Shown here one piece after another: positions 1 through 44,100 of a stretch of DNA of 44,100 nt (the stretch's first letter is position 1; every line of letters starts with the position of its first letter). The notes under the pieces are model-generated. The model was not told where the DNA came from. It saw nothing but the letters and a program-made list of their open reading frames with translations, and ran no database searches. The DNA is taken from the NCBI GenBank assembly GCA_017411805.1, contig JAFQPI010000067.1:1-44100 (forward strand), in the 5' to 3' direction. Source of the DNA: Clostridia bacterium (lineage in GTDB: Bacteria; Bacillota; Clostridia; Oscillospirales; CAG-272). Made by a program: the position numbers and the translations under genes.

Positions 1-403
1 CAGCGTGCGCGTGGTAAGCATATCAAATTACGCAGTCATTTACGCGCACGCATGGGTTCAGAATCCCATCATTCACCCCTCGCAAAGCGATTCCGCTGTT
101 TCTTTATGGGGTGAACGAATCGTGCACGATTCGAACCCACTACGAGTTGCTTCGCAACTCGTTCAGCGTGCGCGTGGTAAGCATATCAAATTACGCAGTC
201 ATTTACGCGCACGCATGGGTTCAGAATCCCATCATTCACCCCCTCGCAAAGCGATTCCGCTGTTTCTTTATGGGGTGATCGAATCGTGCACGATTCGAAC
301 CCACTACGAGTTGCTTTGCAACTTGTTCAGCGTGCGCGGGGTATGTATATCAAATTTCGCAGGAACTTACGCGCACGCATGGGTTCAGAATCCCATCATT
401 CAC
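1..403. repeat. 2.5 tandem copies of a 163/164-base structured repeat
   Basis: Copies start at 1, 164 and 328; the third stops near 403. Each full copy contains an inverted repeat GCGTGCGCGT/ACGCGCACGC (3-12 with 42-51 in copy 1), TTCACCCC/GGGGTGAA (72-79 with 108-115), an 18-base perfect palindrome (116-133), and a short hairpin ACGAGTTGC-TTC-GCAACTCGT halves (142-162). In the hairpin before copy 3 one C becomes T, which keeps pairing as a G-U wobble. The loop of the first stem differs in copy 3 while nine of its ten base pairs remain. A reading frame runs through the repeats but has no ribosome binding site or known domain, so I treat the region as non-coding. Confidence 0.85.
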
Positions 404-543
404 CGCATAATAATCAAAAAAATTGAAAAAATTTTTTATATCATTCAGATTCAGAGTCAATAATTCGTCTTATTGGGTGAAGGGAAGTGTGAAATAACCG
501 GACGGCGCACTTCCGAATATAACAATTGAAAGAGGTGACCGGA
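404..543. other. AT-rich leader before the first sigma gene
   Basis: This stretch follows the repeats and holds the leader of the first sigma factor gene. I see no convincing -35/-10 pair. A GTGAAGGGA element near 477-485 recurs in the leader of the second sigma gene near 4806-4814, so it may be a shared regulatory site, but two copies are weak evidence. Confidence 0.35.
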
Positions 544-1119
544 TTGACCAAAAAAACAAAAACGGCAAACAGCTCATTGGTTGAATTGTTTTGGAATCGC
601 GATGAACGCGCAATTGCCGAAACGCAGAGGGAATACGGCGATTATTGCTTCATTGTAGCAAAAAACATACTTGGGAACGAGCAGGATGCCGAGGAATGCG
701 TTAATGATACGTATCTTCGGGCATGGAACAGCATCCCGCCCGCAAAACCCGCCAATTTCAAGGCTTATATTGCCAAGATAACGCACAATCTTTGTATTGA
801 CAGATTGAAGCAGCGCGGCGCAGATAAGAGGAACGCCGTTATAGTAGCTTTCGAGGAACTTGAAGAAACGCTCTTTTCGGATCATGATCATATCTCCGAG
901 GGTATCAAGCTTTCAGAGCTCCAAGTCGCTATCAACCGTTTCCTTTATACACAATCTGCACGCCGCCGTGCGATGTTCCTTTTGAGATACTTTTACGGCG
1001 AATCGGTCGGAGCGGTAGCAAAAAAGACGGGAACGAGCGAATCCAACGTATCAAAGATGCTTAAGATCACAAGAGAAGAATTAAAAGAATATTTGCTGAA
1101 GGAGGGGTATTACGTATGA
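544..1119 (+). CDS. ECF-like sigma-70 family RNA polymerase sigma factor (module 1)
   Basis: A 191-residue sigma factor with region 2 in the first 80 residues (core-binding and -10 recognition; motif ECVNDTYLRAWNSIPP) and a region 4 helix-turn-helix near the C terminus (RYFYGESVGAVAKKTG). It would direct RNA polymerase to a dedicated promoter set. I chose the TTG at 544 because AAAGAGGTG lies 6 bases upstream; the in-frame TTG at 526 has no such site. Its stop overlaps the start of the membrane protein at 1116 by ATGA, which implies translational coupling. It is less similar to the other two tandem sigma factors than they are to each other. Target promoters are unknown. Confidence 0.9.
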   Translation: MTKKTKTANSSLVELFWNRDERAIAETQREYGDYCFIVAKNILGNEQDAEECVNDTYLRAWNSIPPAKPANFKAYIAKITHNLCIDRLKQRGADKRNAVIVAFEELEETLFSDHDHISEGIKLSELQVAINRFLYTQSARRRAMFLLRYFYGESVGAVAKKTGTSESNVSKMLKITREELKEYLLKEGYYV

Positions 1120-4100
1120 CGAACGGTATTTTTCTGCCCGAGCTTTTAAACGGCGTTGACGAGGCTCTGCTCGCAGAATGTGATGAATTTGTTGATGCAG
1201 TTTCCAAAGATATCCGATCCGTATCTTTGGCAAAACCAAAGAAGCGCATGGCGGTCGTTTTTGCCGCGGCGGTCTTGAGTGCAATTTTGCTTGTATTCGC
1301 AGTATTTGCAGCCCTGCTTCGATCGGGAGTTTTCGGTTTGCCGGATGAGACCGAACCCGGCGGAACCTCGCAAAGCGAATCGAACGGAACTACTCCTACG
1401 CCTGATAGTTTCTTCGTTATCGAAAACGGCGTTTTGATCTCCTACACGGGCGCAGACACGGAAGTGACTGTTCCCGATGGCGTAAAGACCATATCCGCAT
1501 CCGCATTCGCGGGTAACGGTACTGTAAGAGTCATTACTCTTCCGGAGACCGTTGAGAAGCTTGAGGAAGGCTGCTTTGACGGTTGCGATAATCTCATAGA
1601 GGTCCGCGTGCACGAAAACAGCACGATCGGAACGTCGAACGGTATCGTTCTTTCCGAGGACGGAACTCGCATTGCTTTTGTCAACAGGGAGACTCTTTCC
1701 AAAGACGTCGTTATTCCGGATGGCGTAACGATAATTGAGAGCAGACACTTTTACAGCTGCGATAATATCTATACGATCACTCTGCCGTCAACGCTTGAAA
1801 AGATCGAGCAAAACGCGTTCTCAAACTGTCAGAATCTCGAGACCGTCGATCTCGGCGGAACGAAACAGATAGGAGACAATGCGTTTGCGGGCTGTAAGAA
1901 TCTTAAGGAAGTGTATTCCGAAAGTCTGACCGCCATTCGTTCAAATGCTTTTTACGGCTGTAAATCGCTTAAAGAGATAAAGATCACGAGCGTAACCTCG
2001 ATCGGCGACAGAGCTTTTGCAAACGCGGGGGTAAAAACCGTGGAATTCGGATATCTTCTTGAATCCATCGGTATGGAAGCGTTTATGAATTGCAGTATTG
2101 ACGAGATCAGCATTCCCGCCTCGCTCAGAAGCGTCGGACGCAGAGCTTTTTCGGGATGCGAGCTCGAACGCGTATATTACCGCGGAACTCAGGTTCAATG
2201 GGACAGCAATTCGAAAAACTTTGACGGCTTGGGCGAGGACGATTATCAAATGCTGATAATCCTCGGCGAAGCTCCTCCTGACTTTGACGCTCCGCTCAGA
2301 TTCAAGTCGAACGGCGACGGAACCTGTACGGTTCAATGCTCGGAAAGCCGTATGGATTCGGGCGTTATAACGATCCCGGGCATCTCTCCCGAAGGCGACG
2401 TTGTAACGGCGGTTGACGGATTTGTCGGATGCGCGTATATTACAGAGGTAATTTTACCCGAGAGCGTGACCAAAGTAAAATCCCATGCTTTCTGGAAATG
2501 TGTTTCTCTGAAACGTGTTGTCATGCCCGGCGTGCTGGAGCTTGAAGAGGGCGCCTTTATGAACTGTATCTCCCTCTGCGAGGTAGAGCTTAACACGGCT
2601 GTGACCGAGATCCCGAAGGCTGCTTTCTCGGGATGCTCGTCGCTTGTGGATATACCTCTCCATGAAGGATTGCTGACAATAAGGGGGCAGGCTTTCAAGG
2701 GAACACGGGTAACACATGTTGTAATTCCGTCCACAGTTACTCATCTTGAGCCTTTATTTGGATCTGATGGCTCATGCGTCGAGACTGTCGATCTTTCTCT
2801 TACTTCACTGAAAGAGCTGAAATCAACCTTCCTTGACTGCAATAAACTCACAAAGGTTATTCTTCCGAAAACCCTTGAGGTTCTGGGAGGCAAAACGTTT
2901 GCATATTGCGAGTCGCTCAAGGAAATCGAATTGCCCGAAGGACTCAAGAGCATAGGAGCGCGTACGTTTACCGGAACCGGACTTTCTGAGATCGTGATTC
3001 CCGCGAGCGTTACCGAAATGCTTGATTGCTTTATCGACGCGAAGAATCTGAAAAAGGTCGTTTACAATAATAAAATGACCTCTATCGGAGGATATTCGGG
3101 CTCGGGAATTGAAGAGATAGTCATTCCCGAGGGTGTGACTACGATATTAGAACGTGCCTTCGAAGATTGCACTAATCTGAAGAAGATCGTTTTCTCCGAA
3201 AGCGTGACCGAGATCGGTTACGGCGCCTTCATCGGCTGTACTTCTCTTGAAAACATAGTGATTCCCAATACCGTGAAAAGTATAGGTAAGTTTTTGTTCG
3301 ATGGCTGTACTTCGCTCAAATCCTTCGTATTGCCCGAATCTGTTTCGGTCATTCCGATGGGCACGTTCGACAATTGCACGTCGCTTGAGTCGATAACCGT
3401 CCCGTCAACGATAAAGGCGATAGACGAGAGAGCTTTCGAAAATTGTACGTCCCTCCATACGGTCAAGCTCGCGGCGAGCGTAAAGACGCTCGGCAAGATG
3501 GCTTTCGCGGGATGCACCGCTCTCAAAAATATTACCTTGGAAGGAGTTGAGAGTATCGGGGAGAAGTGCTTTTACGGATGCACCGCGCTCGAATCCTTCG
3601 TGATGCCCTCGACTCTCAGCGTTATAGGAGAGAGTTGCTTCGAGGACTGCGCTTCGCTCAAGAGCATTGTTTTCTCCGCGAAGCTCGAAGTTATAGAAAA
3701 GCGCGTTTTTGCGGATTGCGATGCGCTCGAGTCTCTTGATCTGCCCGAGGGAATCAAGACATTGAACGAAAAGGTCTTTTACGGTTGTGATTCTCTCAAA
3801 ACAGTAAATTTCCCGTCCACTCTTGTCAGCATAGGCAAAAATTGCTTTGAGCTGTGTACGTCGCTTGAATCTGTGCAGATGCCGAAAAACCTCAAGGAGA
3901 TCGGTACTTATGCATTCAGCCAATGCCCGAAACTCGCCTCCGTAAGCTTCAACGACCGCATCGAGAAGATCGAAGATAGCGCGTTTGCTGAAAGCGGATT
4001 GACTTCTCTGCGGCTTCCCGCAAGTCTGAAGCGAGTAGATGACAGAGCTTTTTATGACTGCGAGTCGTTAAAAACCGTAGTAGTCGAGAAAATGGCGGGT

Positions 4101-4652
4101 TATCTCGGCTCTCAGGCGTTTGATCAATGCAAAGCTATTGTGAACGTCGTTTTTGAGGATCCGACCGATATGATACTCGGAGATCATATTTTCTTCGGAT
4201 GTGAATCACTTGTAAGTCTCAAGATCCTTGATGGCTCGCTCAAGGTTTCGAACCATGCATTCGAGTACTGCACGACCCTCAATGAGGTGGATTTCTCCAA
4301 GATATCCGCTATTGGCTCGGGAGCTTTCGAATACTGCACCTCGCTTCCGTCCGAAATAGTATTGGCGGATGGCTTGACCGAGGTAGGAAGCAGCGCTTTT
4401 GCAAACTGCAAGTCTTTGGAAAAGATAGTTATTCCCGCAAAATGTACGAAAATCGGTTCCGGCGCGTTCAGCGGATGCGGATCGCTTAAGGAAGTTACTT
4501 TCGGACCGACAATCAATTTGAATCGCAATGCTTTCCGGGGATGCGACGCGCTTACGGTCATTAATTATAACGGAAGCCGAAAGGATTTCGAAAACAACGT
4601 ATTCGGAACCGAGTATTTGCCCGAAAAAGCCGAGATAGTGTATACAAAATAA
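1116..4652 (+). CDS. Single-pass membrane protein with giant BspA-type LRR ectodomain, probable anti-sigma receptor (module 1)
   Basis: A 1178-residue protein. Residues 1-44 are a short cytoplasmic head with the pattern LL-x-x-VDE-x-L. One membrane helix spans about 45-68, followed by a Ser/Thr/Pro/Glu linker (75-98) and then a very long array of about 23-residue BspA-type (LRR_5) repeats of the form F-x-x-C-x-x-L-x-x-I-x-I-P. A YYRGTQVQW segment near residue 350 and the C-terminal YNGSRKDF segment look like caps. There is no cleavable signal peptide, so the N terminus stays inside. The overlap with the sigma gene, and the same arrangement in two further modules, suggest the head holds the sigma factor and the LRR solenoid senses something outside. 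That role is inferred. Start: AAGGAGGGG 8 bases before ATG. Confidence 0.9.
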   Translation: MTNGIFLPELLNGVDEALLAECDEFVDAVSKDIRSVSLAKPKKRMAVVFAAAVLSAILLVFAVFAALLRSGVFGLPDETEPGGTSQSESNGTTPTPDSFFVIENGVLISYTGADTEVTVPDGVKTISASAFAGNGTVRVITLPETVEKLEEGCFDGCDNLIEVRVHENSTIGTSNGIVLSEDGTRIAFVNRETLSKDVVIPDGVTIIESRHFYSCDNIYTITLPSTLEKIEQNAFSNCQNLETVDLGGTKQIGDNAFAGCKNLKEVYSESLTAIRSNAFYGCKSLKEIKITSVTSIGDRAFANAGVKTVEFGYLLESIGMEAFMNCSIDEISIPASLRSVGRRAFSGCELERVYYRGTQVQWDSNSKNFDGLGEDDYQMLIILGEAPPDFDAPLRFKSNGDGTCTVQCSESRMDSGVITIPGISPEGDVVTAVDGFVGCAYITEVILPESVTKVKSHAFWKCVSLKRVVMPGVLELEEGAFMNCISLCEVELNTAVTEIPKAAFSGCSSLVDIPLHEGLLTIRGQAFKGTRVTHVVIPSTVTHLEPLFGSDGSCVETVDLSLTSLKELKSTFLDCNKLTKVILPKTLEVLGGKTFAYCESLKEIELPEGLKSIGARTFTGTGLSEIVIPASVTEMLDCFIDAKNLKKVVYNNKMTSIGGYSGSGIEEIVIPEGVTTILERAFEDCTNLKKIVFSESVTEIGYGAFIGCTSLENIVIPNTVKSIGKFLFDGCTSLKSFVLPESVSVIPMGTFDNCTSLESITVPSTIKAIDERAFENCTSLHTVKLAASVKTLGKMAFAGCTALKNITLEGVESIGEKCFYGCTALESFVMPSTLSVIGESCFEDCASLKSIVFSAKLEVIEKRVFADCDALESLDLPEGIKTLNEKVFYGCDSLKTVNFPSTLVSIGKNCFELCTSLESVQMPKNLKEIGTYAFSQCPKLASVSFNDRIEKIEDSAFAESGLTSLRLPASLKRVDDRAFYDCESLKTVVVEKMAGYLGSQAFDQCKAIVNVVFEDPTDMILGDHIFFGCESLVSLKILDGSLKVSNHAFEYCTTLNEVDFSKISAIGSGAFEYCTSLPSEIVLADGLTEVGSSAFANCKSLEKIVIPAKCTKIGSGAFSGCGSLKEVTFGPTINLNRNAFRGCDALTVINYNGSRKDFENNVFGTEYLPEKAEIVYTK

Positions 4653-4665
4653 AAAAATACCACCC

Positions 4666-4700
4666 ATCCGCCGCGCCGAAAGGTGCGGCGGATATTTTAT
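4666..4700 (+). terminator. Intrinsic terminator after module 1
   Basis: The stem ATCCGCCGCGCC / GGTGCGGCGGAT (one G-U pair, GAAA loop) is followed by ATTTTATTTATA. It begins 13 bases after the stop of the LRR gene and separates module 1 from module 2. Confidence 0.85.
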
Positions 4701-4706
4701 TTATAA

Positions 4707-4735
4707 TTGACATTTGACACGTTTTGTGTTATTAT
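4707..4735 (+). promoter_or_regulatory. Sigma-A type promoter of module 2
   Basis: TTGACA at 4707-4712 and TATTAT at 4730-4735 with a 17-base spacer. The leader to the GTG start at 4846 is about 105 bases. The match to the housekeeping consensus means module 2 need not depend only on its own sigma factor. Confidence 0.75.
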
Positions 4736-4845
4736 TACACGGAAAGAAAAAACAAAAATATTTGCAAAAACATGCAACGGAATTTTGCCGATTGCAACTA
4801 TATAAGTGAAGGGACCTTTCAAAAAACGGCAAAGGGGGGGATTGA

Positions 4846-5403
4846 GTGACGGACAGGGAACTGATAGAAATGTTCAAGAACCGTGACGAGGGCGCGATAC
4901 GCGCGGCGGAAGAAAAGTACCGCGGATATTGTCTTGCGATCGCGGCGAACTACCTCGCGCTGAATGAGGACCGCGAGGAATGCGTCAACGATGCTATGCT
5001 TGCGCTATGGAATCAGATACCGCCCGACGAGCCGAAAAGCTTTACCGCCTATCTTGCAGGGATCGTCCGCAAGCTTGCGCTCGAGCGTTCAAGGGACGCA
5101 AACGCCTGGAAGCGCGGCGGACGCGTACAGATAGTCGGCGAGGAGTTCCTATCCGATCTGACAGACGGCAGGATGCTCGCCGACGATTACGAATCGAGCC
5201 GCGCGGGCGCGGTGATCAATGAATTTCTCGATTCGTTATCAAAGACCGACCGCAAGATATTCATACTTCGCTACTGGTTTGACGAGGACATCCTCGTTAT
5301 CGCGCGCAAGACCGGCTTCAGCGAAAGCAAGATCAAATCATTACTTAAACGTCTCCGTGACAGACTCAGGGAGAAATTGATCAAGGAGGGAATTACGTTA
5401 TGA
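4846..5403 (+). CDS. ECF-like sigma-70 family RNA polymerase sigma factor (module 2)
   Basis: A 185-residue sigma factor with region 2 (REECVNDAMLALWNQIPP, about residues 42-60) and region 4 (RYWFDEDILVIARKTGFSES, near 140-160). It is clearly paralogous to the module 3 sigma: both share NAWKR and VGEEFLS motifs between regions 2 and 4, which the module 1 sigma lacks. The start is GTG at 4846 behind AAAGGGGGGG. The stop overlaps the start of the membrane protein at 5400 by ATGA. It probably partners with that membrane protein. Confidence 0.9.
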   Translation: MTDRELIEMFKNRDEGAIRAAEEKYRGYCLAIAANYLALNEDREECVNDAMLALWNQIPPDEPKSFTAYLAGIVRKLALERSRDANAWKRGGRVQIVGEEFLSDLTDGRMLADDYESSRAGAVINEFLDSLSKTDRKIFILRYWFDEDILVIARKTGFSESKIKSLLKRLRDRLREKLIKEGITL

Positions 5404-6788
5404 CCAACGAAGTATTCAGAGATAAAAGACTTCTCGGCGCGCTTGACTATATCGACGAGCGATTCATAGCCGAGGTGACCGAGAGCTACACCTTCGAAGC
5501 TCCCGGCGAATATAAGAGGGATAAAAAAACTGTTTTCAGGGCGTACCGCCGTCTCGCGGTGCTTGCCGCGTGCTTCGTGCTGATTTCAGCGGTATTCCCG
5601 ATCGTCAATTACGTTCTGCCTCGATTTGGTATTACTTTTGGAGGTAATGCGAGTGCGGGAAGTGAGACTGTGGGAACAACAAATGATCTGACCTATACCG
5701 AAGGAGATTTTACTTTTCTTAAGCCTATAGGTGAGGTGCCGGAGGAGTTCAAAAAGATCGTAGACAATAATCTTTTTGTGGGGGCAGATTACGCCAACGG
5801 TATAGTATATACCGTTTCACGGGATGACGATTACGTTTACGTCAATTTCTACGATAAATACGGAGAATCACTTTCTATTGTTACTCTTGAACATGGAGGG
5901 GAGTATTATCCAAGTGTAAATGAAATACACCCGACTTCGGACGGAAATTATATTATGATATTTGATTCTTCGAGAAGAAGCGTTAACGGCAAGTGGGTAG
6001 TTAGACCGCAAAAATTTGTCAGATTCAGTCTTGACGGAAGGATTTTGTCCGAAACGGTTCTCGGAAATGACTTTGTCGGCGATTTGGGACGTTTTTTTGA
6101 AACCGAATCGGGTTATATTTTTGTCGGTGACTGCAACGCGGATAAGGTTGGTACAATTACTACCAGTGATATTGCCCTCCTGAAGCTCGATTTTGACGGG
6201 AATATAGTCAAATACGTTCAGACCGGCGGAAATGATCATGATACGATACATCGCTGGGAGCAAACGAAAAACGGTGTCAAAGTATACTTTTATCTGAGAG
6301 ATAGTACAGAACCGGGCGGATATAAGATGTATGAATTTGACAACGATCTGAATTTGGTATTACAAAAAGATATAGAAGAGGACGACATTCCGGGATTAAA
6401 TCCGTCCTTTTATATATCGAGCATTCCATATTACAGTTATAGCGATTTTTTTACCGATTATGATTGTGAAAAATCATATCCCGTAGAAATTATAGAGTAT
6501 GACAGCTTCGTTCTGTTTATTTCCACTCATCATACTTATAATGATTATGAAGGAATCAGTGCAAGCTCGACAATACCGCCATTTTCGCACGCCACTGAAA
6601 CTGTATATACCGCATACAGTTATGACGGAGAAATAATCTGGCGCGCTACTGTAGACACTACCGACTACGAAGCACTCCAAGAAATGATCGACAAGGTTAA
6701 GGAATATCAGGACAATCCGATTACAATAGACGGTGAGTATGTCAATGTAATACCGTTAGATCCAAGAGTACCGATAGATACCGATTGA
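5400..6788 (+). CDS. Single-pass membrane protein with beta-propeller-like ectodomain, probable anti-sigma receptor (module 2)
   Basis: A 462-residue protein. The cytoplasmic head (1-50) has DKRLLGALDYIDERFI, nearly the same as in module 3. One helix spans about 52-74 (ALV/LAACF-type segment ending VFPIVNYVLP). The outer part has recurring blades such as RFSLDGRILSETV and LKLDFDGNIVKYVQTGG, each a beta hairpin around DG or GN, as in PQQ/Kelch-like propellers. It has no LRR units. So it keeps the head and membrane anchor of its neighbours but carries a different sensor. AAGGAGGG precedes the ATG. The propeller assignment is my reading of the repeat pattern and could be another beta-rich fold. 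Confidence 0.8.
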   Translation: MTNEVFRDKRLLGALDYIDERFIAEVTESYTFEAPGEYKRDKKTVFRAYRRLAVLAACFVLISAVFPIVNYVLPRFGITFGGNASAGSETVGTTNDLTYTEGDFTFLKPIGEVPEEFKKIVDNNLFVGADYANGIVYTVSRDDDYVYVNFYDKYGESLSIVTLEHGGEYYPSVNEIHPTSDGNYIMIFDSSRRSVNGKWVVRPQKFVRFSLDGRILSETVLGNDFVGDLGRFFETESGYIFVGDCNADKVGTITTSDIALLKLDFDGNIVKYVQTGGNDHDTIHRWEQTKNGVKVYFYLRDSTEPGGYKMYEFDNDLNLVLQKDIEEDDIPGLNPSFYISSIPYYSYSDFFTDYDCEKSYPVEIIEYDSFVLFISTHHTYNDYEGISASSTIPPFSHATETVYTAYSYDGEIIWRATVDTTDYEALQEMIDKVKEYQDNPITIDGEYVNVIPLDPRVPIDTD

Positions 6789-6792
6789 TTCC

Positions 6793-6823
6793 AAACGCCC
6801 CTCGCTTTTGAGGGGCGTTTTTC
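6793..6823 (+). terminator. Intrinsic terminator after module 2
   Basis: Perfect stem AAACGCCCCTC / GAGGGGCGTTT with loop GCTTTT and a following T-rich tail, 4 bases after the stop codon. Confidence 0.92.
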
Positions 6824-6852
6824 TTGACTTTCGTTCGCCTATATGGTATCAT
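6824..6852 (+). promoter_or_regulatory. Sigma-A type promoter of module 3
   Basis: TTGACT at 6824-6829 and TATCAT at 6847-6852, spacer 17 bases, starting directly at the end of the module 2 terminator. A second possible -10, TATATT, follows immediately. The leader to the ATG at 6996 is about 137 bases and contains the inverted repeat at 6948-6972. Confidence 0.65.
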
Positions 6853-6947
6853 TATATTGTAGCGGCGGTTATCGGTCGATCTGCACAAATTCACACCTTC
6901 CTTTTTGTGCAAACGGACGAAAATCAAAAAAGTGCGTTACCATATTG

Positions 6948-6972
6948 TTCATTTTACGACATGTAAAATGAA
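6948..6972. promoter_or_regulatory. Inverted repeat in module 3 leader, possible operator
   Basis: Perfect 10-base arms TTCATTTTAC and GTAAAATGAA separated by GACAT. It ends 8 bases before the GAAAGGAG ribosome binding site of the third sigma gene. It could be a repressor site or an mRNA hairpin; it has no terminator-like T tract. Confidence 0.6.
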
Positions 6973-6995
6973 AGACAAGCGAAAGGAGACGGCAG

Positions 6996-7553
6996 ATGAA
7001 TGACGAAAAAATTATAGAACTGCTTTTCGCAAGAGACGAGAGCGCGCTTGCCGAGACCGAGAAAAAGTACGGTAATCTCTGGCGTTACATAGCCGCAAAC
7101 ATTCTCGCCTTGCCCGAGGACCGCGAGGAATGCCTCAACGACGTTCTCCTCGAGATCTGGAATTCGATCCCGCCCGACCGCCCGAATGATCTGCGCGCCT
7201 ACAGCGTAACGATCCTTCGCCGCCGCGCCATCGACCGCACGCGCTCGGTCAACGCCTGGAAGAGAAGCGGAAATATGCAGACCGTCGGCGAGGAGTTCCT
7301 CTCGACTCTCGATGACGGCACCGATCTCGCCGCGGACTACGAAAATTCCCGCGCTATGCGGATCGTCAATGAATTACTCGATTCGCTTCCGAGGTTCGAG
7401 CGTTCGGTCTTTGTTATGCGCTATTGCTTCAGCGAGAGTATAGGAGCCATTGCAGAGAGGACGGGCACGACCGAGGGGCGGATCAAGATGATGCTCATGA
7501 GGACAAGAAAAAAGCTGAAAGAAAATCTGATAAAGGAGGGTATAGTGATATGA
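6996..7553 (+). CDS. ECF-like sigma-70 family RNA polymerase sigma factor (module 3)
   Basis: A 185-residue sigma factor, same length as and a close paralogue of the module 2 sigma. Region 2 shows REECLNDVLLEIWNSIPP; region 4 shows RYCFSESIGAIAERTGTTEG followed by a basic helix. Linker motifs NAWKRSG and VGEEFLS are shared with module 2. GAAAGGAG lies 8 bases before the ATG. The stop overlaps the ATG of the next gene at 7550. It probably forms a sigma/anti-sigma pair with the LRR protein downstream. Confidence 0.9.
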   Translation: MNDEKIIELLFARDESALAETEKKYGNLWRYIAANILALPEDREECLNDVLLEIWNSIPPDRPNDLRAYSVTILRRRAIDRTRSVNAWKRSGNMQTVGEEFLSTLDDGTDLAADYENSRAMRIVNELLDSLPRFERSVFVMRYCFSESIGAIAERTGTTEGRIKMMLMRTRKKLKENLIKEGIVI

Positions 7554-9787
7554 AAAATGGTAAGACTTTTGACGATAAAAGATTGCTCGGCGTGCTTGAC
7601 GGCGTGGACGCACGCTTTATTTCGGACGCGCTTGAGTATTACGACAGCCCCGAGCCGGGTAAGACGAGAAAAGCTCGCAGGGCGCTCGTCAAGCGCATTG
7701 CTGCTCTCGCCGCTTGCGTAGTTCTTTTGGCGGCGGTGTTCCCCGTACTAAATTACGTATTCGGCGGAGAGGGGGGGTCAGCGGATTATATGAAATATGT
7801 CGCGGGTTCATCCGTTGTGGCTGAAAACGGTCTCATATTAACTCTTTCAAACGATAGAAGTTTCTATATCGTAACGGGTATCGGAGAGTGTACTGACAGC
7901 GATATCACCATCCCATCTCATCATAATGATATCCCAATTAAGCAAATTAAAGAAAAAGCGTTCATAAAGAATGACAAGATTGCCTCTGTATCTATCCCCG
8001 ATACTGTCACTGAAATCGGATTCAATGCCTTCTATGAATGCAAAAATTTGAAATTTGAACTTTATGAAAACGGCTTCTACCTTGGCAATCCCTCAAACCC
8101 TTATGCCTTTCTCATAACCTTCGATGAAGAATTCAAAGGTGATGCCGTCATCCACGAAGATACAAAGGTTTTGGCAAACAGTTCGTTTTATCATAACGAC
8201 AATATTACCTCCGTGAAATTCCCCGAAGGACTAACCGTGATAGGCACCAGAGCTTTTCACCGATGTATTAATATCAAAGGGGTTTCAATTCCCAACAGCG
8301 TTAAACATATAGGAAGCGAAGCGTTTTGGGGTTGCAAATCGATAAAAATCGTTTATATCGGATCGGGCGTAGAAAGCTGGGGTTCGAGCTCCTTTTGCGG
8401 CTGTGACGGTATTGAAAATCTGTATTTGGCAAACGGAATTAAAACGATCGGCTCCCATGCTTTCAGTATGTGCGATTCACTCACCGAGGTCAGTATTCCC
8501 GAATCGGTAACAGTTATAGAAGAAAGCGCATTCGGATACTGCAAAAAACTAAAGTCGGTCTCATTGTCTTCAAATGTCGAGATCATCGGCCTGCACGCTT
8601 TCTACGGAATAGGCGCATACAATAAATACGGCTCAGTCAATTATGTTGGCAATGCAAAAGAGCCATATCTGTATGCCGTCTCTCTCTCAAAAGAAGTCGG
8701 CGATACAGTAAGTTTTCATGAAGGTACTGCGGGAATATCTCAAATGCTTCTCAAGAAAGCAGACGTAAAATCGATCCTGATCGATGCCGCAGATAACAGA
8801 GGAAAATATCTTCGTTCCGAAAACAACTGCATAATAAGGAACTCAGATTCCTCAATAATTTGCGGGGTGAACGTCACCGGAATACCCGAAGGGATCACGT
8901 CCATTGACGATTATGCATTTAACGAAGCAACCGTTGCCGAAGAGATCGTCCTTCCCGCGTCGCTTGAAAAGATAGGAGAAGAGTCCTTTAATCGATGCAA
9001 AAATCTTAAAAAAGTTACGTTCATGGGTGCAAAAACAGAATTAAGCCATGCTGCATTCGAAAATTGCAAGACTCTCGAAACTGTTGTACTTCCGAGCGCA
9101 CTTACCGAAATACCCGGCTATTGCTTTTTCGGTTGCAATGCTTTAAGTGAGATAATCATTCCCGACAGTGTGGTTTATCTCGGATTTGGCTGCTTGAATT
9201 ACTGTGAATCTCTTACCGAAATAGAACTTCCGGGTGTGATTGTTATTGATTCGAGTGCGTTCGGAAATTGTGCATCTCTCAATTCCGTCACATTTTCGGA
9301 TTCTCTGAGATATATAGGCAGTATGGCTTTCTCACGCTGCTATTTATTGAAGTCTGTTCAGTTACCGGATAATATTGAGTACATTGCCGGCATTGCTTTT
9401 TCATCAACCGGAATGACATCCTTCGTTCATCCGGATAACGTTGGTAGTTTTGAATCTTGCGCAGTTTCGCTCAGCACCGAACTTCTTTCTCTCGGAATTC
9501 AAGAGGGCGTGACTGAGCTCAAGAGTAGATATCTTTATAGTTGCCGCGTGCTCAAGGAGATTTCCCTGCCTTCAACTCTCACGGCTTTGGAAAGCGTAGC
9601 ACTGTTTGATCTGCCTGCGCTTGAAAAGCTGTATTACAGCGGCACTGTCGAGGAGTGGAATGCTATTGAAAAAGGCGAAAAATGGTATGTCGGAACTCCC
9701 GCCTTCAAGGTGGTATGCTCCGACGGAGAAATTGAATACCCCGCAGTCGAGAATGATGGCAGCGGTTATGATATGACTATAGATTGA
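7550..9787 (+). CDS. Single-pass membrane protein with BspA-type LRR ectodomain, probable anti-sigma receptor (module 3)
   Basis: A 745-residue protein. The start is the ATG at 7550 that overlaps the sigma stop, behind AAAGGAGGG; a longer in-frame reading into the sigma gene has no support. The head has DKRLLGVLDGVDARFI (residues 9-24), and the helix spans about 50-71 and is almost the same as in module 2. From about residue 95 on, LRR_5 units (AF-x-x-C-x-x-L-x-x-V-x-I-P) continue to a YYSGTVEEWNAI cap near the end. The LRR array is interrupted by two NPYAFLITF / EPYLYAVSL type segments. It combines the module 2 head with the module 1 type of sensor. Confidence 0.9.
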   Translation: MKNGKTFDDKRLLGVLDGVDARFISDALEYYDSPEPGKTRKARRALVKRIAALAACVVLLAAVFPVLNYVFGGEGGSADYMKYVAGSSVVAENGLILTLSNDRSFYIVTGIGECTDSDITIPSHHNDIPIKQIKEKAFIKNDKIASVSIPDTVTEIGFNAFYECKNLKFELYENGFYLGNPSNPYAFLITFDEEFKGDAVIHEDTKVLANSSFYHNDNITSVKFPEGLTVIGTRAFHRCINIKGVSIPNSVKHIGSEAFWGCKSIKIVYIGSGVESWGSSSFCGCDGIENLYLANGIKTIGSHAFSMCDSLTEVSIPESVTVIEESAFGYCKKLKSVSLSSNVEIIGLHAFYGIGAYNKYGSVNYVGNAKEPYLYAVSLSKEVGDTVSFHEGTAGISQMLLKKADVKSILIDAADNRGKYLRSENNCIIRNSDSSIICGVNVTGIPEGITSIDDYAFNEATVAEEIVLPASLEKIGEESFNRCKNLKKVTFMGAKTELSHAAFENCKTLETVVLPSALTEIPGYCFFGCNALSEIIIPDSVVYLGFGCLNYCESLTEIELPGVIVIDSSAFGNCASLNSVTFSDSLRYIGSMAFSRCYLLKSVQLPDNIEYIAGIAFSSTGMTSFVHPDNVGSFESCAVSLSTELLSLGIQEGVTELKSRYLYSCRVLKEISLPSTLTALESVALFDLPALEKLYYSGTVEEWNAIEKGEKWYVGTPAFKVVCSDGEIEYPAVENDGSGYDMTID

Positions 9788-9816
9788 AAAAACCTCGCCA
9801 ATTTGGCGAGGTTTTT
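9788..9816. terminator. Bidirectional terminator between module 3 and the OFA transporter
   Basis: Stem AAAAACCTCGCC / GGCGAGGTTTTT with loop AATTT. A-run and T-run flank both sides, so it can end transcripts from the plus-strand LRR gene (stop at 9787) and the minus-strand transporter gene (stop at 9819). Confidence 0.93.
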
Positions 9817-9818
9817 AT

Positions 9819-11042
9819 TTAAGGCTTTTTTACGCAAATATTTAGCACCAACGCGAAGCAAGCAAGGCAGAGAAGCAGAACGAACGGTGCGACGAAGCCA
9901 TCTGTCGCTGTTCGCAGGCCTGCGCACGCGGTTGCGATAAAGGATGCGGCAAAGAGATTGAAGTTTACGATGCTGTAGTTGGTTGCGAAATATTTCTGAC
10001 CGTAGAATGACGATGCGAACGCCGAGCCGACCGTGGGGCACGCGCCGTATGCGAGTCCGACGAGGCAAAGTCCTATGATACAGATGGGTAGAGAATTAAG
10101 AACAACCGAAAAAAGAGTGATTCCCGCGGCTACGATCGACAGTACGTTCGCTGCGATCATGGTAAAGCGTCTGCCCGCGGCGTCAAAGAGCGCGCCCGTG
10201 AGTATTCTTCCCAGACCGTTGCAAGCCGAAAGCACGCCGACGAGTGTTGTTGCGAGTGCCGCAGATGCGCCCGTTGAGAGCGCGAGATCCTTGGCAAAGC
10301 TGATAACCGAATTTCCGACCGCCACAAGGCAGGTCATATAAACGAAGCTGATCCAGAAGGAAGGACGAGAGAGCATCTGAAGCGGGGACATATCCTTGAC
10401 CTCGAAGCTCTCCTCCTTCTTTTTTGCCTTCTTTTTGCCCTCGGGGAACACCACGTCCGCCGACGGCTTGCGGATAACGAATCCTGCAAGGCAGATCATA
10501 GCCGCCATGATGATTCCGAACCAGAGGAAGGTTTTTCGCCAACCGAAATCCTTGTTTGCAAAAAGTGCGTCGAGAATTGAACCGAATACAAGCGAGGTCA
10601 TACCGAATCCCATAAGAAGACAGCCCGAGCAGAATCCGCGCTTGTCGGGAAACCAGACGTTGATCGACGCGATTATTACGTTGTAAGCCACGCCGATACC
10701 GAGTCCCGCGAGGAGGGCATAGGAGACGTAGAGGACGATGATATTGCCGCTCATAAAGGAAGCGATGACGAATCCGCCGCCCGCAAGAAGTCCCGCGAGG
10801 ATCAGCGAAAGATTCGCGCCGATCAGCTTTGCGACGCGGCTTCCGAGAAAGCCGCCGATGCAGAAGGTGCACATCGTCAGCGTGAAATTAAGAGCGAGCT
10901 CGGTATTGCTCCAGCCGAACTCCTCTGCAAGCGGAACTTTAAGGATCGACCATGCGTATATGACGCCTGCAAATGCGAGGCAGACGGTACAGAGCAAAAT
11001 ATAGACCCAGCGCAGGGAAAGACGGGAGACTTCGTTTTTCAT
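9819..11042 (-). CDS. OFA-family MFS transporter (oxalate/formate antiporter-like)
   Basis: A 407-residue major facilitator with 12 predicted helices. The first helix reads RWVYILLCTVCLAFAGVIYAWSI; the G-x-x-YAWS pattern is typical of the OFA (OxlT-like) family. A long charged loop rich in Lys and Glu (about residues 200-220) separates the two halves. OFA members exchange small organic acids such as oxalate, formate, lactate or pyruvate; the substrate here cannot be told from sequence. It is a single-gene unit with its own promoter and terminator. AGGAAG sits 6 bases before the ATG. Confidence 0.88.
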   Translation of the reverse strand: MKNEVSRLSLRWVYILLCTVCLAFAGVIYAWSILKVPLAEEFGWSNTELALNFTLTMCTFCIGGFLGSRVAKLIGANLSLILAGLLAGGGFVIASFMSGNIIVLYVSYALLAGLGIGVAYNVIIASINVWFPDKRGFCSGCLLMGFGMTSLVFGSILDALFANKDFGWRKTFLWFGIIMAAMICLAGFVIRKPSADVVFPEGKKKAKKKEESFEVKDMSPLQMLSRPSFWISFVYMTCLVAVGNSVISFAKDLALSTGASAALATTLVGVLSACNGLGRILTGALFDAAGRRFTMIAANVLSIVAAGITLFSVVLNSLPICIIGLCLVGLAYGACPTVGSAFASSFYGQKYFATNYSIVNFNLFAASFIATACAGLRTATDGFVAPFVLLLCLACFALVLNICVKKP

Positions 11043-11075
11043 TTTTTTCTTCCTATTTCTATCAAATATGTGATT

Positions 11076-11104
11076 ATTATATCACAGTATCGTTTTTCTG
11101 TCAA
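11076..11104 (-). promoter_or_regulatory. Consensus promoter of the OFA transporter gene
   Basis: On the minus strand TTGACA (11104-11099) and TATAAT (11081-11076) with a 17-base spacer. The -35 box is also in the left arm of an inverted repeat at 11100-11125 (GTCAA-T-AAAGCT / AGCTTTTTGAC, loop GTT), which may be an operator. Confidence 0.85.
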
Positions 11105-11181
11105 TAAAGCTGTTAGCTTTTTGACAACTATGTGTAAATTTTTTTGTATTCAATTGGATTATTTTTTATTTTGCTATGTTA

Positions 11182-11210
11182 TTGACTTGACTAAAAAGCA
11201 AAATTATGAT
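11182..11210 (+). promoter_or_regulatory. Promoter of the lipoprotein operon
   Basis: TTGACT at 11182-11187 and TATGAT at 11205-11210, spacer 17 bases, giving a leader of about 110 bases before the ATG at 11329. The interval 11043-11328 otherwise holds only the divergent promoter and a short inverted repeat. Confidence 0.7.
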
Positions 11211-11328
11211 AAAATATTATATCTTTACAACTTGCGCAAAGTGAAAGTTTTATCGTTAATTACGCAAATTATTATTACAGTGTATAAATCGTTTACCGCG
11301 CAGAACACAATCTTTAAGGAGAAAAAAC

Positions 11329-14196
11329 ATGAAGAAAATCACAATCCCCACAACACGGGCGTTGTCTTTCGTTCTGGCAATGCTCATGCTTCTCGGAGTT
11401 TGTCTTACCGCTTGTAACGGCGGCTCAGAGGATACCGGTACTTCGGATTCCTCGGGCGGAACAACATCTTCTCCCGATGTTACCACAGGCACACCCGATT
11501 CCACTCCCGGCGATGAGACCACGACGGGCGGTAATGAGAATACCGTGCCTTATTCCGTCGAGATCGTCAGCGAGGGCGGATACAAATTCTCGGGCGTTAC
11601 TATTCTCATATATGATAACGCAGAACTGAAGGCTCCCTTCTACGGTCTTGCGGATACAAATGAGGAAGGTGTTGCAAAATTTGATCTTCCCTCGGATATC
11701 ACCACGTACTATGCCGTTATTTCCAAGGGTGTTCCCGCGGGATACGAAGTGGCAGACAGCTATCCCTTGACAGGAAGCGAGACCAAGATCACGCTCACCT
11801 CTTCCGTCATCAGCGATACTTCTGTAGCGGGCATCAAGTATAAAGCCGGAGACATCATGCACGATTTCTCTGTCAAGACTACCGACGGCGAGACGTTCAC
11901 TCTCTCCGAGGCACTCAAAACACATAAGGCTGTGCTTATAAACTTCTGGTACATCAACTGCAGCTGGTGCCAGGAGGAGTTCCCATATATGAACAGCGTT
12001 TACCAGCAGTATAGTGATGATATTGCCATTATTGCGCTCAATCCCTATGAAAGCGATACTGAAAACGCGATCAATACTTATAAGTCGGCAAACGGACTTG
12101 CTTTCCCGATGGCAAAGATCGATACAGCGCTTGTCGGCGCGTTCGGTATTGAGGCATATCCCACGTCTGTTATGGTGGACCGTTACGGTATGATCTCTGT
12201 TATCGAGGTGGGCGCTATCGTTTCCGAGGCTCCCTTCATTGCAGCTTTCGAGCATTTTAAGTCTGATAATTATACTCAGAGAATCGAGGAGTCTCTCCAG
12301 GCGTTCGTTGAGGTTCCCAAGCCCGATACCGATATGCCCGCATCCTCCGAGATCGAGGCAGCGATCAACGGCGCAAACGGCTCCGGCATCACATACCGCG
12401 CGGAGACCGGTGCTGATTACGTTGATACCATCTGGGATTTCACTCTCGTTGAAAAGAACGGTGTTAAGTGCCTTGTCAACACCAACCAGGAAGCGCACGG
12501 AACCAGCGCACTTGTCTACGTTGACGTTGAACTCAAGGCTGGACAGGCGGTTAAATTCGATTATTTCGCATCCTGCGAAAAGGGTTCCGACGTCCTTCAT
12601 GTAATTATTGACAACGTTCAGATCTACCAGATCTCGGGCGAGAGCAGCGATTGGCAGACATGCTTCCCATACGTTGCACTCAAAGACGGTAAATATACCA
12701 TTGCTATCGCATATATTAAGGACACAACCGATACTGTCGGAGAGGACAGCGTATATATCAAAAACTTTGAAGTATGTGATGCAAAGGATATAAACGTTGC
12801 AAGCTTCATTCCCCGTAACTGTGCAACCGACCGCGTTGCTGATGGATACGGATACGCGAACTACGTTGATATCGTTTTCAATGAGAAGGACGGCTACTAT
12901 CATGTTGGCAGCGCAAACGGTCCTCTTCTCCTTGCAAACCTTATGGGATATAATACTCCCTTCTCTGAGGCTTCCGTTTTTGATCTTGCATACGGCGGTC
13001 TTGTTAACATCGACGGTGTTGATTACTACGATAAGATCGTTCAGTACTTCAACTATGCATCCAATTCTGCGATAAACGGCGTTTGCACAGTTGACAAGGG
13101 ACTTGCAGAGCTGCTTAAGAAGGTAGCGTTTGCTTGCGGTCTCGAGGTTGAAAACGACAAACAATGGCTCCAGATGTGCTGTTACTATGACGTATACGGC
13201 GGAGCAACACAGCTTGCCGATCCCATTCAGGGCCTTGCGGCACATTCCGCGTTCATTGCAGAAATGGGTAAGGATAACGTAGTAACCTACGACAGACCCA
13301 TCATGCCCAGAGGTCTTCTCTATAAGTTCGTACCCGAAAAATCGGGCGCATACCGTATTACTTCGAATAGCGAATATCTTGTTGATGCTTGGGTATTCGT
13401 ATTCAATCCCGACAGAACCGAGTATTACGTATACGAGGGCGGTGAGCGTATGTATACCGACCCCAACAACTGCTCCATGGTTGTATACTTCGAGGCAGGC
13501 AAGGATTACTATATTGATATCGCTTTCTATGATATTTATCAGAACGGAAGCTTTACCTTCAAAATCGAATATATCGCAGAGAAGTATGACCACTTTACTC
13601 TCGCTTCTCCCGGATTCTTCACCTTCCTTGAGAGCACTGACGGCGTTCTTACAGGAGAGACCATCGCGGGCGGTATCGACGTAATTCTCGGCGACGACGG
13701 ATATTACCACGAGCTCCGTGCTGACGGAACAGTCGGTTCAATCGTATATGCCGATTTCACAAACTTTACTCCCGTATTCACTTCCTCCACTATTATTGAT
13801 ATGATCAATTTGAACGGCTTCAACTACAAGTATACCGAGGAAGATCTCTACATCATGTTCTTAATGCTTCTCCACGGTGATAAGCTTAAGGATCATCTTA
13901 AGAGCGAATGGGGCGAGTCCTACGAGGAGCAGTACGAAAACTACAAGGTTGACGACGTTCTTGCCGGTATCTATCACGGCGGCGGAGAGGATTATTCCGA
14001 GATCATCAAGGAATATGCAAAGCTTGCCGTTGATAACCCCGAGAATCCTGAGCGTAGCGGATGCGTTCCCGTTGACGAAAAGCTCGCAGAGATCCTTCAG
14101 GCTCTGATGGATAAGTATACTTTCAAGGATGTTGATCATTCCTGGACAAAGGTATGCTACTATTACCGTTATGTCGGAGCACCCCTGAATCCTTAA
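11329..14196 (+). CDS. Lipoprotein with extracytoplasmic thioredoxin-like domain and duplicated unknown domain
   Basis: A 955-residue lipoprotein: signal peptide with lipobox LTAC (Cys29), Ser/Thr/Gly/Asp linker to about 72, a prealbumin-like beta domain (about 75-165, VTILIYDNAELKAPFYGLADTNEEG), then a TlpA/ResA-like thioredoxin domain (about 171-315) with INFWYINCSWC, active-site cysteines at 211 and 214, and a cis-proline loop (EAYPTS). The rest is extracellular, with two copies of a domain starting at NEKDGYYH (about 514) and GDDGYYH (about 785), separated by a beta domain resembling pre-peptidase C-terminal domains. AAGGAG precedes the ATG. The next lipoprotein starts 17 bases after the stop, so the two are co-transcribed. 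Probable outer-surface thiol oxidoreductase; partner inferred. Confidence 0.85.
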   Translation: MKKITIPTTRALSFVLAMLMLLGVCLTACNGGSEDTGTSDSSGGTTSSPDVTTGTPDSTPGDETTTGGNENTVPYSVEIVSEGGYKFSGVTILIYDNAELKAPFYGLADTNEEGVAKFDLPSDITTYYAVISKGVPAGYEVADSYPLTGSETKITLTSSVISDTSVAGIKYKAGDIMHDFSVKTTDGETFTLSEALKTHKAVLINFWYINCSWCQEEFPYMNSVYQQYSDDIAIIALNPYESDTENAINTYKSANGLAFPMAKIDTALVGAFGIEAYPTSVMVDRYGMISVIEVGAIVSEAPFIAAFEHFKSDNYTQRIEESLQAFVEVPKPDTDMPASSEIEAAINGANGSGITYRAETGADYVDTIWDFTLVEKNGVKCLVNTNQEAHGTSALVYVDVELKAGQAVKFDYFASCEKGSDVLHVIIDNVQIYQISGESSDWQTCFPYVALKDGKYTIAIAYIKDTTDTVGEDSVYIKNFEVCDAKDINVASFIPRNCATDRVADGYGYANYVDIVFNEKDGYYHVGSANGPLLLANLMGYNTPFSEASVFDLAYGGLVNIDGVDYYDKIVQYFNYASNSAINGVCTVDKGLAELLKKVAFACGLEVENDKQWLQMCCYYDVYGGATQLADPIQGLAAHSAFIAEMGKDNVVTYDRPIMPRGLLYKFVPEKSGAYRITSNSEYLVDAWVFVFNPDRTEYYVYEGGERMYTDPNNCSMVVYFEAGKDYYIDIAFYDIYQNGSFTFKIEYIAEKYDHFTLASPGFFTFLESTDGVLTGETIAGGIDVILGDDGYYHELRADGTVGSIVYADFTNFTPVFTSSTIIDMINLNGFNYKYTEEDLYIMFLMLLHGDKLKDHLKSEWGESYEEQYENYKVDDVLAGIYHGGGEDYSEIIKEYAKLAVDNPENPERSGCVPVDEKLAEILQALMDKYTFKDVDHSWTKVCYYYRYVGAPLNP

Positions 14197-14213
14197 TTAC
14201 AAGGTGAATTATT

Positions 14214-17200
14214 ATGAAAAATATCAGATTCTTACTGACACTTCTCGCGGTTTTTCTGATATGTGCATCGATTGCTTTCGTATCGTGTAACGATGCGGGA
14301 GAAGAAACCACCGAGCTTCCCGATTCCTCATCCGAGGTATCGGACGCTCCCGGCGGCGATGAAACTACAGTATCGCCCGAAGGTACGGACGAGCCGACAA
14401 AGGCTCCCGAGACTACCGATGAGCCGACCGCAGAAGTGACAACAAAACCGACCCCCGATAACACAACAGAAGAGATCACCACAGAAGAGACCACAGCCGA
14501 AATTACAACGGAAGCACCCGGGGTAACAACGGAAGCTCCGGAAGTTACTACCGAAGCTCCCGAGGAGACCACGGAGCCTCCGCACGTTCATTCCTTTGGC
14601 GCGTGGAATACCGTAAAGACCGCAACTTGTACTGAGGAGGGTATTTCCGAGAGAACTTGTGTTTGCGGCGAAAAGGAAACGGCTCCTATCGCCAAAACCG
14701 AGCATTACGGTGACACCTGGATCTATGACAAGCATCCTTCATGCACCGAGGATGGCTCAAGACATATCGAATGTCTGGTATGTAAAGCAATTCTGTCTAC
14801 CGAAACCCTTCCGGCACTCGGACACGTTGAAGGAGACTGGATAATTGATGCCGCTCCCACGTGTACGGAATCAGGATCTCAACATATCGAGTGTTCCGTT
14901 TGTAAAGCGACCGTAAAGACGGAAGCTATTCCCGCCACCGGTCACATAGACGGTTCTTGGATCATTGATAAGGAAGCAACTGCGAACGAAACGGGCTCCA
15001 AGCATCTTGAATGTGCTAAGTGCAAGGTCACTCTTAAGACAGAAGTGATCCCCGCAACGCCTCACGTCCCCGGCGAATGGATCGTCAGCAAGGAGCCTAC
15101 TTGTACAGAGACAGGCTCGAGATACAGAACGTGTATCAATTGCGGCGAGACTGTCGATACCGAAGTCATTTCCGCTAAGGGTCACGTTGAGGTCGTAGAT
15201 GAGGGTAAGAGCGCTACCTGCACCTTGACCGGACTTACATCGGGAATCCATTGTTCTGTTTGTAACACGGTCATAAAGGCTCAGGAGGTTATTCCCGCAA
15301 TAGGACATGTTGAGATGTATATTCCTGCGGTTATTCCTACCTGTACCGAGACGGGACTTACCGAGGGTAAATATTGTTCGGTATGCAACTCGACTCTTAC
15401 CTCGCAGGAAACTGTTCCCGCAAAGGGACACATGCCTGCAATTGATCCTGCAAAGGATGCAACGTGCACCGAGACGGGACTTACCGAAGGTGCGCATTGC
15501 TTGATATGTAACGAAGTTCTTACCGCGCAGACAACGATTCCCGCAAAGGGACACGTCTCTGCAATCGATCCTGCAAAGGACGCAACCTGCACCGAGACGG
15601 GACTTACCGAAGGTGCGCATTGCTCGGTATGTAAAGTGGTTCTTACAGCGCAGGATACTGTCCCCGCAAAGGGACACGTCTCTGCAATTGATCCCGCGAA
15701 GGATGCAACCTGCACCGAGACGGGACTTACCGAAGGCTCACGTTGCTCGGTATGTAACGTAGTTCTTACCGCGCAAGAGATAGTTCCCGCAAAGGGACAT
15801 CAGTCCGTAAACGATCCCGCGAAGGATGCAACCTGCACCGAGACGGGACTTACAGCCGGCTCACATTGCTCGGTGTGTAACGAAGTTATTACCGCGCAAG
15901 AGATTGTTCCCGCAAAGGGACATCAGTCAGTGACCGAGCCCGCAAAGGATGCAACCTGTACCGAGACGGGACTTACCGCAGGATCGCATTGCTCGGTATG
16001 TAACGAAGTCCTTTCCGCGCAAGAAATTGTTCCCGCAAAGGGACATCAGTCTGCAACCGATCCCGCAAAGGATGCAACCTGTACCGAGACGGGACTTACC
16101 TCAGGCGCACATTGCTCGGTATGTAACGTAGTTCTTACCGCGCAAGAGATAGTTCCCGCAAAGGGACATCAGTCCGTAACCGATCCCGCCAAGGACGCAA
16201 CCTGTACCGAGACGGGACTTACCGCCGGCTCGCATTGTTCTGTATGTAATACGGTTCTTACAGCTCAGGAGGAGACCCCTGCAAAGGGACACACCGAGAT
16301 CGAGATCCCCGCTAAACCTGCTACATGTACCGAAAGCGGACTTACCGCAGGAAAGAAATGCTCGGTATGCAATGCCGTTACCGTTTCTCAGAAGAAGGTG
16401 CTTGCAAAAGGACATCAGGATGGCGAATGGATTATCGATAAACAGCCTACCTTGACAGAAACCGGATCGAAGCATCAGGTTTGCCTTATTTGCGGTATAA
16501 CTATAAAGACAGAAACGATCCCCGTGCTCGAGCCCGAAAAGATCGAGTATACCGTAACAATTCTCGATGGCTACGGCAATCCCGTTTCCGGTATAAAGGT
16601 AAGCTTTATGTCGGCGGGCAAGGTGGTTGCTGAAGATAAAACCGATGCCACCGGTAAGGCTGTCGTTTCTCTTGCCGAAGGAGACTACGAAGCTATTCCC
16701 GAGCCCACGTCGGGTTCCTACTCTGCTGATTCCGTCAAGCTCACGGCGTCTGCGCCTTCGGGCAAGATCATGGTGATAAGCAAGGCTTCAAATCCCATTT
16801 ATGACTATCCCGATGACGTAAACGGCGTATACGTTGTTTCCGTAGGCTCGGTTATCGTTCCCGTTAAGAAGGACGAGATGAGATATTTCTTCTTTGAGCC
16901 CAAGGAAGGAGCTTATTACCGAGTTTATACCGATTCTGCAAAGGTCGAAGTGGGATACTACGGCATGCGTATGTTTGTTTCGGAAACTAACAGCGGTACC
17001 ATGCTTGATAACGGCGTTATGGAGCTTAAGGTGCTTCGCACGTCGGTAGGTGTTGTTCTCGTTATCGGCTTGAAATCCACTTCGTCCGCTGTTGACGAAT
17101 GTACTCTCACGATCGAGAAATACGCGGATATCGACATTCAGATCGAAGAGCTTGATTATCAGCAATATCAGCTTTCGGGAACACCTCAAAAGACCGAGAC

Positions 17201-17660
17201 TCCCGCAGGCAATATCCATTCCGTACCGATTGAAGTTATTCTTCCCATGGGCGGTGCTATTGCCGAGATTTCCGTAGTTTACAATGAAAATGACGGTTAT
17301 TATCATATGAACAGTAAGGATGGTCCCATTCTTTATGTTCGGATAAATAAGGCGTCGAGTTACCAGGCAGCGTTTTCAACAATTATTGAGGCGGGCGGAA
17401 ATATCGGACGTTACATCTATGATGATCAAGGCAATTTCATCAAGAAAGAGGCCTATAATCAGGCGTTTGGCATATATAAAGAGGTTGCAGATGCCCAGCA
17501 TGGCGTTGTACCTCTTGACCACGATCTGGTTTACATCCTCAAGAGCCTTGAGGGATGCGGTTGGTATGACGTTGATTCGCACAACTGTATCTTTGCTGAT
17601 GACGGAGTTTACGTAATGCCTTATAACGCTTGGCTCTTTGCTTGCGTTTACTTTGATTGA
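14214..17660 (+). CDS. Lipoprotein with long array of cysteine-rich 41-residue repeats
   Basis: A 1148-residue lipoprotein: lipobox FVSC (Cys25), then a Thr/Glu/Pro linker to about 120. Cysteine-rich repeats follow from about 125 to 770. Units have the form C-T-E-T-G-L-T-x-G-x-H-C-S-V-C-N, then about 12 residues ending P-A-K-G-H, so three Cys and one or two His per unit; related units of this type occur in many large surface proteins of gut Clostridia and their function is not known to me. A Cna-B-like beta domain (about 780-865) and a final domain with NENDGYYH (about 1018-1148) shared with the upstream protein complete it. Metal binding by the CxxC/His set is possible but unproven. Confidence 0.85.
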   Translation: MKNIRFLLTLLAVFLICASIAFVSCNDAGEETTELPDSSSEVSDAPGGDETTVSPEGTDEPTKAPETTDEPTAEVTTKPTPDNTTEEITTEETTAEITTEAPGVTTEAPEVTTEAPEETTEPPHVHSFGAWNTVKTATCTEEGISERTCVCGEKETAPIAKTEHYGDTWIYDKHPSCTEDGSRHIECLVCKAILSTETLPALGHVEGDWIIDAAPTCTESGSQHIECSVCKATVKTEAIPATGHIDGSWIIDKEATANETGSKHLECAKCKVTLKTEVIPATPHVPGEWIVSKEPTCTETGSRYRTCINCGETVDTEVISAKGHVEVVDEGKSATCTLTGLTSGIHCSVCNTVIKAQEVIPAIGHVEMYIPAVIPTCTETGLTEGKYCSVCNSTLTSQETVPAKGHMPAIDPAKDATCTETGLTEGAHCLICNEVLTAQTTIPAKGHVSAIDPAKDATCTETGLTEGAHCSVCKVVLTAQDTVPAKGHVSAIDPAKDATCTETGLTEGSRCSVCNVVLTAQEIVPAKGHQSVNDPAKDATCTETGLTAGSHCSVCNEVITAQEIVPAKGHQSVTEPAKDATCTETGLTAGSHCSVCNEVLSAQEIVPAKGHQSATDPAKDATCTETGLTSGAHCSVCNVVLTAQEIVPAKGHQSVTDPAKDATCTETGLTAGSHCSVCNTVLTAQEETPAKGHTEIEIPAKPATCTESGLTAGKKCSVCNAVTVSQKKVLAKGHQDGEWIIDKQPTLTETGSKHQVCLICGITIKTETIPVLEPEKIEYTVTILDGYGNPVSGIKVSFMSAGKVVAEDKTDATGKAVVSLAEGDYEAIPEPTSGSYSADSVKLTASAPSGKIMVISKASNPIYDYPDDVNGVYVVSVGSVIVPVKKDEMRYFFFEPKEGAYYRVYTDSAKVEVGYYGMRMFVSETNSGTMLDNGVMELKVLRTSVGVVLVIGLKSTSSAVDECTLTIEKYADIDIQIEELDYQQYQLSGTPQKTETPAGNIHSVPIEVILPMGGAIAEISVVYNENDGYYHMNSKDGPILYVRINKASSYQAAFSTIIEAGGNIGRYIYDDQGNFIKKEAYNQAFGIYKEVADAQHGVVPLDHDLVYILKSLEGCGWYDVDSHNCIFADDGVYVMPYNAWLFACVYFD
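15426..16286 (+). repeat. Seven near-identical 123-base in-frame repeats
   Basis: Units begin with GGACAC or GGACAT at 15426, 15549, 15672, 15795, 15918, 16041 and 16164. Period is exactly 123 bases (41 codons). They differ by scattered single-base changes, so copy number could change by recombination. More diverged units of the same kind lie on both sides within the gene. Confidence 0.92.
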
Positions 17661-17661
17661 T

Positions 17662-17713
17662 CTATAATAACAAAACTCCGATGCTTCGGCATCGGAGTTT
17701 TGTTATTATATAG
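17662..17713. terminator. Bidirectional terminator with UUCG loop
   Basis: A 21-base-pair stem (17664-17684 with 17689-17709) closed by TTCG. It ends the plus-strand lipoprotein operon (stop at 17660) and the minus-strand folC transcript. The folC stop codon (17706-17708) lies inside the stem. Confidence 0.95.
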
Positions 17714-18968
17714 TCTGAACGATCTCGCAATACATGTATAGCGAGCCGAGGCAGACAAGCGGAGTGCCGCTGTCTTGGGCAAATTTCTTTGCATCGTCGA
17801 GTGCGGATGCGACGCTGTCATATGAAGTGGCGGTTATCCCGACACCATCGAGAACTTTTGCGTATTCATCTGCGGGAAGAGCGCGTGGATTGGCGGGAGT
17901 GATCGTAAAGGCACGGTCGGAGATCTCGGCAAATTTCCTTGAAATGTAATTGTAATCCTTGTCCTTCATAACACCCGTGAGAACTGCGACTTTTTGATCA
18001 CCAAAATAGCGTTTGATGCTCTCTACGGCAGTTTCTATTCCCTCCGGGTTGTGCGCACCGTCAAAAATTATGAGCGGATCGCGCGAGATGATCTCGAACC
18101 TTGCGGGCCAGCAAGCGGCAAGAAGCCCTTCTCGGACGGCTTTATCGGGTACGACCAAACCCTTGCCCTTGAGTATTTCGACGGCACAGAGGACGTTTGC
18201 AGCGTTTTGAGGTTGATAAAGACCGAGCAGGGGAAGGCGGAGTTCTTTGTATTCACGATAATTGAATATACTTCCCGAAAGATCGGAGGAGAGGATATCA
18301 AGGCTTGACTTGTCTGCAAAATGATAATCCGCACCCATTTCGTCGGCCTTGATTTTGATGACGTTCTCAACGCTCTTTGAGTTGCCGCCGAATAAGACGG
18401 AACCGCCTTTTTTAATAATTCCCGCCTTTTCAGCCGCGATCTTTTCGACCGTGTCTCCGAGGAAGGCAGTATGATCAAGCGAGATGCCGGTTATGACCGA
18501 GAGGAGGGAAGAATCGATGATATTCGTGGAATCAAGTCTGCCTCCCATTCCCGCTTCGAGAATAACGAAGTCACATTTCTTTCTCTTGAAAAATTCAAAA
18601 CCAATAGCCGTGATCAGCTCAAATTCGGTAGGTTTGTCCTCCATCGAATCGGCATATGGCTTGACGAATTCGGTGATCTCGGCAAGATCTTCGTCGGAGA
18701 TATTTTCGCCGCAGAACTGCATTCTCTCGTTGAAGACCTTGATATAGGGCGAGGTGAAGAGCCCCGTCTTGTAGCCCGCGTGGCGGAGTACCGAGTCGAG
18801 CATTGAGCAGAACGAGCCCTTGCCGTTCGTTCCCGCAACGTGGATGAATCTGAGCTCCTTCTGCGGATCGCCGAGCTTTTTGCAGAGCGCGGAGATACGC
18901 TCAAGTCCGGGCTTAGTAAAGGTCCAGCAGATTGAATGGATATATTCGAGTGCCTCTTGATATGTCAT
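17706..18968 (-). CDS. folC: Dihydrofolate synthase / folylpolyglutamate synthase
   Basis: A 420-residue Mur-ligase-family enzyme that adds glutamate to dihydropteroate or folates in the cytoplasm, which traps folate in the cell. The P-loop is HVAGTNGKGSF (about residues 43-53). Further family motifs are FTSPYIKVFNERM, EAGMGGRLDSTN, SLDHTAFLGDT and the C-terminal FDGAHNPEGI. Length matches the family. It starts 4 bases after the folT stop, and its ribosome binding site GAGGTGA overlaps the end of folT, so the two are made together: uptake followed by retention of folate. Confidence 0.96.
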   Translation of the reverse strand: MTYQEALEYIHSICWTFTKPGLERISALCKKLGDPQKELRFIHVAGTNGKGSFCSMLDSVLRHAGYKTGLFTSPYIKVFNERMQFCGENISDEDLAEITEFVKPYADSMEDKPTEFELITAIGFEFFKRKKCDFVILEAGMGGRLDSTNIIDSSLLSVITGISLDHTAFLGDTVEKIAAEKAGIIKKGGSVLFGGNSKSVENVIKIKADEMGADYHFADKSSLDILSSDLSGSIFNYREYKELRLPLLGLYQPQNAANVLCAVEILKGKGLVVPDKAVREGLLAACWPARFEIISRDPLIIFDGAHNPEGIETAVESIKRYFGDQKVAVLTGVMKDKDYNYISRKFAEISDRAFTITPANPRALPADEYAKVLDGVGITATSYDSVASALDDAKKFAQDSGTPLVCLGSLYMYCEIVQTI

Positions 18969-18972
18969 TTGA

Positions 18973-19515
18973 TCACCTCGTGAATTTTTTGAATGCCTTG
19001 TGCCTGAAGATCAGGCAAAGAAAGAATGATTCGATCGCACTGATTACCGCGTAGGTCGGAAGTCTGTAGAGAAGGAGCATGCCATACGACATGTTGTAAT
19101 ACGCGAAAATGCCGAATGTCTTGACAATGATCGAGCCGATAAGATGCGCGGCAATGACCGAAATTATGATCCTTGCATTACCTTTTTTCTTAATTATATA
19201 ATTGGAAACGAGACCGCTTGTGACACCTACGAGTGCCGCACCAAGCGTGACTATCGGCGAGATGGCAAAGCTCTGCGTCGAGAGAAAATAGCTGACCATA
19301 TCCGAGACGATACCTACGGCGCTTCCGACTGCGGGTCCGAAAAGGATACCGGAGAGGATGATGGGAAAATTCTCAAAGGTGACGCGGAAAAGTCCGTTCC
19401 CGAAGTTGAGAAAATTCTTGCAAAGGATGCCGATGACGACGCTGAGCGCGCCGAGCATCGCGGCTGTGGTGAGGATGCGGACGTTGCGCAACCCTTTTTC
19501 TTTTTTTGTTGACAT
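18973..19515 (-). CDS. folT: ECF transporter folate-binding S component
   Basis: A 180-residue integral membrane protein with about six helices, the S component that binds folate and docks onto shared ECF energy-coupling proteins. Features are an N-terminal basic stretch, then VRILTTAAMLGALSVVIGIL and a GLFRVTFENFPIILSGILFGP segment typical of FolT-like proteins. I set the start at 19515 because AAAGGAGGA lies 7 bases upstream; an in-frame TTG 21 bases earlier lies ahead of that site. The THF riboswitch upstream and folC downstream support folate as substrate. Confidence 0.92.
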   Translation of the reverse strand: MSTKKEKGLRNVRILTTAAMLGALSVVIGILCKNFLNFGNGLFRVTFENFPIILSGILFGPAVGSAVGIVSDMVSYFLSTQSFAISPIVTLGAALVGVTSGLVSNYIIKKKGNARIIISVIAAHLIGSIIVKTFGIFAYYNMSYGMLLLYRLPTYAVISAIESFFLCLIFRHKAFKKFTR

Positions 19516-19584
19516 AGAAAAATCCTCCTTTCGCAAACAGTCTGACTGCGCGGCGGGAGGAAATAGTTATAGATTTCCCGTAGC

Positions 19585-19680
19585 AACAGCGGGATGCGGA
19601 AGACCTTGGGCGAACGTATCTTATTCCACGCGGCAACTCCCCGTCCGAGCGTTTTTTGACACAAGGTATCCTACTCTGTT
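19585..19680 (-). ncRNA. Tetrahydrofolate (THF) riboswitch upstream of folT
   Basis: Minus-strand leader. P1 pairs AACAG (19680-19676) with CTGTT (19589-19585). It is followed by the conserved AGTAGG and closed by TTCCGCATCCCG just before the 3' side of P1, matching the family pattern GAGUAG...GCAUCCGCUC. P2 is ACCTTG/CAAGGT. The central arms fit the family less well by eye. Downstream, a TCCTCC stretch (19557-19562 on the plus strand as GGAGGA) can pair with the GGAGGA of the folT ribosome binding site, so control of translation is likely. Confidence 0.75.
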
Positions 19681-19692
19681 CACAATACAAAT

Positions 19693-19721
19693 ATTATATA
19701 CCTTTTTTCTTCTTTTTTCAA
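19693..19721 (-). promoter_or_regulatory. Promoter of folT-folC
   Basis: Minus strand: TTGAAA (19721-19716), 17-base spacer, TATAAT (19698-19693). The start site would fall a few bases before the riboswitch P1 stem. Confidence 0.85.
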
Positions 19722-19739
19722 GACCTTTGAGGAAAAAAC

Positions 19740-19768
19740 TTGACAAAATTTCCGCTTTGTGATATAAT
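19740..19768 (+). promoter_or_regulatory. Consensus promoter of queT
   Basis: TTGACA at 19740-19745 and TATAAT at 19763-19768 with a 17-base spacer. The expected start site is at about 19775, exactly where the preQ1 aptamer begins. Confidence 0.92.
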
Positions 19769-19774
19769 ACCCGC

Positions 19775-19816
19775 GGTGAGTTCGAAACCATCCTCACCTA
19801 AATAAAAACTATGGAG
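19775..19816 (+). ncRNA. PreQ1-I riboswitch upstream of queT
   Basis: P1 is GGTGAG (19775-19780) with CTCACC (19793-19798), and the loop is TTCGAAACCATC. An A-rich tail TAAATAAAAACT follows. The loop CCAT can pair with ATGG (19811-19814) to form the H-type pseudoknot typical of this class. That ATGG overlaps the ribosome binding site GGAG (19813-19816), so ligand binding should hide it and shut off translation of the queuosine-precursor transporter. Confidence 0.9.
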
Positions 19817-19823
19817 AATTCAA

Positions 19824-20318
19824 ATGCGTACTCAAAACAAAAACCACACCCGCCGTCTGTGCGAGACGGCACTTATCGCGGCAATTTACGTTGTTTTCAC
19901 ATACCTTTGCGCGGCAATAGGTATGAGCAGCGGCGCAATACAGTTCAGATTCTCGGAGGCACTCTGCTTTCTTGCTGTGTTTACACCCGCCGCGGTTCCC
20001 GGAGTCGCTCTCGGTTGCTTTATGGCAAACCTACTGACGGGATGTGCCCTTTGGGACATCGTCTTCGGAAGCCTTGCAAGCCTTGTCGGAATGATCGGCT
20101 TCGGACTTCTCAAGAAGCATCCATATCTCGCGCCAATTCCATACGCGCTTGCGAATATGATCGTGATTCCTTTCGTGGTAAAGATCGTGTACGGCGCCCC
20201 CGAGGCATTGCCTCTCATATTCCTGACGGTCGGAATCGGCGAGATCGTTTCCGTCTTCGGCTTCGGAATCCCGCTTTATCTGATACTTAAAAAGCATCAA
20301 AAACATTTGTTCAAATAA
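19824..20318 (+). CDS. queT: QueT-family queuosine precursor ECF transporter S component
   Basis: A 164-residue membrane protein of the QueT family, a predicted preQ1 or queuine importer S component that works with ECF energy-coupling subunits. Helix 1 (TALIAAIYVVFTYLCAAIG) and SGAIQFRFSEALCFLAVFTP are family hallmarks, together with GCFMANLLTGCALWDIVFGSLAS. The start at 19824 uses the GGAG inside the preQ1 riboswitch; an overlapping frame from 19811 is a shadow. No ECF A1, A2 or T genes are in the window, so it presumably shares a distant module, as FolT does. Confidence 0.95.
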   Translation: MRTQNKNHTRRLCETALIAAIYVVFTYLCAAIGMSSGAIQFRFSEALCFLAVFTPAAVPGVALGCFMANLLTGCALWDIVFGSLASLVGMIGFGLLKKHPYLAPIPYALANMIVIPFVVKIVYGAPEALPLIFLTVGIGEIVSVFGFGIPLYLILKKHQKHLFK

Positions 20319-20319
20319 G

Positions 20320-20357
20320 AAAAAAGCAGATCCTTTGGCTTCGGGATCTGCTTTTTT
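20320..20357. terminator. Bidirectional terminator between queT and the ABC permease gene
   Basis: Stem AAAAAAGCAGATCC / GGATCTGCTTTTTT with a 10-base loop, directly after the queT stop and 3 bases before the end of the minus-strand permease gene. Confidence 0.93.
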
Positions 20358-20360
20358 GCG

Positions 20361-20987
20361 TTAAAGTTCTCTATTTTTATAAAAGACGATAGAAAGATAC
20401 CAGGAGAGAGCGAATATGCCGATGCCGATGAGGCATACGATCGGCAATACTCCGAAAAGATTTATTTCCTGCTCGGTCGATTCCGTCATTAATTGAGAGG
20501 CAGCAACGCTTCCTCCACAGACGATTCCGACCATAACGTAATAAGCAAGTCTGCCTTTTTCAACGCCGTATTTGAACATAAAAGGAAGATTTATTGATGA
20601 TGAGATAAGCGACATTGTTAGAATAAGCATCATAAAGACGCCAAAAGCTTCTGTTGAAAACGTGCCGTTTGAAATCATAACTGCCGCGTGCGCAATGCCT
20701 ATTGATACAATGATTGTTCCCTGTGCTATGAGACCTATAATATATTTGCCGCTTACGATCTGCGCGCGCGAGTAAGGTAAAGTATCGCTGTATTGGATCC
20801 ATCTGCTTCTTTCATCGTATGCAAGAATGTTGGTGGGGATCATTCCGCCGAGCATAGCGGGATAAAAGGTGAAAAACAGATTATCTGGAGAGGCAAGAGA
20901 TAACAGCAAGAATAAAAATGATATGATAATATTTGATCTGCAGTATTTTGCCGTCATATAGAGGTCTTTGATAATAAGTCCCTTCAT
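20361..20987 (-). CDS. ABC-2 type transporter permease
   Basis: A 208-residue membrane protein with about six helices. It starts MKGLIIKDLYMTAKY, as in the ABC2_membrane_5 group of small permeases encoded next to YtrA-type regulators, and contains the cytoplasmic loop YDERSRWIQYSDTLPYSRAQIV that such permeases use to touch the ATPase. It begins right after the ATPase stop codon, behind AAAGGAGG. Substrate unknown; relatives often act in export or in resistance to cell-envelope drugs. Confidence 0.85.
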   Translation of the reverse strand: MKGLIIKDLYMTAKYCRSNIIISFLFLLLSLASPDNLFFTFYPAMLGGMIPTNILAYDERSRWIQYSDTLPYSRAQIVSGKYIIGLIAQGTIIVSIGIAHAAVMISNGTFSTEAFGVFMMLILTMSLISSSINLPFMFKYGVEKGRLAYYVMVGIVCGGSVAASQLMTESTEQEINLFGVLPIVCLIGIGIFALSWYLSIVFYKNREL

Positions 20988-21830
20988 TTATTTTGCCTCC
21001 TTTACCATTAGCAGAAAGAGCTCTTCTATGCTTATCGGACTGATTTTGAAATCTTCGGGTACTTTATCGCGCAATACTATTGTCTCGATGCCGTAAGGCG
21101 TTACCTTGGTGTGCTTGATCGAAGTAAGGTCGAGTGCCGAGAGCTGTTCGGGTGTGCAATGTACGATTCCGTATTTTGAAAGAAGCACGTCCTTTTCCTC
21201 GCAGAGAAGCAGCTTTCCTTCGTGCAAAAACGCAATATAGTCGCAAAGCTTTTCAAGGTCGCTTACTATATGAGATGATATGAGGATCGAGTGGTTTTCA
21301 TCCCTTGTGAAATCGTAGAACATTTCTACAACTTCATCGCGAACAACGGGATCAAGTCCGCTTGTTGCTTCGTCGAGCAGGAGAAGCTTAGCACCGTGTG
21401 ACATCGCAATGGCAATGCCGAGCTTCATCTTCATACCGCGCGAAAATTCCTTGAAGGACTTGTTATCGGGAAGAGAGAGCTTGGCAAGCAGACGTTCAAA
21501 TTTTTCCTTATCCCAGTTTTTGAATGTATGCTTCATGATCTTGCCGACTTGCTTTGTATTGAGGCATTCGGGAAGACCTACTTCATCCATAACAACGCCA
21601 ATATCCTCCTTTGCAAGAACGATGTTTTTTTCGTTGTCCTCGCCAAGGATCTTTATGCTTCCGCGGTCCTTGTGAATGATATCGAGTATCAGCTTTATCG
21701 TTGTGCTCTTGCCCGCTCCGTTTTCGCCGATAAGACCCATAATGCATCCGCTCGGCAAAGTGAGATTTAGGTTATCAAGACGGAAATCCTTAAAGGATTT
21801 GGTCAGATTTTTTATTTCAAGTGCATTCAT
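20988..21830 (-). CDS. ABC transporter ATP-binding protein
   Basis: A 280-residue ATPase. Walker A is GENGAGKST (about residues 36-44), the signature is FSRGMKMKL (a common variant in this subfamily), Walker B is LLLLDEATSGLDP, and the H-loop is SSHIVSDLE. It powers the permease encoded immediately downstream. The ATG overlaps the stop of the GntR-family regulator by 4 bases (21827-21830), so regulator, ATPase and permease form one unit. Confidence 0.95.
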   Translation of the reverse strand: MNALEIKNLTKSFKDFRLDNLNLTLPSGCIMGLIGENGAGKSTTIKLILDIIHKDRGSIKILGEDNEKNIVLAKEDIGVVMDEVGLPECLNTKQVGKIMKHTFKNWDKEKFERLLAKLSLPDNKSFKEFSRGMKMKLGIAIAMSHGAKLLLLDEATSGLDPVVRDEVVEMFYDFTRDENHSILISSHIVSDLEKLCDYIAFLHEGKLLLCEEKDVLLSKYGIVHCTPEQLSALDLTSIKHTKVTPYGIETIVLRDKVPEDFKISPISIEELFLLMVKEAK

Positions 21831-22204
21831 TCTTCTTCCTCCATAATAAACGTTATCATTTCGATGATATCCGATCGGCTTAGATTGCAGGATGCCGCAA
21901 GCGATGCGATATCTTCAATATGCTTTTCGATTTTTTTGAGATTTTCTTCGCGCAAAAGCTCGGTGTTTTTCGGGGCAACGTAGCACCCCTTCCCGGGAAG
22001 AGTGTAGATGAAGCCTTCTTTTTCAAGCTCCTCATATGCGTGCTTTGTGGTGATAAAGCTGATGTGCAGGTCTTTTGCAAGCCCCCGTATCGATGGGAGC
22101 ATATCGTTTTCCTTGAGCTCTCCGCTTATTATTTGGCTTTTTATCTGCGAATAGATCTGATTGTAGATCGGTTCACCGCTTTTTGTGTCAATAAGAACTG
22201 TCAC
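21827..22204 (-). CDS. GntR-family transcriptional regulator, YtrA subfamily
   Basis: A 125-residue regulator: a winged helix of the GntR type (GEPIYNQIYSQIKSQIISGELKENDMLPSIR at the start, LAKDLHISFITTKHAYEELEKEGF as the recognition part) and only a short C-terminal helical tail, as in YtrA. I set the start at the GTG at 22204 behind GGAGGTG; the longer reading to 22264 would cross the promoter. YtrA-type proteins usually repress their own operon until an envelope stress or ligand appears. A palindrome at 22225-22236 is the likely binding site. Confidence 0.92.
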   Translation of the reverse strand: MTVLIDTKSGEPIYNQIYSQIKSQIISGELKENDMLPSIRGLAKDLHISFITTKHAYEELEKEGFIYTLPGKGCYVAPKNTELLREENLKKIEKHIEDIASLAASCNLSRSDIIEMITFIMEEEE

Positions 22205-22224
22205 GTAATCACCTCCGTTACAAC

Positions 22225-22264
22225 TGTATATATACATTATACACGGCAATAACACATTTGTCAA
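22225..22264 (-). promoter_or_regulatory. Promoter and palindromic operator of the gntR-ABC operon
   Basis: Minus strand: TTGACA (22264-22259), 17-base spacer, TATAAT (22241-22236). A perfect 12-base palindrome TGTATATATACA (22225-22236) abuts the -10 box on the downstream side, the position expected of a repressor site for the GntR protein made from this transcript. Confidence 0.85.
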
Positions 22265-22336
22265 TAGGTTCTTGAAAAAACAGGACGGAAAATTGAAATT
22301 TCCGTCCTAAATATAATAATTATCGTGAAAAATTGA

Positions 22337-24013
22337 TCACTTGATTGTACAGCAGAACTCCCGTACGCCGTCCTTCAGCTTGAAATCCATGAAGTAGCAA
22401 TGATTTCTTTCGCTGCTTTCCACGCCGATTTCAAGATCGCATACGTTAGGATCAAATTCGATCACCGTATCTTCGACTGAAAGAACACCGTTTTCGTACG
22501 TAGGTTTAATGAGAGAGACAAGTCGCTCGACGATCTCGCCGTCTCCTGAATAGACGAATTTATCCGTCAGGATGATGCTGTCTTCGGTGAAGGAGAATGA
22601 GCGGTGAATACTCTCAAGTCCGTCGCAATTATATGCTCCGGCGATATCGGTAGAGAATATTCCGTCGTCAAATTTTGTTCCGACAGCCGCGTATTCTTTG
22701 CCGAATTCCTGCAATTTACCGTCAACGATAGGTACGCTGTGACTGCGCGAGGAGCATTCGAGGATCGAGTACCTCGTATTTTTGTCAAAATACTGACGTG
22801 AATATACACCGGCACCCGGATCAGTAATGATCTGCTTGCCATTTTTGGCGTAAATAAAGCTGCCGACATCGTTGTTGTTGTGGTGCTCGTTGTTGTTTCC
22901 GCCCTTGGCAGCAAAGCCGTAGGAGGGTGTACGCTTGATGAACCATTCGGATTCCTCGGCGTAGTATTCGGCGGATACGGTATCGTCTGCGGGATCGTTG
23001 TAATAATCCTCATTCAACCATAGAATCGAGCGCAGATGCAGGCAGTAGCGCCCGCAACTGTCGTAATTATAGGAGAATTTCGGGTGATATACGACTACCT
23101 CATCGGGATAGAGCGACTTGAGATAATGGCAGAGACCGATATGATAGCTCAAATGTCTTCCGCCGTCCGCAAAGCTTACGCAGGTATTGCCCGAAAGGAA
23201 CATCTTCTGAATGAAGGACGAAACCTTTCTGACCTTTTCATTCTTGAACCAATCGATCCTGCCGCCCGTAAAGGTCTTGAGCATATCGGCGTAGACCGTG
23301 AAGAATCCGAAGCCGTAATGCCAGTAGCCGCATCCTTCAATGCAGATTCCGTCGTTCTCGAAGCCCGAGAGATAATATTCCATCGACTTATTCCAACGGT
23401 CGATGAGTGTTTCCGCGAGATCGGGACGCTGGATCATAAACGCGCCCGCGACAGAGCCCGTGCAGACCGCGGTCCAGTTGTTCGTGCCGTGCTCCCACCA
23501 TTTGTATTCGGGAACGGCAAGGAAGGGCGTGAATATTCTTCTCTCTGTCTCAACCTTGATTCTGTCAACGATCAGAGGATCGAGTCTGTCGCCAAGCAGC
23601 GCATAGATCTCGCTGAGCGCAAAGCCCGTCTCGGACGCAAAGAGGTCGATCTTGCAGTTGTTGTTTGTCTCAAGCTTTCCCTGATGCGCGGGGAGGCACC
23701 AGGTGTATTCGTCGCAAATGGCGTATATCTCGTCCATAAGACGGACGAGGTATTTTTCCTCCTCGGGATAAATCAGCGCGAGGATAGAAGCGGCACTTAT
23801 GGCGAGGCGGCGCGGAAAATAGATCGATTCATATACGCCGCGGTTTCCCGTTTCCCAATAGAGCTTGAAATCGCTGTATCGGAAGGTCTCGCGCGGCTTG
23901 GTGCAATGAGCCTCCCAAAGCGCGAAAAGCTCGTCGCGTAACTTTTTGAAGCAATCCGCTTCTCTGATTTTTTTGATAAATACGGGATCTTTAAGCTTAG
24001 AATAAATCTCCAT
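22337..24013 (-). CDS. Heparinase II/III-family protein
   Basis: A 558-residue protein. The first about 330 residues are helical, an (alpha/alpha) toroid with KWWEHGTNNWTAVCTGSV and EGCGYWHYG. The C-terminal part is a beta-sheet domain with NNNEHHNNNDVGSFIYAKNG, matching the Heparinase II/III motif in which His and Asn residues surround the sugar cleft. Family members are polysaccharide lyases acting on uronate-containing glycans. No signal peptide is visible, so the substrate may be an imported oligosaccharide. It starts 18 bases after ymdB. Lyase activity and substrate are inferred from family only. Confidence 0.82.
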   Translation of the reverse strand: MEIYSKLKDPVFIKKIREADCFKKLRDELFALWEAHCTKPRETFRYSDFKLYWETGNRGVYESIYFPRRLAISAASILALIYPEEEKYLVRLMDEIYAICDEYTWCLPAHQGKLETNNNCKIDLFASETGFALSEIYALLGDRLDPLIVDRIKVETERRIFTPFLAVPEYKWWEHGTNNWTAVCTGSVAGAFMIQRPDLAETLIDRWNKSMEYYLSGFENDGICIEGCGYWHYGFGFFTVYADMLKTFTGGRIDWFKNEKVRKVSSFIQKMFLSGNTCVSFADGGRHLSYHIGLCHYLKSLYPDEVVVYHPKFSYNYDSCGRYCLHLRSILWLNEDYYNDPADDTVSAEYYAEESEWFIKRTPSYGFAAKGGNNNEHHNNNDVGSFIYAKNGKQIITDPGAGVYSRQYFDKNTRYSILECSSRSHSVPIVDGKLQEFGKEYAAVGTKFDDGIFSTDIAGAYNCDGLESIHRSFSFTEDSIILTDKFVYSGDGEIVERLVSLIKPTYENGVLSVEDTVIEFDPNVCDLEIGVESSERNHCYFMDFKLKDGVREFCCTIK

Positions 24014-24031
24014 AGCCGTTCTCCTTCGTAG

Positions 24032-24799
24032 TTAAAAAGCTATTCTTTCAGCCTTGATGCATTTATTGCCTGCAAGAGTGAAGAGCGCGCCGTGAGCCGT
24101 GATCTTACCTCCCGCGACACGGTAGCGTTGCGGCATAGCGGTTGTGAATCCCTTGATGATACATTCGGGATCAACTCCGAGGATACTTACGTCGGGACCC
24201 GTCATGCCGATGTCGGTGATATAGCCCGTGCCTCGCGGCATGATCTGCTCGTCGGCTGTTGCAACGTGCGTATGCGTACCGAAAACGACTTGAACGCGCC
24301 CATCGAGATAATATCCCATAGCGAGCTTTTCGCTTGTTGCTTCCGCGTGAAGGTCAAGCACGGCAATATCGTAGTTGCCGGCTTCCCGGCGCAGGATCGC
24401 GTCTGCAGTCTCAAATGGAGAGGCAAGCGAGACCTTCATCTCGACGTTGCCCTGAATATTCATAACGAGCACGCGCATTCCAGCGACACTTACGATGCAA
24501 TGACCGTGGCCCGGCGCGCTTCCCGGAAAATTCGCGGGGCGGAGGATGTATTTTTCGTCGTCGAGATAGGAATAGATGTCGTACCGACCGAAGGCGTGAT
24601 TGCCTGTGGTTATGACGTCCGCGCCCGAGTAGAAAATATCAACTGCATCGTTTTGACCGATTCCGTGTATTTCCGCGGCGTTTTCGCCGTTGACGATCAC
24701 AAGATCCGCACCGAGATTATTTTTGATTCTTCTGAGATTTGCGCGCAGGTAGCTGACGCCGGCCTGTCCGACAACATCTCCGACAGCAAGTATCTTCAT
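24032..24799 (-). CDS. ymdB: YmdB-type metallophosphoesterase (2',3'-cyclic nucleotide phosphodiesterase family)
   Basis: A 255-residue protein with the full set of TIGR00282/YmdB motifs: AVGDVVGQAG at the start, NGENAAEIHGI, TTGNHAFG, DLHAEATSEK and FGTHTHVATADEQI with D, N and H metal ligands. In Bacillus the enzyme hydrolyses 2',3'-cyclic nucleotides and affects biofilm and spore-related behaviour. The ribosome binding site AAGGCGG lies 7 bases before the ATG. In other Bacillota it often sits beside rny, which is not seen here. Confidence 0.95.
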   Translation of the reverse strand: MKILAVGDVVGQAGVSYLRANLRRIKNNLGADLVIVNGENAAEIHGIGQNDAVDIFYSGADVITTGNHAFGRYDIYSYLDDEKYILRPANFPGSAPGHGHCIVSVAGMRVLVMNIQGNVEMKVSLASPFETADAILRREAGNYDIAVLDLHAEATSEKLAMGYYLDGRVQVVFGTHTHVATADEQIMPRGTGYITDIGMTGPDVSILGVDPECIIKGFTTAMPQRYRVAGGKITAHGALFTLAGNKCIKAERIAF

Positions 24800-24869
24800 T
24801 AATTTACCGCCTTCTTAAGCAATTTTTTGGCGGTCTTTGCGACCGCAAGGTAGATCGCCGAGATCGGTA

Positions 24870-25880
24870 TCAGCTATCTTTGCAAGTAATCTCTTTGATA
24901 TTGAGTATCGTATCGTTGCCAAATCCCGAGCAAAGCTCCTTGAATCTTTCAAGCGTTCCGTTGTATGAAACGGAGACGATATTTTTATTGCCGTCAAAAA
25001 GCTTGTTTCCGATGAGAGTGATCGTTGAGGGGAAAGAGAAGGCAGCAAGCTTTTCGCACGATGCAAACGAGCGTGCACCAAGGGTCAGAAATCCCTCGGG
25101 GAGAGAAACTTCTGTCAATGCATCGCAATTTCTGAATGCCGCCGTACCGATCTCGGTAAGTTTTGCGGAGAAGGTGACGGAGGATAGAGAGGTGCAATCC
25201 TCAAATGCCTTTTCGCCGATAAATTCAACGTATTCGGGGAATTCTATCTTCTTAAGACCGGAGCACGCGAAGAATGCCTGCGATTCGATCCTTTTTACCG
25301 AAGGAGGCAGGATCACCTCTTCAAGGAGATCTGCGTAAAAGAATCCCTTGTCACCGATCGCCATGACGAGCTTGTTATCGAATACGTCGGGGATGATAAG
25401 AGTCGATGCGCCCTTATATTTGTCCTCGTCAAAAAAGATGCCGCCGTTTTCATCGATCTTGAACCAGGGCATTGATTTTGTCGTGCCCATGATAACGTCC
25501 TCGCGACCCGAGAGCTTTTGCGCGTTTTTTGTGATACAGTCCGCGGCGAGTTCGGCGCAATCCTTGTAATCGCCGAGGCTGATATAAACCTCGTAGGCGG
25601 AAAGATATTCTTCCGCGGAGTAAAGCTCATTTGCGCTTTCGTATATCTTTGCGGGCACCCAGACGTTTTTATTCAGCAGATGGAGAGCGATCGCGGTGCC
25701 TATGCAAAGCAACAGCCCGACGGCAATCGCGGCAATTTTAATGGCTTTTTCGCGTTTTCTTTTTTTGTTCTTTTCCATGCGTCTCTGAGCGGCTTTTTCT
25801 TGATACAGCTTTTGACGCTCGGCGCTTGATAAATGCCTTCTTTCGGCTTCTTGTTCGTTTATGTTGTTGTTTTCGGGCAT
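24870..25880 (-). CDS. Single-pass membrane protein with TPR-like and LRR_5 segments
   Basis: A 336-residue protein. The basic, coiled, cytoplasmic head (1-46) contains HLSSAERQKLYQEKAAQRRMEKNKKR, and the membrane helix spans about 47-69. A TPR-like pair (YESANELYSAEEYLSAYEVYISLG, DYKDCAELAADC) follows, and LRR_5 units run from about 135 to 325 ending in a YNGTLERFKEL cap. The LRR type is the same as in the two large module proteins, but the head and TPR part are different and there is no sigma gene next to it. It starts one base after the EEP stop and may be coupled to it. Confidence 0.82.
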   Translation of the reverse strand: MPENNNINEQEAERRHLSSAERQKLYQEKAAQRRMEKNKKRKREKAIKIAAIAVGLLLCIGTAIALHLLNKNVWVPAKIYESANELYSAEEYLSAYEVYISLGDYKDCAELAADCITKNAQKLSGREDVIMGTTKSMPWFKIDENGGIFFDEDKYKGASTLIIPDVFDNKLVMAIGDKGFFYADLLEEVILPPSVKRIESQAFFACSGLKKIEFPEYVEFIGEKAFEDCTSLSSVTFSAKLTEIGTAAFRNCDALTEVSLPEGFLTLGARSFASCEKLAAFSFPSTITLIGNKLFDGNKNIVSVSYNGTLERFKELCSGFGNDTILNIKEITCKDS

Positions 25881-25881
25881 T

Positions 25882-26748
25882 TTATTTGTTTTCTACGGGG
25901 ATCCACTGGGTTCTGGGCTTGGAAGGAAGCTCGGGCAGAGCCTTGATATTGCAGTCGATGTAGATCGGGCAATGGTCGGAAACGTCGAGGGCATCCTGCT
26001 CGAGGACGACGCGGTATTCGCGAACGTCAAATCCCTCGTGACCGAAGAGGAAGATATGGTCGATCGAGGTGAGTTGAGACCCCTTGGGCGCGGGACCGTT
26101 TTCGTATTCCTTGGTTTCCTCATTGAGGACGGCGTAGGGATGATGAGTGCCTGTGAGATGTGAGTACTCTGTTGCACAGATTCGGGTGTCAAGACCGCCC
26201 CATTCGTATGCGCGGCGGTAGGGAAGAGAGCCGATCTTGCAGTTCCAGTCACCCATTGCGACAACGGGTACGTTGTATTTGTACTTCATATAGTTAACGT
26301 AGGTCATCATCTGATCAACGTCGGAGACGCGGGCGAGATCGGATTCGGGACCGCCCTGCCACCAGAAATGAGTGGAGATCGCGCCAAAGGTGACGCCGTC
26401 GCTCTTGCGGCGGAGAACAGCCCACGCGAGGCTCTTGGTTTTGTGGTTGTTAAGTCCTGTGTAAAGATGCCAGCCGTGATCAACTACGTCAAAGACGCCG
26501 CGGCGAATCAGAAGGGGAGTGTTATCTGTAAAGCCTTCTGCCTCCTTATGTGTAAGAAGCTCGTATTCGGACGAGAGAAGATCAATGAGACGAGACTCAT
26601 AAAGATTGGGTGTCATCTCCTGCAATCCGAGAACGTCGGGGAGATAGCGCATATAGATGTCGCGCATGTGGAGATCGCGGTTATATACCGCGCCGCACCA
26701 GATATTATGAGACATGATACGAAGTTCGGTCTTCTTTGTGTAATCCAT
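25882..26748 (-). CDS. Endonuclease/exonuclease/phosphatase (EEP) family hydrolase
   Basis: A 288-residue protein of the DNase I/IMP-phosphatase-like fold. Catalytic motifs are MSHNIW (Asn), LGLQEM (metal-binding Glu), ISTHFWW, VAMGDWN (Asp/Asn), SIDHIF and the final VSDHCPI His. No signal peptide, so it works in the cytoplasm or needs another route out. The family includes nucleases, sphingomyelinases and sugar-phosphate phosphatases; the substrate cannot be read from sequence. GGAGGT precedes the ATG. It is the second gene of a five-gene minus-strand run. Confidence 0.85.
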   Translation of the reverse strand: MDYTKKTELRIMSHNIWCGAVYNRDLHMRDIYMRYLPDVLGLQEMTPNLYESRLIDLLSSEYELLTHKEAEGFTDNTPLLIRRGVFDVVDHGWHLYTGLNNHKTKSLAWAVLRRKSDGVTFGAISTHFWWQGGPESDLARVSDVDQMMTYVNYMKYKYNVPVVAMGDWNCKIGSLPYRRAYEWGGLDTRICATEYSHLTGTHHPYAVLNEETKEYENGPAPKGSQLTSIDHIFLFGHEGFDVREYRVVLEQDALDVSDHCPIYIDCNIKALPELPSKPRTQWIPVENK

Positions 26749-26768
26749 TTTGTACCTCCGGAGTTATT

Positions 26769-27275
26769 CTATTTGATTATTTTGTTTGTTTCTTCGGTTT
26801 GGTCGTGAACGACGGTCAGGTTGAGATATGAATTTTCCGCGCGGACGCCGCAGACCTCGATCGAATAGTCGAGAATGAGTCTGCCCGATTTCAAGAGCCG
26901 ATTGTCGACCTTATCGGTGAGGACGGTAAATTCAAGATGATCTCCGGTCAGGCTTTTGCCGACGCACCTGCGGCGGGTGCCTTCCTCAAGAAATATCGTT
27001 GAAGAATTTTTGAAGATCGTGTCGCTGCGAGTAAGCGCGATAAGCCCCGGATCCTTTTTTGAAAAAGAAATGCGGATCTCTTTACTTTCTTCGCCCGTGA
27101 AAGTCAGTATTATTCTTCCGTCGCGGCTTGATCTGAGCACTCCCTCAGAGACTATTTTTATTTGGTTCGCAAAAATGTCGGATAATAGCTTTCCTACGTT
27201 TGATGAAATATCAATGTTAGCGGGATTTGCCAGAGATTGACGCATTTCTGCAGTTACAATTACGTTGTATTGCAT
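26769..27275 (-). CDS. DUF1934-like beta-barrel protein
   Basis: A 168-residue protein without signal or membrane segment. The pattern DGRIILTFTGEESKEIRISF, then FLEEGTRRRCVGKSLTGDHLEFTVLTDKV, then LILDYSIEV...NSYLNLTV follows the calycin-like YwiB/DUF1934 layout: a T-G-E/D turn, a threshold loop with basic residues, and alternating beta strands. It is slightly longer than the usual 140 residues because of an N-terminal extension. Function of the family is unknown. First gene of the minus-strand run; the promoter is unclear. Confidence 0.6.
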   Translation of the reverse strand: MQYNVIVTAEMRQSLANPANIDISSNVGKLLSDIFANQIKIVSEGVLRSSRDGRIILTFTGEESKEIRISFSKKDPGLIALTRSDTIFKNSSTIFLEEGTRRRCVGKSLTGDHLEFTVLTDKVDNRLLKSGRLILDYSIEVCGVRAENSYLNLTVVHDQTEETNKIIK

Positions 27276-27329
27276 TTTTTACCTTTGTTACATCCGAAAT
27301 ATCGGCAATAATAGTTGTGAGGTGAAATA

Positions 27330-27719
27330 ATGAAACAAAAAATAATATGTGCGGTTTTATGCTTTTTCAGCGTATTTGCTATGATGACTCCGCGCGCATC
27401 CGCGTCAGACGGAGATCTTGAGATCCTTGCGTGTGCGATAGAAGCTGTTGCGGAGGGTGAAAGCTATACTGTTATGGCTTCGGTTGGAGCCGTGCTTGTA
27501 AACAGACTAAAAAATGAATCTTTCCCCGCAAGCCTTGCGGCAGTAATATCGGACGCGGGAATAGATATATCGGGAAGCTTTCCGAGCCCACGAGCACGGA
27601 GAGCGGCAGGGGATGCTCTTAGCGGATTTGATCCTACTTCGGGAGCACTTGAATATACAAAAGTGCCAAAGGAGGACGATCATTTGTTGCTTTCAGCGGA
27701 CGGTTGGTGCTTCTATTGA
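27330..27719 (+). CDS. SleB-type cell wall hydrolase, short form
   Basis: A 129-residue secreted protein: signal peptide about 1-25 (ends ASA), then a hydrolase_2 (SleB) domain with LACAIEAVAEGESYTVMASVGAVLVNRL, FPASLAAVI and the closing DGWCFY in place of the usual H-x-FY. The conserved Glu near residue 38 or 42 is the expected catalytic acid. SleB enzymes cut cortex peptidoglycan during spore germination. There is no peptidoglycan-binding domain, so it is a minimal form. GAGGTG lies upstream of the ATG. A sporulation-type promoter is likely but I could not identify one. Confidence 0.8.
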   Translation: MKQKIICAVLCFFSVFAMMTPRASASDGDLEILACAIEAVAEGESYTVMASVGAVLVNRLKNESFPASLAAVISDAGIDISGSFPSPRARRAAGDALSGFDPTSGALEYTKVPKEDDHLLLSADGWCFY

Positions 27720-27720
27720 A

Positions 27721-27749
27721 ATTATACCGCATATTTGTCCAATAGTCAA
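27721..27749 (-). promoter_or_regulatory. Consensus promoter pointing into the SleB-like gene (antisense)
   Basis: Minus strand: TTGACT (27749-27744), spacer 17 bases, TATAAT (27726-27721). The start site would be near 27714, inside the end of the SleB-like gene on the opposite strand. The transcript would be antisense to that gene and could continue into the DUF1934-like gene at 27275. Confidence 0.55.
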
Positions 27750-27780
27750 GAAAATTAATCAATATTTTCTTGACTTTTTT
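27744..27780 (+). terminator. Terminator of the SleB-like gene, overlapping divergent promoters
   Basis: Perfect 12-base arms AGTCAAGAAAAT / ATTTTCTTGACT with an 8-base loop and a following run of T. Each arm also carries a TTGACT -35 box, one for each direction. Confidence 0.8.
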
Positions 27781-27798
27781 TATAATTGGGTATATAAT
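27770..27798 (+). promoter_or_regulatory. Promoter of the glycerol-1-phosphate dehydrogenase gene
   Basis: TTGACT at 27770-27775 and TATAAT at 27793-27798, spacer 17 bases, leader about 30 bases. Confidence 0.88.
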
Positions 27799-27834
27799 TA
27801 TATGGATAATTATTATTTCAAAAGAGGTATAACA

Positions 27835-29121
27835 ATGGATCTTAAGAATCTTCTGAAATCACTTGAAAACTGTCCCTGCGGCAGAGAGCACACCTTTGAC
27901 ACAAAGGTCGTTGAGATATACAGCGGTCTGACAAAGGATACCGGCAAGATCCTGCTTGACGCGGGCTTCCCCACCAAAATTCTTCTCGTTGCCGATGAGA
28001 ACACTCTCGGCGTTGCAAACGCAGAGGGTCTTTGCGATGCTCTTGACGCTTCGGGATTTACCGTAAAGAAGCTCATTTACAAGAATATGATGTACGCGCG
28101 CATCGAGCAGGTTCGCGAGGTCGAGGCTCTGCTTGACGACGTTGACGGTGTTATCTCCTGCGGCACGGGATCGCTTAACGATATCTGCCGTGTTGCTTCA
28201 TTTGAAAAGGACAAAAAGTTCTGTATATTTGCAACCGCTCCCTCGATGGACGGCTTCGCATCCGATACCGCTCCCATCATCGACAATAACTTCAAGGTAT
28301 CCTGGTTTGTTCGTCAGCCTATGGTCATCCTTGCCGACACCAAGATCCTTGCAAATGCTCCCACAGAACTCAAGGCTGCGGGCTTTGGCGATATGGTAGC
28401 AAAGTACATAGGTATTGCTGACTGGAGAATCTCCAATCTTCTCACAGGTGAGTATTACTGCCCCGCGATCGCAGATCTTACCATGACTGCCGTTAAGAAG
28501 ATGGTTGCTCTTGCCGACAAGGTTACAGGCAACGACGAGGAAGCCGCAGGCGCGATCATGGAAGCTCTCGTTCTCTCGGGACTTGCTATGAAGCTCGCTC
28601 TTTCCTCAAGACCCGCATCGGGTGCTGAGCACGTTGTTTCCCACTATTGGGAGTGCTACAAGCTCGCTCGCGGCATCTGGCCCGAGTTCCACGGCAAGAA
28701 GGTCGGCGTTGCTACCCTTATCATCAACAAGATCTACCGCAATATCGCGGACCGCGTAGAGTCTATCGATCCCGTCAAGGACGAGCCCGACTGGAACGAG
28801 GTCTACAAGCACTTCTCGCCCGAGCAGATCCCCGAGGTAGAGAAGCTCAATAACCCGAGCATTATGGATAAGATCGATCCCGCAGATCTCAAGGCTAAGT
28901 GGCCTGAGATCCGCAAGATCATCCGGGAAGTACTTCCCGAAAATGAGGCACTTCTCGAGCTGATGAACACCGCGGGCTGTGCAACGACTCCCGAGGAGAT
29001 CCACGTCTCCCCCGAGCTCTTTGCCGAGGGTATATACTATCACGCATTTATGAGATACCGCATTCTTGTTACGAGAATGATGCCTTCTATGGGTATTGAT
29101 CCGCTTCAGTATCTTGATTAA
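27835..29121 (+). CDS. sn-glycerol-1-phosphate dehydrogenase (AraM/EgsA family)
   Basis: A 428-residue NAD(P)-dependent, metal-containing dehydrogenase that makes sn-glycerol-1-phosphate from dihydroxyacetone phosphate. Motifs are CGTGSLNDICR for nucleotide binding, ATAPSMDGFASDTAPII, a first metal site GFGDMVAKY and a second SGAEHVVSHYWE with metal-binding His. The start at 27835 follows AGAGG and a consensus promoter; an in-frame reading back to 27613 would cross that promoter and is rejected. In bacteria the product feeds unusual ether-type or archaeal-like lipids or other glycerol-phosphate compounds; which one applies here is not visible. It appears to be a single-gene unit. Confidence 0.88.
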   Translation: MDLKNLLKSLENCPCGREHTFDTKVVEIYSGLTKDTGKILLDAGFPTKILLVADENTLGVANAEGLCDALDASGFTVKKLIYKNMMYARIEQVREVEALLDDVDGVISCGTGSLNDICRVASFEKDKKFCIFATAPSMDGFASDTAPIIDNNFKVSWFVRQPMVILADTKILANAPTELKAAGFGDMVAKYIGIADWRISNLLTGEYYCPAIADLTMTAVKKMVALADKVTGNDEEAAGAIMEALVLSGLAMKLALSSRPASGAEHVVSHYWECYKLARGIWPEFHGKKVGVATLIINKIYRNIADRVESIDPVKDEPDWNEVYKHFSPEQIPEVEKLNNPSIMDKIDPADLKAKWPEIRKIIREVLPENEALLELMNTAGCATTPEEIHVSPELFAEGIYYHAFMRYRILVTRMMPSMGIDPLQYLD

Positions 29122-29130
29122 AATTGTTGG

Positions 29131-29157
29131 ATTGGGCCATCTTAACGGTGGCTCAAT
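29131..29157 (+). terminator. Stem-loop after the dehydrogenase gene
   Basis: ATTGGGCCA / TGGCTCAAT arms (one G-U pair) with a 9-base loop; only a short CTT follows, so termination may be weak. The following 29162-29187 stretch is a degenerate AAGTGAAA-type repeat of a kind also seen near 39680. Confidence 0.55.
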
Positions 29158-29247
29158 CTTAATTAAGTGCAAAGTGAAAAGTGAAGGTGAATTTCCGTCG
29201 CTGCGCTCGGAAACTATCGATTGAAAAATACATTGGAGGAGAATAAT

Positions 29248-29976
29248 ATGAAAAACGAAAAGCTAATGTCAGCCGCGTCGGTTTTCGGTTGGTTTGGCGT
29301 ATATATTCTCCTGAGCCTTGTTTCGGCAAATCTGCCCGAAGCGGTCGATACCGCCGTTACGATCCTTGCTTTGTGGGGGCTTGTTTTCGTTTGCGCAAGA
29401 GGTGCGGGCGAAAACGGATTGGCTCACGGAGGAATAAGAGCGGTACCTCCGGCTTTCTTGATCTTTTCATTGTTCGCGGGCGCGGGACTCAATCTTGCGT
29501 TCTCGGGGCTCTTGCCGCTGTTGCCCCTGCCCGAAAGTATAGTTGATTCATACGTAAAGGCCTCTTCGCAATATACTGAGCCGTCAAGCTCACTGATGAT
29601 AAAGACGGTGCTGCTCGTTCCATTGCTTGAGGAGACTGTTTTCAGAGGACTTATTTGCGATAGGATCGTAAAAGCGGTCCCGAAATATATTGCCTTACCT
29701 GCCTCCGCTTTGATATTTGCGGTGATGCACGGCAATATACTCTGGTCATCTTACGCATTCATCTCGGGACTGGTGCTCTGCGCGATGTATTTACTCTGCC
29801 GTTCCATTCTGCCTTGCATAACCTTTCACATAGCCTTCAATGCAAGCAATTATATTTGGGAGATGATCCTACGTTTTCCCGATGAAAAATGGGCATATGT
29901 TCTCACCCTCGCGCTCGGTACGGCAATTTGTTTTTCGTTTTTATATTTATTATTCCGCAATACAAAAAAGGGCTGA
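29248..29976 (+). CDS. CPBP-family intramembrane metalloprotease
   Basis: A 242-residue protein with about seven membrane helices. Motif 1 EETVFRG (Glu-Glu and Arg), motif 2 FAVMHGN (His) and motif 3 HIAFNASNY (His and Asn) are all present in order, so the site is complete. The family contains Rce1-like CAAX proteases and bacterial bacteriocin-immunity or processing proteins. I placed the start at 29248, 6 bases after GGAGGAG, not at the upstream TTG at 29221. No bacteriocin gene is nearby, so the role is open. Confidence 0.88.
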   Translation: MKNEKLMSAASVFGWFGVYILLSLVSANLPEAVDTAVTILALWGLVFVCARGAGENGLAHGGIRAVPPAFLIFSLFAGAGLNLAFSGLLPLLPLPESIVDSYVKASSQYTEPSSSLMIKTVLLVPLLEETVFRGLICDRIVKAVPKYIALPASALIFAVMHGNILWSSYAFISGLVLCAMYLLCRSILPCITFHIAFNASNYIWEMILRFPDEKWAYVLTLALGTAICFSFLYLLFRNTKKG

Positions 29977-29996
29977 TCGATGATCAGCCCTTTTTG
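29964..29996. terminator. Bidirectional terminator after the CPBP gene
   Basis: Stem GGGCTGATC / GATCAGCCC with a 3-base loop flanked by A and T runs. The CPBP stop codon (29974-29976) lies inside the left arm, and the minus-strand gene ends at 30000. Confidence 0.92.
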
Positions 29997-29999
29997 CTG

Positions 30000-31760
30000 T
30001 TAAGGAAGAACGACCATAAGTCCGTTCGCAACTGCTCGGAGCGAGCCTGCGGAGGGGCTGTTTTTAGTGTTCAGGTTCGAGCCTTCCTTGAGTATAAGGG
30101 TGGATGAACCGCCGCCGTCAAGATTGATACCGCGCGAGCAACCGAGAAGACCGAGGATCTCTGCGAGGTCTGCAAGAGACGCGCCGTTCGAGGTTTCGGG
30201 CTGTCTGCCGTCAACGATGAGCAGTACGATCGTGCCGTCGGGAGTTACGCCTACAGCTGTTCTCGGGTGTCTCGTGTCGGCAAATTCGGTGCCGACAGAG
30301 AGATTGTCGGGGTTATCGTTTCTGAGAATAACGTGTGAGCCGCCGACAGCCGTTACCAATTTGTCCTTATAATTTGCGTATTCTTCGACGGTACCCATGA
30401 CCGCCTCGCCGTCAGCAGTGATTCCGAACCAAGGTCTGTCACCCGTGCCGTGAACGAAAACTCCGTCCTTGATGCAAAGACCGCGCATGATATTTGTGCC
30501 GCCCATATCAAAGAAATCGGCGTTGACAGCCGCAATTGCTTTCTTGCCATTGTTGATGGCGGCGTTCAGCTGATTCTTCATGTTGGAGACTTTTCCGATA
30601 TTTTCCGCATTGTCGGAGGGCATGGTAGTCTCGATCGTTGCCGCACCCTTTTTGATGATCATCATATAGGCGCGGATGGGCTTGCCGTTTTTGTCAAGAT
30701 AGAGGTGTTCCTCGTAGCTTACGCCGGGAGCAACTTCTTTTGAGGTCCTTTCTTCGATCAAAAGACCGTTTGTACCGCTTGTGATCGAAAGTCCGGTAAG
30801 AGGCTCGCCGCCGTCAAGCGTGATCGTAAGCTCGCCGGATACTTTGCCGGGAATATATTCATGAATAAATCTCTGTACCGCATCGGCGCAGACGGATTTC
30901 GTGGTGAAATCTATGAATATATTACCGTCCGCTTCGCTGATAAAGTAACGGTAGCGTCCGTATGCAGCGGCTTCCGTGTGCGAGCCGTCCGGCTTGGCAC
31001 AGCCGAGGAAGATAGCAGGACCGCCTTTGTAATCCTCAAGAGTCACTATCGGAATATTTTTTCCGCAGAGACGGCTGATGCTGTATACGATCTCGTTAAT
31101 TCCCGAAAGCTTCGAGTAGGCAGTTACAAGAGAGAATTCGGAAATATCGTGCGAACCGATCTTTAAGGAGGTTACGGGATAAGTGTAGCTCAGAGCGTCT
31201 TGAACGGTAGTGTCAATGGTATTTGCGCTGCCGGCGGAGATGACCTCCTGAGTCTCGGAATTTTCCTTGTATCCGAGAACGTCGGCAAGGAATTGCTCTA
31301 CCGCGTTGTAGGTTGCCTCGGGCGATCCGCCGCAAATGGCAATTACGTTTTTGCTGTATACGCGGTATTCCCAATCGTAATAAGCAAGACCATCGGATAG
31401 AGCGATGGATTCATCGCGGTTCGTTACGCCGACAAGGATCTCGAATTCGTTTCGCTTGAGCTCTTCCGTAGGCTTCTTGAAGTCGGTGATCATCTGGCAG
31501 GTAACGCCGCAAGCACTCTTGATTCCTCGCGCAAGAAGCTGTATAGCCTTGACCTCTTGCTGATCCGCTTCGTCGGCTCGGACAAGCTTATAGTCAGCGG
31601 TTATACTGAAGCTTAAGGGCTCGGTTTCGGGAGATTGCGTGGTTACGCCGTTGCTTCCTGCGGTCGTCTCCTCGGGAATGCTTGCGGTGCAGGAAACGCA
31701 AGAAATGATTATCGAGGAGAGCAAAAGAAGGGCTAATAAACGCAGAAACTTATTTTTCAT
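30000..31760 (-). CDS. Lipoprotein with C-terminal phosphodiester glycosidase (NAGPA) domain
   Basis: A 586-residue protein: signal peptide with cysteines at 21 and 24 (IISC or CVSC lipobox), a Thr/Glu linker, then an alpha/beta part (about 55-180) resembling the N-terminal domain of glycoside hydrolases (ICGGSPEATYNAVEQFLADVLG). A middle region follows, and the NAGPA domain covers about 370-585 with AAVNADFFDM, HPRTAVGVTPDG, LLIVDGRQPE and GINLDGGGSST. NAGPA-type enzymes remove sugar phosphodiesters. I prefer the ATG at 31760. It is the last gene of a long minus-strand train starting at the SGNH gene or the sigma gene. Confidence 0.85.
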   Translation of the reverse strand: MKNKFLRLLALLLLSSIIISCVSCTASIPEETTAGSNGVTTQSPETEPLSFSITADYKLVRADEADQQEVKAIQLLARGIKSACGVTCQMITDFKKPTEELKRNEFEILVGVTNRDESIALSDGLAYYDWEYRVYSKNVIAICGGSPEATYNAVEQFLADVLGYKENSETQEVISAGSANTIDTTVQDALSYTYPVTSLKIGSHDISEFSLVTAYSKLSGINEIVYSISRLCGKNIPIVTLEDYKGGPAIFLGCAKPDGSHTEAAAYGRYRYFISEADGNIFIDFTTKSVCADAVQRFIHEYIPGKVSGELTITLDGGEPLTGLSITSGTNGLLIEERTSKEVAPGVSYEEHLYLDKNGKPIRAYMMIIKKGAATIETTMPSDNAENIGKVSNMKNQLNAAINNGKKAIAAVNADFFDMGGTNIMRGLCIKDGVFVHGTGDRPWFGITADGEAVMGTVEEYANYKDKLVTAVGGSHVILRNDNPDNLSVGTEFADTRHPRTAVGVTPDGTIVLLIVDGRQPETSNGASLADLAEILGLLGCSRGINLDGGGSSTLILKEGSNLNTKNSPSAGSLRAVANGLMVVLP

Positions 31761-31785
31761 TTGCACGTACCTTGAAAAAATATAT

Positions 31786-32574
31786 TTAAGGAAGATCGAT
31801 AAATGCGCAGACGGGTCTGTGATCGGAGATATACAATCCGTCTACAGGCTCATCGGGGAGAACGAAGGATTTGGCGGTGTCGCAGGGAAGATCGGTAAAG
31901 ATATAGTCGATCTGCGGCATTCTCTCGGGAGAGTATTTGCCAAAACCATGGAAGGTGCCGCCTACGTGTTCGGTTGCGTTTATAACTGTTCTGCCGCAGA
32001 TCTCATATGCGGTGAAGGCGTCGATCTCGGGAGTGCCGGGCTGAGCATTCATATCACCCGTGATGATGAAGGGGAGAGCTCTCTCGGAAAGGTATCTGAT
32101 AACGTCAAGGGCACCGAGCTTACGCGCTTCCGAGCCCTTATGGTCGAGATGCGTGTTGAGGAAGATGAAGATCTCGTCCGAGTCATGATGCTTGAGCGTT
32201 GCGGCGGTATAGATTCTCGGGCAGGAGGATTGGTCCGCGGCGTAGCGTGATCCGGGTACGAGGGGAGTAGCCGAAAGCCAACGTGACTCAAGAGCGATCA
32301 GCTCGAAAATATCTCGCTTGTAGGCGATTACGGTTGCCTCGCCTGCGTAATCCTTGCTTCTTCCGCAGCCAACTACGGTGTAGCCGATGGGCGAAAGCTC
32401 GTCGCTGAGCCATTTTTTCATAGAAGTGGAACATTCCTGAAAGCCAATGATATCGGGCTTGTGATTGCGGATGGTTTCGAGAATTCTTCCTGTGCGGTTG
32501 AAAAAGTAGTTGATGCCGTCAGCCTCGACTGCAACGCGGAGGTTGAATGTGAAAACCTTGAGTGTCGTGCTCAT
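31786..32574 (-). CDS. EEP family hydrolase (second copy in the window)
   Basis: A 262-residue endonuclease/exonuclease/phosphatase-fold protein: FTFNLR (Asn), IIGFQEC (Glu), LNTHLDHKG (His), ITGDMNAQPGT (Asp/Asn), IDYIFTD and YISDHRPV (catalytic His). No signal peptide. It differs clearly from the one at 25882 and belongs to another subgroup (MnoCap/sphingomyelinase-like). AAGGAGA precedes the ATG, which lies 2 bases after the stop of the 57-residue membrane protein gene. Confidence 0.85.
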   Translation of the reverse strand: MSTTLKVFTFNLRVAVEADGINYFFNRTGRILETIRNHKPDIIGFQECSTSMKKWLSDELSPIGYTVVGCGRSKDYAGEATVIAYKRDIFELIALESRWLSATPLVPGSRYAADQSSCPRIYTAATLKHHDSDEIFIFLNTHLDHKGSEARKLGALDVIRYLSERALPFIITGDMNAQPGTPEIDAFTAYEICGRTVINATEHVGGTFHGFGKYSPERMPQIDYIFTDLPCDTAKSFVLPDEPVDGLYISDHRPVCAFIDLP

Positions 32575-32576
32575 TT

Positions 32577-32750
32577 TTATTTCTCCTTGGAGTTTTTATT
32601 TTTATTTTTATTAAAAACCGTGATACCGATGATCGCGCTGACAACGAGAAGAGCCGCAAGCGCGATGATCCACCATGTGTTTTCCAATGCAATAATAATT
32701 ACGTCGATGGGCGAGATGGCTACGTCAAGTGCGAAGGCCGGGAGTTTCAT
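32577..32750 (-). CDS. Small single-pass membrane protein, 57 residues
   Basis: Short gene with AAGGAG upstream and ATG at 32750. The N terminus MKLPAFALDVAISPIDV is followed by one helix (about 26-46, WWIIALAALLVVSAIIGITVF) and an Asn/Lys-rich tail ending KEK. Its ATG shares one base with the stop codon of the preceding gene (TAATG), and the next gene starts 2 bases after its stop. I know no family for it. The paired layout with the 54-residue protein suggests a small membrane complex; that is inferred. Confidence 0.75.
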   Translation of the reverse strand: MKLPAFALDVAISPIDVIIIALENTWWIIALAALLVVSAIIGITVFNKNKNKNSKEK

Positions 32751-32914
32751 TAATTATTCTCCTTTTTTGTTTTTTTCTTTTTGATTATTGCGACCAAGGC
32801 GGTTGCAACGGCTGTTACGGCTACAATGGCTCCGACGGCAATACCGAGTACAAGAACTATCTCAAACGGAATACCGGGAATCGGAGAAGCTACGCCGTCA
32901 AGTATGAAATACAT
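32750..32914 (-). CDS. Small single-pass membrane protein, 54 residues
   Basis: Short gene with TAGGAGGT 6 bases before ATG at 32914. The N terminus MYFILDGVASPIPGIPF is followed by one strongly hydrophobic helix (about 19-44) and a Lys-rich tail (KKKKTKKENN). It overlaps the next small gene by one base and begins 11 bases after the stop of the 115-residue membrane protein. No family recognised. The ribosome binding site and tight spacing make it a credible gene in spite of its size. Confidence 0.75.
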   Translation of the reverse strand: MYFILDGVASPIPGIPFEIVLVLGIAVGAIVAVTAVATALVAIIKKKKTKKENN

Positions 32915-32925
32915 GATAATACCTC

Positions 32926-33273
32926 CTAAAACAATGCAAGCAGTGACGAGCCCAAAACGAGCGACGCGGAGTTAGTGACAATTGTAATGACCATAGATTT
33001 CCTTTGCGGAATATCACATAAAATCCGAATGAGAAGCCCCTCGCCAACAAAGACCGCAATTTCTCCGATTATCAAAGCTGTCAGATAAACCGCGTAGCTT
33101 TCTGTCAGCGAGAAAAGAATCATTAAAATTACGTTTATGGCGGGATTGGTCAGTAAGTTGATCAGAAATAGCGGAATTATCGCGCTTTTTGAATTAATTA
33201 TCAGAGCACCGATAGGTATTTCAATGATAAGCGTTAACAAAAGGGCGACGATGAGCGTTGCTGCGGGACTCAT
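32926..33273 (-). CDS. Hypothetical multi-pass membrane protein, 115 residues
   Basis: About four membrane helices covering most of the protein (LIVALLLTLIIEIPIGALII, ILMILFSLTESYAVYLTALIIGEIAVFVGEGLLI). Charged residues in the helices (Glu in EIPIG, ESY, GEIAVFVGEG) are notable and could line a conduction path or bind a partner. It overlaps the end of the MFS-like gene by 4 bases (ATGA). I do not recognise the family. Confidence 0.7.
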   Translation of the reverse strand: MSPAATLIVALLLTLIIEIPIGALIINSKSAIIPLFLINLLTNPAINVILMILFSLTESYAVYLTALIIGEIAVFVGEGLLIRILCDIPQRKSMVITIVTNSASLVLGSSLLALF

Positions 33274-34337
33274 TTCTTTACCGGAACGCGCACGTCATCC
33301 GTCGTAAGGAAGACGGCAACTGCGGCAATAAGTGAGAGAAGCGGTATGATGACCGTCGCGGTGGATGTCTCGATCGCAAGGACGGTATCAATAAAGTATC
33401 CGATGAAGAGTGCAAGTGTGGTAAGTCCGAAGACGAATCCCTCGTGTCCCTGAAGCTTGCGTGCGGCTCCCACAAGCGTTATCGGCATTGCGATATTGAA
33501 AAAGAGGGTGGCGGCAAGGAAGAACAGATTTGATTCGGCTCCGAGATAAAAGAGCGGAACGCAGAGGAGGAGCGATACGGTTGCAACCCGGCGAGCACCA
33601 AGCAGATCGGCAAGGATACCTCCCGCGAGCTTTCCCGCGAAGGATGCCGCCGCGATAAGCAGCAGGATCAGCGAAGAATCGCTTTCCGGACGAATTGCCG
33701 CAAATCCCGCGTATGAGCGAATGAGAATTGCAAAGAAAAGCAGGATAAGCACAGGAAGTGCGGAAGAAACGATCGCTTTCGGCGGGATTTTTGTTTTGGA
33801 ATTTTCAATAGGCTCGGGAACTTTAACACTGTGTCGCTCGCCCTTGCAGAATACCCATACGGCAACAGCAGCAAATATCAGTAAAGCGGCGAAATGAATA
33901 GGCGAGAGGAAAAGCTTTTCGCCGAACTTGCATCCGAGGGCAATTCCGAGCGCACCCGTCGAGACGAATATTCCCGCGCGCGCCATTCCTCGGCTCTCGC
34001 AGATCGAGTCTATGCCTCCGCCAACGTGGAAGCAGGCATTTCCGAGACCGATAATGCAAACGGTAAGCGTGGGGTTTTCAGCACCGACAAAAAGACCGAG
34101 GGCTGTCGCCGTTATGCCGACAACGGCAAAGATTCTGCCGTTTGATCTCACTTTGTCGGCGAGAGCACCGAAAGCGTGCTGTGTTGCAAACGCAAGTAGG
34201 TTGTATAAGAGAAAAAGGAAGGCTACCGATTCGGTTTCGATCGCACCCTCGGTGTACATTGAGTAGAGTATATATCCGCAGGCAAAATCAACGAGCATAT
34301 GCGCCGCGGCGTAAGTGATGAGTGAAGTGTTTTTCAT
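33270..34337 (-). CDS. MFS-like transporter
   Basis: A 355-residue integral membrane protein with about 11-12 helices and an MFS-type loop GALADKVRSNGR after helix 2 (D-x-x-G-x-R/K like), and a second GGILADLLGARRV between helices 8 and 9. It is shorter than typical 400-residue MFS proteins because loops are short. A Lys/Pro-rich central loop (about residues 170-190) joins the halves. The gene start shares one base with the anti-sigma stop (TAATG). Substrate unknown; linkage to a sigma/anti-sigma pair suggests regulated export or uptake. Confidence 0.78.
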   Translation of the reverse strand: MKNTSLITYAAAHMLVDFACGYILYSMYTEGAIETESVAFLFLLYNLLAFATQHAFGALADKVRSNGRIFAVVGITATALGLFVGAENPTLTVCIIGLGNACFHVGGGIDSICESRGMARAGIFVSTGALGIALGCKFGEKLFLSPIHFAALLIFAAVAVWVFCKGERHSVKVPEPIENSKTKIPPKAIVSSALPVLILLFFAILIRSYAGFAAIRPESDSSLILLLIAAASFAGKLAGGILADLLGARRVATVSLLLCVPLFYLGAESNLFFLAATLFFNIAMPITLVGAARKLQGHEGFVFGLTTLALFIGYFIDTVLAIETSTATVIIPLLSLIAAVAVFLTTDDVRVPVKK

Positions 34338-35221
34338 TATTTCTTATTTTCTTTATTTGATGAATGTGTTCTTATCGAAGAAAGCGATATCAGAAACGCG
34401 ATAAACGAGGCTACCGCAAGAAGTCCCGACACTATGAGGAGAGCCAGAGTGATTTCTTCTCCGCCCGGTCTTGCTGAAGGTACTCCTTCGGGAGATGCAA
34501 CGGGATGCGTCTCACTTTTTTCCGCGTCGGCGGCATTTTCAAGTCTGTCTGAGATATTCGAATTGTTTGTCATGACATCGGGCGCGGGATTCGCGGGCGC
34601 ATCGGTAGAAGAATACTCGTAATCGTTCTTGTCATTCGGTGCAACCTCCTCGGGTTCGGCGCACGTTTCATCGGGCGTGGGGGCTGCGTCCTCGGGAGAG
34701 TTTTCGTCGTACTCCGGCGAAGACAGCGCAGGCTCCTCGATGACCGGATAAGTATAACCTTCATCCTCGCCCTTTTCGGGGGCGTTTACGGAGCCGTTGA
34801 AGGAGGGCAGCATCGCTGAGGGATCGGTTGCAGCTTCGGACATCGGGCAGTCGGGCGGAAGTTTCGATTCACTCTTCCGATTTCCGGGCAACATCAGAAA
34901 GACGGCTGTGCAGCAGAGACAGAGAAGCATGCATGCGGCGGATATCGCACCGAGACGGAATATTTTTCGTTTTGAGCCGACGTTCTTAGCTTTTTTATCT
35001 TCGTTGACCGATTCAATTATGCGCTCGTGAAGACCGACGGGAAACTCCAACGCAGCGGATCGGGTCATGTTTCTGAGAGCGATAGAGAAACGAAGCGATT
35101 GACGGCAATCCTCGCAGGTCGAAAGATGCGCCTCAAGCTTGCGTACGTCGTCGTCACTCAGCAGACCGTCGATATAATCATCGATCATAAAATCGTATTT
35201 TTTGCATGAGTGCTTTGACAT
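34337..35221 (-). CDS. Zinc-finger (zf-HC2) anti-sigma factor with two membrane helices
   Basis: A 294-residue protein. The N-terminal zinc-binding anti-sigma domain has the H-x3-C-x2-C motif (His32, Cys36, Cys39 in LEAHLSTCEDC). A first helix spans about 90-111, then a long acidic, Pro/Ser/Glu/Asp-rich outer segment, and a second helix near 258-280 with a basic tail inside. It should hold the sigma factor encoded upstream until a signal releases it. Two helices instead of one is unusual among short zf-HC2 proteins. AAGGAG lies before the ATG. Confidence 0.88.
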   Translation of the reverse strand: MSKHSCKKYDFMIDDYIDGLLSDDDVRKLEAHLSTCEDCRQSLRFSIALRNMTRSAALEFPVGLHERIIESVNEDKKAKNVGSKRKIFRLGAISAACMLLCLCCTAVFLMLPGNRKSESKLPPDCPMSEAATDPSAMLPSFNGSVNAPEKGEDEGYTYPVIEEPALSSPEYDENSPEDAAPTPDETCAEPEEVAPNDKNDYEYSSTDAPANPAPDVMTNNSNISDRLENAADAEKSETHPVASPEGVPSARPGGEEITLALLIVSGLLAVASFIAFLISLSSIRTHSSNKENKK

Positions 35222-35299
35222 GATAACTCCTTTCCGATATTTTATTTATCGTATATAAAGACGAAGCTTTCAATGAAAAGTTTCGGATAAATATCTGAT

Positions 35300-35881
35300 T
35301 TAAAGAATGTTTTTTTCAATTATGAGAGCGCGAAGCCTTTCTCTTGCGCGGAAGAGGCGGGATTTTACGCTTCCCTCGGGGATCTCCAGAATGGAGGCAA
35401 TCTCGTGGTAAGCGAGACCGTCGATATCGCGCATAACGATTAGCTCGCGCATGGGAGGCGGAAGCGCGGAGATACATTCGCGCACAGTTTCGATCGTCAG
35501 CCTGCGAATGAACGCCTCGTCGGGGCGAATATCGGGATCGTGATCGACGATATCACGCTCAAATTCGCCGTCAGCAGTCAGAATAACGGTATCACTGCCC
35601 GGAGTCCTGTTCCTTTTTCGGATCAGATCTATTGAGAGATTTCTTGCAATTCTGAATATGTAGCTCTTTGCGGATTCTCCCTTGTAATCGGGGAGCGAAC
35701 GCCATAAGCGCAGATATGTCTCCTGCGTAAGATCCTCCGCATCCTCGTTTGATTTTACTATCGAGAGAGATAGGTTATAGATCTGCTTTTCGGTTTGACG
35801 GACTATATGCTCAAATGCGGTGCCGTCGCCTTTTTTGGCAAGCAAAAAAAGATCCTCAAGATTGTATTCTTCGTATCTCAC
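35300..35881 (-). CDS. ECF sigma factor (SigW/RpoE-like)
   Basis: A 193-residue ECF sigma factor. Region 2 shows YNLSLSIVKSNEDAEDLTQETYLRLWRSL and region 4 shows MRELIVMRDIDGLAYHEIASILEIPEGSVKSRLFRARERL, the standard ECF pattern and quite different from the three tandem sigma factors. I placed the start at the GTG at 35881, 7 bases after AAGGAGGT; the GTG at 35890 overlaps that site. The anti-sigma factor follows 78 bases downstream. Probably autoregulated, but I could not define its promoter. Confidence 0.92.
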   Translation of the reverse strand: MRYEEYNLEDLFLLAKKGDGTAFEHIVRQTEKQIYNLSLSIVKSNEDAEDLTQETYLRLWRSLPDYKGESAKSYIFRIARNLSIDLIRKRNRTPGSDTVILTADGEFERDIVDHDPDIRPDEAFIRRLTIETVRECISALPPPMRELIVMRDIDGLAYHEIASILEIPEGSVKSRLFRARERLRALIIEKNIL

Positions 35882-35912
35882 GGACGGCACCTCCTTTTTT
35901 ATGCTTTTTAGC

Positions 35913-35939
35913 CAATTGTAAAACGCAGTTTTACAATTG
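35913..35939. promoter_or_regulatory. Perfect 12-base inverted repeat between dusB and the sigma gene
   Basis: Arms CAATTGTAAAAC and GTTTTACAATTG around GCA. It begins 6 bases after the dusB stop. No T tract follows on the minus strand, so it is a poor terminator; it could be an operator for the sigma operon or an mRNA end structure. Confidence 0.6.
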
Positions 35940-35944
35940 ATCGG

Positions 35945-36964
35945 TTATTCCTCTTCCTCGTCGGATTTGGTAAATGCTCTTATCAGAGCGTCCTCAGCCT
36001 CTGCGGCGGTCATTGAGTTCATGAAATCGAATCGCGCGCGGGTAGCACCGCGGATGCCTCTGAAATAATGCGAGACGACTATCTTTGCCTCTGCAAGGCC
36101 CCGCCTTTCTCCTTTGTGAGCGATCGCCATGGCAAGATGACGCTGTGCCATCTGCATGACTTCTTCCTTCGGCGGATATGAATACTCCTTGCCGTCAAGA
36201 GTTGCGGCGATCTGTGAGAAGAGCCAGGGGTTGCCCATCGCGCCCCTCGCAAGAGCAAGACCGTCGCAGCCCGTCTCTCTTTTCATCTTCTCGGCGTGCT
36301 TGGCGTTGAAGAGGTCGCCGTTACCGATGACGGGGACATTTACCGCGCTCTTGACCTCTCCGATGATCGAAAGGTCAACTCCGGGGGAATAAAACTGATC
36401 GCGCGTTCTGCCGTGAACGCAGATGGCAGATGCTCCCGCGCTTTCGGCGGCAAGCGCACATTCGACTGCGTTTTTGCTTTCCTTGCTCCATCCTGCGCGT
36501 ATTTTGACGGTGATGGGCAGAGAAGATGCTTTTACAACAGCCTCGGTGATGCGGTGTATCAGCTCCGGGTTTTTCATGAGAGCGCTTCCGTCACCGCTCT
36601 GAACTACCTTTTTTACAGGGCAGCCCATATTGATATCGATCGCGTCGGGACGTGCGCCCTCAAAGCCTCGGTATGCACTGTTTGATATAAGCCGTGCCGC
36701 CTCAGCCATGAATTCGACGTCCGAGCCGAAGATCTGAACAGCCGTCGGAATAGCTCCTTTCTCGATGTTGCAGAGAAGCGCGGTCTTGACGGGGATGCTC
36801 GGGCGAGACTCCTGCTCGAATACGATCGCTTTTGCCGAGACCATCTCGGTTACTGCGTATTCACATCCGAACTCGGCGCATATATGCCGCATCGTTCGGT
36901 CTGTGACTCCCGCCATCGGCGCAAGCATAAGACCGTAGGGCAGTTCGGTATTTCCTATTTTCAT
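35945..36964 (-). CDS. dusB: tRNA dihydrouridine synthase
   Basis: A 339-residue FMN enzyme that reduces uridine to dihydrouridine in tRNA. Motifs are LMLAPMAGVTDRTMR, TEMVSAKA, QIFGSD, DINMGCPVKKVVQSGDGSALM (catalytic Cys), KIRAGW, VHGRTRDQFYSPGVD (FMN-binding) and GNGDLF, then GLALARGAMGNPWLF. I chose the ATG at 36964, which overlaps the stop of the SGNH gene by ATGA; an upstream in-frame reading to 36997 lies inside that gene. The DusB assignment rather than DusA/C rests on overall Bacillota similarity. Confidence 0.93.
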   Translation of the reverse strand: MKIGNTELPYGLMLAPMAGVTDRTMRHICAEFGCEYAVTEMVSAKAIVFEQESRPSIPVKTALLCNIEKGAIPTAVQIFGSDVEFMAEAARLISNSAYRGFEGARPDAIDINMGCPVKKVVQSGDGSALMKNPELIHRITEAVVKASSLPITVKIRAGWSKESKNAVECALAAESAGASAICVHGRTRDQFYSPGVDLSIIGEVKSAVNVPVIGNGDLFNAKHAEKMKRETGCDGLALARGAMGNPWLFSQIAATLDGKEYSYPPKEEVMQMAQRHLAMAIAHKGERRGLAEAKIVVSHYFRGIRGATRARFDFMNSMTAAEAEDALIRAFTKSDEEEE

Positions 36965-37623
36965 TCCTTTTCGTTGTATGCGAGAGCAAGTCTGCATGCG
37001 ATCGAGTGGATCGCGGCAGCCGTTTTGGTGTCGATGCCGATGGAGGCGTGGGGTTCGTCACCGTCATTGACTCGAAGCGCGCGTCGACGTTCAGTGACGG
37101 CGTAGAAGATCGAAGCGGCGGCAAGGTAAGAGCCTGTGGGAGTTGCGTGATTTCCATCCTCGCGGTAGAGCTCGGGAGCGGGGCGACGGCGGAGAACGCT
37201 CTGCCACACCTCACCCGCGGGAGCAACTTTGCCGTTCATATACTTAGCAAGTTCGACGTTTGCGTTCGTCAGAGCGGGCTGATCCTTCTTTTTGCCTCTG
37301 TTTGACCATACCATATAGAGAATGGGCTTGGAGTCTGTCTTTGAGATGAATTCGTCGTATATCTTCTTGCCGTTCTCAAGATAGGATTCGGGGTCGAAAT
37401 TCGAAGCCTTGCTTTGGAGAACTATATAGTCGTATCCGCCGTATAAAATATTGAAGCGGGTCTGCTTCTGCTCATAATGCCAATCAAGGCACTTGCCGCC
37501 CTGAGTCAGCATAGTGACCTCGGCATCAAGCCCTGCGGCTGCAAAAATATTCTTGGCGATCTCTGGCATGTCGTTGTAATATGTGTGGCTGTTACCGATG
37601 AAGAGAATCCTGATCTTTGACAT
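36961..37623 (-). CDS. SGNH/GDSL-like hydrolase
   Basis: A 220-residue protein of the SGNH fold: block I FIGNSHTYYNDMP (Ser is the expected nucleophile), block II QGGKCLDWHY (Gly), block III-like IVLQSKASN, and block V EDGNHATPTGSYLAA (Asp and His). No signal peptide. Family members remove acyl or acetyl groups from sugars or lipids. It is the first gene of the minus-strand train, with promoter at 37691-37719 and dusB overlapping its end. Confidence 0.82.
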   Translation of the reverse strand: MSKIRILFIGNSHTYYNDMPEIAKNIFAAAGLDAEVTMLTQGGKCLDWHYEQKQTRFNILYGGYDYIVLQSKASNFDPESYLENGKKIYDEFISKTDSKPILYMVWSNRGKKKDQPALTNANVELAKYMNGKVAPAGEVWQSVLRRRPAPELYREDGNHATPTGSYLAAASIFYAVTERRRALRVNDGDEPHASIGIDTKTAAAIHSIACRLALAYNEKE

Positions 37624-37663
37624 GATTTTATTTCCTTTGTTTGGTTTATTTATTGAATTATAT

Positions 37664-37719
37664 CACTTAAATGCATTAAGTGTTATTAATATAATACCAT
37701 ATTATAGCCGTCAAGTCAA
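37664..37719 (-). promoter_or_regulatory. Promoter and inverted repeat upstream of the SGNH-dusB genes
   Basis: Minus strand: TTGACT (37719-37714), 17-base spacer, TATTAT (37696-37691). Downstream lies an inverted repeat CACTTAA-ATGCA-TTAAGTG (37664-37682) in the early transcribed region, a possible operator. Confidence 0.7.
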
Positions 37720-37728
37720 GTAAATAAG

Positions 37729-37758
37729 AAAATTTCCGCCCCGAAATGAGGCGGAAAT
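37729..37758 (-). terminator. Terminator of the zinc-ribbon membrane protein gene
   Basis: Stem ATTTCCGCC / GGCGGAAAT followed on the minus strand by TTTTCTTATTT. It starts 3 bases after the stop codon of the gene at 37761. Confidence 0.88.
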
Positions 37759-37760
37759 CA

Positions 37761-38333
37761 TTATTTGACTATCGGATCGAATGGTAGCTCGCTTCCGCAG
37801 AATGAGCATGCTTTTGAACCGAGGGAGAGTATCGCGCCGCAGATGGGGCAAATAACGCTTACAGGTTCGTATTCCTTGTCGGTATCGTTTCTTGGAAAAC
37901 GGCAGAGATTATTTGCTCCTTTGATGTGATAAACACGGTCATTTATACGATATGGAATCTTTTTGGTGAGATGAGCGGGGAGCATCTGCTCAAAGAATAT
38001 ACGTTTGCCGTTGTCACATTCGATAGTCATGCCGACAAAAGTGCGAGTTGTTATCTTTTTGTCGAATGCACTTTCCTTATAATATCTTATTTCCGGTTTG
38101 AGATCGACTATCACCCCCGAGAATGATTTGTCAAAAAAGTATTTGATCAAACCAAAGGATGAAAGAAGAAATACCGAAACGAATAGCAGTAATACAACAG
38201 ATACGATGGGCTCAAATCTTGCGGTTGGTGAGGCGTGATAAAAATAACAGATAGCTCCAAGTACGGCAACTATTATAAACCAGATAGCGAGCTTTCTCAT
38301 ATACGGCTTTCGGATCTTTTGCACAATATCCAT
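37761..38333 (-). CDS. Membrane protein with C-terminal zinc ribbon
   Basis: A 190-residue protein with two membrane helices (about 14-34 and 45-67), then a beta-rich cytoplasmic or surface domain resembling DUF3592-type proteins (FSGVIVDLKPEIRYYKESAF, MTIECDNGKRIFF). The C-terminal zinc ribbon has two CxxC pairs (CPICG and CSFCG). I chose the ATG at 38333, 9 bases after AAAGGA; the TTG upstream overlaps that site. It stands alone with its own promoter and terminator. Function unknown. Confidence 0.75.
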   Translation of the reverse strand: MDIVQKIRKPYMRKLAIWFIIVAVLGAICYFYHASPTARFEPIVSVVLLLFVSVFLLSSFGLIKYFFDKSFSGVIVDLKPEIRYYKESAFDKKITTRTFVGMTIECDNGKRIFFEQMLPAHLTKKIPYRINDRVYHIKGANNLCRFPRNDTDKEYEPVSVICPICGAILSLGSKACSFCGSELPFDPIVK

Positions 38334-38366
38334 ATTACATTGTCCTTTCAAATGACCATTTTATAT

Positions 38367-38395
38367 ATTTTAACATTTCTCATGACGTTTGTCAA
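38367..38395 (-). promoter_or_regulatory. Promoter of the zinc-ribbon membrane protein gene
   Basis: Minus strand: TTGACA (38395-38390), 17-base spacer, TAAAAT (38372-38367). Confidence 0.78.
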
Positions 38396-38477
38396 GCAAA
38401 ATCGTCATTATTTATGAACATTTTGGCTGAAATTGAAGATTTTTTGAATATTTCGCAAAAAAAGTTCAATTTATCTA

Positions 38478-38505
38478 TTGACATTTTCAAAAAAAATGGT
38501 ATAAT
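38478..38505 (+). promoter_or_regulatory. Promoter of the SigH-like gene
   Basis: TTGACA at 38478-38483 and TATAAT at 38500-38505, spacer 16 bases, about 55 bases of leader. Confidence 0.82.
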
Positions 38506-38566
38506 GTGTATAAGAGGAATTATATATGGGCATACTGCGCCCTCAAAGCTTACCGCGGAGGTTTAC

Positions 38567-39163
38567 GTGACACATCATACCGATCCCGAAAAAGATAAGA
38601 GCCTCGTGTCCGCATCTCACATAGGCTTGTTGCTTCTTGCCAAGGAAGGGGATGGGGATGCTTTTGCGCGCCTTGCCGAGGAATACAAGCCGATGCTCGA
38701 TGCCGCACTCGCTCCTCATAAGAGCGAGCTCAATGATCAGGATTTTGACGATCTCCGTCAGGAGGCACTTCTCGCTTTTCACCGCGCGGTTCAGAGCTAC
38801 GAGCTGCTTTACGGCAACGTAAGCTTTGGCCTTTATGCCAAGATCTGCGTAAATAAGGCGATTATTTCTGCGTTCCGCCAGTTTAAGAAGAGCGCGAACG
38901 TAGTTCTTGTTCCCTTGGACGAAATAGAGCCGAACGAGCTTTCCGGGGATGATCCCGCCGAGGCTGTGATCGAGCAGGAAAGCGCATCCGAACTCCGCGC
39001 GTTGATCAGAGAAAATCTCTCAAAGTATGAAAATTCCGTTTGGTGGATGTATTATTCCGGAATGAGCATCGACGAGATCGCAGAAAGCTTGAATACGACC
39101 AAAAAATCCGTTAGTAACGCGATCGCAAGGATCAAAAGAAAATTGCGCGCGCTGTTATCATAA
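38567..39163 (+). CDS. Sigma-70 family sigma factor, SigH-like
   Basis: A 198-residue sigma factor. Region 2 reads FARLAEEYKPMLDAALAPHKSELNDQDFDDLRQEALLAFHRAVQSYE, then SFGLYAKICVNKAIISAFRQFKKS, closest in style to SigH (Spo0H). The region 4 helix-turn-helix is MSIDEIAESLNTTKKSVSNAIARIKRKLR. The start is the GTG at 38567 behind GCGGAGGT; an in-frame reading to 38414 runs through the promoter and is rejected. It is shorter than Bacillus SigH (218 residues) and could be a SigH paralogue. No anti-sigma gene is adjacent. Confidence 0.85.
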   Translation: MTHHTDPEKDKSLVSASHIGLLLLAKEGDGDAFARLAEEYKPMLDAALAPHKSELNDQDFDDLRQEALLAFHRAVQSYELLYGNVSFGLYAKICVNKAIISAFRQFKKSANVVLVPLDEIEPNELSGDDPAEAVIEQESASELRALIRENLSKYENSVWWMYYSGMSIDEIAESLNTTKKSVSNAIARIKRKLRALLS

Positions 39164-39264
39164 AATATGCTCGAATAGCTTAAAAAGAGCGTTGTAATAA
39201 CAAAGGTGGCGGTGTGAGTCCGCCGACGGGCAATTATCACTATTTATTTTTCACGAGGTAGAAC

Positions 39265-39603
39265 ATGTACGACGAAGAAGTCAAGGTCGAAGGTACCGAA
39301 ACCGAAGAAACAGCAGCAGTAGAATACGTTGACGAAACTCTCGTTTGCGTAGAGTGCGGTAATGAGTTTGTATTTACCGCAGGCGAGCAGGCTTTCTATG
39401 CTGAAAAGGGTTACACCAACAAGCCCAAGAGATGCAAGGCTTGCCGCGACGCTAAGAAGAACGCAAACCGTCCCGCAAGACAGTATTTCTACGCAACCTG
39501 CAGCGAGTGCGGTGCTGAGGCTAAGCTCACATTTGAGCCCTCGAGCGACAAGCCCGTTTATTGCAGCGCTTGCTTCGAAAAGAGAAGAAGACCCCAGCAG
39601 TAA
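39265..39603 (+). CDS. Small zinc-ribbon protein with two zinc sites
   Basis: A 112-residue protein. The acidic N-terminal tail (1-25, Glu/Thr-rich) is followed by two zinc ribbons: CVECGNEFVFTAGEQAFYAEKG with RCKACR closing the first (zf-Tbcl type, seen in many Bacillota and plastids), then CSECG...CSACFEKRR for the second. Eight cysteines make two C4 sites. It may act in RNA or protein binding; the role is unknown. GAGGT precedes the ATG. It lies about 100 bases after the SigH-like gene; a GGCGG-TGTGAGT-CCGCC hairpin (about 39207-39223) lies in between. Confidence 0.85.
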   Translation: MYDEEVKVEGTETEETAAVEYVDETLVCVECGNEFVFTAGEQAFYAEKGYTNKPKRCKACRDAKKNANRPARQYFYATCSECGAEAKLTFEPSSDKPVYCSACFEKRRRPQQ

Positions 39604-39624
39604 GTAAAGAGTCTTATCTCCGAC

Positions 39625-39665
39625 GCCATGTAGCCCCGTAAGTCACGGGGCTTGTGGTGCTTTTT
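39625..39665 (+). terminator. Terminator of the zinc-ribbon gene
   Basis: Core stem AGCCCCGT / ACGGGGCT (39632-39652) with a 5-base loop, extended by weaker pairing and followed by CTTTTT. Confidence 0.75.
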
Positions 39666-39702
39666 GAAGTAATAGGAAATAGTGAATAGTGAAAAAGTAA
39701 GG

Positions 39703-39735
39703 AAGCTTTTCGACAAGTCGAAAAGCTTTTTCGAC
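39703..39735 (+). promoter_or_regulatory. Two overlapping, mutually exclusive hairpins upstream of cotJA
   Basis: Hairpin 1: AAGCTTTTCGAC (39703-39714) with GTCGAAAAGCTT (39717-39728). Hairpin 2: GTCGAAAA (39717-39724) with TTTTCGAC (39728-39735). They share the middle segment, so only one can form. The first is followed by T-rich sequence and could terminate. A CATAAAAT near 39762-39769 may be a sporulation-sigma -10, but I found no matching -35. Confidence 0.5.
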
Positions 39736-39801
39736 TTTTTGTGACGTTTTTCTTTCCTTTGCATAAAATGCTATTGAGAACGCAAAGAAAGGAAGGATGA
39801 T

Positions 39802-40158
39802 ATGAACAAATATAATTTTGACCGCACGGGCTTTGAGGTCAACCGTCCCGACGTGCGCCGTGCCAATGCGCGCGCCGAGCATCACGCTAATCAGCATGAG
39901 ATCAAAGGCTCCTACGGTGAGACGCTCAATCGCTCGGGCGGCAGAGTCAGCTTCTCGGGCGAGAATTGCGGCGGATGCGGCACTCACATCAAAAGCCGAT
40001 ACGGACTGACCGACCGTCCCGTAGGCTCGGTATATGCTCCGCTTCAGAATTTTGACGATCTTTACGACCCGGAAAAGGCGCTTGCTCGCGGGACAATGTT
40101 CTCAACCCTCGACCTGCCGCTTGAGGTCTCATCGGGAGGAGGCAGGTGCCGTGGATAA
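39802..40158 (+). CDS. cotJA: Spore coat protein CotJA with N-terminal extension
   Basis: A 118-residue protein. The C-terminal part (VGSVYAPLQNFDDLYDPEKA, GTMFSTLDLPLE) is the CotJA signature. The first about 75 residues are an extension rich in Arg, His, Asn and Gly with a CGGCG motif not seen in the short CotJA of Bacillus. CotJA is part of the spore coat and is needed with CotJB and CotJC for assembly. AGGAAGG precedes the ATG. It overlaps cotJB by 8 bases, so the two are translationally linked. Confidence 0.9.
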   Translation: MNKYNFDRTGFEVNRPDVRRANARAEHHANQHEIKGSYGETLNRSGGRVSFSGENCGGCGTHIKSRYGLTDRPVGSVYAPLQNFDDLYDPEKALARGTMFSTLDLPLEVSSGGGRCRG

Positions 40159-40423
40159 GAATCAGTGCTCTTGCGTAAGCAATCAAAAAGATCTGCTTTG
40201 CAGGCTCAGAGAGATCGATTTTGTTATAGTAGAAACAACTCTCTATCTCGACGTATATCCCGATTGCCTTGAGGCAAAGGAGTATCTTGCGGCGATGAGA
40301 GAAAAACGCGCGAAGCTCGCGGCGGAGTACGAGGCAAGGCACGGTATGCTGACTATGTACGGCGTCTGCGGCGGATCGAGCGACAAATGCGCGCCCTGGC
40401 CCTGGGAATACGCGGCAAACTGA
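40151..40423 (+). CDS. cotJB: Spore coat protein CotJB
   Basis: A 90-residue protein with the CotJB pattern LLCRLREIDFVIVETTLYLDVYPDCLEA and a closing APWPWEYAAN. The start is the GTG at 40151 behind GGAGGAGG, inside the end of cotJA; a longer frame from 40034 lies wholly in cotJA. Two Cys near the start (CSC) and one late (CGG) add to the Cys content of this operon. Spore coat component, mother-cell expressed in relatives. Confidence 0.92.
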   Translation: MDKNQCSCVSNQKDLLCRLREIDFVIVETTLYLDVYPDCLEAKEYLAAMREKRAKLAAEYEARHGMLTMYGVCGGSSDKCAPWPWEYAAN

Positions 40424-40435
40424 GGAGGCGAGAAT

Positions 40436-41041
40436 ATGTGGATATATGAGAAGAAATTGCAGTACCCGGTAAAGATCAAAAATCCCAATCCCGCTCTCGC
40501 ATCAGCGATGATCTCACAACTCGGCGGACCCGATGGCGAGCTTGCCGCGTCAATGCGTTATCTCCATCAGCGTTACGGCATGCCCTATAACGAGGTCATC
40601 GGAATTCTTACCGATATCGGTACGGAAGAACTTGCCCACCTTGAGATGATCGCGGCGATCATTTATCAGCTGACGAGGAATATTTCGATCGACAATATAA
40701 AGGGAACGATGTTCGAGCCCTACTACGTCGATCACACGACGGGACTTTATCCGATCGCGGCATCGGGCGTGCCCTTCGATATGAAGTACGTCGGCGTCAA
40801 GGGCGATCCGCTTGCAGACCTTGCCGAGTCTCAGGCTGCGGAGCAGAAGGCTCGCGTGACCTACGATAATCTCATCAGACTTTCGGACGATCCCGACGTG
40901 ACCGATCCTCTGCGATTCCTCCGCGAGCGCGAGATCGTGCATTTCCAGCGCTTCGGCGACGCCATGAGAGTCGTTCAGGATAAACTCGACGGCAAGAATT
41001 TCTACGCATTCAACCCGGCGTTTGACAAAAAGACAAAGTAA
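40436..41041 (+). CDS. cotJC: Spore coat protein CotJC, manganese-catalase-like
   Basis: A 201-residue ferritin-like protein of the manganese catalase family. Metal-ligand motifs: GELAASMRYLHQRYGM in the first helix, GTEELAHLEMIAAIIY (E-x-x-H) in the second, and a C-terminal REREIVHFQRFGDAM with the third E and H. It begins MWIYEKKLQYPV as usual for CotJC, behind GAGGAGGCG. It may protect the spore from peroxide. The last 29 codons, the terminator and a downstream promoter are repeated at 41624-41776, and 39 bases again at 42558. Confidence 0.95.
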   Translation: MWIYEKKLQYPVKIKNPNPALASAMISQLGGPDGELAASMRYLHQRYGMPYNEVIGILTDIGTEELAHLEMIAAIIYQLTRNISIDNIKGTMFEPYYVDHTTGLYPIAASGVPFDMKYVGVKGDPLADLAESQAAEQKARVTYDNLIRLSDDPDVTDPLRFLREREIVHFQRFGDAMRVVQDKLDGKNFYAFNPAFDKKTK

Positions 41042-41049
41042 ATAAAAAT

Positions 41050-41090
41050 GGACGGCTTGACAAAATCGAGCCGTCCTATTTACTTTTTTG
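41050..41090 (+). terminator. Terminator of cotJC
   Basis: Eleven-base-pair stem GGACGGCTTGA / TCGAGCCGTCC with one T-G pair, loop CAAAA, followed by TATTTACTTTTTT. Confidence 0.9.
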
Positions 41091-41107
41091 TGTGAGTGTG
41101 GTATAAT
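41079..41107 (+). promoter_or_regulatory. Promoter of the first cassette gene
   Basis: TTTACT at 41079-41084, 17-base spacer, TATAAT at 41102-41107. It is built into the tail of the cotJC terminator, and the same combination recurs at 41747-41775. Confidence 0.7.
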
Positions 41108-41144
41108 ATAGCATATACTAATCACAATAATGAGAGGTTATAGT

Positions 41145-41600
41145 ATGGCCCAAAAATATGTATTCCGCTTTGAAGGAACCAAGGATATGTTTCTTTATCA
41201 ATTTAACTGGAGCAGTGGTTATTTTGATGATATGGTTAGATATAAACATATTAACGATTATATATTAAAGTTGATCGGAACCGAAATTCACTTTGGTATT
41301 GAACGAGGCGGACATTCAGGTGGGTATTGGTATGTTCCTACAATTATTGAGTTCGATGATCATATTGAGTTCGAAGGTAAAATAAAATACGTTAGTTCAA
41401 ATGATGATAATATATTTATTCGAATTTGTGATAAGTTGTGGGAAGGAATACTATTCATCATTCTTTTGCCGATTATTGGTGTTTATAAGCTCTATGAATT
41501 TGTTAGAATTCTTTTGAAAAAACCCATAGATAAAGGACAATCGACAGAGGATAAATTGTTTGATTTAATGATAAATCATTTAGGGTGTACCAAGGTATAA
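41145..41600 (+). CDS. Hypothetical protein in first cotJC-end cassette
   Basis: A 151-residue protein, markedly more AT-rich in codon use than cotJC. The first about 90 residues are beta-rich and soluble (FRFEGTKDMFLYQFN, GGHSGGYWYVPTIIEF). One membrane segment follows at about 106-126 (ILFIILLPIIGVYKLYEFV) and then a charged tail. GAGAGG lies before the ATG at 41145. It is flanked on both sides by copies of the cotJC 3' end. I recognise no family. The base composition and the flanking duplications point to acquisition by transfer. Confidence 0.75.
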   Translation: MAQKYVFRFEGTKDMFLYQFNWSSGYFDDMVRYKHINDYILKLIGTEIHFGIERGGHSGGYWYVPTIIEFDDHIEFEGKIKYVSSNDDNIFIRICDKLWEGILFIILLPIIGVYKLYEFVRILLKKPIDKGQSTEDKLFDLMINHLGCTKV

Positions 41601-41623
41601 AAACACTTCATGTTGACTGTATT

Positions 41624-41710
41624 GGCGACGCTATGAGAGTCGTTCAGGATAAACTCGACGGCAAGAATTTCTACGCATTCAACCCGGCGTTTGACAAAAA
41701 GACAAAGTAA
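41624..41710 (+). pseudogene. Duplicated 3' end of cotJC (copy B), 29 codons
   Basis: From GGCGACGC to the stop TAA, this matches cotJC 40955-41041 with a single base change (GCT for GCC). It has no start of its own. The similarity goes on through the terminator and promoter to about 41776, giving about 153 bases of duplication. Confidence 0.93.
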
Positions 41711-41718
41711 ATAAAAAT

Positions 41719-41757
41719 GGACGGCTTGAAAATTCAAGCCGTCCTATTTACTTTTTT
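41719..41757 (+). terminator. Terminator in copy B
   Basis: Perfect 12-base stem GGACGGCTTGAA / TTCAAGCCGTCC with a 2-base loop, followed by TATTTACTTTTTT. The loop and two pairs differ from the cotJC terminator but the pairing is kept. Confidence 0.9.
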
Positions 41758-41775
41758 GTTTGGATGTGGTATAAT
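41747..41775 (+). promoter_or_regulatory. Promoter of the second cassette gene
   Basis: TTTACT (41747-41752), 17-base spacer, TATAAT (41770-41775), a duplicate of the promoter at 41079-41107. Confidence 0.72.
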
Positions 41776-41830
41776 TAACATACAGGCGTAGGAGTACGAG
41801 AGATATTATGATAAATTATGAGGTGATACT

Positions 41831-42520
41831 ATGAGAAAAATATCAGCTTTATTTATTTGTTTTGCAATCGTATTTTCATTTGTTTCTTGTAACAGCAGTG
41901 CCGGGTTTACAGAAACCGATAACAAAACCATAGTCGCAAATGACGGCACCGAATATGCTTTTGTCGGTAATGAAGGCATGGTCTGGTGCTTTGGCAAGTG
42001 GGAGTTTATCGGTCATGTGAAAGGGGAAATAGAGGAGTTTAATCATCTTTTCAGTATTGTTCAAACAGGGATGTATTCTGTTAACGGCAGTCAAGATGTT
42101 TTAGTAAGATATTATCCCTATAATGAGTTTGCCGCTATGTATGTGAAATCCGATTTGCTTAAAACGGAAGTTTCTCTTGATAATTGCATTAGATTTGTGT
42201 TGGTAGAAGGATCTCTCTTTAGTAATACTGAAGTACCTAGTGCCCCAAAAGGGATAACTGAATGTGAACAATTCCTCAGTGATATAAGAAGCGGACAAAC
42301 GGCAAAGGATGCAGGTCTGTATGATTTAGTAAAGCAACCGGACGGTACGTGGAATAATCTCTATGCTTACGGATCGGTTTGCGGTGTTCTGCAGGAGGAT
42401 ATCAACCTGATTATTCCTTTGACAGTAATGTCATTTGACAATAAAGCATATTCAATTATAATTGACGATATAGAGTATGTTTTACCGGAAGAATGGTTGG
42501 AAAAATTGTTTTCGGAATAA
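41831..42520 (+). CDS. Hypothetical lipoprotein in second cotJC-end cassette
   Basis: A 229-residue lipoprotein: signal peptide and lipobox FVSC (Cys20), then a beta-rich domain (DGTEYAFVGNEGMVWCFGKWEFIGHV, RYYPYNEFAAMYVKSDLLK, KQPDGTWNNLYAYGSVCGVLQED). AT-rich compared with the cotJ genes. GAGGTGA precedes the ATG. It shows no similarity to the first cassette protein. I recognise no family for the mature part; small lipoproteins with an FVGNEG-type start are met in Clostridia, but no function is known to me. Confidence 0.78.
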   Translation: MRKISALFICFAIVFSFVSCNSSAGFTETDNKTIVANDGTEYAFVGNEGMVWCFGKWEFIGHVKGEIEEFNHLFSIVQTGMYSVNGSQDVLVRYYPYNEFAAMYVKSDLLKTEVSLDNCIRFVLVEGSLFSNTEVPSAPKGITECEQFLSDIRSGQTAKDAGLYDLVKQPDGTWNNLYAYGSVCGVLQEDINLIIPLTVMSFDNKAYSIIIDDIEYVLPEEWLEKLFSE

Positions 42521-42557
42521 ATCAAATAAGCATTTGAGCAATATATGTTTGTGATGC

Positions 42558-42615
42558 CGACGGCAAGAATTTCTACGCATTCAACCCGGCGTTTGATAAA
42601 CAAAACAAAAAATAG
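42558..42615 (+). pseudogene. Second duplicated 3' end of cotJC (copy C), 19 codons
   Basis: Bases 42558-42596 are identical to cotJC 40987-41025. The frame then ends FDKQNKK-stop instead of FDKKTK-stop, so this is a slightly different cotJC tail. It may be the original end of the gene, pushed downstream by the two cassettes. Confidence 0.88.
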
Positions 42616-42624
42616 TAAAACACA

Positions 42625-42660
42625 CCGCGGAAGCTTCTTTCGGAGCTTCCGCGGTTTTCT
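42625..42660 (+). terminator. Terminator after copy C
   Basis: Eleven-base stem CCGCGGAAGCT / AGCTTCCGCGG with an 8-base loop, followed by TTTTCT. It is unrelated in sequence to the terminators of copies A and B. Confidence 0.92.
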
Positions 42661-42699
42661 AAAACTTCAGAAAAATAGTGCTTTTGCCTGTATTCTTCC

Positions 42700-42728
42700 T
42701 TGACAAATAACAATGGCGGTGTTATAAT
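42700..42728 (+). promoter_or_regulatory. Promoter of the Cys-repeat lipoprotein gene
   Basis: TTGACA at 42700-42705, 17-base spacer, TATAAT at 42723-42728. Confidence 0.9.
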
Positions 42729-42793
42729 AATATTAATATTTTGTATTTATTACTTAATAAATACTCTAAAGAATCACAACGAGGAATGTGCAA

Positions 42794-44100
42794 ATGAAAA
42801 AGTTCTCCATCTTTTTAATTTTGATGCTGATGCTTTCTGTTGTAACAGGCTGTATGCTCGGAGACGAAGGCGCGGCAACAACAGCCGCTCAGACGGAAAC
42901 GGATCCGATCTCTCCCGACGTTACACTTGCTCCGGAGTCCACCGGCAACATTGATACTATCGAAACTTCCGGGATGACATCTGTTCCGGAGGATACTACG
43001 GCAACTCACTCTCACGCGTTTGGCGATTGGACGGAATCAAAAGCACCGACTTGCACGGCAGCGGGAGAGAAAATTCGCACTTGTGTTTGCGGTGAGAAGG
43101 AAACCGCTCCCGTTGCGGCTCTTGACCATACCGAGGTGATCGATAAGGCAGTTGCGCCTACGTGTACGCAGACAGGACTTACTGAAGGCAAGCATTGTTC
43201 TGTTTGTAATGCGGTAATTGTTTTGCAGGAGACTGTGAATGCTCCGGGTCATACTACAGGTGCATGGACAACCGACGAAGCTGCAACCTGTACTAATAAC
43301 GGTTTGCGTTCACAGAAGTGTTCTGTTTGCGGAGAGGTTCTGAATACAGAGGTTATCGCCGCTACAGGTCATACTGAAGGTGAATGGATCATCGATAAAC
43401 AGCCTACTGCAGATGCAGACGGCTCGAAGCATCAGATGTGTGTGGTCTGTGGAGTAACTATAAAGACGGAAATTATCTCAGCCATTCCCCATACTCCCGG
43501 CAAATGGATTACGGATAAGAATGCCACATGTACTACAGATGGATCAAAGTATCAGATATGCTCTGTATGCGGAGCTACCATCAAAACCGATAATATTCCC
43601 GCACTCGGTCACACCGAGGTTATGGACAAGGCGGTTGCGCCTACGTGTACGCAGACAGGACTTACGGAAGGCAAGCATTGTTCTGTTTGTAATGCGGTAT
43701 TGGTTTCGCAGAAAACAGTCAATGCGCTTGGACACACCGAGGTCATAGACAAGGCGGTTGAGCCTACGTGTACGCAGACAGGACTTACGGAAGGTAAGCA
43801 TTGTTCTGTTTGTAATGCGGTATTGGTTTCGCAGAAGACAGTCAATGCGCTTGGCCACACCGAGGTCATAGACAAGGCAGTTGCTCCCACATGCACTCAG
43901 ACAGGACTTACGGAAGGCAAACATTGTTCTGTTTGTAATGCGGTATTGGTTTCGCAGAAGACAGTCAATGCGCTTGGACACACCGAGGTTATAGACAAGG
44001 CGGTTGCTCCCACATGCACTCAGACAGGACTTACGGAAGGAAAACATTGTTCTGTTTGTAATGCGGTATTGGTTTCGCAGAAGACAGTCAATGCGCTTGG
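42794..44100 (+). CDS. Cysteine-rich repeat lipoprotein, incomplete at window end
   Basis: Open from ATG at 42794 to the last base (435 full codons, no stop). Signal peptide with lipobox VTGC (Cys20), a Thr/Ser/Pro/Glu linker (21-70), then [22 protein letters not shown] and a run of C-x-x-C repeats of the same type as in the gene at 14214, including IIDKQPT and [10 protein letters not shown] units. The last units are nearly identical 41-residue repeats. The C-terminal domain lies outside the window. It has its own consensus promoter and a weak GAGG ribosome binding site. It is a paralogue of the 14214 protein. Confidence 0.88.
43607..44098 (+). repeat. Four near-identical 123-base in-frame repeats
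   Basis: Units start at 43607, 43730, 43853 and 43976 (GGTCAC/GGACAC/GGCCAC), period 123 bases, and a fifth begins at 44099. Same period and reading frame role as the array at 15426-16286 but with a different consensus ([20 protein letters not shown]). Confidence 0.92.

Follow-up and report, generated by a model that had tools for sequence, protein, structure and literature searches.

Candidate single-gene cassettes at a serine-recombinase attachment site in the spore-coat gene cotJC of gut Clostridia

The window analyzed here, a stretch of 44,100 nucleotides from a Clostridia bacterium, contains the spore-coat gene cotJC followed by two genes of lower GC content (31.1% and 37.5%, against 52.6% for cotJC), each with a further copy of the cotJC 3' end behind it (Table 1). 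These two are the only forward open reading frames of more than 60 amino acids between the tail copies. Copies A (40955-41063) and B (41624-41732) are 98% identical over 109 nt, and the next 46 nt (41062-41107 and 41730-41775) match at 89%. Copy C shares 39 exact bases (42558-42596), and in 50 mononucleotide shuffles of positions 39500 to 44100 the longest exact repeat never exceeded 13. In the cotJC frame copy B ends in KKTK and copy C in KQNKK (from the letters and by tblastn), each followed by a stop. A sequence-only reading had described the duplications, the two intervening genes, and the in-frame ends with a different tail in copy C, all of which held up. The tail repeats at cotJC are real and are part of something larger.

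Table 1. Features of the cotJC locus, window positions 40436 to 42655
Feature	Position	Strand	Evidence
cotJC, spore-coat Mn-catalase, target gene	40436..41041	+	PF05067, 1.5e-55; 95-97% identity in three same-genus genomes
Recombination core, codons 173/174, F/G; crossover ~40955	40950..40960	+	Tail copies and LSR-element ends of relatives meet there
Copy A, cassette-type tail (..FDKKTK, stop) now serving cotJC	40955..41041	+	98% to copy B
Left module of cassette 1: hairpin (41050-41076) and promoter	41050..41107	+	Scoring of 27 cargo genes; covarying stem
Cassette 1 cargo (gene 1), 151 aa, C-terminal hydrophobic stretch	41145..41600	+	ORF list; homologs
P half-site CTTCATGTTGACTGTATT	41606..41623	+	0 mismatches to pattern
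Copy B, second cassette-type cotJC tail	41624..41710	+	Repeat match to copy A
Cassette 2 hairpin and promoter (-35 41747-41752, -10 41770-41775)	41719..41775	+	Module scoring
Cassette 2 cargo (gene 2), 229-aa putative lipoprotein (by eye)	41831..42520	+	ORF; homolog in G391
Possible decayed half-site ATGTTTGTGATGC	42545..42557	+	Inferred from letters, by eye only
Copy C, native-type tail (..FDKQNKK, stop)	42558..42615	+	Empty G010 site ends KQNKK
Terminator hairpin	42624..42655	+	Inverted repeat

Each cassette is predicted to read, in order, cotJC tail, hairpin with a sigma-A-type promoter, gene, and half-site P. A hairpin and then a promoter precede 24 of the 27 scored genes at cotJC sites, comprising all 17 chosen cargo genes and the 10 scored afterwards, three of which are without the module; in cassette 1 the promoter consists of TTTACT (-35, 41079-41084) and TATAAT (-10, 41102-41107) at 17-bp spacing. 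Gene 1 also has an in-frame ATG at 41130. The sequence-only reading had assigned terminator and promoter to the duplicated end of cotJC; their recurrence stands, but they belong to the cassettes, because the empty cotJC sites of two same-genus genomes (G010 and G005) carry a different terminator. It also did not list the conserved 18-nt half-site directly 5' of copy B. At the far end of the array, copy C has apparently lost 24 nt near its 5' end, and the hairpin behind it is probably the native cotJC terminator, displaced to this position; comparable hairpins, identified by eye, follow the empty cotJC in G010 and G005 and a cassette in G001. Pfam, NCBIfam, PHROG, and PADLOC offer no family for gene 1, Pfam offers none for gene 2, and sequence searches with both against Pfam, NCBIfam, PHROGs, PADLOC, and PDB gave nothing usable on cargo function.

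The sequence-only reading had suggested searching related genomes for cotJC followed by variable genes and further tails. Within the genus, G010 and G005 have empty sites and G001 carries other genes at the same spot, with a tail end (KKTR) resembling that of copy A; relatives that all hold the same two genes were not seen. G377, G391, G072, and G323 have a full cotJC, a gene, and an extra tail, and in many relatives the extra tails begin at one point, codon 173/174. Autonomous elements encoding a large serine recombinase (LSR) of about 500 aa split cotJC at this same position: in G336, G378, and G246 the gene is broken there and the LSR adjoins the tail. The G336 LSR has Resolvase, Recombinase, and zinc-ribbon domains (PF00239, PF07508, and PF13408). 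Of 33 genomes with tail-only copies, 11 have LSR sequence adjacent to the tail, and two genomes show an accreted layout with the LSR element left of a cassette, G336 with an intact LSR and G212 with a truncated one (311 aa left).

The LSR elements and the cassettes have an attachment half-site in common. In the elements a half-site unlike cotJC sits between the LSR gene and the cotJC tail, and this half-site, CTTCATGTTGAYTGTWTT, also lies 3' of the cargo gene in recombinase-less cassettes of the window and of other genera. Allowing at most one mismatch, the P pattern has 6 matches in 395 genomes, all at cotJC tails, and in the named-genome collection 14 of 15 P-matching stretches are followed by a cotJC tail (some judged by eye). 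The proposed integration of elements into the cotJC 3' end, which they then rebuild, fits these data, with the relatives' serine-recombinase elements at the identical codon sharing the half-site of cassette 1. For three LSR types, the two ends of the element (P and P') show dyad symmetry at the same offset (19/26, 16/28, and 18/29), a symmetry reached by 0, 0.56, and 0.02% of shuffles, respectively, when the maximum over a wide offset range is taken in the shuffles too; a smaller offset range gives no signal. The right ends of cassettes are P/B' (attR-like), and the left ends are B/B' (attB) and not B/P'. With a cotJC-like left end in place of P', a lone cassette is therefore not a normal LSR substrate. 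In the viral contig L236, P is joined to a right half unlike cotJC and resembles an intact attP, but the symmetry of this presumed attP is not above that of shuffles, which counts against the LSR-site reading; the 14 kb examined has no LSR of this type. Among the phage-record matches listed, the LSR has only distant relatives (best, 29%). By tblastn, no relative of the cotJC-site LSR was detected in the window. Nor was an LSR of this type found in the window genome (84.7% complete), where the best matches are 27 to 28% identical, and this counts against the LSR-site reading.

We therefore consider it reasonably probable, at roughly two chances in three, that the locus holds two single-gene, recombinase-less cassettes at an LSR attachment site in cotJC (codon 173/174), which would be cis-mobilizable and spread by accretion with LSR elements. 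An LSR element would integrate to the left of the cassettes, where the sole intact attB lies, as in the layouts of G336 and G212, and would excise between its own left end and the distal P/tail, taking the cassettes along. Element and cassettes could then integrate into the cotJC of another cell, and a later exit of the element via the proximal P/tail would leave tail and gene behind. A cassette would be lost harmlessly if two tails recombined, and the hairpin and promoter would free the cargo from cotJC sporulation control. The target gene stays complete because every cassette brings a tail.

Mobility of the cassettes is something we infer from comparisons among genomes. Homologs of gene 1 lie at the cotJC sites of G336, G377, and RGIG3850 and at rpsI in G288, and gene 1 is absent from the plasmids searched. 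The copy in RGIG3850, a roe-deer metagenome-assembled genome, matches gene 1 at 85.7% of nucleotides, versus 64.9% for cotJC codons 1 to 173, and cargo families recur in different orders and genera. In the cotJC array of RGIG3850 the tail that precedes cassette 3 shares 94.3% identity with the resident cotJC tail of another species, RGIG4117, and 34.4% with that of its host (70 nt), the pattern expected if tails travel with cassettes. Gene 2 has a 66% homolog downstream of the G391 cotJC array; homologs near cotJC were found in only 1 of 14 other genomes (short flanks), and their location mostly elsewhere counts against the cassette reading.

Insertions with a long target duplication are not expected to have a fixed recombination site. 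Here such a duplication is present (109 nt at 98%), and tail-flanked cassettes might have entered by ordinary homologous recombination after transformation or conjugation, either on a circular molecule or through a double crossover, with the recombinase elements merely co-located. We regard this as unlikely, although it is the best of the alternatives: each tail is of considerable length, with 87 coding nt and flanking sequence, the cotJC tail at the left end is what insertion by homology would produce, and the flanking DNA examined has no LSR beside the tails of G377, G391, G072, G323, G388, and RGIG3850. In seven arrays compared, moreover, both tails are host-like (89 to 99% within an array versus a median of 73% over 129 cross-genome pairs), so donor tails are invisible there and one has to assume either homogenization or exchange over a short range. 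Four further arrays have mixed tails, which raises the odds for cassettes at an LSR site, and the foreign tail in RGIG3850 is too little like that of its host for homologous exchange at that tail. The sequence-only reading had offered movement in trans or homologous recombination at cotJC; its minimal cassettes fit, but homologous recombination alone is insufficient because the starting point of the right-hand copies is a fixed core, adjoined by a non-cotJC half-site that is identical to that of the LSR elements and conserved across genera. Somewhat less probable still is that each cassette is an immobile stub of an LSR element that lost its left part and LSR, with cotJC restored from an intact allele. 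The truncated LSR beside the cassette in G212 and the eroded look of copy C agree with this, but the regular anatomy, the reshuffled cargo families, and the intact P point to repeated movement. An assembly artefact or plain tandem duplication of the cotJC end is highly improbable, since, although the genome is in 73 contigs and the window comes from a single one, assemblies of other genera repeat the layout with different genes and the window genes themselves are not duplicated.

The nearest known systems to these putative LSR-site cassettes are SCC elements, CIMEs, and Dehalococcoides ssrA islands. SCC and pseudo-SCC elements use Ccr serine recombinases at the 3' part of the housekeeping gene rlmH and include recombinase-less members in tandem. 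The cotJC system shares the serine recombinase, and the G336 LSR matches the NCBIfam CcrB model (7.3e-33), but its score of 114 against a cut-off of 900 places it outside the Ccr type, and target and cargo differ. In integrons, exchangeable cassettes of one gene each stand in arrays, every gene has a recombination site behind it, and the tyrosine recombinase IntI acts at attI and attC sites; in contrast, most cotJC cassettes have their own promoter and their site pairs with a serine recombinase. Because relatives hold other cassettes at the same spot, cotJC looks like an integron-like gene-swapping site, although not itself an integron. CIMEs are units bounded by att sites that lack an integrase and stand in tandem with elements able to carry them (PMC5704250). 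The cotJC cassettes likewise show no integration or transfer genes of their own (no Pfam match for genes 1 and 2 and no LSR relative in the window), but they are units of about 0.5 to 1 kb with a stereotyped promoter, and their left end is an intact attB instead of the attL that, with attR, flanks a CIME. The Dehalococcoides islands, with a CcrB-like serine recombinase (DsiB), lie in tandem behind one gene, with gene-end direct repeats at each boundary and, immediately 5' of these repeats, a conserved 15-bp motif; an integration module is missing from 15 islands, which were suggested to be CIMEs (PMC3146451). These traits have counterparts at cotJC; the islands target tmRNA with a 20-bp repeat and carry, for example, dehalogenase genes, whereas the cotJC arrays have a spore-coat protein gene, repeats of about 90 to 109 nt with a hairpin-promoter, and mostly one gene per unit. 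LSR prophages that interrupt sporulation genes (skin, SPbeta/spsM) are similar in the placement of their element; sporulating cells excise SPbeta, whose SprA is an LSR (PMC4191935). With the cotJC cassettes, in contrast, the gene remains whole and need not be restored by excision.

Behind rpsI, in the same genome as a cotJC array, lies another array built in the same way, and three cargo families are common to the two sites. No integrase could be assigned to the rpsI array, and the rpsI-type half-site has no match in viral contigs. We tentatively suggest, at somewhat less than even odds, that gut Clostridia of this family share a pool of single-gene cassettes with promoters, served by at least two unrelated attachment sites (the LSR site in cotJC and the rpsI 3' end), an integron-like exchange without an integron integrase that may have been overlooked as repeats break short-read assemblies.

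We found no description of cassettes at cotJC in the openly licensed PMC literature; the nearest mention is that of C. difficile phi027 adjoining a cotJC homolog (PMC11222575 and PMC12122855). If this interpretation is correct, it would show how a target gene can serve permanently as a hot spot and yet stay undamaged, and half-site, gene tail, and hairpin-promoter would provide a simple signature for mobile single genes of unknown function. It would also account for one class of orphan genes, those of high AT content that follow conserved genes, and uncultivated gut Clostridia would own cassette arrays of a design comparable to that of integrons, built on serine-recombinase and housekeeping-gene sites.

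The repeats of the cotJC 3' end described in the sequence-only reading are real. Copies A and B are 98% identical over 109 nt and 89% identical over 46 nt more, and copy C has 39 exact bases in common with other cotJC-end copies; the longest exact repeat in shuffled sequence is at most 13 nt (50 shuffles). The two cargo genes between the copies are AT-rich, as had been noted, with GC contents of 31.1% (gene 1) and 37.5% (gene 2) versus 52.6% for cotJC. CTTCATGTTGACTGTATT lies just 3' of the gene 1 stop and is followed by the cotJC tail. We refer to the non-cotJC half-site directly 5' of a tail as P, and to the unit of cotJC tail, hairpin, promoter, cargo gene, and P as a cassette.

Six of the 13 genomes of the window's genus have a cotJC match, and the sites in G010, G005, and G001 were examined closely. 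Empty sites, which that reading had suggested seeking, are found in G010 and G005, where cotJC is followed by its own terminator and then the neighboring gene. The variable genes expected behind cotJC are seen in G001, where a cassette-type tail (KKTR) and a similar hairpin-promoter stretch accompany two different genes, of which one is a weak match to a dual-specificity phosphatase (PF00782, under the cut-off); a distal cotJC tail was not found anywhere in the G001 genome. Because the empty G010 site ends KQNKK, as does copy C, and G001 has a cassette-type tail, copy C is, judged by sequence, native in type; cassettes brought in A and B.

Across the family, 278 of 395 genomes match the cotJC end, and 33 of 55 re-searched genomes, mostly picked for multiple or short cotJC matches, have a tail-only fragment that begins no earlier than residue 150 (hand count). 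The predicted extra tails are present in relatives, with complete cotJC, one gene, and a tail inside ~1.1 kb in G377, G391, G072, and G323. Similarity of the extra tails starts at codon 173/174 (by eye, in a junction table anchored at residue 174), apart from chance matches, G043 (similarity continues upstream), and G287 (a few residues extra). Some contigs end within the tail (G377) or at codon 175-176 (G030 and G037), as expected if repeats break assemblies. Relatives' cotJC pieces end at three places in different genomes (codons ~65, ~137, and ~175), which are apparently different insertions, and cotJC looks like a multi-site insertion hot spot.

Coordinates of repeats, arrays, and related loci
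Feature	Location	Description
cotJC tail copies A, B, C	window, 40955, 41624, 42558	
Gene just beyond the array	window, 42788-44100	123-nt tandem repeats (91-93% alike), CxxC motifs; continues past window end
rpsI array, window's genome	G000:C9:84000-89958 (L178)	three modules ~740 bp apart; two complete cassettes, contig ends in third
rpsI array, G010	G010:C106 (L177)	same hairpin-promoter design; half-site unlike the cotJC one
Motif at possible third array location	L180 (G000:C41), near 20015	cassette promoter motif 5' of a gene resembling (by eye) a G019 gene located beyond an rpsI-type site (L253)
Partial diverged cotJC end	G043:C1, 2504505-2504642	residues 155-200, reaching upstream of the codon-174 core; one-contig genome
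Full cotJC	G043:C1, 2561381-2561974	57 kb from the partial end
Foreign tail, RGIG3850 array	L193, near 4020	
P junction, viral contig	L236 (IMGVR_UViG_3300022654_000794), 12656	P adjoining a right half that is not from cotJC, beside a repressor-like gene; possibly a free attP

With at most one mismatch, the P pattern has six matches in the 395 genomes, all 5' of cotJC tails (one in the window, two each in G336 and G388, and one in G397; three genera besides the window's), and looser sites occur in G377, G391, G072, G323, and G212. Two or three mismatches pick up noise, most such loci being without a tail (a few matches have no locus), and the reversed control pattern has 6 matches. A relaxed pattern finds 15 stretches in a named-genome collection versus about 2 expected by our own estimate. 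A cotJC tail follows 14 of these (four judged from letters), a Mariprofundaceae stretch being the exception, and by their titles most records are Clostridia/Oscillospiraceae MAGs, with yak, roe deer, or red deer as the source of several. In the JAFTIN010000044.1 array (RGIG3850, roe deer) three genes follow one another: first a relative of the G001 gene, next an unknown gene, and then a gene 1 relative.

Other tails adjoin a large serine recombinase (LSR). cotJC is broken at codon 173/174 in G378, G246, and G336, with an ~500-aa LSR gene ending 21-43 nt 5' of the tail, and LSR sequence, sometimes truncated or cut by a contig end, lies 21-56 nt from the tail in 11 of the 33 tail-only genomes (G336, G212, G378, G246, G047, G122, G369, G182, G260, G073, and G179). 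The G336 LSR has Resolvase, Recombinase, and zinc ribbon domains. The half-site tracks LSR type (CTTCATGTTGATTGTTTT for type A, as in G336, and ATTCTCCTTTGATTGTTTC for type C), and the element ends of types A, B, and C are dyad-symmetric, all with an offset of 6, as expected of LSR attP sites. No LSR of this type was found in the window's genome, which counts against the reading that the cassettes are mobilized. Another half-site class, roughly GTTTGAAANAGTAATTTC, lies 5' of cotJC tails at the same codon with no LSR ending at it (L076 in G376, L083 in G180, L092 in G122, L093 in G207, L102 in G270, and L103 in G407); G376 and G180 have 3- to 6-kb inserts behind complete cotJC.

Promoter scoring took in all 27 collected cotJC-site cargo genes (17 first, the other 10 later), 24 of which are preceded by a hairpin and then -35 (TTTACT, TTTACA, or TTGACT) and -10 (TATAAT in 22) elements spaced by 17, or 18 in two (16-18 allowed). 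The module is missing from the second G001 cassette gene, a downstream G391 gene, and the G397 gene. A score of 10 of 12 is attained by 22 of the 24 module genes versus 2.2% of shuffled AT-rich sequence. In an alignment of 15 hairpins, 95.8% of cells pair and four pairs change on both sides, with slid controls pairing at 22-50%; in shuffle tests neither the pairs changed on both sides nor further pair types were exceptional, and the hairpin of G336 is only weakly stable (-6.6 kcal/mol). Within the genus, the strict motif has 10 occurrences, of which eight lie in cotJC or rpsI arrays (two assigned from half-site or neighboring genes) and two elsewhere in the window's genome.

The promoter motif search led to the array at the rpsI 3' end in the window's genome and G010. 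Its gene tail is short, CTCCAAGAGATAA being the last rpsI codons, and its right end carries GGTGCAAATTTGGTGCAAC, a pattern found with at most two mismatches in 28 of 253 relatives (reversed, 0). At 30 rpsI-type loci (two pairs overlap), a forward ORF ends within 250 nt before the site in 24, and the rpsI tail core lies within 260 nt after it in 18. Some cargo genes encode GNAT, GrpB, and nucleotidyltransferase domains, and others are lipoprotein-like. The cotJC and rpsI sites have three cargo families in common: gene 1 with G288 rpsI (41%), a MYKIA(K/R)ITFKP protein of G388 cotJC with G010 rpsI (67%), and a lipoprotein-like protein of G323 and G388 cotJC with G138 rpsI (52%). For streptococci, PMC5704250 gives the rpsI 3' end as a site of tyrosine-integrase IMEs.

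Gene 1 is 85.7% identical in nucleotides to its RGIG3850 relative and 84.3% to that of G336; cotJC codons 1-173 are 64.9% and 72.1% identical for the same pairs. Counting the window's genome, 22 of the 395 have a gene 1 homolog, and among the other 21 an array lies within short flanks only in G336 and G377 (cotJC) and G288 (rpsI); of 15 genomes with gene 2 homologs, again including its own, only G391 among the other 14 has one near cotJC (short flanks). The cargo families are thus not confined to arrays, a further point against the mobilization reading. Of the 27 cotJC-site cargo proteins, 13 are in a family also seen in another array, two of them (G391) beyond the last tail seen. Tails are exchanged as well. 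Four arrays have mixed tails (70 nt compared): the foreign RGIG3850 tail matches RGIG4117's own cotJC tail at 94.3% and the tail of its host at 34.4% (the two hosts' cotJC codons 104-173 match at 74.3%), the first G388 copy is 95.7% identical to a RGIG9912 copy versus 78.9% to its own, and copies in RGIG9912 (61.4% and 57.9%) and RGIG4117 (54.3%) diverge from their own tails. Some tails therefore travel with cassettes, as is predicted by accretion, in which cassettes and an LSR element lie side by side at one site and the element then carries the cassettes. In the first seven arrays compared, the tails resemble those of the host, with identities of 89-99% inside one array and a median of 73% for 129 pairs taken across genomes; there, homogenization or short-range exchange has to be invoked.

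The comparisons show structure, site, and the exchange of cargo and tails, and we infer excision, transfer, and promoter activity. An LSR element would integrate at an intact attB, with its core at cotJC codon 173/174, left of the cassettes; the order of element left and cassette right, seen in G336 and also in G212 (LSR truncated), is what entry restricted to that attB would produce. Excising through the distal junction of P and tail, the element would take cassettes along, and excision through the proximal junction would leave them behind in a new host. The window fits the outcome expected from these steps, a donor-derived tail at cotJC and a native one at the far end, and tail-tail recombination would delete a cassette, restoring cotJC.
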